A stretch of DNA of 31,720 bases from Candidatus Gallimonas intestinigallinarum (GTDB lineage: Bacteria > Bacillota_A > Clostridia > Christensenellales > Borkfalkiaceae), in the NCBI GenBank assembly GCA_019116405.1, contig DXBS01000043.1:1-31720 (forward strand), written 5' to 3'. Both the position numbers and the translations under genes were made by a program. A model generated the notes under the pieces. It ran no database searches. It was not told where the DNA came from and saw only the letters and a program-made list of their open reading frames with translations. This document shows, in pieces, positions 1 to 31,720 of this stretch (position 1 is the first letter of the stretch; each line of letters begins with the position of its first letter).

Positions 1-228
1 AATGGTTTTGTCTGTTGGCTCGTTTGGATTATCATCGGAAGCGTGTGTGCGGTTGCTACTTGCTTTCTCACAAAAATTTCGTGCTCGAGGAAAATACTTA
101 CTATTTTATATCTTCGGCAAATCGCGGAACAATTTGTCAAATTGGATGATTCGCCAGAAGCTCGTCAGGAAATTTTTGTAGAAAAAGAAGATGAGCCAAA
201 GGTGGATGAACAAAAAGAAGCCGAATAG
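1..228 (+). CDS. C-terminal part of an unknown membrane protein (5' end outside window)
   Basis: The frame is open from the first base, so the gene starts to the left; an internal ATG at 43 is not needed as a start. The visible 75 residues begin with a hydrophobic stretch (about residues 3-23, rich in Trp, Ile, Val) that looks like one membrane segment. A short basic region follows and then a very acidic/lysine tail ending in KVDEQKEAE. I do not recognise a family. The codons are clearly more AT-rich than those of the main window genes, like the secreted-protein gene at 1165, so both may belong to one acquired segment. The stop codon lies inside a hairpin (217-241). The reading frame is well supported by composition, the function is not. 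Confidence 0.6.
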   Translation, partial: NGFVCWLVWIIIGSVCAVATCFLTKISCSRKILTILYLRQIAEQFVKLDDSPEARQEIFVEKEDEPKVDEQKEAE

Positions 229-241
229 ATTTTTCGGCTTC
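217..241 (+). terminator. Hairpin overlapping the stop codon of the first gene
   Basis: A 9-bp perfect stem (217-225 with 233-241, GAAGCCGAA / TTCGGCTTC) with a 7-nt loop contains the TAG stop. The downstream sequence is only moderately T-rich (TCTATCATCTTAATTTTG), so it is a weak intrinsic terminator candidate. Confidence 0.5.
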
Positions 242-283
242 TCTATCATCTTAATTTTGTACCAATACAAGTAAAATAAAGGC

Positions 284-311
284 GCCCGCGGCGGGCATGC
301 CCGCCGCGGGC
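284..311 (-). terminator. Perfect 28-bp GC-rich palindrome, terminator of the XRE gene
   Basis: Positions 284-311 form a perfect palindrome centred between 297 and 298. On the minus strand it lies 16 bp past the XRE stop and is followed by GCCTTTATTTTAC, a T-rich tail, so it fits an intrinsic terminator for the leftward gene. It may also stop rightward transcription. Confidence 0.7.
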
Positions 312-326
312 GGTTTGTGAAAAAGG

Positions 327-935
327 TCACGACTTGTCAAGACGGCGGCGGCAATAGCTTGTCCTGCCGCAATGGGGGCATTGCAGGCGGCGGCGCGTGA
401 AGGTGTGCGGCGCAAGGACAAATTGCTTCATCGTCGACACAAAGCGTGTCTTGCAGTGGGGGCATTCAAAGCTGCCCGCCTCGCGGTCGATGACGCAGAT
501 GATCGCGATCTGTCCGCCGACGACGAGCAGGGCGACGCACAGGAGCAGGATGCGCGTCCAGGTCTGCATGTCGGCAAGACCCGCGGCGAGCACGAGCGCG
601 ACGCCCGCAAGCAGACTGACGGCGCAGAGCGCAATGCACACCGCCAGTTTTTTCTTTGCCTCCTGCCGCGCTTGCAGAAGGCGGGTGACGTTCTCCTCCG
701 CCTGCTGCCGGAAGGTCGCTCCGTCCAGCCGCTTGCCCGAGAGCAGTTCGTTGACGGTGATCTGCAGCGCGTCGCACAGCGGCAGCATCAGCCCGACTTC
801 GGGCAGCCCCTTGCCCGTCTCCCATTTGGAGACGGTTTTCTCGGAAATGCTCAGCCGGTCTGCAAGCGCCTGCTGCGTCATGCCCCGTTCCTTGCGCAGT
901 TCCCGGATAAATTTCCCCGATGCGATCTGATCCAT
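327..935 (-). CDS. Membrane-anchored XRE-family transcriptional regulator with C-terminal zinc ribbon
   Basis: The 202-residue protein starts with a Cro/CI-type helix-turn-helix (about residues 8-63; core GMTQQALADRLSISEKTVSK). A charged helix, two hydrophobic segments (about 97-118 and 126-147) and a CPHC...CPHC pair (C158/C161 and C186/C189) typical of a zinc ribbon follow. This order suggests a DNA-binding domain tethered to the membrane with a cytoplasmic metal-binding tail. The longer frame reaches 1085, but the ATG at 935 is preferred because AAGGAGG sits 4 nt upstream (940-946) and the HTH begins right after it. It is transcribed away from the AT-rich secreted-protein gene and shares its upstream region, so it may regulate that gene; this is inference. 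Target and signal are unknown. Confidence 0.85.
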   Translation of the reverse strand: MDQIASGKFIRELRKERGMTQQALADRLSISEKTVSKWETGKGLPEVGLMLPLCDALQITVNELLSGKRLDGATFRQQAEENVTRLLQARQEAKKKLAVCIALCAVSLLAGVALVLAAGLADMQTWTRILLLCVALLVVGGQIAIICVIDREAGSFECPHCKTRFVSTMKQFVLAPHTFTRRRLQCPHCGRTSYCRRRLDKS

Positions 936-954
936 AATTCCTCCTTGTATGCCT

Positions 955-963
955 ATTGTATCA
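955..963 (-). promoter_or_regulatory. Possible extended -10 promoter of the XRE gene
   Basis: On the minus strand TGATACAAT (963-955) matches an extended -10 element 20 bp ahead of the start codon. The -35 region (TGTACA at 983-978) is a poor match with 17-bp spacing. Confidence 0.4.
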
Positions 964-1069
964 GAAATTTGCTGAAATGTACACCCACGCTCCGCAGAGT
1001 TTCTAAAAATGCGGGAATTTTTGGGCGGGTGGAAGAATACAAATTTGTTTTGAGTGAGAGTAAAAAACA

Positions 1070-1098
1070 TTGACAATATGTACATATATGTGTATAAT
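1070..1098 (+). promoter_or_regulatory. Perfect consensus sigma-A promoter of the secreted-protein gene
   Basis: TTGACA at 1070-1075 and TATAAT at 1093-1098 are separated by exactly 17 bp, a full match to the vegetative consensus. The predicted transcript has a ~60-nt leader containing a 7-bp stem with a 15-nt loop (1111-1117 with 1133-1139). Confidence 0.85.
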
Positions 1099-1164
1099 TA
1101 ATAATTAGTTTGAGATGTTGTCCTTGAGAAACCATCTCACTAAATAAAAAACAAGGAGTTATTT

Positions 1165-2319
1165 ATGAGGAAAGTTTTATTTGTAGCAATGGCCAGTATT
1201 TTATTTATGTATGGGATGTTTTCACTTTCAAAATTGCCTATTTTTGCAAGTGCTGAACAAATGCCTGATACAGATATATTAATGGTAGTGGCAGATGAAT
1301 CAGAGGCACAGGCTTTAGCAAACACGCAGCAAGATCATTTAGAGGTTATCACAAAAGACCAATTATCGTTAAAAGATAATAACCATATAGCTTATGCAGT
1401 TTCTAGGGATTTGTTTGATTTGCCACTTGTTTCTCAAATTCTTAATGAGGCATATAGCAAGCTAAATGCTAGAATATATATTTACGGGGGATTGTCTATT
1501 CGAGATTATAAACAGCTTTTAAATATGGATGAATTGTATATATCAGTAAATATTTGTAATAACCAAGATATTGTAACTTCTTCGATTAAAATGGGTTTCG
1601 TGGATGAAGATAAAATAAATCAGATTATATGCCTTTCAAGGAGTGAAAATTATCAGAGTTTGATTGTGAGCGGAAATGAAATGCAAGGCTTTGATGCGCA
1701 AAATTTTATTGTTCGTCATTATAATCGAACATATGTTAATCCGTTTGCACGAGAAGCTACTATTATTCAAAGCTCTTTTAATCACGTTGTTTGGGCAAAT
1801 ACCTATTTTTATATAAACGTGGACTATATGTTATACAAAGACGACGCAGAAAGCGATATAAGCCATGACTATTTCGCACTTAGAACAAATGTTACCGGTT
1901 GTACGGATAACGGCTATGATACTTGTCGTGAAATACAAGTTAAGCATCAATTAATACACTCTTCAGACAATGTGACTGATTATGTTCCCAAAGATACTAG
2001 CAGTGCAACGAATGTGAATGTGAGCTTATCATATGGACCGTCGGCGTCTGCCAGCATTGGTTTTTCGTTTGGATCTGGTGCGGGACCTACAATTGATTCT
2101 ACATATACTCCCAATGAAAAATTGGTGGAATGGAAGGTTTCTAAGTATTGGTTCTTTGGAAGTAATTTTACTGGCGATATGTTTTCATTTGGGTCATCAT
2201 GGGCTACTCGCATGAGCCCTGTAAGGGTTAGCGTTTCAACTTACGGGTGTTTTGATTTGCCGCATAACTATCAAACTAATACGGGTTGGGATACTCAGGA
2301 AGTTGTATTTTATTATTGA
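1165..2319 (+). CDS. Secreted protein of unknown family, AT-rich, possible beta-rich C-terminal domain
   Basis: The start is firm: AAGGAG at 1153-1158 precedes ATG 1165. Residues 1-29 form a Sec signal peptide (MRK, a hydrophobic core, then FASA before EQ), so the mature protein is probably exported. No lipobox and no C-terminal anchor are seen. The first ~180 residues look alpha/beta mixed. The last ~150 are Ser/Thr/Gly/aromatic-rich with alternating polar and hydrophobic residues (for example NVNVSLSYGPSASASIGFSF around residues 286-305), a pattern seen in beta-hairpins, including those of pore-forming toxins, but also in ordinary beta-sandwiches. A few cysteines could form disulfides. The codons are strikingly AT-rich compared with the other genes, which suggests recent transfer. 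I do not recognise a family; a toxin, adhesin or bacteriocin-like role is only a possibility. Confidence 0.8.
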   Translation: MRKVLFVAMASILFMYGMFSLSKLPIFASAEQMPDTDILMVVADESEAQALANTQQDHLEVITKDQLSLKDNNHIAYAVSRDLFDLPLVSQILNEAYSKLNARIYIYGGLSIRDYKQLLNMDELYISVNICNNQDIVTSSIKMGFVDEDKINQIICLSRSENYQSLIVSGNEMQGFDAQNFIVRHYNRTYVNPFAREATIIQSSFNHVVWANTYFYINVDYMLYKDDAESDISHDYFALRTNVTGCTDNGYDTCREIQVKHQLIHSSDNVTDYVPKDTSSATNVNVSLSYGPSASASIGFSFGSGAGPTIDSTYTPNEKLVEWKVSKYWFFGSNFTGDMFSFGSSWATRMSPVRVSVSTYGCFDLPHNYQTNTGWDTQEVVFYY

Positions 2320-2330
2320 GGTGATGGGAA

Positions 2331-2540
2331 ATGTATCGCGCATTGAAAGTTCTTGCGTTTGTTGTTGGGGTCTTCGGAGCCTGGGGCTTTGCCGCCCCGC
2401 AGAGCTGGATGGGACTGCTCACGCTGTCCATTACCATCGGGTTTGGGGGCCTGATCTTTGCCGCCGCCTGCTGTTTTGAGCAGCTGCATCGTGACATGAA
2501 AGGGGACGCACAGGAAAACGAGGAACAAGAGGAGCAATGA
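2331..2540 (+). CDS. Small two-helix membrane protein, unknown function
   Basis: A 69-residue protein with two hydrophobic segments (about residues 5-23 and 27-48) separated by a short Pro-Gln-Ser-Trp turn, and a hydrophilic tail full of Glu, Gln and Asp. GAGGTGA (2318-2324), overlapping the stop of the upstream gene, is a good ribosome-binding site 6 nt before ATG 2331. The 11-nt gap to the secreted-protein gene implies co-transcription from the 1070 promoter. Composition returns to GC-rich here, unlike its partner. It could be an immunity or accessory protein of the secreted protein, but nothing in the sequence proves that. Confidence 0.65.
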   Translation: MYRALKVLAFVVGVFGAWGFAAPQSWMGLLTLSITIGFGGLIFAAACCFEQLHRDMKGDAQENEEQEEQ

Positions 2541-2570
2541 ATAAGGCGCCGCTTCGGCGGGATCAAGAAA

Positions 2571-2604
2571 GCGCCCGCGGCGAGCAAATGCTCGCCGTGG
2601 GCGC
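2571..2604 (-). terminator. GC-rich inverted repeat, terminator-like, resembling the one at 284
   Basis: Arms 2571-2586 and 2589-2604 pair over 16 bp with one G-T wobble and an AA centre. The left arm starts GCGCCCGCGGCG, the same 12 bases found at 283-294. On the minus strand the stem is followed by TTTCTTG. It lies between the small membrane protein (+) and the EF-G-like gene (-), so it may serve both. Confidence 0.6.
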
Positions 2605-2630
2605 GTTACAAGACCGCAAAAACATAATAC

Positions 2631-2654
2631 GCGCCTCGGCGGTTGCCGAGGCGC
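2631..2654 (-). terminator. Intrinsic terminator of the EF-G-like gene
   Basis: A perfect 10-bp stem (2631-2640 with 2645-2654) closes a 4-nt loop 15 bp past the stop codon on the minus strand; the following bases there are GTATTATGTTTTTG, a T-rich tail. Confidence 0.75.
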
Positions 2655-2669
2655 GCAAAGTTGTAAGTT

Positions 2670-4715
2670 TTATCGGTTGATGACGGCTTGCAGCACGTTG
2701 TCGGGCGCCTGCTCGTAGCGGGCAAAGCTCTCGGTGAACTTGCCCCTGCCCTGCGTCATGGAGCGAAGGCTCGTGGCGTAGGTTAAAAGCTCGCCCTGCG
2801 GCGCTTCCGCGGTGATGACCTGCATGCCGCCCTCGGTGTCCATACCGATGATGCGGCCGCGGCGCTTGTTGAGGTCTCCCATGACGTCGCCCACATACTG
2901 TTCGGGTACGGCGATCTTGAGCTTGGAGAGTGGCTCCAACAGGACGGGCGATGCGTTCCTGATGCCCTCCTTGAAGGCGATCTCCGCCGCCGCCTTGAAC
3001 GCCGCTTCGGAGGAGTCGACGTCGTGATAGCTGCCGTCGTAGAGCACCGCGCGTACGCGGATGACGGGGTAACCCGCGAGCACGCCGTGGGGCAGGCATT
3101 CCATGAGTCCCTTTTCGACGGCGGGGATGTACTGCTTGGGCACCGAGCCGCCCACGACTTCCTCGGCGAACTCGAAGTCCCTCTCGCACGGTTCGAAGCG
3201 GATCTTGCAGTGCACGTACTGACCGTGTCCGCCCGTCTGCTTCTTATATTTGCCCTCGGCGTTCGCCGTTCCGCGGATGGTTTCCTTGTATGCGACGGCG
3301 GGCGTGCGGAAGTCGGCGTCCGCGCCGAACTTGGACTTCAACTTTTTGCGGATGACGTCAAGGTGCACTTCGCCCTGACCGCCGACGAGCGTCTCGCCCG
3401 TGTCGGGGTTCTTGGTCACGGTAAAGCTCTTGTCCTCCTCGGCAAGGCGGTTGAGCCCGCCGAACACCTTGTCCTCCGTGCCCCGCACGGCGGCGTACAC
3501 CGCCATATACAGAACGGGCTTGTGGAAGGGGATGGGGTCGAACATGACGGGGGCGCTCTCGTCGCACAGCGTGTCGCCCGTGCCCGTGTTCGCGAGCTTG
3601 TTTACCGCGCCCAGATCGCCCGCGCCCAGCTCGGGGACGGGTTCCAGCTTCTTGCCGCGCACCGTGTACACGGCGCTGATGCGCTCGGTCGTGTTGGTGT
3701 TGGGGTTGAGCACGGTCATGCCCGGCTTCAACACGCCGCGGCAGATGCGGATGTAGTTCATCTTGCCCACAAAGGCGTCGACGGAGGTCTTGAACACCTG
3801 CGCCGCGAAGGGGCCTGCCGCATCGCAGCGGATGCCGACGACGGTGTCCTTCGTAAGGTCGGTCGCGGGCTGTTCGGCGCGCTCTTCCGCCTCGGGCAGG
3901 TACTTGACGATCTCGTTCATCAGGTTGATGACGCCCTTGTTCTGCGACGCGCTGCCCGCCATGACGGGAATGACGTTGATATTGAAGATGCCTTTGCGGA
4001 TGCCGTGGATCATGTCCTCGCGCGAAAGGTAGCCTTGCTCGAAGTACTTTTCCAGCAGTACGTCGTCGTTCTCGGCGGCAGCTTCGGTGAGCGCGAGCTG
4101 CATCTCCTCGTAGTCGCGGCGGTACTCCTCGGGCACGGCGATCTCCTCCGGCCCCGTGTTCGTGAAGTGGTACGCCTTACCCGTCAGTGCATTGGCGTTG
4201 CCGACCATCTTTTTGCCGTCCATGATGGGGATCTGGATGGGCGCGAGCTTGTTCTTATATTTCTCGCGGAACGCCGCGATCGTGGCGGGGTAGTCCGCGT
4301 TTTCTTTGTCCATGCCGTTGATGAAGATGATGAGCGGCTTTTTCGCCTTCAGGCAAAGATCGATCGCTTTCTCCGCGCCCACCGTCACCGTGCCGTTCGC
4401 GCCCGTCACGACGATCGCCGCGCCGCACGCGCGCATCGCTTCGGCAAACTCGCCCTCAAAGTCGTAAAAGCCGGGGACGTCCAGAAGGTTGATCTTGACG
4501 TCCTTCCAGGTGATAGACGCCATGGACAGCGAGACGGACATCTTGCGCGCGATCTCCTGTTCGTCGAAGTCGGAGACCGTGGTGCCGTTTTCCACCTTGC
4601 CCATGCGCTCGATCGCGCCGCTGTTGAAGAGCATCGCTTCAAACAGCGTGGTCTTGCCCTCGCCGCTGTGTCCGACGATGGCGACGTTGCGGATATCTTT
4701 TGCCGAAATACTCAT
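2670..4715 (-). CDS. Elongation factor G-like translational GTPase (divergent EF-G paralogue)
   Basis: The 681 residues match EF-G in length and order: GTP-binding domain, beta-barrel, then the domain III-V region, whose central part includes KQTGGHGQYVHC. Visible GTPase motifs are the P-loop GHSGEGKT (residues 15-22), DVPG (79-82) and a G4 motif that reads NGMD (133-136) instead of the usual NKMD. The switch I region lacks the classical RGITI signature of housekeeping EF-G and has ARKMSVSLSMAS in its place. This fits the EF-G2-like paralogues often annotated fusA in Firmicutes, whose role is less clear than that of the translocase of the str operon. EF-G-type factors act on ribosomes in the cytoplasm. 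The gene stands alone, with its own promoter (4810-4783) and terminator. AGGGG lies about 9 nt before ATG 4715. Confidence 0.92.
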   Translation of the reverse strand: MSISAKDIRNVAIVGHSGEGKTTLFEAMLFNSGAIERMGKVENGTTVSDFDEQEIARKMSVSLSMASITWKDVKINLLDVPGFYDFEGEFAEAMRACGAAIVVTGANGTVTVGAEKAIDLCLKAKKPLIIFINGMDKENADYPATIAAFREKYKNKLAPIQIPIMDGKKMVGNANALTGKAYHFTNTGPEEIAVPEEYRRDYEEMQLALTEAAAENDDVLLEKYFEQGYLSREDMIHGIRKGIFNINVIPVMAGSASQNKGVINLMNEIVKYLPEAEERAEQPATDLTKDTVVGIRCDAAGPFAAQVFKTSVDAFVGKMNYIRICRGVLKPGMTVLNPNTNTTERISAVYTVRGKKLEPVPELGAGDLGAVNKLANTGTGDTLCDESAPVMFDPIPFHKPVLYMAVYAAVRGTEDKVFGGLNRLAEEDKSFTVTKNPDTGETLVGGQGEVHLDVIRKKLKSKFGADADFRTPAVAYKETIRGTANAEGKYKKQTGGHGQYVHCKIRFEPCERDFEFAEEVVGGSVPKQYIPAVEKGLMECLPHGVLAGYPVIRVRAVLYDGSYHDVDSSEAAFKAAAEIAFKEGIRNASPVLLEPLSKLKIAVPEQYVGDVMGDLNKRRGRIIGMDTEGGMQVITAEAPQGELLTYATSLRSMTQGRGKFTESFARYEQAPDNVLQAVINR

Positions 4716-4782
4716 AATTTTGCCCCTTTTTTTAAGTGTGCCGTTTTCTTGGCGAGGCGCCGCAAAACAGCCTGCTGTTTCT

Positions 4783-4810
4783 ATTATACAGGAATCGGCG
4801 GAAAAATCAA
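4783..4810 (-). promoter_or_regulatory. Promoter of the EF-G-like gene
   Basis: On the minus strand TTGATT (4810-4805) and TATAAT (4788-4783) are 16 bp apart, about 68 bp upstream of the start codon. Confidence 0.7.
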
Positions 4811-4905
4811 GACCCCTTGGAAAAATAATTGTCTTATGCTGACATTTTTCGCAAAAAATGCACAGCTTTTGCGCTTCGTCCGCCCGACTTATCTGTATAT
4901 TTTAC

Positions 4906-4934
4906 GCCGCGCCCCCTCGTCGAGGGGGCGCGGC
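4906..4934. repeat. GC-rich inverted repeat in the divergent intergenic region
   Basis: A perfect 12-bp stem (4906-4917 with 4923-4934) with loop CGTCG sits between the diverging EF-G-like and glutamate synthase promoters. No T-run follows on either strand, so it is a poor terminator; it may be a dispersed REP-like element. The rest of 4811-5030 is AT-richer and holds nothing else I can support. Confidence 0.55.
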
Positions 4935-5030
4935 TTGGAAGATTCCCGATTTTCCCAAAATATAATGTTAAGTTATATATCATATAACAGATTGTGAACG
5001 CGGGAAATGCCTGATTCTGTCGTATATGAA

Positions 5031-5060
5031 TTGATTTTTCGGTCGGTTGCGGTGTATAAT
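5031..5060 (+). promoter_or_regulatory. Promoter of the glutamate synthase operon
   Basis: TTGATT at 5031-5036 and a perfect TATAAT at 5055-5060 have an 18-bp spacer. The start codon is 54 bp downstream. Confidence 0.7.
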
Positions 5061-5077
5061 TTTTCTTACACACCATT

Positions 5078-5096
5078 CGTATCCGCTTCGGATACG
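5078..5096 (+). promoter_or_regulatory. Leader hairpin directly upstream of the operon's ribosome-binding site
   Basis: CGTATCCG (5078-5085) pairs perfectly with CGGATACG (5089-5096). It ends 2-3 nt before the Shine-Dalgarno AAGGGAG (5099-5105). It could affect mRNA stability or translation start; no riboswitch fold is recognised. Confidence 0.45.
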
Positions 5097-5113
5097 GCAA
5101 GGGAGAACAGACT

Positions 5114-6211
5114 ATGAGATTGGAAGGACAGGAACGCATTCCCTCCGGCTGCGCCGTCACGGGCGTTATCGACCGCAGCGGAAAACCCATGAGCGGGGAG
5201 GACATGATCCGCTCCATTGCCGTCATGCACGATAGGTCCAACGGCCTGGGCGGCGGCTTTGCAGGGTACTGGATCTATCCCGACTACAAGGATTTTTACG
5301 CGTTCCATCTCTTTTATGACGATACCTTCGCCAAACAGAAGACGGAGGAGTTTCTCGCGCGCCACTTTGAGATCGCGTACGCCTCGGAGATCCAGACGCA
5401 CAAGATCCCCGAGATCACCAACGAACCGCTCATCTACCGCTACTTCCTCTCGCCGCTCAGGCGCAAGCTGGAGAGCTCGCACCTGGACGAAGGGGAATAC
5501 ACGGCGCGCTGCGTCAACCGCATCAACGCGGAAATCACAGGTGCGTACGTCTTTTCGTCGGGCAAGAACATGGGCATCTTCAAGGCGGTGGGCTTTCCCG
5601 AGGACGTGGGCAGGTTTTATCGGCTGGATGAGTACTTCGGCTACAGCTGGACGTGCCACGGCAGATATCCGACCAACACCCCCGGCTGGTGGGGCGGCGC
5701 GCATCCCTTCGGGCTTTTAGAGTACTCCGTCGTGCACAACGGCGAGATCTCTTCCTACGATGCCAACCGCCGTCACATGGAGATGTTCGGCTATAAGTGC
5801 ACGCTGCAGACGGATACCGAGGTCATCGCGTATATCTTCGACTATCTGCTGCGCAGAAAGGGCCTGACGCTGACCGAGGCGGCGCACGTCATCGCGCCCT
5901 CCTTCTGGGCGACCATCGCCAACAAGTGCGAGCAGGACCGCGCGCAGGAGACGCTTTTGAGGAAGATGTTCCCCTCCCTTCTCATCACGGGGCCCTTCTC
6001 CATCATCCTCGGCTACACGGGCGGACTCATGGCGCTCAACGACAGGCTCAAACTCCGCTCCATGGTCGTCGCGGAGCACGGCGACAGGGCGTATATCGCC
6101 AGCGAGGAAGCGGCGATCCGCGTCATCCAGCCCGAGCTGGATAAGATCTGGGCGCCCGCGGGCGGGGAACCCGTCATCTTTGAATTATACGATCGGAACG
6201 GAGGCAAATAA
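5114..6211 (+). CDS. Glutamate synthase, class II glutamine amidotransferase subunit (GltB domain 1)
   Basis: This 365-residue protein corresponds to the N-terminal glutaminase domain of bacterial GltB, here as a separate gene. It should hydrolyse glutamine and pass ammonia to the synthase subunit encoded next. Cys13 in SGCAVTG is the likely N-terminal nucleophile, exposed after removal of a short propeptide. Other class II (Ntn) amidotransferase signatures are HGRYPTNTPGWWGGAHPF (residues 182-199) and HNGEISS (208-214), which provide glutamine-binding and oxyanion residues. The start ATG 5114 follows AAGGGAG. Its stop TAA overlaps the ATG of the next gene by one base (TAATG), indicating translational coupling. 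Stand-alone GltB domains of this kind are known in archaea and many Clostridia; GlxB-type proteins are related. Confidence 0.9.
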   Translation: MRLEGQERIPSGCAVTGVIDRSGKPMSGEDMIRSIAVMHDRSNGLGGGFAGYWIYPDYKDFYAFHLFYDDTFAKQKTEEFLARHFEIAYASEIQTHKIPEITNEPLIYRYFLSPLRRKLESSHLDEGEYTARCVNRINAEITGAYVFSSGKNMGIFKAVGFPEDVGRFYRLDEYFGYSWTCHGRYPTNTPGWWGGAHPFGLLEYSVVHNGEISSYDANRRHMEMFGYKCTLQTDTEVIAYIFDYLLRRKGLTLTEAAHVIAPSFWATIANKCEQDRAQETLLRKMFPSLLITGPFSIILGYTGGLMALNDRLKLRSMVVAEHGDRAYIASEEAAIRVIQPELDKIWAPAGGEPVIFELYDRNGGK

Positions 6212-7716
6212 TGGAGCCGCTTTTCATCTATCCCGAATACGAGGTCGTGCGCGACGAGGCGCGCTGTATCGCCTGCCGCGTCTGTGAGCGGCAGTGCGCC
6301 AACGAGGTCCACTATTACGACGAGCGCCTCGGCAGGATGGTCGCCGACAGCACCAAGTGCGTCAACTGTCACCGCTGCGTCTGCGTCTGCCCGACGCACG
6401 CCTTAAAAATCAGAAAGTCGGACGACACCTATAAAGTCAACGCCAACTGGGAAAATTCCACCATCAACGAGGTCTACCGTCAGGCGGGCACGGGCGGCGT
6501 GCTGCTCTCGTCCATGGGCAACCCCAAGCCCTATCCCGTCTACTGGGACAAGCTGCTCGTCAACGCCTCCCAGGTCACCAACCCCTCCATCGACCCCCTG
6601 CGCGAGCCCATGGAGACGACGGTGTATCTGGGCAAGAAGAACGCGAAGATCGAGCGCGACGCAAACGGCAGGCTTAAGGATACCCTTGCGCCCCAGCTCA
6701 AGCTCAGCACGCCCATCATGTTCTCTGCAATGAGCTACGGCTCCATCTCCTACAACGCGCACGAGAGCCTCGCGCGCGCCGCACAGGAGCTGGGCATCTA
6801 CTATAACACGGGCGAAGGCGGCCTGCACCGCGACTTCTATCAGTACGGCAAGAACACCATCGTCCAGGTCGCATCGGGCAGATTCGGCGTGTTCGCGGAG
6901 TATCTGGAGAACAACGCCGCGATCGAGATCAAGATGGGGCAGGGCGCAAAGCCCGGCATCGGCGGGCATCTGCCCGGGGAAAAGATCTCGGACGAGGTCT
7001 CCGTCACCCGCATGATCCCCAAGGGCGTGGACGCCATCTCGCCCGCGCCGCACCACGATATCTACTCCATCGAGGATCTGCGCCAGCTCATCTTCTCTTT
7101 AAAGGAGGCGACGGCGTACAAAAAGCCCGTCATCGTCAAGATCGCAGCCGTGCACAACGTTGCGGCGATCGCCAGCGGCATTGCGCGCAGCGGCGCGGAC
7201 ATCATCGCGCTGGACGGCTTCCGCGGCGGCACGGGCGCGGCGCCCACCCGCATCCGCGACAACGTTGGCATCCCCATCGAACTTGCGCTCGCCGCCATCG
7301 ATACCCGTCTGCGCCAGGAGGGCATCCGCGACGACGTCTCCCTCGTGGTCGCGGGCTCCGTCCGCTCCTCTGCAGACCTCGTCAAGGCGATCGCGCTGGG
7401 CGCGGACGCCTGCTATATCGGCACGGCGGCGCTATTGGCGCTCGGCTGTCACCTCTGCCGCACCTGCCACAGCGGCAAGTGCAACTGGGGCATTGCGACC
7501 CAGCGCCCCGAGCTCGTCAAGCGCCTCAATCCCGACGTCGGATACAAGCGGCTCGTCAACCTCGTCCACGCCTGGACGCACGAACTGCAGGAAATGATGG
7601 GCGGCATGGGCATCAACTCCGTCGAAGCCCTCCGCGGCAACCGTCTCATGCTGCGCGGCGTCGGCCTTACGGAGAAGGAGTTGAGTATCCTGGGCGTCCG
7701 CCACGCCGGCGAGTAA
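6211..7716 (+). CDS. Glutamate synthase FMN subunit with N-terminal 2x[4Fe-4S] ferredoxin domain (GltB domain 2)
   Basis: The 501-residue protein begins with two ferredoxin cysteine sets (C19, C22, C25, C29 and C50, C53, C56, C60). The FMN-binding TIM-barrel of glutamate synthase follows, with typical stretches such as MSYGSISYNAHESLARAA, NTGEGGLHRDF, GQGAKPGIGGHLPGEKI and ALDGFRGGTGAAP. Near the end LGCHLCRTCHSGKCNWG (from residue 411) carries the cysteines expected to bind the [3Fe-4S] cluster. It should reductively aminate 2-oxoglutarate to glutamate, taking electrons through its own clusters and probably from the polyferredoxin and FAD protein encoded downstream. It is coupled to the glutaminase gene upstream. 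The central and C-terminal GltB domains are split: the GXGXG domain is made by the last gene of the operon. Confidence 0.93.
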   Translation: MEPLFIYPEYEVVRDEARCIACRVCERQCANEVHYYDERLGRMVADSTKCVNCHRCVCVCPTHALKIRKSDDTYKVNANWENSTINEVYRQAGTGGVLLSSMGNPKPYPVYWDKLLVNASQVTNPSIDPLREPMETTVYLGKKNAKIERDANGRLKDTLAPQLKLSTPIMFSAMSYGSISYNAHESLARAAQELGIYYNTGEGGLHRDFYQYGKNTIVQVASGRFGVFAEYLENNAAIEIKMGQGAKPGIGGHLPGEKISDEVSVTRMIPKGVDAISPAPHHDIYSIEDLRQLIFSLKEATAYKKPVIVKIAAVHNVAAIASGIARSGADIIALDGFRGGTGAAPTRIRDNVGIPIELALAAIDTRLRQEGIRDDVSLVVAGSVRSSADLVKAIALGADACYIGTAALLALGCHLCRTCHSGKCNWGIATQRPELVKRLNPDVGYKRLVNLVHAWTHELQEMMGGMGINSVEALRGNRLMLRGVGLTEKELSILGVRHAGE

Positions 7717-7744
7717 TTTGAGCCAATATCTGCTGCGCAATACG

Positions 7745-8005
7745 GTGTCGTGCTTACGCGCTCCTTGGTCACTTACCTTTTAGTAAGCTCCCTTCGTCGC
7801 TTACGCGCACTCCTTGTCTTGCTTGCATCTCTTGACTCAAATGCGCCGTGTTTTCGGTAAGCTCCCTCGGGTTTTCCTCGCACTCCTTGTTCTTCGCGCG
7901 ACTTTTGCGCAAATGCGCCGCGGTCACGGTACGCTCCCGTCGGCGTTTACGCAGGCTCCTCGTCTTCCGCGCGACTATCCTCCCAAAATGGGCGCGGTGT
8001 TTGCG
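7745..8005. repeat. Imperfect ~73-bp tandem repeat array inside the glutamate synthase operon
   Basis: Three consecutive units begin with GTAAGCTCCC, GTAAGCTCCC and GTACGCTCCC at 7783, 7857 and 7929, giving periods of 74 and 72 bp. Each contains a CTCCTTGTCTT-like or CTCCTCGTCTT-like core and ends in CAAATGCGCCG or a close variant (the last is CAAAATGGGCGCGG). A partial, shorter copy precedes them (from about 7745, sharing GCTTACGCG). The array fills most of the 362-bp gap between the FMN subunit and the polyferredoxin genes; the only ORFs across it simply read the repeat. There are no identical repeats or unique spacers, so it is not a CRISPR. It looks like a dispersed intergenic repeat family that landed in the operon. 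Confidence 0.7.
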
Positions 8006-8078
8006 CGAATATTCCGCAATTTCCTGAACACATATCCTCAATCGCAGGGCGGCGTCGCCCTGCACAACAGGAGACCAT

Positions 8079-8516
8079 ATGAAAGTTGTTTACGTCAATG
8101 AAAAATGGTGCCTCGGCTGCCACCTGTGCGAGTACGAGTGCGCCTTCGCCAATTCGGGCGATACCGATATCGTCCACGCCCTCAAGGGCAAGAAGATCTT
8201 CCCCCGCATCAAGGTGGAGGAGGGGGACGGCGTCAACTTCGCCGTCAACTGCCGCCACTGCGAGGACCCGATCTGCATCAAGAGCTGTATCGCGGGCGCG
8301 CTCTCCAAGGACGAGCACGGCGTCGTGCTCATCGATAAGGACAAGTGCGTCGGCTGCTTCACCTGCGTCACCGTCTGCCCGTACGGCGCGATCATGCCCG
8401 GCGAGGACGGCAAGGCGGCGCAAAAATGCACGCTCTGCACGGAGAATCTCATCGGCGAGCCCAACTGCGTCAGGCACTGCATCAATCAGGCGATCGTCTT
8501 TGAGGACAGGGGGTAA
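8079..8516 (+). CDS. Polyferredoxin, four [4Fe-4S] clusters (HycB/DmsB/CooF type)
   Basis: The 145-residue protein has 16 cysteines in four sets: C11/C14/C17/C21, C58/C61/C66/C70, C90/C93/C96/C100 and C117/C120/C130/C134. This is the arrangement of electron-transfer subunits of the HycB/NrfC/DmsB family, without signal peptide or membrane segment. It should act in the cytoplasm as an electron wire. It lies between the FMN subunit and the FAD oxidoreductase of a split glutamate synthase and ends 3 bp before the latter, so it most likely carries electrons between them. ACAGGAG (about 8069-8075) precedes ATG 8079. Donation by another ferredoxin-linked enzyme cannot be excluded. Confidence 0.9.
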   Translation: MKVVYVNEKWCLGCHLCEYECAFANSGDTDIVHALKGKKIFPRIKVEEGDGVNFAVNCRHCEDPICIKSCIAGALSKDEHGVVLIDKDKCVGCFTCVTVCPYGAIMPGEDGKAAQKCTLCTENLIGEPNCVRHCINQAIVFEDRG

Positions 8517-8519
8517 GCC

Positions 8520-9743
8520 ATGCAATACGTCATCATCGGAAATTCCACCGCGGCGACCTTCGCCATCGAGGGCATCCGCGCCATTGACAGGGCGGGGAGC
8601 ATCACCGTCATTTCGGACGAGACCCGTCCCGCATACGGCCGCCCGCTCATCTCCTACTATCTCTACGGGCGCATCAGGCTGGAGAACACCGCCTACCGCC
8701 CCGCGTCCTTCTATACGGACAACGGCGTGACCTTGGAATACGGCGTACGTGCCGAGAAGATCGACCCCAAAATGAAGACGGTCGCGCTCTCGGACGGCAG
8801 CACGATCGGCTATGATAAACTCCTCGTCGCCACGGGCTCTTCGCCCCTCGTCCCGCCCGCAGACGGGCTGGACGCCGTCAAATATCACACCTTCATGACG
8901 ATGGACGCGGCGCTCGCGCTGGAGAAGGAGCTTTCCCCCGAAAAGCGCGTGCTCGTCGTTGGCGCGGGGCTCATCGGGCTCAAGTGCGTCGAAGGCATTC
9001 TGGATCGCGTCGGCTCGGTCACCGTCGTCGATCTCGCGGCGCGCATCCTGCCCAGCATCCTCGATGAGGAGGGCTCGGCGATCGTGCAAGAGCGTCTGGA
9101 GGCGCGCGGCGTCAACTTTGTTCTTGGCGACTGCGCCGTCAGGTACGCCCCCGGGCTTGCCACGCTGCGCAGCGGCAAGGAGGTGCCCTTTGACATCCTC
9201 GTCATCGCGGCGGGCGTGCGCCCCAACGTCTCCCTCGTCAGGGAGGCGGGCGGCGAGGTAAACCGCGGCATCGTCGTCAACGACCGTCAGGAGACGACCA
9301 TTCCCGACGTCTACGCCGCAGGGGACAACTGCGAGAGCTACGATATCTGCTCGGGGACGCGGCGCATTCTGGCGCTGCTGCCCAATGCCGCCTTCCAGGG
9401 CGAGACGGCGGGCAGAAACATGGCGGGCGGAGACGCGGCGTTCGACAAAGCCGCGCCCTTCAACGCGCTCGGGCTGTTCGATACCCACATTGCGACGGAG
9501 GGCGTCTACGAGGGCGAAGCGTACACCGATCTCTCGGAGGGCTACAAGAAGCTGTTCGTCAAAGATAACAAGCTGGTCGGCTTTATTCTCATTGACTGCA
9601 TTGAGCGCGCGGGCATCTACACTTCGCTCACCCGTGAGCAGACCCCGCTCGACACGGTGGACTTTGAACTGCTCAAGAAGAACCCCGTGCTCATGGCGTT
9701 TGCGCGCGGGACGCGGGAAGAATATCTTACAAGGAGGCGCTGA
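8520..9743 (+). CDS. FAD/NAD(P)-dependent oxidoreductase, electron-input subunit of the split glutamate synthase
   Basis: A 407-residue pyridine nucleotide-disulfide oxidoreductase-fold protein. The N-terminal FAD site is an unusual VIIGNSTAA (residues 4-12) in place of GxGxxG. A canonical NAD(P) motif VLVVGAGLIG is at 144-153, and the second FAD motif DVYAAGDNCE at 263-272. No redox-active CxxC follows the FAD motif, as in NADH-rubredoxin or ferredoxin reductase-like members. It probably oxidises NAD(P)H and feeds electrons through the polyferredoxin to the FMN subunit, taking the role of the usual GltD small subunit; that assignment is from context. GGGGGTAAGCC-like sequence precedes ATG 8520, and the stop is 1 bp before the next start. 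Confidence 0.88.
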   Translation: MQYVIIGNSTAATFAIEGIRAIDRAGSITVISDETRPAYGRPLISYYLYGRIRLENTAYRPASFYTDNGVTLEYGVRAEKIDPKMKTVALSDGSTIGYDKLLVATGSSPLVPPADGLDAVKYHTFMTMDAALALEKELSPEKRVLVVGAGLIGLKCVEGILDRVGSVTVVDLAARILPSILDEEGSAIVQERLEARGVNFVLGDCAVRYAPGLATLRSGKEVPFDILVIAAGVRPNVSLVREAGGEVNRGIVVNDRQETTIPDVYAAGDNCESYDICSGTRRILALLPNAAFQGETAGRNMAGGDAAFDKAAPFNALGLFDTHIATEGVYEGEAYTDLSEGYKKLFVKDNKLVGFILIDCIERAGIYTSLTREQTPLDTVDFELLKKNPVLMAFARGTREEYLTRRR

Positions 9744-9744
9744 T

Positions 9745-10464
9745 ATGATCGTTCATGCGGGAGACATGCACTTCAAGGCGCTCGGCGACCTTGTCCGCGA
9801 TACGCAGGACAAAGAGGTCGTCATCGAAAACTGCATCGGACAGCGCTATATCGGCGCGGGCTCGTCGGGCAAGAAGATCGAGATCATCGGCACGCCCGGC
9901 AACGCGCTGGGGGCATACCTCAACGGGACGGACATCGTCGTGCGCGGCAACGTGCAGGACGCCGTCGGCGATACGATGAACTGCGGCTCGATCATCGTCC
10001 ACGGCGGCGCGGGCGACGCGCTCGGGTACGCGATGCGCGGCGGCAAGATCTTCATCCGCGGCAACGTCGGCTATCGCTGTGGGATCCACATGAAGGCGTA
10101 CATGAACTTCAAGCCCGTCATCGTCATCGGCGGCAGGGCGGGGAGCTTCCTTGGCGAGTATCAGGCGGGCGGCCTCATCGTCGTGCTCAATCTGAATGAT
10201 GAGAGCCCCGTCGTCGGCAACTTCTGCGGTACGGGCATGCACGGCGGGGAAATGTATCTGCGCGGCGAAGCGCTGCCGCCCAACCTCCAGCCCCAGGTCA
10301 AGGCAGAGCGCGTGGACGGCATCGCCGATCCCTGGGTGCGCTCCGTCATCACGGAGTACGCCGGGGTATACGGGCTGGACGCGGAAAAACTGCTCGCGGA
10401 CACCTACTACCATTTAAGTCCCAACTTCGATAATCCATACCACAGAATGTATACCAACAACTGA
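9745..10464 (+). CDS. Glutamate synthase GXGXG beta-helix subunit (GltB domain 3)
   Basis: The 239-residue protein matches the C-terminal alpha-subunit domain of GltB: repeated Gly-rich beta-helix turns such as YIGAGSSGKKIEIIG, GDTMNCGSIIVHGGAGDALG, MRGGKIFIRGNVGYRCG and GNFCGTGMHGGEMYLRG. In full-length GltB this domain is structural, holding the glutaminase and synthase domains together. The longer frame begins at 9385, but the real start is ATG 9745, with AAGGAGG at 9731-9737 and a 7-nt gap; the longer version would overlap the FAD gene and read nonsense composition. It closes the operon and is followed directly by a strong terminator. Confidence 0.92.
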   Translation: MIVHAGDMHFKALGDLVRDTQDKEVVIENCIGQRYIGAGSSGKKIEIIGTPGNALGAYLNGTDIVVRGNVQDAVGDTMNCGSIIVHGGAGDALGYAMRGGKIFIRGNVGYRCGIHMKAYMNFKPVIVIGGRAGSFLGEYQAGGLIVVLNLNDESPVVGNFCGTGMHGGEMYLRGEALPPNLQPQVKAERVDGIADPWVRSVITEYAGVYGLDAEKLLADTYYHLSPNFDNPYHRMYTNN

Positions 10465-10494
10465 AAAATCCCCGCTCGGCCGAGCGGGGATTTT
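10465..10494. terminator. Perfect 30-bp palindromic bidirectional terminator
   Basis: Positions 10465-10494 are a perfect inverted repeat (AAAATCCCCGCTCGG and its complement) starting right after the TGA of the last glutamate synthase gene. A-tract and T-tract on both sides let it end both this operon and the converging P-type ATPase gene. Confidence 0.9.
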
Positions 10495-10543
10495 GCTGTC
10501 TGTTGGAAAATATTGCGTCGCGTGCCGGTCATGGGGCGCTGTT

Positions 10544-13066
10544 TCAGTCGTTGGGACTTAAAAAGTCGCCCAGTTTTACCAGCCAGCCGGAGACGGGGAA
10601 CGCCGCAAGGATGATGCAGCACAGATACAGCGTCTGCGTGAGGTCAAGCTGGATCGTGGACCAGCCCGTGTAGATGAGATTGCCCAGCACCGGCACGCAC
10701 AGCACCAGGATGCTCACGCCGACGGAGAAGGCATAGACCAACGCGCGCAGCCAGTTGAAGGGCTTGAGAATATGCGACAGCATCACGAGACCGCCAAAGG
10801 TGACGGCGAGCACAAACAGCGGGTTGATCGCGTCCATTGTGGCGCCGTTGCCCTGATCGATGCCGATATACAGTCCGCCAAATTCCTCCGGGAAGAGCTG
10901 TATGCCCGCATACACCGCCAATACGCATAGCAGCAGCGTCACGGCGCCCGGGATAGCGCGGGCTAGGACGAAGGGGATAAACTTTCCCTTGACGCGCTCG
11001 CCGTTGGGCTGGAGGGCCAGCACCATGGAGGGCAGCGCCGTCACCATCGTCTCGAACAGCAGCATGTTGTTGGTCGTAAAGAAGTATTTCTCCCGCAGGA
11101 AGAAGCACAGCACCGCCACGAACACGGTGAAAAGCGTCTTCATAATGTACAGCGACGCCGAGGACTTGATATTGTTGATGACCCGCCGCCCCTCGTACAC
11201 GACGTCGGGCAGGGACAAAAAGTTGTTGTCGGTGAGCACGAGGTGCGAAACATTCCGCGCCGCTTCGCTGCCCGCGGCAACGGAGATCGCGCAGTCCGCC
11301 TCCTTGAGGGCGAGAATATCGTTGACGCCGTCGCCCGTCATGGCGACCGTATCGCCGCGCTGTTTGAGCGCGCGCACCAGGATCGCTTTCTGTTCGGGCG
11401 TGACCCGTCCGAACACCGTGTATTTATCGGCGAGATTCTCCACTTCCGGTTCGGTCAGTCCGTCCAGCGAGACGTACTGTTCGGCATTGGGCACGCCCAC
11501 GCGGCGGGCGACTTCTGCCACCGTGACGGGGTTGTCACCCGAGATGATCTTGATATCGACGTCGTTCTCGCGGAACCATGCGATCGTCTTTGCGGCGTCC
11601 GCGCGGATATTGTCCGCAAGCGTGATGATCGCCGCAGGGCGCAGCACGGAGGGGACTTTGTCGCCCACGATCGCGCCGGGAGAGTAGGCGAGCACCAGGA
11701 CGCGCAGCCCGCCCGCCGCATACTGCTTGACGATCTTATCCACCTTGGGCGGCATGGGGCGCAGGACAAATTCGGGCGCGCCCATTACAAAGGTGCCTTC
11801 CTCGCCGAAGGTGACGGCGGAGAGCTTTCGTTTGCTGGAGAAGGGGATGGTCGCCGTCGGGTGCATGACGGGGGAATGCCCGAAGCGCTCGTGCAGCGCC
11901 ATGGAGGTCTGGTTGTTGTCGTCCAGCGCCGCGAGCATGCTCGCCATGACCTCGTCCAGCGTGTGGTCGACAAAGGTGTTGAGGATCATGCAGTCGCTCA
12001 CGGTCATCCTGCCGTCCGTGATCGTGCCCGTCTTGTCAAGACACAGCACGTTGACGCGCGCGAGCATCTCGAGGGAATACAGATCCTGCACGAGAGTGTG
12101 CTTTTTGGCGAGCCTGCGCACGCCCACCGCCATCGCAAAGGACGTGAGCAGCAGAAGTCCGGAGGGAATCATGCCCACGACGACCGCGCAGGTGGACTGG
12201 ATGATCGCGCTGACGGTGTTGGTCGGGTCCAAAAGGCTGATCCAGACCATCGCCGCCGCGACGAGCGGAATGAGAAGGCTGATCGCGCGGATGAACACAT
12301 GGATGGAGTTCATGATCTCCGAGCGCGGCTTTTTGTACTTCTTCGCCTTGGACGTGAGGCTGTTGAGGTAGGTCGCCCTACCCACCTTGTCGGCGCGGAC
12401 GCGGCAGGCGCCGCTGGCGACAAAGGAGCCGGCGTATAAAATTTCGCCCGGCGCCTTCTTGACGGGCACCGATTCGCCCGTCAGGAGCGACTCGTTGACC
12501 TCGGCATTGCCGTCCAGAAGAATGCAGTCGGCGGGGATCTGCTGTCCCGCTTCCAGAATGAGGATATCGTCGAGGACGATGTCCCGCACGTTGATTTCCC
12601 GTTTTGCGCCGCCGCGGACGACCTTGGCTGTGGAGGTGACGAGCACGGCGAGCTTATCGATCTGCTTTTTGGCAAGAATTTCCTGAATGATGCCGATGAG
12701 AAGGTTTGCCGCGAAGATGGCGACAAAGAGGAACTGGGAGAGCTCCGCCCCCGCATACACCAGTGCGAGCGCGACAATGACGCACAGCAGGTTGAACACC
12801 GTGCAGATATTTCCCACAAAGATGCTCGTGTACGACTTGCTGTACTTTTTATTGACGTCGTTGAAGAGCATCTGCGAAAAGCGCGCATCGACCTGCTCTT
12901 CCGTGAGCCCCGTGTCGGGGTCGGGCGAAAAGCGTTCGACGTCCTCCGCCTCGGGAATGTGCTTGGCGTGGCGGAAGTGCTTCATCAGTTGTTTGCGCGT
13001 TTTATGCTCGGCAGGTTTTTCCTGCGCGGGCGCGCGGTCGGGATGCAGGCTGTCTTGCTCGTTCAC
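10544..13066 (-). CDS. Cation-translocating P-type ATPase (CtpE-like HAD family)
   Basis: An 840-residue membrane pump coupling ATP hydrolysis to cation transport. Visible marks: actuator loop LTGES (195-199), phosphorylation motif DKTGTIT with D344, hinge TGDGVND (577-583), and about ten hydrophobic segments (two before the actuator domain, two before D344, six at the end). The TM4 motif is MIPSGL (299-304), where many P2 pumps have PEGL, and the nucleotide-domain motif is MGAPE rather than KGAPE. No N-terminal heavy-metal CxxC domain is present. These features resemble CtpE-like and related Firmicute ATPases; Ca2+ or Mg2+ would be a guess. The start is GTG 13066 with AGGAGGT 6 nt upstream. 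It has its own promoter at 13130-13102, divergent from serS. Confidence 0.9.
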   Translation of the reverse strand: MNEQDSLHPDRAPAQEKPAEHKTRKQLMKHFRHAKHIPEAEDVERFSPDPDTGLTEEQVDARFSQMLFNDVNKKYSKSYTSIFVGNICTVFNLLCVIVALALVYAGAELSQFLFVAIFAANLLIGIIQEILAKKQIDKLAVLVTSTAKVVRGGAKREINVRDIVLDDILILEAGQQIPADCILLDGNAEVNESLLTGESVPVKKAPGEILYAGSFVASGACRVRADKVGRATYLNSLTSKAKKYKKPRSEIMNSIHVFIRAISLLIPLVAAAMVWISLLDPTNTVSAIIQSTCAVVVGMIPSGLLLLTSFAMAVGVRRLAKKHTLVQDLYSLEMLARVNVLCLDKTGTITDGRMTVSDCMILNTFVDHTLDEVMASMLAALDDNNQTSMALHERFGHSPVMHPTATIPFSSKRKLSAVTFGEEGTFVMGAPEFVLRPMPPKVDKIVKQYAAGGLRVLVLAYSPGAIVGDKVPSVLRPAAIITLADNIRADAAKTIAWFRENDVDIKIISGDNPVTVAEVARRVGVPNAEQYVSLDGLTEPEVENLADKYTVFGRVTPEQKAILVRALKQRGDTVAMTGDGVNDILALKEADCAISVAAGSEAARNVSHLVLTDNNFLSLPDVVYEGRRVINNIKSSASLYIMKTLFTVFVAVLCFFLREKYFFTTNNMLLFETMVTALPSMVLALQPNGERVKGKFIPFVLARAIPGAVTLLLCVLAVYAGIQLFPEEFGGLYIGIDQGNGATMDAINPLFVLAVTFGGLVMLSHILKPFNWLRALVYAFSVGVSILVLCVPVLGNLIYTGWSTIQLDLTQTLYLCCIILAAFPVSGWLVKLGDFLSPND

Positions 13067-13101
13067 CTGTACACCTCCTGCGGCAAAGTAGTCTTTCCAC
13101 C

Positions 13102-13130
13102 ATTATACACCGTATGCGCGCAAAAGTCAA
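13102..13130 (-). promoter_or_regulatory. Promoter of the P-type ATPase gene
   Basis: On the minus strand TTGACT (13130-13125) and TATAAT (13107-13102) are separated by 17 bp, about 36 bp before the GTG start. Confidence 0.8.
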
Positions 13131-13178
13131 AAAAAGACGGGAACTTTCTCTTTTTTTTGGCATGATGCGCAGGGAAGG

Positions 13179-13207
13179 TTGCAATTCGCTCAAAAAGAGT
13201 GTATAAT
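13179..13207 (+). promoter_or_regulatory. Promoter of the serS operon
   Basis: TTGCAA (13179-13184) and TATAAT (13202-13207) have a 17-bp spacer. Transcription would begin near 13214, which rules out an in-frame TTG at 13207 as the serS start. The leader is short and contains no room for a T-box. Confidence 0.75.
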
Positions 13208-13233
13208 TGAAGAAAAAACCTTCAGAGGCAGTC

Positions 13234-14520
13234 ATGATCGATATCGCAGCTCTGCGCGCCGACCCCGATCGCGTGCGCGAAAACATCAAAAAGAAATTTC
13301 AGGATCACAAACTCCCCCTTGTAGATGAGGCGCTCTCCCTCGATAGCCGCCGCCGCGCCCTTCAGACGGAGGGCGACGCGCTGCGCGCCGCAAGAAATTC
13401 CCTCTCCAAGCAGATCGGCGCTCTCATGCGCGAGAAGAGGACGGAGGAGGCGGAGAAGGTAAAGGCGCAGGTCACGGCGGACGCCGAGCGCCTTGCCGCC
13501 ATAGAAAAGGAGACGGAAGAGGTGAGCGCGCGCCTCAAAGAGGTCATGATGCGCATTCCCAACTTCGTCTGCGCCGAGACGCCCGTCGGCAGGGACGATT
13601 CCGAGAACGTCGAGCGCCAGCGCTTTTTGGAGCCCAAGGTGCCCGATTTTGAAGTGCCCTATCACCTGGATATTCTGGAACGGTTGCAGGGCATCGACAT
13701 TGACAGCGCGCGCCGCACGAGCGGACAGGGCTTTTACTACCTGACGGGCGACGTCGCCCGCCTGCACTCCGCGGTGCTCGCCTATGCAAGGGACTTCATG
13801 ATCGATAAGGGCTTCACCTATTGCATCCCGCCCTTTATGATCCGCTCGGACGTCGTCTCGGGCGTCATGAGCTTTGAAGAGATGGACGGCATGATGTACA
13901 AGATCGAAGGGGAGGACCTCTACCTCATCGGCACGAGCGAGCATTCCATGATCGGCAGATTCATGGGACAGACCATTGACGAGAGCAAGCTCCCCCTGAC
14001 GCTGACGAGCTATTCGCCCTGCTTCCGGAAGGAAAAGGGTGCGCACGGCATCGAGGAGCGCGGCATCTACCGCATCCACCAGTTTGAAAAGCAGGAGATG
14101 ATCGTCATCTGCAAGCCCGAAGAGAGCGAGATGTGGTACGACAAAATGTGGAACTACACCGTCGAGCTGTTCGTCTCCATGGGCATTCCCGTCCGCACGC
14201 TGGAGTGCTGCACGGGCGATCTTGCCGACCTCAAGTACCGCAGCGTGGACGTGGAGGCGTGGTCGCCCCGTCAGAAGAAGTACTTCGAAGTCGGGTCGTG
14301 TTCCAACCTCACGGACGCGCAGGCAAGGCGGCTGGGCATCCGCTACAAGGGAGCAAACGGCACCGCCTATGCGCACACGCTCAATAATACGGTCGTCGCG
14401 CCGCCCAGAATGCTCATCGCCTTCCTGGAGAACCACCTCAACGCCGACGGCAGCGTGGATATTCCCGAAGTACTCCGTCCCTACATGGGCGGGAAGGAGA
14501 AGATCTTGCCCCGTTCATGA
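13234..14520 (+). CDS. serS: Seryl-tRNA synthetase
   Basis: The 428-residue protein has the normal SerRS length and order: an N-terminal helical coiled-coil arm (about residues 30-105, rich in Arg, Glu, Ala) that contacts tRNA-Ser, then a class II catalytic core. Visible are the TSEH element (234-237), motif 2 CFRKEKGAHGIEERGIYR (263-280) and motif 3 NTVVAPPRMLIAFLEN (385-400). It charges tRNA-Ser with serine in the cytoplasm. ATG 13234 is chosen because the promoter -10 overlaps the upstream TTG, and AGAGG lies 7-8 nt before it. The stop overlaps the start of the exonuclease gene (ATGA). Confidence 0.96.
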   Translation: MIDIAALRADPDRVRENIKKKFQDHKLPLVDEALSLDSRRRALQTEGDALRAARNSLSKQIGALMREKRTEEAEKVKAQVTADAERLAAIEKETEEVSARLKEVMMRIPNFVCAETPVGRDDSENVERQRFLEPKVPDFEVPYHLDILERLQGIDIDSARRTSGQGFYYLTGDVARLHSAVLAYARDFMIDKGFTYCIPPFMIRSDVVSGVMSFEEMDGMMYKIEGEDLYLIGTSEHSMIGRFMGQTIDESKLPLTLTSYSPCFRKEKGAHGIEERGIYRIHQFEKQEMIVICKPEESEMWYDKMWNYTVELFVSMGIPVRTLECCTGDLADLKYRSVDVEAWSPRQKKYFEVGSCSNLTDAQARRLGIRYKGANGTAYAHTLNNTVVAPPRMLIAFLENHLNADGSVDIPEVLRPYMGGKEKILPRS

Positions 14521-15476
14521 AGTACGTATTTTTCGATATCGAATGTGCGTGCGTCTACAAGAGCGTTGCCAAGATCTGTGCGTTCGGGTACGTTTTGGCG
14601 GATGAAAATTTCAACGTGCTGGAGCGGGAGGACATCCTTTTAAACCCGCGCGGCAAGTTTCATCTGACCGATAGGAAGGGACGCGAGGGGCTGGTGCTTC
14701 CCTACGTCTATGAGGACTTCAAGAAATATCCCGCCTTCCCCGCGGCGTACACGCGCATCAAAGCTCTGCTGGAAGATAAGGATCACATCGTGCTCGGACA
14801 TGCGACACTCAACGACGTGAACTACCTCAACTTAGAGACCCGCCGCTATAAACTGCCGTCCTTTCGCTTTTCCTATTACGACACGCAGTTCTTCTATATG
14901 AACGTCAAGCACAACTTCTCCCGCCAACTGGGACTGGGCGCAATGGCGGAGGAACTGGGCGTGGAGTTCACGCCCCACCGTGCCGTGGATGATGCCTATG
15001 CGACCATGCGCGTGTGTGAAGCGATTCTCAGAAGCGAGCACGCCGCAAGCGTTCCCGACTTTGTCTCCCGCAATCACATCCGCGCGGGACGCATCGCAGA
15101 TTATAAGATCAGTCCGCTCGCCTCGCAGGGGCTCAAGACTTACCTTGCCGAGCGCGATGAGGAGCGCGAGCGCCGCGCCAAGGCGCACGACGAGTTCTAC
15201 CGCTACGTCAACAAGCACATGCACCGCCGCGCCAAGGCGGGCTCGCTCGCGGGCAAGGTGTTCTGCTTCTCCAAGGAAGTGGAGGAGGAAGTGCCGCTCT
15301 CCGTCCACCTCGTGGCGGCGATCTTCGCCTCGGGCGGGAAGTACACCTCGCATCCCGCCGAATGCAACGTCTACATTGCGCGCGGTCAGGGCGGCGTGCG
15401 CTATCAGAACGCGGTGTCCGCAGGGGCATCCTATGTCCCGCTCGAGTCGCTCGAGCACGCCCTGCAAGAGATATGA
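14517..15476 (+). CDS. DEDDh 3'-5' exonuclease with C-terminal BRCT-like domain
   Basis: A 319-residue DnaQ-like exonuclease. The catalytic residues can be placed: D7 and E9 in FFDIECA, D100 in GHATLNDVNYL, H154 and D159 in HRAVDDA. The C-terminal ~75 residues, from LAGKVFCFSKEVEEE (about 244) through FASGGKY to SAGASYVPLESLEHAL, resemble a BRCT fold, as in some DNA polymerase III epsilon-like proteins; an arginine/glutamate-rich helical linker joins the two. It may take part in DNA or RNA end processing; the substrate is not evident. It starts inside the serS stop (ATGA) and ends with another ATGA overlap with the methyltransferase gene, so the three genes are translated as a coupled unit. 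Confidence 0.82.
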   Translation: MKYVFFDIECACVYKSVAKICAFGYVLADENFNVLEREDILLNPRGKFHLTDRKGREGLVLPYVYEDFKKYPAFPAAYTRIKALLEDKDHIVLGHATLNDVNYLNLETRRYKLPSFRFSYYDTQFFYMNVKHNFSRQLGLGAMAEELGVEFTPHRAVDDAYATMRVCEAILRSEHAASVPDFVSRNHIRAGRIADYKISPLASQGLKTYLAERDEERERRAKAHDEFYRYVNKHMHRRAKAGSLAGKVFCFSKEVEEEVPLSVHLVAAIFASGGKYTSHPAECNVYIARGQGGVRYQNAVSAGASYVPLESLEHALQEI

Positions 15477-16750
15477 ATTTGCCTGAAACATTTTTACGGC
15501 GCATGCAAAAAAGGCTGGGAGAGCGGTTCCCCGCCTTTTTGCACGCCATGGAGGAACCGCCCTGCAAGGGCGTGCGCGCCAACCCCTTAAAGCTCACCGC
15601 GGCGCAGCTTACAAAACTCCTGCCCGTCGGCGACGGTGTCCCGTGGGAAAAGGACGGCTTCTATTGCGACCTGGAGAAAGTGGGCTCGCTGCCCGCGCAC
15701 CACGCGGGGCTCTTTTATTCGCAGGAGCCCTCCGCCATGTGCGCCGCGCCCCTTCTGGGCGCGCAAGCGGGGGAACGGGTGCTCGATCTGTGCGCCGCGC
15801 CCGGCGGCAAGACGACGCAGCTCGCGGGCGCAATGGGGGGAGAGGGCGTACTCGTCGCCAACGAGTACGTCTACGACCGCGCGCGCATTCTCTCGCAGAA
15901 CGTCGAGCGGCTGGGCGTTTCCAACTGCGCCGTCATCAGTACGGACACCGCGTCCCTCGCCGCACGGCTTCCCGCGTACTTTGACAAGGTGCTCGTCGAT
16001 GCGCCCTGCTCGGGCGAGGGCATGTTCCGCAAGGACGCAAACGCCGTTGCGGAGTGGAGCGAGGAGAACGTCGCGCACTGCATTGCGCGCCAGAGCGCCA
16101 TTCTCGACGACGCGGCGGCGCTCCTTGCGGGCGGCGGCACGCTCGTCTATTCGACGTGCACCTTTGAATACGGTGAGAACGAGGGACAGATCCGCGACTT
16201 TCTCGCCTGTCACCCCGAATTTACGCTCGTCGAGGAGCACCTGCTCCTGCCCCACGAGGTGCGCGGCGAGGGGCACTATGCGGCAAAGCTCGTCAAGGAG
16301 GAGGGGGCGCGCCATGATGCGCCCGCCTTCCCGCAGACGCGCGATCGGGCGGCGGAGCGCGCATGGCAGCTTTTCGCAGCGGACTTCTTTCTCTCGCCGC
16401 CGTCCGGCAATGTGACGACGCTCTCGGACGGCAGAATGTACCTTCTGCCCGCAGGACTTCCCGCGCTTTCCGGGCGCGTCCTGCGCGCGGGCATCGAACT
16501 TGGCAGGTTTGACGGCAAGCGCTTCACGCCCGCTCACGCCCTTGCGATGAGCGCCAAGGCGGAGAACGTGCGCCGCACCGCGCCCCTCACGGATGAGGCG
16601 TGCGCGCACTGGCTGCGCGGCGAGACGCTTGCAAGCAGGATGCCGGAGGGCTGGGGCGTCGCGGCGTGGCGGGGCTATCCCGTCGGACTTGCGAAGTCGG
16701 CGGGCGGCACGCTCAAAAACCACTACCCCAAGGGATTGCGCGAGCATTGA
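15473..16750 (+). CDS. NOL1/NOP2/Sun family rRNA (cytosine-C5) methyltransferase, RsmF/RsmB type
   Basis: The 425 residues include the SAM-binding motif LDLCAAPGGK (104-113), motif IV DAPCSGEGMFRK (176-187) with C179, and the catalytic STCTF with C229. The paired cysteines are the hallmark of RNA m5C methyltransferases. The C-terminal half (about 290-425) resembles the RsmF-type RNA-binding extension seen in Firmicutes. A 16S rRNA cytosine is the likely substrate, but the site cannot be told. The start is ATG 15473, overlapping the exonuclease stop; the longer open frame to 15362 has no ribosome-binding site and lies fully inside that gene. The operon ends at the hairpin at 16780. Confidence 0.9.
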   Translation: MNLPETFLRRMQKRLGERFPAFLHAMEEPPCKGVRANPLKLTAAQLTKLLPVGDGVPWEKDGFYCDLEKVGSLPAHHAGLFYSQEPSAMCAAPLLGAQAGERVLDLCAAPGGKTTQLAGAMGGEGVLVANEYVYDRARILSQNVERLGVSNCAVISTDTASLAARLPAYFDKVLVDAPCSGEGMFRKDANAVAEWSEENVAHCIARQSAILDDAAALLAGGGTLVYSTCTFEYGENEGQIRDFLACHPEFTLVEEHLLLPHEVRGEGHYAAKLVKEEGARHDAPAFPQTRDRAAERAWQLFAADFFLSPPSGNVTTLSDGRMYLLPAGLPALSGRVLRAGIELGRFDGKRFTPAHALAMSAKAENVRRTAPLTDEACAHWLRGETLASRMPEGWGVAAWRGYPVGLAKSAGGTLKNHYPKGLREH

Positions 16751-16779
16751 GCAACGGGCTATGAAAACATAAGAAATAA

Positions 16780-16813
16780 GGCGGCGGCTTGCCCATTCGG
16801 GCAAGCCGCCGCC
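16780..16813. terminator. Strong bidirectional terminator between converging genes
   Basis: A perfect 15-bp GC-rich stem (16780-16794 with 16799-16813) with loop ATTC is followed on the plus strand by TCTTTGCT, and on the minus strand by TTATTTCTTATG. It separates the methyltransferase operon from the MFS gene. Confidence 0.85.
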
Positions 16814-16830
16814 TCTTTGCTATTGGTATT

Positions 16831-18162
16831 TTATGATTGCTGCGCCTCAGCGTCGGGAAGATCGGGGGTGTCTGGAAGGTCGGAGGCTTCCTGCTCCTCT
16901 TTTGCCTTTTTGGCGAGGTAGGGGCGGTTGATGCGCGCTGCGATCAGGAACACTGCGATGCCGAGCCCGAACAGGCAGACGATGGGAATGGCGCCCATGT
17001 TGACCGAGCCGGTCGCCTGCGTCACCGCGCCGACGACGAGCGTCCCGATGAAAGCCGCGCCCTTGCCGAAGATATCGAGGATGCCGAACAGACACCCGGA
17101 CTGGTCGGCTGGGATGATCTTGGCGAAGTAGGAGCGGGAGAGCGCCTGCACGCCGCCCTGGAACAGGCCGACCGCGACGGCGAGCATCCAGAACTGCCAG
17201 ACTTCCGTCATGAACACGGCGAACAGTCCGACGCCCGTGTACGCGACGATGCAGATGAGGATGAGGACATCGTTTCTCACCTTGCCCGCGAGTTTGCCGA
17301 AGACGATCGCGGCGTGGAAGGCGATGACCTGCGTCAGCAAAAGCGCAAGGAGCAGATTTGTCGTGTCAAAGCCGAGCGCCGTGCCGAAGGAAGTCGCCAT
17401 ATCGATGATGGTATACACACCGTCGATATACAGGAAGAACGCGATCAAAAAAAGGATGATGCCCTTCTTGTTGGGGACATCCGACTTCTTGGAAAAGACG
17501 GAGAACAGCCGCTTGAAGTTGTCGCGCACGGCGTGCTTGGTGCGCGGCACGAAGTGCGTCTGGCGGTAGCTCTTGACGAGCGGAATGGTGAAGGCGAGCC
17601 ACCACGCGGCGTTGATGACCAGCGCAATGGGAATGGAGACGGAGTAGGAAAGATCGGACAGAAGGACGATCGCGATGCTGATGAGGAAGGGGATGCAGCT
17701 GCCGATATATCCGAACGCATACCCCTTGGAGGAGATGTCGTCCGCGCGCGCAGGCGTGGTGACGTCCACCAGCATGGAATCATAGAACACGAGGCTCGCC
17801 GAGTAGAAAATCTTGGTGATGATGAACACGATGAGGAACACCAGCCACGGCATGGGAATGCCCAGCGCCGCACAGCCGATGACGCCCGCGATCGCAAAGA
17901 AAAAGAAGATGGGGCGCTTATAGCCGTTGAAGTCGCTCAGGGTCCCGAGGATGGGACCGAGCACGGCGACGCACAGCGTCACGATGCTCGCGGCATACCC
18001 CCAGTAGGCGGTCGCCGTCGTTGCGTCGACGCCGCCGCTCTCGGCAAGGCCGCTGAAATAGATGGGCATGATGGTACTGATGAGCAGTGTGAACGCGGAG
18101 TTTCCCACGTCATACAAGATCCAGTACCACTCCAGCTTTCTCTCCTTGGTCATTTTCCTCAT
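16831..18162 (-). CDS. MFS transporter of the UMF1/Atg22-like family
   Basis: The 443-residue protein has about twelve hydrophobic segments. The N-terminus, with WILYDVGNSAFTLLIST followed by PIYF, is characteristic of the UMF1 group (Atg22-like), as is the loop LGTLSDFNGYKRPI after TM2. The middle holds a long basic cytoplasmic loop (about residues 203-232), and the second half contains GLFQGGVQALSRSYFAKI and FGILDIFGKGAAFIGTL. The tail is hydrophilic with a repeated DLPD motif. Substrates of bacterial members are poorly known; amino acids or other small solutes are guesses. ATG 18162 overlaps the stop of the phospholipase gene by ATGA, with GGAGGA 7 nt upstream, so the two are co-translated. 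Confidence 0.88.
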   Translation of the reverse strand: MRKMTKERKLEWYWILYDVGNSAFTLLISTIMPIYFSGLAESGGVDATTATAYWGYAASIVTLCVAVLGPILGTLSDFNGYKRPIFFFFAIAGVIGCAALGIPMPWLVFLIVFIITKIFYSASLVFYDSMLVDVTTPARADDISSKGYAFGYIGSCIPFLISIAIVLLSDLSYSVSIPIALVINAAWWLAFTIPLVKSYRQTHFVPRTKHAVRDNFKRLFSVFSKKSDVPNKKGIILFLIAFFLYIDGVYTIIDMATSFGTALGFDTTNLLLALLLTQVIAFHAAIVFGKLAGKVRNDVLILICIVAYTGVGLFAVFMTEVWQFWMLAVAVGLFQGGVQALSRSYFAKIIPADQSGCLFGILDIFGKGAAFIGTLVVGAVTQATGSVNMGAIPIVCLFGLGIAVFLIAARINRPYLAKKAKEEQEASDLPDTPDLPDAEAQQS

Positions 18163-18959
18163 AGCTGTTCCTCCGATTCGTAGTTTGTGGACAATCGCCC
18201 GTCCAATGCCTCCGTTCCGTCAAGGAAGGCGCGCAGGTTTAAAAGGAGCGCCTTTGCCTTGGGCAGCGCGGCGGTAAATTTCAGCGAGAGCGCCTCGCCG
18301 ATGTCCGCATAGGAAGGGGACGCGGTTGGCAAAAGCATCATGTCAAGGATGCTCTTTTTATGCGCAAGCCGCAGTGCGCCGCGCACGAAGAAGCGCTTGA
18401 CGGGATTCGCTGCGCGCAGCAGTCCCGAATAAAAGCGCATCGAGCGGATCGCCTTCTTCGCCTGAGCGGGCGTGACGCCGCAGACGAGGGAGACCGCTGC
18501 GATCGTCTCGGACGTCGCCTGGATATGCGTCGCGAGCTTTGCGCGGGTGGGGCTGACGCCGTCGGCAAGCAGCATGCTGCGCTCGAGCGCCGCTTCGACC
18601 GCAGTATGGGTGAGAGAGTAACGCGCCATGAGTTCCGCGACGGTAGGATGACAGACGCTGTCCAGGCAGAAGTGACACACAAAGCCGTAGAGATAGGCGC
18701 GGCACGCCTGTTCCTGCGGCGTATTCTTTATGATGTCGCGCGCGCGCGTGAAGAAAGGCGCGGCGGACGCCTCGTGCATCGCGTTTCCCTTGTCGGAGAC
18801 AGGATTTTTTTGCAGCGGACGATAGTAGAACAGGACGTCGGGACCGTGCAGTCCGAGTGCGAAGGCGTCGGGCTGCGCGAAGATCTCCGGGAAGCGTTCG
18901 CGCGAGAGGCAACTCAGGATGCGCTCCCCGAACATTTTATGGGCGTAGATCGCAGGCAT
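18159..18959 (-). CDS. Zinc-dependent phospholipase C-like protein
   Basis: The 266-residue protein has the metal-ligand pattern of the zinc PLC / S1-P1 nuclease-like family: H7 near the N-terminus, GPDVLFYYRP (39-48) and GFVCHFCLDSVCHP (92-105; H96, D100, H104). It is mainly helical. Unlike clostridial alpha-toxin it has no signal peptide and no C-terminal C2 domain, so it probably acts in the cytoplasm, substrate unknown. The start at 18959 rather than 19031 is chosen because AAGGAGGG lies directly upstream and the promoter -10 (18993-18988) would fall inside the longer version. It is the first gene of a two-gene unit with the MFS transporter. Confidence 0.85.
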   Translation of the reverse strand: MPAIYAHKMFGERILSCLSRERFPEIFAQPDAFALGLHGPDVLFYYRPLQKNPVSDKGNAMHEASAAPFFTRARDIIKNTPQEQACRAYLYGFVCHFCLDSVCHPTVAELMARYSLTHTAVEAALERSMLLADGVSPTRAKLATHIQATSETIAAVSLVCGVTPAQAKKAIRSMRFYSGLLRAANPVKRFFVRGALRLAHKKSILDMMLLPTASPSYADIGEALSLKFTAALPKAKALLLNLRAFLDGTEALDGRLSTNYESEEQL

Positions 18960-18987
18960 AACCGCCCTCCTTATTACTGACCGTACT

Positions 18988-18993
18988 ATTATA
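18988..18993 (-). promoter_or_regulatory. Probable -10 element for the phospholipase-MFS unit
   Basis: TATAAT on the minus strand (18993-18988), 29 bp before the start codon. The best -35 candidate, TTGATG (19019-19014), has a long 20-bp spacer. Confidence 0.45.
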
Positions 18994-19123
18994 CCGCATT
19001 CCGCAAAAAAATGCATCAATGAAACGTACACAAAGTGTCATTACTTTGTAAATTTTTTAAAAGATGCGGCGAACTCCTTTGTCTGCTTCGTCGCGGCACC
19101 CCTCCGTCTCGCTGACGCAGACA

Positions 19124-19250
19124 CCGTCTTGGCGGCGCCAAGGTAGTGCGCCGCCTGCGGTCACGAAATCGCCGCTGAAAATGGCGATTTCTTAGTTCGA
19201 AGCGTGCGCACAGCGCACCGCGCTGTTGCGCATAACACGCTTCTCACCCT
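19124..19250. repeat. 127-bp structured repeat, copy A
   Basis: Aligns without gaps to 19314-19440, differing at 22 of 127 positions by my count. Internal inverted repeats: CTTGGC/GCCAAG; a 9-bp stem 19165-19173 with 19183-19191; and a longer GC-rich stem around CAGCGC-ACC-GCGCTG flanked by TGCGCA arms. A 7-bp stem TGTCTGC/GCAGACA (19080-19086 with 19117-19123) lies just before it. The 18,960-19,562 region holds no plausible gene; a 61-codon minus-strand ORF merely crosses the repeat. Confidence 0.75.
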
Positions 19251-19274
19251 TCGTCGCCGCAAACTTTGCTTTCA

Positions 19275-19298
19275 GGACTTTGCGCAAGCGCAAAGTCC
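19275..19298. repeat. Inverted repeat between the two 127-bp copies
   Basis: GGACTTTGCGC (19275-19285) and its perfect complement (19288-19298) form an 11-bp stem around AA, in the spacer between repeat copies A and B. Confidence 0.7.
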
Positions 19299-19313
19299 AA
19301 TGTTGCGCCGTTG

Positions 19314-19440
19314 CCGTCTTGGCGGAGCCAAGGGGAAGCGCCGCCTGCGGGCAAGAAATTGCCGCTGGAAAAGGCAATTTCTAAGTTCGGCGTGCGCGCA
19401 CAGCGCACCGCGCTGATGCGCATGACGCACGCCTCACCCT
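19314..19440. repeat. 127-bp structured repeat, copy B
   Basis: Same length as copy A, starting 190 bp later. In the 9-bp stem (19355-19363 with 19373-19381) one C-G pair of copy A is replaced by T-A, keeping the pairing; the other stem bases are unchanged. A further inverted repeat, TCGCAAAAAT (19443-19452) with ATTTTTGCGA (19468-19477), follows directly. Confidence 0.75.
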
Positions 19441-19562
19441 CTTCGCAAAAATCTTTTCTGCGAAAATATTTTTGCGAGTTGCTATGGATTCTCTTCTTTT
19501 AGCGATTTTCAGGGGAGGCAAGAAAGACCCATCCGGCGCACGCCGAAATGTTTGCCGACGGC

Positions 19563-20240
19563 TTAGTATTCCACGACGATAGGCGGCATATGGGCGGTGA
19601 AGGCATTCCTGCGCGGATGGATCGTGACTTTGTGGTTGCTCAATGAAAGCGTGCCGAGCGCGTCAAGTGTCAGCATGGCGGGCAGGTCTTTTTCCAGCAG
19701 CACGCTACCCTGCGCGTCGCGCACTTGCAGCAGGGGAAAGAAGCTGCCTGCGTCGAGGTAGCGCAGATAGATCGTAGCAAGGCGCGTCGCTGTTCTCATT
19801 TCCTTGAACTTCATACGCATTGCCTCGCCCTGCTCCTCTGCCTGTGTAAGGCAGGCTTTGATCGCTGCAGCGTCGAAATGTTCTGTCGCGAACAAGTTTA
19901 AGAGCGCGTTTCCGACCAGTTTTAGCGTGTCGCTGCGCGCTTCGGGGCTGCCGAGTGCGCCGTAAAAGTCTTCTTCGACCCGAATGAAGCAATGTCTGTA
20001 CCAGGGATGCTCGCGGTCTGTCTGAGAGGAGAGGAAAAAGTCGGATGGCAGAGCATCGGCTGTAAAGACGCAATAGAGGTGATCAAAGTCTCCCAAGGAA
20101 AATCCCTGCTCCCGCAGCTTCATGGCAATTCGCTTGACGGCGGCGCTGAGGGGTTTGTCCGTGATCGGAAGTGTGGCGGGCGGCGTCATCGCATCGTAAT
20201 GCGCGCAGCGATAGAGGCGGATATCGGAGATGGGTTTCAT
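19563..20240 (-). CDS. Hypothetical cytoplasmic protein
   Basis: A 225-residue protein with no signal peptide or membrane segment and no motif I recognise. The N-terminal part mixes short strands and helices (DHLYCVFTADALPSDFFL); the middle has a charged helical stretch with QAEEQGEAMRMKFKEMR; the end, from DALGTLSLSNHKVTIHP, looks beta-rich. AAGGAG precedes ATG 20240 by about 10 nt. It lies 94 bp downstream of the large lipoprotein gene on the same strand, with a stable hairpin between them, so it may be expressed at a reduced level by read-through. The opposite strand is also open here, but the minus frame has the ribosome-binding site. Confidence 0.65.
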   Translation of the reverse strand: MKPISDIRLYRCAHYDAMTPPATLPITDKPLSAAVKRIAMKLREQGFSLGDFDHLYCVFTADALPSDFFLSSQTDREHPWYRHCFIRVEEDFYGALGSPEARSDTLKLVGNALLNLFATEHFDAAAIKACLTQAEEQGEAMRMKFKEMRTATRLATIYLRYLDAGSFFPLLQVRDAQGSVLLEKDLPAMLTLDALGTLSLSNHKVTIHPRRNAFTAHMPPIVVEY

Positions 20241-20268
20241 TGTGTGTGCTCCTTGTTTTTTGAACGAA

Positions 20269-20297
20269 GCCCGCCCGAAGGGAACCTTCGGGCGGGC
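20269..20297 (-). terminator. Stable hairpin between lipoprotein and hypothetical gene
   Basis: A 13-bp perfect stem (20269-20281 with 20285-20297) with a 3-nt loop sits 38 bp past the lipoprotein stop. No U-tract follows on the minus strand, so termination may be partial or it may act as an mRNA-stabilising hairpin. Confidence 0.55.
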
Positions 20298-20334
20298 GAC
20301 ATGTTTTCGGTGGCGCCGCGGGCGGCGTTACACA

Positions 20335-23300
20335 TTATTCGTTGTAGGGATCGTCCTCATCGCGGGGCGTTGCAGACTCCTGCTTCTCTGTCTTTTCAGC
20401 TTTCTTGACAGGTCTGGGTCTGGGAGCTACGGCGGGCTTGATCTTTGCTGCCTTGCCCTTTCTCACCTTTTCCACGACGCGGCGTACGATGATCAGGATC
20501 GCAACAAGGATGAGCGCGAAGGCAAGGATCGCCGAAGAGATGATCAGCCAGATATTCGTCTCACTGACCGTCGCGTCGTCATGGTTGTGATCGTCCTCGG
20601 GGGTCGAATCGTCGAGGTCGTCCTGTTCCACCGTGACTTCGGATGCCGCATAGTTGAGGAAGAGGGACTGCTCGCCGTCCGCGCTGTAGTTGAGCCATGC
20701 GACGGCCTCGCTGTACGAGGACTGCGTGTAGGAGCCGTAGGGGTTGCCCAGTTCCTCCTCGTCCTCGGTTGCGTCATAGCGCAGGTAATCGGGAGCGTCA
20801 TAGAACGTGAAGGTGTAATAGCCTGCAAGCGAGCCGATGAGGTTGCTAGTGGGATCTTCGGGATCGACGAGGTTGGCGCTGTCTTCCTTCAGATCGTCGA
20901 TCTTCTCGTCGAGCAGCGTGCTGTAGTCGTCGGCGACGTCCGTCGAGGAGTAGCTGTCGAAGAAGAAGTAGCTGCCTGCAGGGATCTGCGTGCCCGTCTG
21001 GGTGACGGTGCCGTCCGCAGCGACGTCAAATTCGCGCGAACCTGCCCAGATCTCCAGGCGGTAATCCTTTGCAGTGTTGCCCGTTGCGACGTAGAAGGAA
21101 ACTTCCGTCCAGCGGCCCGCCGTCTCCTCGGTGCCGACCAGCGTGATCTTCGCCTCGGTCGCACCCGTCTGCGTGTAGTCGTAACGCACGCAGGACTTTT
21201 CCTCCTCCGAGAGGCTGCCATAGATGTCATAGACCTCGGTGGAGTAGCTGTAGTTGTTTGCGGAGACCTCGGTGCGGTATGCGTACCAGCTGCCGCCGTT
21301 GTAGTAGTAGGCAATCGTCGTGTTGCCGTCCGCATCGACGGCGATCTTGTTCCGGGATTCGTCCTCTTCGTAGTTTTGCAGATTTGCGTAGTATCTGCCG
21401 TCGTTTGTGCCCGCCTTGGTGTACAGACCGTTCTCCTCGAGGTAGAACAGCACGTCGGTGCGGGGGTTGAAGTCCTCGGAGGAAGGGTCGCAGGTGACGA
21501 TATTGCCGTCGTCATCGTACCAGAAGGTGACGGCGGGCAGCCCGTAGGCAAGCGGGTTGTTGTAGCCCTGCTTGACGTCCGAGGTGTCCATCAGATAGAT
21601 GGTCGCCGTTGCGCCCGCGGAGAGCTTGACGCGCAGGGAGATCTTCTGATAGGAGCTTGCAGAAATCGTGAACGTATCGGAGAGGAATCCGTAGGAAGGG
21701 ACTGCGCTTTCCGAAGTGTTGAGGAGCACCAGGGGCTGGTTGGCGATGCGGGGATATGCGGCCGTGCCGTCCTCATTGTAATCGCCGAAGATATCCGCCC
21801 ACCATTCTTCGCCCGTCGCATCGGCGGAGCTGAGCGCGGTCAGGGCGTTCACCCATGCCGCATTGTCTGCATTCTCGCGGTAAGCGGACGCATACTTGGA
21901 GTTGAGAAGACCGGTATAGACGCCTTCGGGGATGGTGTTGGCCACGCCGCCCGTCACGAGGGACTTGCTTGCGTTGGGCACGCCCGTGAAGTTTGCAGGT
22001 ACTGCGAGCGTCTCGCGGATGTCCGCAGAGGTGACGCCGGGTGCATCGAACTGGGAGTCGATGTCCACGTCGCCCGCAAGGCTGACGACCTGCGTGTACG
22101 TTGCCGAGGACGCGTAGTCGAAGTACTTCTCGTCCACGTCGGTGAGCACTTCAAAGCCTGTGAATGCCGCATAGCCGTCGTCGTAGGCGGTCTGCGTTGC
22201 CGTGGCGACGTCGGTGGGACCGTAGGAGAACTCAAAGGTGAACTCCTTTTCGCTCTCCGTCTCGTTGGAGACGAAGAAGAAGCAGTGGACCCAGCCGTTG
22301 TAGATATCCTTGTTCTCGTCGTCGATATCGGTGGTGGCGACGGTCGTCGTGTCGAATGCAGAGATCGCGGTGCGGTTGTCGCCGTCCACCAGCGTCGCCG
22401 AAGCGCCCGTGCCGCCGATCTCGCTCGTCTTTGCCCAGAAGGAGAGGATCATGTGTCCGCCGGGCGCGAGCTTGTAGCTCTCGGAGGTCGCCGTGTAGGG
22501 CGCGCTGCTGACGGACATGAGCATGATGATCGTTGCATCGTCCTCGCTGTCGTCAAAGAGGAACTTGTCCGCAAAGTCGGTATCGTAGATGTTCTGCAGG
22601 TAGGCGTTGTTCGCGGCTGCCGCCTGAAGTCCTGCGACCGTGGTGATCGCCGCGTAGTCGTCGGGGTATTCGCCGTCATACTTGACGAGCGGCCTGTCGC
22701 CGTCGGGATCGGTCGTGATCGCGACGCTGTCCGCGCCGATCAGAAGATCGTCCGATTCTCCGAAGCTTGCATCGAGGTCGAGCTTGAAGGTCGTGACGTC
22801 CGCGCCCAGCCTGGTCGCGTCAAAGAGCTTGTCGTCCGCTTCGCTGTCGATGGTGCAGCTCTCCTGCGCCGTCGCTTTCTTGTACGCCGCGTCGCTGATG
22901 GTCGTGCAGACGAGGTCGTCAAAGAAGGCAAAGCCGTTGACGTACTCGAGGCGGTTGGAGGTCGAGCCCTGTCCCAGGCCGAACACGACGGTGAAGGTGG
23001 TCGTCGCAAAGGAGTTGGCGCGGATGTAGAGCGTATATTGTCTCCACTCGCCCTTGGTATTGATGTTCTTGATCTGCATCTGGTCGAGCGTGGTGCCGCC
23101 CACCGTCTGATTGACGCGGACGTACGCGCCCGCATTGTTCTCGACCGAGAGCTCGTCGTCCTCGTAGTAGTGCGTCAGATCGTCCGTGCGCACCCAGAAG
23201 GAGACCTGCGCCGCCGTCCCCGCGGAGAGGGTGATGGTGGTGGAGGAGGTATAGTACTGCCCCGTACCCAGCACGCCGTCCGACGTGCGGCGGTTGTGGA

Positions 23301-23889
23301 TCATCAGGACGCTCGTCTCATCCTCGGCAGCGCCCTCGTGCACGGTGGGCGCCTCGATATTGGAGAGATACTCCACGTCGGCATAGTCGATGGAATAGGA
23401 GTAGTCGTCGAACAGCTGTGCCGCCTCGGAGTCCTCGTCCAGATCGTCGATCTCGTCTTCGAAGTCCTCATAGAACTTGAGCCTGTCGTACGCGGTCACG
23501 CCCTCGTCGTTCCAGTGCGCGACGGCGTCGTCTACGGAGGTGAACTCCCTGCCGGACGTCGCGAGATAGTCCCACTCGGCAAGGTTGATGATGCCCGAAG
23601 CCGAATCGGATGTGGGCGAGCCGGACGTGAACGACCAGTTGGTCGGGGTGTTGATGAGGACGCGCTTTTCATTCAGATCCTCAACGTCGCTCTCCGTGTA
23701 GAACTCGAAATTGCCGTTGCGGATGGTCTGAGTATCCGTCTGGGAGACGGTCTCCTCCTCCTCTTCGTCGTCCGTCGTGTCGTCTGCGGGCGTGCACGCC
23801 GCAAAGACGCCTACCGAGAGGGAGGCGACAAGAGCCAGCGAGCAGAGCGCGACCGAACGGCGCTTCCAGTGTTTGAAATCGTTAGCCAT
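20335..23889 (-). CDS. Giant acidic surface lipoprotein with C-terminal transmembrane anchor
   Basis: The 1,184 residues start with a basic N-terminus and hydrophobic core ending SVGVFAAC, giving a lipobox-like site with C32, followed by a run of Asp/Glu/Thr. The long body is very acidic and rich in Asp, Glu, Ser, Thr, Tyr and Ala. At least four jelly-roll-like stretches recur: AAQVSFWVRTDDL, GHMILSFWAKTSEI, YQKISLRVKLSAGATATIYL and GRWTEVSFYVATGN; these resemble carbohydrate-binding module sandwiches, by inference only. Near the end one transmembrane helix (about 1110-1135, WLIISSAILAFALILVAILI) precedes a basic Lys/Arg/Pro-rich tail. A lipid anchor and a C-terminal helix together would be unusual. 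GGAAAGGATG precedes ATG 23889. It probably binds polysaccharide or a surface ligand; no catalytic motif is seen. Confidence 0.85.
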   Translation of the reverse strand: MANDFKHWKRRSVALCSLALVASLSVGVFAACTPADDTTDDEEEEETVSQTDTQTIRNGNFEFYTESDVEDLNEKRVLINTPTNWSFTSGSPTSDSASGIINLAEWDYLATSGREFTSVDDAVAHWNDEGVTAYDRLKFYEDFEDEIDDLDEDSEAAQLFDDYSYSIDYADVEYLSNIEAPTVHEGAAEDETSVLMIHNRRTSDGVLGTGQYYTSSTTITLSAGTAAQVSFWVRTDDLTHYYEDDELSVENNAGAYVRVNQTVGGTTLDQMQIKNINTKGEWRQYTLYIRANSFATTTFTVVFGLGQGSTSNRLEYVNGFAFFDDLVCTTISDAAYKKATAQESCTIDSEADDKLFDATRLGADVTTFKLDLDASFGESDDLLIGADSVAITTDPDGDRPLVKYDGEYPDDYAAITTVAGLQAAAANNAYLQNIYDTDFADKFLFDDSEDDATIIMLMSVSSAPYTATSESYKLAPGGHMILSFWAKTSEIGGTGASATLVDGDNRTAISAFDTTTVATTDIDDENKDIYNGWVHCFFFVSNETESEKEFTFEFSYGPTDVATATQTAYDDGYAAFTGFEVLTDVDEKYFDYASSATYTQVVSLAGDVDIDSQFDAPGVTSADIRETLAVPANFTGVPNASKSLVTGGVANTIPEGVYTGLLNSKYASAYRENADNAAWVNALTALSSADATGEEWWADIFGDYNEDGTAAYPRIANQPLVLLNTSESAVPSYGFLSDTFTISASSYQKISLRVKLSAGATATIYLMDTSDVKQGYNNPLAYGLPAVTFWYDDDGNIVTCDPSSEDFNPRTDVLFYLEENGLYTKAGTNDGRYYANLQNYEEDESRNKIAVDADGNTTIAYYYNGGSWYAYRTEVSANNYSYSTEVYDIYGSLSEEEKSCVRYDYTQTGATEAKITLVGTEETAGRWTEVSFYVATGNTAKDYRLEIWAGSREFDVAADGTVTQTGTQIPAGSYFFFDSYSSTDVADDYSTLLDEKIDDLKEDSANLVDPEDPTSNLIGSLAGYYTFTFYDAPDYLRYDATEDEEELGNPYGSYTQSSYSEAVAWLNYSADGEQSLFLNYAASEVTVEQDDLDDSTPEDDHNHDDATVSETNIWLIISSAILAFALILVAILIIVRRVVEKVRKGKAAKIKPAVAPRPRPVKKAEKTEKQESATPRDEDDPYNE

Positions 23890-24121
23890 AAAACATCCTT
23901 TCCATGCGCGCCCGTGCGGGGCGCGCCCATATTATTGTGGTGTCGGCGCACTGCGGCAAAGCGCTTTCCTGCGCCGCCGCAATACACCACTCTATTTTAA
24001 TATAAAACGCCGTGAGAAGCAAGCAATTCCGCATGAAAATCGTTATGATTTCGTGGAAATGCGCAAAAAATTTTCTTTCGCGGGACAAACTGTCGATGAA
24101 ATCGGAAAGGGAGGGAAAGGG

Positions 24122-24496
24122 ATGAGAATTTCCAATAAGACGGCAAAGCGGCTTGCCGGCGGCGGGGCGGTGGGGCTTGTCAACGGCGTATTCGGCGGCG
24201 GGGGCGGCATGATCGCCGTGCCCCTTTTGGAGCGCATCGAACGAAGGGGGACTGCGGCTGCGCACGCAACCGCCATCGCCTGTATCCTGCCCGCCTCGCT
24301 CGTGAGTGTCATCGTCTATCTGTGGGCGGGGCTGGCGCCGTGGCGCATCTTCCTGCCCGTTGCCATCGGCGCAGGACTTGGCGGCGTGCTGGGCGCAAAG
24401 CTGCTGCCCGTCCTGCCCGCGCGCGCCGTCAATATCCTGTTTGCGCTTCTCATGCTGCTCGCGGGCGTCAAGGCGCTCTTCGCATGGCATTTCTGA
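24122..24496 (+). CDS. TauE/SafE (TSUP) family transporter, first half
   Basis: A 124-residue membrane protein with about four hydrophobic segments. GLVNGVFGGGGGMIAVPLLE near the N-terminus is the Gly-rich signature of the TauE/SafE anion exporter family. Full-length members have about 250 residues and two such halves; this gene carries one. GGGAGGGAAAGGG stands right before ATG 24122, which is preferred over upstream in-frame codons inside the divergent promoter region. The next gene overlaps its end by 13 bp and encodes the second half. Substrates in the family are sulfite, sulfonates or other small organic anions; this one cannot be specified. Confidence 0.85.
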   Translation: MRISNKTAKRLAGGGAVGLVNGVFGGGGGMIAVPLLERIERRGTAAAHATAIACILPASLVSVIVYLWAGLAPWRIFLPVAIGAGLGGVLGAKLLPVLPARAVNILFALLMLLAGVKALFAWHF

Positions 24497-24867
24497 CCCT
24501 CTTTCTGTGCGGCGTTGCGGGCGGACTGCTGGGCGGCATGGGCATGGGCGGCGGGACGGCGCTCATCCCGCTTTTGACGCTCTTCGGCGTCCCGCAGGCG
24601 GCGGCGCAGGGCGTCAATCTCCTGGCGTTTTTGCCGACGGCGGCGCTCGCGCTCACCGTCCATGCCAAAAACGGGCTCGTCAAGCGGGAGGGGCTGCTGT
24701 TCTTTGTCCTGCCCGCGCTCGCTTGTTCCGTGCCCGGCGCGCTGCTCGCGACCTTTCTTCCCTCCGCCGCGCTCGAGTGCGCGTTCGGCGTCTTTTTGCT
24801 CGTGCTCGCGCTTGTCCGGCTGCGGGACGCGTTCAAAAAAGCGCCCGCACCGGGCAAAAAGCGCTGA
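24484..24867 (+). CDS. TauE/SafE (TSUP) family transporter, second half
   Basis: A 127-residue membrane protein with about four hydrophobic segments and the Gly-rich motif GLLGGMGMGGGTALIPLL at its start, matching the first half in position. It ends with a basic tail (PAPGKKR). ATG 24484 lies inside the end of the preceding gene, in another frame, so the pair is translationally coupled and probably forms a heterodimeric transporter equal to one fused TauE/SafE protein. A recent frameshift splitting one gene is less likely, since each part has its own N-terminal start and the same motif at the same place. Confidence 0.83.
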   Translation: MAFLTLFLCGVAGGLLGGMGMGGGTALIPLLTLFGVPQAAAQGVNLLAFLPTAALALTVHAKNGLVKREGLLFFVLPALACSVPGALLATFLPSAALECAFGVFLLVLALVRLRDAFKKAPAPGKKR

Positions 24868-24988
24868 GAAGAGGCGCCTGTTCAACGCAAATTTTGCATT
24901 GGTGCGCGCAGTTTGTGAAAAACAGGAAAAAACCCAATGAAAAACCGTTCTTTCCCCGTTTTTTGTAAAAATATTTTCAAAAAGGGTA

Positions 24989-25017
24989 TGGACAAACCGC
25001 CGTTCCTGTGTTAAAAT
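24989..25017 (+). promoter_or_regulatory. Promoter of the ppx-maf-mreB-like operon
   Basis: TGGACA (24989-24994) and TAAAAT (25012-25017) with a 17-bp spacer and an extended TGT before the -10. Transcription would start near 25024, leaving a ~110-nt leader. Confidence 0.65.
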
Positions 25018-25133
25018 GTTGCAGAAAGGTAGAATAGGGGCAGTATCAGGGTAGGGAGAAATATGGAGCTTGCCCCCGCGTTTGCCCGACGGTTCAATGG
25101 GACCTCAAATTTCATGCAAAGGACGGGAACGAA

Positions 25134-26684
25134 ATGGAACGGACAGCACTCGAGGCTGAAATGCAGACATCGGAAAAAATCGGGATCATCGATCTCGGTT
25201 CCAACTCCGCGCGCCTTGTGATCGTGCGCCTCTTCGGCGGCGGTTACTTCATGGTCGAGGACGAATTAAAGGAGAGCGTGCGCCTCGGTCAGGATATGGA
25301 TCGCGACGGTTTTTTGAAGCCGCAGCGCGTTGCGGAGACAAATAAGACGCTCAAAATGTTTAAGAGATTGTGTGACGCGAGCGGCGTCACGCGCATCATC
25401 GCCGTGGCGACGGCGGCGGTCCGGCGCGCCAAAAATCAGCGCTCCTTTCTGGATGAGATCCAGGCGACATGCGGCATCCGCGTGGAGGTTCTCTCCGAGG
25501 AAGCGGAGGCGACGTTCGTCTACCGCGGCGTGATCAATTCCATGGATATCCCCAAGGGGATCATTTTGGAGATCGGCGGCGGCAGCACCAAGATCATCTA
25601 CTATAACCGCAGGACGGTGCTTCATTACGCATCGCTCTCGTTCGGCGCGGTCACGCTCACCGACCTGTTTGCGGACGACGGCGTCTCCCCCGAGGAGCAG
25701 ACGAGAAAGATCGAGGAGTTCTTCACCGAACAGTTCAAAAAGATCGAGTGGCTTGCGGACGTCGAGCCGGACGTACAGATGATCGGCGTCGGCGGGTCCT
25801 TCCGCAACCTGTACAAGATCAACCGCCTTGTGCGCAAGTACCCGCTCAACACGGTGCACAACTACTCTTTCGCCGTGGAGGACTTCCGCTCCATCTATGA
25901 GATGGTGCGCGTTCTCGACGTGGAAAAACGCAAGCGCATCCGCGGGCTCTCGCCCGCGCGCGCGGACATCATGCCCGCGGCGCTCGCCATCATCAAGGCG
26001 TTTACCGACTATCTGCACATTGAATCGTTCACGATCGGCGGCAGCGGCCTTCGGGAGGGCATCATGTTCAATCAGGCGGTGCCGCAGACGGTGGAGCGTC
26101 CCATTCTCGACGTTCTGGGCTATTCGCTGACGACGCTCGTCAAGTACTACGGCTGCAACGAAAAGCACGTCGAGCACACGGTGCGTCTCTCCATCCAGCT
26201 CTTCAAACAGCTGCGGGTGCTGCATAAATTTCCGCGCGTCTATCTGAAGGTCCTCAAGATCGCCGCCAGCCTGCACGACAGCGGGCGGGAAGTGCGTTAC
26301 TATGACCACGAACAGCACAGCCGCTATATCATTCTCAATTCGGGCATCTACGGCGCGACGCACCGTGAGATCGTGCTCGCCGCATTTGTCGCGGGGTGCA
26401 GCCGCAAGGGCGATTTGAACGCCGCGGAATGGGCGCGCTATAAGGATATCGTCACCGAGGAGGACCAGGAGATCGTCAAAAAGCTTGGCGTGCTTCTACG
26501 CATCGGCGAGGCGCTCGACCGCAGCGGCATGGGCGTCGTCACGGGCATCAACTGTGACGTTCTGGGCGATTCGGTCATCATGAAGACGGAGCTTGCGGGC
26601 GACGCGGCGCTGGAGATCCGCCAGGCAATGGAAGCGGGCGCCGACTTCAAGCGCACCTTCCGCAAGAATCTGGAGATCCTGTGA
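25134..26684 (+). CDS. Ppx/GppA family exopolyphosphatase / guanosine pentaphosphatase with C-terminal HD-like domain
   Basis: The 516-residue protein opens with the ASKHA phosphate-binding motif IGIIDLGSNSARLVI (16-30), followed by SEEAEATFVYRG (121-132) and EIGGGSTKI (146-154), then VGGSFRNL, all typical of Ppx/GppA. The C-terminal part has an HD-domain-like set of residues: H348, H381-D382 in ASLHDSG, and H392/H395. These enzymes cut polyphosphate or pppGpp in the cytoplasm and link to the stringent response; which activity applies is not visible. ATG 25134 follows AAGGA at some distance (11 nt); a second in-frame ATG at 25161 lies closer to the conserved start. Its stop overlaps the maf start (GTGA). 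Confidence 0.9.
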   Translation: MERTALEAEMQTSEKIGIIDLGSNSARLVIVRLFGGGYFMVEDELKESVRLGQDMDRDGFLKPQRVAETNKTLKMFKRLCDASGVTRIIAVATAAVRRAKNQRSFLDEIQATCGIRVEVLSEEAEATFVYRGVINSMDIPKGIILEIGGGSTKIIYYNRRTVLHYASLSFGAVTLTDLFADDGVSPEEQTRKIEEFFTEQFKKIEWLADVEPDVQMIGVGGSFRNLYKINRLVRKYPLNTVHNYSFAVEDFRSIYEMVRVLDVEKRKRIRGLSPARADIMPAALAIIKAFTDYLHIESFTIGGSGLREGIMFNQAVPQTVERPILDVLGYSLTTLVKYYGCNEKHVEHTVRLSIQLFKQLRVLHKFPRVYLKVLKIAASLHDSGREVRYYDHEQHSRYIILNSGIYGATHREIVLAAFVAGCSRKGDLNAAEWARYKDIVTEEDQEIVKKLGVLLRIGEALDRSGMGVVTGINCDVLGDSVIMKTELAGDAALEIRQAMEAGADFKRTFRKNLEIL

Positions 26685-27235
26685 GGCTTGTCCTCGCCAG
26701 CGCGTCTCCGCGCAGAAGGGAGCTGCTCGCGCGGCTCGTCCCGCAATTTGAGATAGAGCCCTCGCGCTTCGAGGAAGTGGGCGCGGGGCTTTCCGCGTAT
26801 CAGACGGCGCGCGCGTTTGCCGTGGGCAAGGCGCGCGAGGTCGCCTCCCGCCGCCCGCAGGACGCGGTGCTCGGCTCGGACACCGTCGTCTCGCTGGACG
26901 GGGACATCCTGGGAAAGCCCAAGGACGCAGCGGACGCGCGCAGGATGATTCGCCGGCTCTCGGGCAGGACGCACACCGTGTTTACGGGCGTCTGCCTCAT
27001 TTCGGGCGGCAAGGAGCTCGTCGACGTCGCGCATGCGGACGTCACCTTCGAAGATCTCACGGACGAGGTCATCGCGGCATATGTCGCAACGGGCAAACCC
27101 ATGGACAAGGCGGGTGCGTACGGCATACAGGACGGCTTCCCGCTCGTCAGGTCATACGAGGGCAGCTTTTCCTGCATCATGGGTCTGCCGCTCGAGCGCC
27201 TCGCAGGAATGCTTCGGGAAGCGGGGATCATTTAG
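26681..27235 (+). CDS. maf: Maf family nucleotide pyrophosphatase
   Basis: The 184-residue protein carries the Maf signature LASASPRRRELL at residues 5-16, then GSDTVVSLDGDILGKP and, later, DKAGAYGIQ, the conserved active-site segments. Maf proteins hydrolyse non-canonical or pyrimidine nucleoside triphosphates to monophosphates, a house-cleaning role, and affect septum formation. The start is a GTG (26681) overlapping the ppx stop. The reading frame and length fit the family exactly. In Bacillus, maf lies near mreB-mreC-mreD; here an mreB-like gene follows after 21 bp. Confidence 0.93.
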   Translation: MRLVLASASPRRRELLARLVPQFEIEPSRFEEVGAGLSAYQTARAFAVGKAREVASRRPQDAVLGSDTVVSLDGDILGKPKDAADARRMIRRLSGRTHTVFTGVCLISGGKELVDVAHADVTFEDLTDEVIAAYVATGKPMDKAGAYGIQDGFPLVRSYEGSFSCIMGLPLERLAGMLREAGII

Positions 27236-27256
27236 CTTTTTTACAGAGGAAATACC

Positions 27257-28240
27257 ATGCTCAAACTTGCAATTGACTTCGGGACCGCGGTCACGAAGAT
27301 CTATCAGATCGGGAGCGGCATCGTGCTCGCCGAGGCGACCTGCGTCACCATTCAGAAGGAGACGGGGGAGATCCGCGCCTTCGGGAACGAGGCAAAGCGC
27401 CTTCTGGGCAAGACGGCGGAGCTCACCGACGTCTGCTTTCCCGTCTATGAAGGGGAGATCCTCAACGAGCGCTATGCTGCGGCGCTGCTCGAGTACTTTT
27501 TGCAGAAGGTCGTGCGGCGCTCCTATTCGGTGGAGGCGCTCTTCTGCGTGCCCTGCGCGTGCAGTCTCGCCTCGCGCGAGAAATACTGCCGCGTCGCGCG
27601 CTCTGCGGGGCTCAACCGCGTCTCCTTTGCCGAGACGCCCTATCTCGCGGCGCTCGGGCAGGACGTGCCCCTCTCGGAGTCCACGCCCGTCTTTACAATA
27701 GATATCGGCGCGGGGAAGTCAAGCTGCGCGGCGTTTTCCCTGGACGGCATCATCGCGGGGCTGACGATGAACGTGGGCGGCAACAATATGGACGTGCACA
27801 TCATCGACCACGTCGCCGAGACGTTCAACTTAAAGATCGGCTCGCTCTCGAGCGAAAAACTCAAGAACACCGTCGGCAGCCTCATTGAAAACGACAACCA
27901 GAGCACCATCGTCAACGGACGGGACGTCACGACGGGCAAGCCCCGTTCGGTCTCCGTCTCCTCGGCGGACATTCTGCTGCCCATCCGCATCTATGTGGAT
28001 AAGATCATCGAGTACGCGGAGCTTATCTTAAAGAAGCTTCCCGCCGAGGTCAGCGCCGTCATGTGCAAGAACGGCATCTACCTTGCGGGCGGCGTGTGCT
28101 CTCTTGCGGGCTTTGCCGATTACGTCTCCGACCGCCTCGGCATGGAGGCGCATCTGGCAAGCGATCCGCAGATGGCGATCGTACTGGGCGGCGGGCGGAC
28201 GATCGGCTCCAACGCCATCGCAAAGCGCATCTGTATGTAG
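27257..28240 (+). CDS. MreB/Mbl-like actin-fold protein
   Basis: The 327-residue protein has the MreB order: phosphate-1 motif DFGTAVTK (7-14), FGNEAKRLLGKT, a connecting region with E126 in FAETPYLAALG, phosphate-2 motif DIGAGKSS (149-156), GGNNMD (174-179, usually GGDxxD), and the adenosine motif GIYLAGGVCSLAGF near the end. It should polymerise with ATP at the inner face of the membrane and guide wall synthesis. AGAGGAAA precedes ATG 27257. Position after maf fits the mre locus, but mreC and mreD do not follow; the next gene has its own promoter. It is therefore probably an MreB paralogue. Confidence 0.85.
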   Translation: MLKLAIDFGTAVTKIYQIGSGIVLAEATCVTIQKETGEIRAFGNEAKRLLGKTAELTDVCFPVYEGEILNERYAAALLEYFLQKVVRRSYSVEALFCVPCACSLASREKYCRVARSAGLNRVSFAETPYLAALGQDVPLSESTPVFTIDIGAGKSSCAAFSLDGIIAGLTMNVGGNNMDVHIIDHVAETFNLKIGSLSSEKLKNTVGSLIENDNQSTIVNGRDVTTGKPRSVSVSSADILLPIRIYVDKIIEYAELILKKLPAEVSAVMCKNGIYLAGGVCSLAGFADYVSDRLGMEAHLASDPQMAIVLGGGRTIGSNAIAKRICM

Positions 28241-28245
28241 GCTGC

Positions 28246-28274
28246 TTGACAGCGCGGTTTGCATATGATACAAT
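28246..28274 (+). promoter_or_regulatory. Promoter of the small lipoprotein gene
   Basis: TTGACA (28246-28251) and TACAAT (28269-28274), 17-bp spacer, with the extended element TGA directly before the -10. The ~65-nt leader holds two GC-rich hairpins, the second (28312-28317 with 28326-28331) ending just before the Shine-Dalgarno. Confidence 0.85.
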
Positions 28275-28345
28275 AAAAGCCATCGGCGGGGCGCGTCTGT
28301 GCGCCGCCGTGCCGCCGCAGGCAAGCGGCGGAAAGGAGAAATTGC

Positions 28346-29101
28346 ATGAAAAAATTCGGCACGATGATTGCGGCGGGCGCCCTTGCCGTCTGTCTGACAG
28401 TGGGCCTTGCGGCATGCGCGCCCATCTCTTCGGAGGCGCGCAATACGCCGTCGGAGCACGTCACGCGGGAGCAGTGGGAGGCATATTTTTCCGATCTCGA
28501 TGCCTCGCTGGAAAATTGCAGGATCACTTACGAGACGTCTTATGCAGAGACGTCGTACGTCCTGGGTATCAAATATACCTGCACGCAGGTGCAGCAATAT
28601 GAGATCGTACATGCCGACGGCCTCATCTATCAGCGCCGCAGCGCGCATCAGACGGGTGCGTACGGCGATGTCTCGCTGGATGATTCGGAGGCAACGACGG
28701 AATTTTACGTTGCGCCCAATCCGGATGACCAGTTCGGAAACACACTCAGCCGCTATTGGAAGAACGCGGGCGGGGAGTGGAGCGTCGATCTCATAACGGT
28801 GGGGTCGCTGTTCGATCCGCTCGACGCGCTTCCTTCGACGGACTATGACGACTATGTCTACAGCGAGGATCGCGACGGGTATGTGCTTCTTGACGACCTG
28901 GATGGCGAGAACGTCGTGCTCAAGTTTGGTAAAAACGGCAGATTGGTCGCCGTCTGGCAGGAGGAGACCAGTGTCGTCACATCCCTTGGCGGCGTGAGAA
29001 CGGTGGAGCAGATGAATATCGTTATCGAGTACGGCGGACAGTCGCTGACGCTGCCGGAAGTGCCCGCCGATGATACGGGTGCGGAGACGCTCTCGGCATA
29101 A
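28346..29101 (+). CDS. Small lipoprotein, unknown function
   Basis: The 251-residue protein has a lipoprotein signal peptide with lipobox VGLAAC (C24). The mature part is acidic, with many Asp, Glu, Tyr and Thr, and looks beta-rich: alternating stretches such as YETSYAETSYVLGIKYTCTQ, EWSVDLITVG and MNIVIEYGGQSLTLPEV. I do not recognise a family. AAGGAG (28333-28338) lies 7 nt before ATG 28346. It is a single-gene unit with its own strong promoter and terminator. It resembles the large lipoprotein at 20335 in style (acidic, aromatic-rich) but not in size. Confidence 0.85.
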   Translation: MKKFGTMIAAGALAVCLTVGLAACAPISSEARNTPSEHVTREQWEAYFSDLDASLENCRITYETSYAETSYVLGIKYTCTQVQQYEIVHADGLIYQRRSAHQTGAYGDVSLDDSEATTEFYVAPNPDDQFGNTLSRYWKNAGGEWSVDLITVGSLFDPLDALPSTDYDDYVYSEDRDGYVLLDDLDGENVVLKFGKNGRLVAVWQEETSVVTSLGGVRTVEQMNIVIEYGGQSLTLPEVPADDTGAETLSA

Positions 29102-29138
29102 CGCGCAGTCGGCGCCAAGAAAATAAGAACAGCAACAT

Positions 29139-29165
29139 CTCGGGAGCGGATTTTCTGCTCCCGAG
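29139..29165 (+). terminator. Terminator of the small lipoprotein gene
   Basis: CTCGGGAGC (29139-29147) pairs with GCTCCCGAG (29157-29165) around a 9-nt loop and is followed by TTTGCTTTTTC, a good intrinsic terminator tail. Confidence 0.85.
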
Positions 29166-29214
29166 TTTGCTTTTTCGGACGCAAAAGCCATCCCTGCGCA
29201 AGGCAGTTGGCAGG

Positions 29215-29817
29215 GCAAAAAGTAACCCACGCGCAACCGCACGGGGGAGAGTTTGCTGATTTAGTTGTTCGGGTGGGCAGAGATCTTCGCGTTTCCTGCC
29301 TCGTAACTCATACTCTGCGGCACGTTCCTGCTTGCCAAAGATCGGATGCCACCGGTCGCAGCCTTTCTCTGCTCGCCGACGCGCCTCTCACGCAAACTTA
29401 CCGGTATCGGTCCTTGTGATCGGTCTGTCAGAACGCGTTGCCCCGCTTCGGATGGGGGACTTGTCAGGTCGGAAGAATTCTCGGCTTCCTCTATATCGTA
29501 GGCTCATTGCCTGCCGCGGGAAAATGTTCTACCGCGAAATTGTGTTCAAAGCCGATTTACTTCTCCGCCTCTTGGATGGAATTGTACATTGGACTATCCT
29601 CCTTTTACGAAATCTTCAAGCCTTGGGAAATGAATCTGAACATTGCGCACCTCCCACCTCATTGAATTTTTCGGAGACGTTTCCGTCCATGTTGCCCGCG
29701 GACTTTCCCGTCCGCTGATTGTTCTTTCTGTGCCCCGGGCATTACTTGTGCATCGGAGTAACCTACCTTAACGACTTGTGAGGGAATAACATTTCATGAA
29801 AGTTATTTTCTTTTTGT
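29215..29817 (-). ncRNA. Candidate large structured non-coding RNA, ~600 nt, unassigned family
   Basis: A near-consensus promoter (29851-29824) starts minus-strand transcription near 29817, and an intrinsic terminator (29245-29226 plus U-tract) ends it near 29215. In between there is no sizeable minus-strand ORF, and base composition is more even than in the genes around. Many helices can be drawn: UCGGCUU (29555-29549) with AAGCCGA (29487-29481) enclosing CGCGG/CCGCG and AGGC/GCCU hairpins; UGCCCG (29741-29736) with CGGGCA (29698-29693) enclosing a 5-6 bp hairpin; a GAAA-capped stem (29687-29676); ACCGGU (29405-29400) with ACCGGU (29356-29351); GAUCUU (29343-29338) with AAGAUC (29287-29282); GGUGGG (29658-29653) with CCCACC (29277-29272). 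Size and complexity recall OLE, ROOL or GOLLD RNAs, but I cannot match any. Two tiny ORFs with good ribosome-binding sites lie inside (see findings). Confidence 0.6.
29226..29245 (-). terminator. Intrinsic terminator of the candidate large RNA
   Basis: On the minus strand CCCGUGCG-GUUG-CGCGUGGG (29245-29226) forms an 8-bp stem, including two G-U pairs, directly followed by UUACUUUUU. Confidence 0.7.
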
Positions 29818-29823
29818 ACTTAT

Positions 29824-29851
29824 ATTATAGCAGATATTTTTGCGTTGTCAA
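29824..29851 (-). promoter_or_regulatory. Near-consensus promoter of the candidate large RNA
   Basis: On the minus strand TTGACA (29851-29846) and TATAAT (29829-29824) both match consensus perfectly, with a 16-bp spacer. The AT-rich stretch 29852-29956 upstream separates it from the Ger(x)C stop codon and contains further TATAAT-like sequence. Confidence 0.8.
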
Positions 29852-29956
29852 TAGTTTTCGGAAAAATTTTTTGCAGAAATTTTTGAATTATACTATAATT
29901 AGTGCTTATATATAATCCGTATATCCTGCCGTAGCTCATTTTTACAGATTATAATA

Positions 29957-31156
29957 TCACGACACGCTTTTGATGGTTGCTTCGATCTTCACGGGGACGG
30001 CGAGGATGCTGTCCTTCCACTGCCCGTATTCGGCGAGCGAGGCGCGGTAGAGTTTGGTCCTGAGCTCGAACAGATCGCACCCCGTCTGCACGCAGGTGTC
30101 CCACAGGTCGGAAAGATACCCCGTTAAGACCTCTTCGGCGCGCGCCTCCTGCTCGGGGGTAAGCATGCTCTTGGCGATCTCCTCGGGCGAGGACGCCTCC
30201 CGCGTGCCGTACAGCTGGACGCGCAGTTCGAGCGAGAGCGTCGCCGTGGGCACGTCGGCAAGTTCCAGCCCGACCGAGCCGCCGTTCTTGAGCACGACGT
30301 AGGTCTGCCCGTCCGCCTGAAAAGAGCCCGTGTAGACGTTGCCCTCCAGCAGGCTGAACGCGAAGGTTTGCTCGCGGGGGAGAATGGCGGCGAGCCTGCC
30401 GCCGGAAAAGATCGCCGTCTCCTCCGCGCTGTACACCTTCTTTTCCTGCGCTCCCGCCCCGCCGGAGCGATCCGAACTGCCGGAACTCCCCGCACTGCTC
30501 GATGAGCCGCCCGATGAGCCGCCCGAGGACGATCCCTCCTGCACCTGCGCGCGCACATAGGGCATGTAGCCGCTGCCGCTCACGCCGTAGTAGCCGACGG
30601 CGAACTCCCGCAGCGTGGTCGTCAGCACATAGCCCGACTTTTTCGCCGCGTCCGAAAAGAGCTTGGAGAGGGCGAGGGCGGAGGTGTCGTCGATGGCGCT
30701 CGTTGTGGAGAGCATTTCGCCTGCGCTGCCCTCGCAGGCGGCAAGCTGGCAGGAGTTGGGGATATATTCGTTGCGCAAAAAGAAGTCGAGACAGGAAAAG
30801 ACGTCCTCATTCGCGGCGCTCTCGCCCAGCAGGACGAGGTTGCAGAACACCAGCTTGGGCACCCAGCCCGTCTTGGCGTAGATGTCGGCAATGCAGTCGG
30901 GAACGGTCGCGCCCCTGCCTTCGATCTCTACGCTCGACGTGCCGCCCGTCGTCCTGTCGCTGCCCTTGGGGACGGCGATCTGCGCCGTGAGCGCAAAGTC
31001 CTCGCCGTCGCGGTCGATGCCCACGGCGAGCACGATGGCGGTCTTCTGAATGTCCACCAGCCCGAAGTCGTTGGAAAAGAAGATGAGGATGATCGCCGCA
31101 ACAATGATAAGGCACAGCCTGCCCGGCAGCGCGGCGAGAAAGCGCTTAGTTTTCAT
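29957..31156 (-). CDS. Ger(x)C family spore germination protein
   Basis: The 399-residue protein follows the GerAC/GerKC pattern: an N-terminal hydrophobic segment, then QKTAIVLAVGIDRDGEDFALTAQIAVP (given in two parts: QKTAIVLAVGIDRD, then GEDFALTAQIAVP), an alpha/beta core with FFLRNEYIPNSCQLAAC, and a C-terminal domain with a long helix and a final beta-strand (VPVKIEATIKS). These proteins are the C subunits of nutrient germinant receptors in the spore inner membrane. Unlike typical members there is no lipobox cysteine after the hydrophobic segment (FFSNDFG), so it is probably held by a membrane helix. Residues 207-237 form a Ser/Gly-rich linker between the domains. GGGAGG lies 7 nt before ATG 31156, inside the end of the permease gene. 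Confidence 0.9.
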   Translation of the reverse strand: MKTKRFLAALPGRLCLIIVAAIILIFFSNDFGLVDIQKTAIVLAVGIDRDGEDFALTAQIAVPKGSDRTTGGTSSVEIEGRGATVPDCIADIYAKTGWVPKLVFCNLVLLGESAANEDVFSCLDFFLRNEYIPNSCQLAACEGSAGEMLSTTSAIDDTSALALSKLFSDAAKKSGYVLTTTLREFAVGYYGVSGSGYMPYVRAQVQEGSSSGGSSGGSSSSAGSSGSSDRSGGAGAQEKKVYSAEETAIFSGGRLAAILPREQTFAFSLLEGNVYTGSFQADGQTYVVLKNGGSVGLELADVPTATLSLELRVQLYGTREASSPEEIAKSMLTPEQEARAEEVLTGYLSDLWDTCVQTGCDLFELRTKLYRASLAEYGQWKDSILAVPVKIEATIKSVS

Positions 31157-31720
31157 GGCGACGCCTCCCGTAGAAGAGGAGGAGCAGCAAAATAAACGCC
31201 GCTCCGATCGCGGGGATGAGCCAAAACACGTTGCCCGTCACCGCAGAGAGAATGTTGTGCGCATCGAAGTTGAAGAGGAGAAGCAGGGCGAGCAGGACGC
31301 CGTTTGCGCCCACCGACAGGAGAGCGGGCAGCCACTTGCCCGCGGAAAAGCCGTCGGCGACGAGCCGGACGGCGCCGTGGACGGGCAGCGCCGCGTAGAA
31401 CACTATCACGAATGCGAGCGCAAAGATGAACAGATAGTCGATGCGCCCAAGTACCGTCAGCCCCGCAAAGAAGTGACTCATCTTGGCAAAGGCGAACACC
31501 TGAATGACGGAGATGTCCGCAAAGACGCCGTAGAAGGTCGCAAGAAAGAAGAGCAGCACCGCCCCGCCCGCCAGGTAGCATACGGCGCCCTTCCAGGCGA
31601 GGCCCTTTTTGTAGTCAAAGCGTCCCACGAGGGGCAGCAGGAGCGCCGCGTCAAAGAACCAGGCACAGGTGCGCATCACGCCGCCCGAAAAGCCGGGAAG
31701 CCCCGCCGCGCCGACGGGCA
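31146..31720 (-). CDS. GerAB/GerKB-type spore germination permease (5' end outside window)
   Basis: The frame stays open to the window edge, so the N-terminal part is missing; about 190 residues are visible. It reads in with GAAGLPGFSGGVMRTCAWFF, then several hydrophobic segments and a final basic RRRHEN tail, as at the C-terminus of endospore germination permeases of the amino acid-polyamine-organocation (APC) superfamily. A GTG at 31679 is in frame but is internal: conserved family sequence continues before it. Its stop overlaps the start of the Ger(x)C gene by 11 bp, giving the usual B-C subunit order of a germinant receptor operon; the A subunit would lie to the right. This shows the organism has sporulation/germination genes. 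Confidence 0.9.
   Translation of the reverse strand, partial: PVGAAGLPGFSGGVMRTCAWFFDAALLLPLVGRFDYKKGLAWKGAVCYLAGGAVLLFFLATFYGVFADISVIQVFAFAKMSHFFAGLTVLGRIDYLFIFALAFVIVFYAALPVHGAVRLVADGFSAGKWLPALLSVGANGVLLALLLLFNFDAHNILSAVTGNVFWLIPAIGAAFILLLLLFYGRRRHEN

Follow-up and report, generated by a model that had tools for sequence, protein, structure and literature searches.

What is encoded in the roughly 600 nt that lie, on the minus strand of the stretch of DNA analysed here (31,720 nt, hereafter the window), between a GerAC spore germination gene and a convergent gene? The first-pass annotation had taken this interval for an independent, large, structured and possibly undescribed non-coding RNA beside a germination operon. 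It had seen no long open reading frame (ORF) there, which holds for the minus strand; on the plus strand the interval carries short TTG-started frames of 70, 128 and 75 aa. Sequence comparison bears out an independent, large and structured element that lacks an Rfam match and has homologues with covarying helices. It is not non-coding in the simple sense, since three mini-ORFs led by Shine-Dalgarno (SD) sites, which keep their length, stop and frame, were overlooked in that reading. The genes on either side are the following.

29957–31156, minus strand: GerAC spore germination gene, upstream of the element and on the same strand
28346–29101, convergent with the element: gene without a Pfam match, lipoprotein-like by eye, the next likely gene 3' of the element

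Limits, kin and neighbours of the element

The limits of the element are given by four features.

29851–29824, minus strand: promoter, with -35 box TTGACA (29851–29846), -10 box TATAAT (29829–29824) and TG before the -10 box (extended); 12 of 12 matches
29819–29785, minus strand: 5' leader GUACAAAAAG, then a possible hairpin AAUAAC...GUUAUU (29807–29785), from alignment A1
29269–29259, minus strand: conserved 3' motif AACAACUAAAU before the terminator; family form ACAACUNAAU or AAAACUNAAU
29247–29226, minus strand: terminator-like hairpin CCCCCGUGCGGUUGCGCGUGGG (29245–29226), then a U-rich tail TTACTTTTTG

The -35 and -10 boxes are as perfect as annotated, and three promoter-like sites are found in 28900–30000 versus 0.9 expected. 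Alignment A1 holds 30 rows including the window and was made from 36 loci plus the window; L101 and L105 were excluded as wrong matches, and L084, L102, L106 and L119 as having no pattern match. No row of A1 departs from TTGAC, TG or TATA.T, and the leader GGUACAAAAAGAAAAUAAC is for the most part equally constant or nearly so; this constancy is partly selected because the rows were chosen in part by a promoter-like pattern. The promoter appears to be strong and of the housekeeping type, and transcription would start at about 29817–29819. The leader hairpin can be drawn in nearly all members, a count made without a control, and is invariant in the 11 rows of alignment A2 (helix 2), which consists of the window and ten close relatives. 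At the other end, the hairpin and U-tract placed about 600 nt downstream by the annotation owe their support to conservation, since terminator-like sites in the region are not above chance (3 found, 1.6 ± 1.5 expected): a terminator-like hairpin was located in 101 of 106 members. The motif ACAACUNAAU, AAAACUNAAU or a similar form precedes the terminator in 67 of the 106 members, and 33 have no match to the pattern. Seven members were excluded, five in which no terminator could be located (L235 among them, which begins at a contig end) and two in which it lies far off; in the resulting 99 clean-ended members the element spans 289–903 nt, with a median of 459 nt and 598 nt in the window, and some of these ends may be overshot, e.g., that of L130.

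Relatives were reached through the Ppx gene. Among 80 loci around Ppx, the Ppx/GppA protein of the window is 97% identical to those of two Clostridia MAGs and 84–90% identical to the proteins of five named Candidatus Gallimonas species; the source is thus a Gallimonas-type Clostridium, placed in Clostridia incertae sedis by the NCBI taxonomy. A blastn search of the same 80 loci with 29101–29960 yielded no more than two short matches (40 and 50 bases), and collinearity of the window with its two nearest relatives (L001 and L002) breaks off at ∼29062, just before the element. The element is present elsewhere in those genomes. It was found in all six of the relatives searched, nearly full length in three and in two parts in three; these six were reached via Ppx, and G001 and G004–G006 are among the genomes reached as relatives by that gene.

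Searched by nucleotide sequence, 51 of 151 family genomes gave a match at E ≤ 0.001, which in some was confined to the promoter. With R1, a sequence-only model of the promoter and leader, 170 of 251 family genomes matched at E ≤ 0.001 and 101 did so at 39 bits or more, which we call strong; 98 of these 101 genomes have one strong match and three have two. Collapsing duplicates among 152 records left 106 distinct members including the window, drawn from the six Ppx relatives and a family sample of one of them; the members are related, and counts over them are not counts of independent events. In an order sample of 297 genomes, all 18 genomes at 38 bits or more belong to the family sample and the best other reaches 26.2 bits. 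Likewise, in a class sample of 391 genomes, the four matches above 50 bits are all in family genomes and nothing outside the family sample exceeds 34 bits; one class-sample match (G880, 33.6 bits) looks by eye like a promoter before a peroxiredoxin-like gene, and another (G653) scores 30.2 bits. The core pattern AAGGAGGNNANWCCRATGTAC occurs in two of the 391 class-sample genomes, both of the family, and misses two family genomes with strong R1 matches. Because R1 covers the promoter and leader only, and the large searches were strictly filtered with few candidates per genome, members with another leader would be missed. Phages gave a single 30-nt match (E 0.02), plasmids gave none, and viral contigs gave none to two exact patterns; the traits of a mobile element that were looked for, namely an Rfam intron match, many copies and carriage by phages or plasmids, were not found.

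The genes around the element vary. The nearest upstream ORF is a divergent cation/proton antiporter in 25 of the 99 clean-ended members; in two further sets of 16 members each it lies on the same strand as the element and is GerAC-like in one set and MreB-like in the other. The germination gene noted beside the element is found upstream in the window as annotated, but is a neighbour in only one subset. Antiporter, MreB and SpoIIE were named by eye from sequence; the name GerAC was given to the cluster that contains the GerAC protein of the window. Downstream, no gene is common to most of the 99 members: crude ORF calls, which in the window took a spurious co-directional frame for the downstream ORF, place the next ORF on the plus strand in 37 and on the minus strand in 37, with 25 absent or short. 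The commonest downstream family, SpoIIE-like, accounts for 13 of the 99, and a co-directional ORF lies within 300 nt in 27. These contexts look like vertical inheritance within subsets rather than a common target. MreB-like and lipoprotein-like genes lie beside the element in the window, in the opposite orientation, and in another subset an MreB-like gene lies directly upstream on the same strand.

At the gathering score, Rfam 15 gives no match in the window or in 17 homologue loci, OLE (RF01071), ROOL, GOLLD, raiA, RNase P and group II introns included. A cmscan of 29080–29990 with E values up to 5 found nothing beyond RT-6 and RNase MRP, each of which falls far short of the cut-off. The RNase MRP/RNase P match (17.0 bits, E 0.012, 29676–29708) was rejected: a type A RNase P lies elsewhere, above the cut-off, in four of six relatives (three full length, one partial; none in the other two), and the match also overlaps helix 5, a hairpin changed on both sides. 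RF00011, as opposed to RF00010 for type A, appears in two of the six relatives, below the cut-off and at the type A places. A separate tmRNA (RF00023) is present above the cut-off in 15 of 16 genomes and in part in the 16th, and ARAGORN finds none in the window. The annotation's statement that the interval has no RNase P or tmRNA core agrees with these results. Judged by titles and the opening lines of abstracts, none of the papers that our literature searches brought up describes such an RNA; the unnamed motifs of PMC8040213 could include parts of the element. We are confident that the element, as a matter of sequence, is conserved and real.

A second, different candidate for a large RNA, of ∼650–850 nt, was seen outside the window in the same genomes.

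L245 from 957, L246 from 914, L247 from 974 and L249 from 943, plus strand: second RNA
L248, L243 and L242, minus strand: second RNA

It has a similar promoter TATAATAAAGGCACAACAAGG, conserved blocks CTCTGCGGGACGATTTTCAAGCAAATCGGATAC and CCACCCGCAGAC..TTTTGCGTACGGAAA that are weaker in L242 and L243, and an end hairpin GGGGCGTATCGCAAGATACGCCCC. It has no Rfam match, and a nucleotide search with it matches 7 of 201 family genomes.

Mini-ORFs within the element

The mini-ORFs of the window are these.

29753–29742, minus strand: ORF1, AUG CAC AAG UAA (MHK), with the SD-like site AAGGUAGG at 29769–29762
29643–29605, minus strand: ORF2, MFRFISQGLKIS, 12 codons plus stop, with the SD site GGGAGGUG at 29655–29648
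29589–29557, minus strand: ORF3, MYNSIQEAEK, 10 codons plus stop, with the SD site AAGGAGG at 29604–29598, directly after the ORF2 stop

Counting AUG-started frames of at most 25 codons with an SD match of five or more, we find 2.68 mini-ORFs per transcript in the 99 members versus 0.32 in dinucleotide shuffles (20 per transcript). They follow a repeated plan, in which ORF1 lies ∼60–80 nt from the start and is followed by ORF2 and ORF3, with extra ORFs in the long forms; in most members ORF1 has 2–5 codons, ORF2 about 8–20 and ORF3 8–14. Where ORF1 has a CCR-AUG/GUG start, the CCR being imposed by the search rule and the second codon left free, a stop follows within five codons in 57 of 59 cases, versus a calculated ∼21% for random codons. 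The other first SD-led AUGs meet a stop within four codons in 25 of 25 cases, and 15 of the 99 members have neither type of start; altogether, 82 of the 84 ORF1 starts found give five codons or fewer. ORF3 begins in the context CCRAUGNAC and runs for 8–14 codons in 94 of 96 starts picked by context rather than by length.

For ORF2–ORF3 pairs, the ORF3 finder accepted only starts with C at position -3, a pyrimidine at -2 and a purine at -1, with a limited set of second codons and a length of 7–14, and ORF2 was sought at 8–20 codons, 31–75 nt upstream of ORF3; in the window, L230 and L236, the frame that their kin share was assigned to ORF2 manually. Within these limits 93 of the 99 members have a pair, and six have no recognisable one. 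The CC seen in all 93 ORF3 starts is partly imposed by the finder, C rather than T at -2 not being so. The ORF2 stop falls 15 nt before AUG3 in 35 of the 93 pairs and 6 nt before it in 30. When AUG2 was picked by its SD site irrespective of frame, with ORF3 still subject to length limits, 37 of the 39 members with a stop at -18 from AUG3 have it in frame, as do all 29 whose stop is at -9; each of the two groups covers seven different in-frame distances. The frame is thus kept in 66 of 68, and ORF2 terminates exactly at the -18 or -9 stop in 65 of 68; in 25 of the 93 the stop is at neither position, and in 21 the distance is not a multiple of three.

Several further features of the starts and modules were observed. 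The second codon after CCR-AUG is NAC in 51 of 59 ORF1 cases and 90 of 93 ORF3 cases, partly imposed in the latter save for the final C. A local hairpin before AUG3, pairing the GGN of the SD site with NCC, had seemed likely by eye, was considered also as a reason for NAC, and was rejected: it can form with a member's own halves in 53 of 93 (57%) versus 68% with swapped halves. The ORF2 SD site GGGAGGUG is complementary to the ORF2 codons CAUUUCCC (29632–29625), a pairing that is uninformative either way because it is invariant in the 11 rows (helix 7). The divergent members L240, L241, L250 and L104 carry modules of ATG, one codon (mostly GCG) and a stop, then CCCTCCAACGGAACGGCTGACGGAGGTAAAATAAGTTC, three times in L241; in these modules the CCUCC that follows a stop might base-pair with the GGAGG that comes next. 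A long subset (L103, L111, L099, L192) has an extra module that resembles the ORF2–ORF3 junction with the AUG replaced by ACG, and there ORF2 reads through into peptides ending in DTPTYT or similar.

As for the peptides themselves, an all-pairs count gives an excess of synonymous changes in ORF2 (100 versus 47.6 expected) and a slight one in ORF3 (111 versus 85.4). The ORF2 excess probably reflects over-counting of close rows: in a nearest-neighbour, base-permuted test of modest power, ORF2 scores 0.248 versus 0.232, with 252 of 1000 permutations as high (40 pairs), and ORF3 0.222 versus 0.207, with 263 of 1000 as high (58 pairs). The wrong frames give 0.254 and 0.199 for ORF2 and 0.270 and 0.278 for ORF3. 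The peptide FISQGLKIS of ORF2 is identical in all 11 close rows, an identity on which the codon test, for lack of power, can say little, and the mini-ORF peptides differ widely between subsets. We are confident, as far as comparison goes, that the start, length, frame and stop of the mini-ORFs are kept, with selection on the peptides undetected. These observations suggest that the RNA is worked by passing ribosomes and not by the peptides that it encodes.

Helices and their relation to ORF3

The helices referred to in the text are as follows.

29715–29698, minus strand: hairpin GCGGAC GGGAAA GUCCGC after ORF1 (helix 5), 98.5% paired, two of six pairs changed on both sides
29569–29562 and 29283–29276, minus strand: ORF3 helix GGCGGAGA / UCUCUGCC (helix 8), 5' strand in the last ORF3 codons and 3' strand before the 3' motif
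29555–29549 and 29487–29481, minus strand: 7-bp helix UCGGCUU / AAGCCGA (helix 9), 97.7% paired, two of eight pairs changed on both sides
29437–29431 and 29327–29321, minus strand: inner long-range helix of the 3' domain, CGCGUUC / GAACGUG (helix 13), six of eight pairs changed on both sides

Folded as a single sequence, the element does no better than shuffled versions of itself (z -0.05, with 12 of 20 at least equal to it), and the evidence for structure is thus comparative only. RNAalifold on the window and its ten close relatives predicts 100 pairs, 21 of them changed on both sides. In these 11 rows 95.2% of cells are paired versus 91.4% in shuffled alignments, 47 cells are changed on both sides versus 18.0 (slid versions give 5–11), and the covariation score is 0.157 versus 0.096, each value being reached in none of 500 shuffles; the counts were made on the same rows that served for the prediction, which favours the structure. 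The number of further pair types is not above the shuffles (42 versus 41.8; 268 of 500). The 7-bp long-range helix of the annotation stands, and its 5' strand sits just after the ORF3 stop. The GAAA-capped stem that was also noted exists at 29687–29676 and is absent from the consensus structure. Among the long-range pairings, two are supported, the ORF3 helix and the inner helix of the 3' domain.

The ORF3 helix hardly varies in the 11 close rows, where no pair is changed on both sides, and its support therefore comes from the wider family. Variants there include GGGUGAAAU/GUUUCGCCC, GAGAGCACGU/ACGUGUUCUU, GAAAUC/GAUUUC, GAGGUC/GACCUC and AGGAACG/CGUUCCU. In a test that used anchors and a short searched stretch rather than a full model, and that covered 71 of the 99 members, the mean best-stem score is 17.6 with a member's own partner, versus 13.3 with swapped partners and 11.5 with shuffled letters. 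A score of 15 or more is reached by 55 of the 71, versus 28% with swapped partners and 15% with shuffled letters; the swapped control is high because the strands are rich in G and C and common to kin. Of these 55 strong cases, 50 have a 5' strand whose end falls between -8 and +1 nt relative to the last sense nucleotide, and 53 have the 3' strand 0–8 nt before the 3' motif; what such positions can prove is limited, because the searched stretches measure only 23–38 nt (5') and 29 nt (3'). The domain enclosed by the helix spans 69–576 nt, with a median of 100. We take the ORF3 helix to be real at the level of sequence, with somewhat less confidence than the element and its mini-ORFs.

Proposed ribosome-gated folding, its rivals and known systems

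Comparison shows a conserved promoter and end, kept mini-ORFs, a covarying helix at the end of ORF3 and varied downstream genes. The simplest reading that uses the element, the mini-ORFs and the ORF3 helix together is a stand-alone structured RNA whose folding would be set by ribosomes, a ribosome-gated switch, to which we tentatively assign a probability of about 0.42. The promoter would yield a transcript of 300–900 nt (about 600 nt in the window), and ribosomes would load on up to three tiny ORFs. Because ORF2 ends right at the SD site of ORF3, ribosomes or their subunits could pass on to ORF3. The size of the ribosome footprint is well established, and a ribosome that runs ORF3 to its stop would be expected to cover the 5' strand of the ORF3 helix and thereby open this helix, by which the 3' domain is closed. 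If ribosomes failed to initiate, elongate or terminate on the mini-ORFs, the helix would form and shut the 3' domain. Since no downstream gene is common to most members, the RNA would report the translational state in trans, possibly with the 3' domain, bearing ACAACUNAAU, as its active part; the analysis found no role for this domain.

The mini-ORFs, above all ORF1, might instead load ribosomes that drop peptidyl-tRNA or stay held, so that ribosomes, initiation factors or tRNAs are titrated and the structure only presents start sites. We regard this as unlikely, though a rival to be reckoned with: the short length is kept while peptide selection is undetected, each RNA has several SD sites, L240, L241 and L250, as well as L100/L153, carry tandem modules of an SD site, a 3–4-codon ORF and a hairpin, and PMC8708949 reports that a minigene of the axe-txe toxin-antitoxin operon influences translation. 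Such titration, however, leaves the helix at the ORF3 end and the hand-over spacing of ORF2 and ORF3 unexplained, and the element occurs mostly in one copy per genome. It is rather improbable that the peptides of 3, 12 and 10 residues are the product, as signals, effectors or agents of ribosome arrest; their good SD sites, the FISQGLKIS identity and the all-pairs synonymous excess would fit, but the excess is gone in the nearest-neighbour test and the peptides vary widely between subsets.

Distinctly improbable, in our view, is a plain structured non-coding RNA in which the mini-ORFs are chance or remnants. The covarying helices, the lack of a long protein gene and the undetected codon-level selection are what it would predict, whereas the 2.68 versus 0.32 SD-led mini-ORFs per transcript, their length limits (82 of 84 and 94 of 96) and the kept frame (66 of 68) are not. 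We give equally little credence to a cis-acting leader in which ribosomes stalled on the mini-ORFs would determine whether transcription passes the terminator and enters the downstream gene: known leader-peptide attenuators bring together short ORFs, helices that alternate and a terminator, and a co-directional or SpoIIE-like ORF follows in some members, but downstream ORFs are evenly split between the strands and the next likely gene of the window (28346–29101) is convergent. A protein sponge of the CsrB type, in which the many GGA/SD sites of one RNA would bind a CsrA-like translation repressor, is scarcely credible, as CsrA (PF02599) was found in none of the 16 genomes that carry the element (the control was positive in 3 of 14 well-known genomes), and kept stops and frame are not expected of a sponge.

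Large bacterial RNA classes are few, and this element is frequent among Clostridia of a group that record titles link mainly to animal guts. It joins two things that are normally apart, a covarying structured RNA and ORFs in which length seems to outweigh peptide. If ribosomes gate it, the RNA would act in trans as a sensor of translation itself; it would also caution that translated RNAs can escape notice when "non-coding" is decided from peptide conservation.

Among known systems, OLE, ROOL and GOLLD, which are of the same size class, and raiA/ModT share with the element a promoter-to-terminator unit, covarying long-range helices and stand-alone loci; the element differs in having no Rfam match to them and mini-ORFs throughout. 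As in leader-peptide attenuators and translational leaders of the trp, erm and tna types, a short ORF (here ORF3) overlaps one strand of a helix, whose switching in the element is hypothetical, and a terminator stands at the end. Unlike these leaders, it has several ORFs, no majority downstream gene and undetected peptide selection. The CsrB/RsmZ sponge RNAs also carry many GGA sites per RNA, whereas the genomes with the element have no CsrA (16 of 16). Dual-function, peptide-coding small RNAs have SD-led small ORFs within an RNA, according to PMC5521070; the element shows the conserved start, frame and stop, but selection on the peptide is undetected at modest power, and it keeps ORF length and frame rather than a peptide, with several mini-ORFs in series. 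Minigenes, such as bar of phage lambda and that of axe-txe (the latter in PMC8708949), likewise have few-codon ORFs with an SD site; those of the element sit in a covarying RNA of several hundred nucleotides and not in an operon. None of the families and systems named here is a stand-alone RNA that also carries several ORFs of conserved length, a rating that a match elsewhere in the literature could change. The element may therefore represent a new class of regulatory RNA, a stand-alone, trans-acting gauge of translation in which ribosomes on serial mini-ORFs, of kept length but free peptide sequence, would open or close a 3' domain by way of the helix that the last ORF3 codons form, a proposal that we hold a little more loosely than the gating itself.
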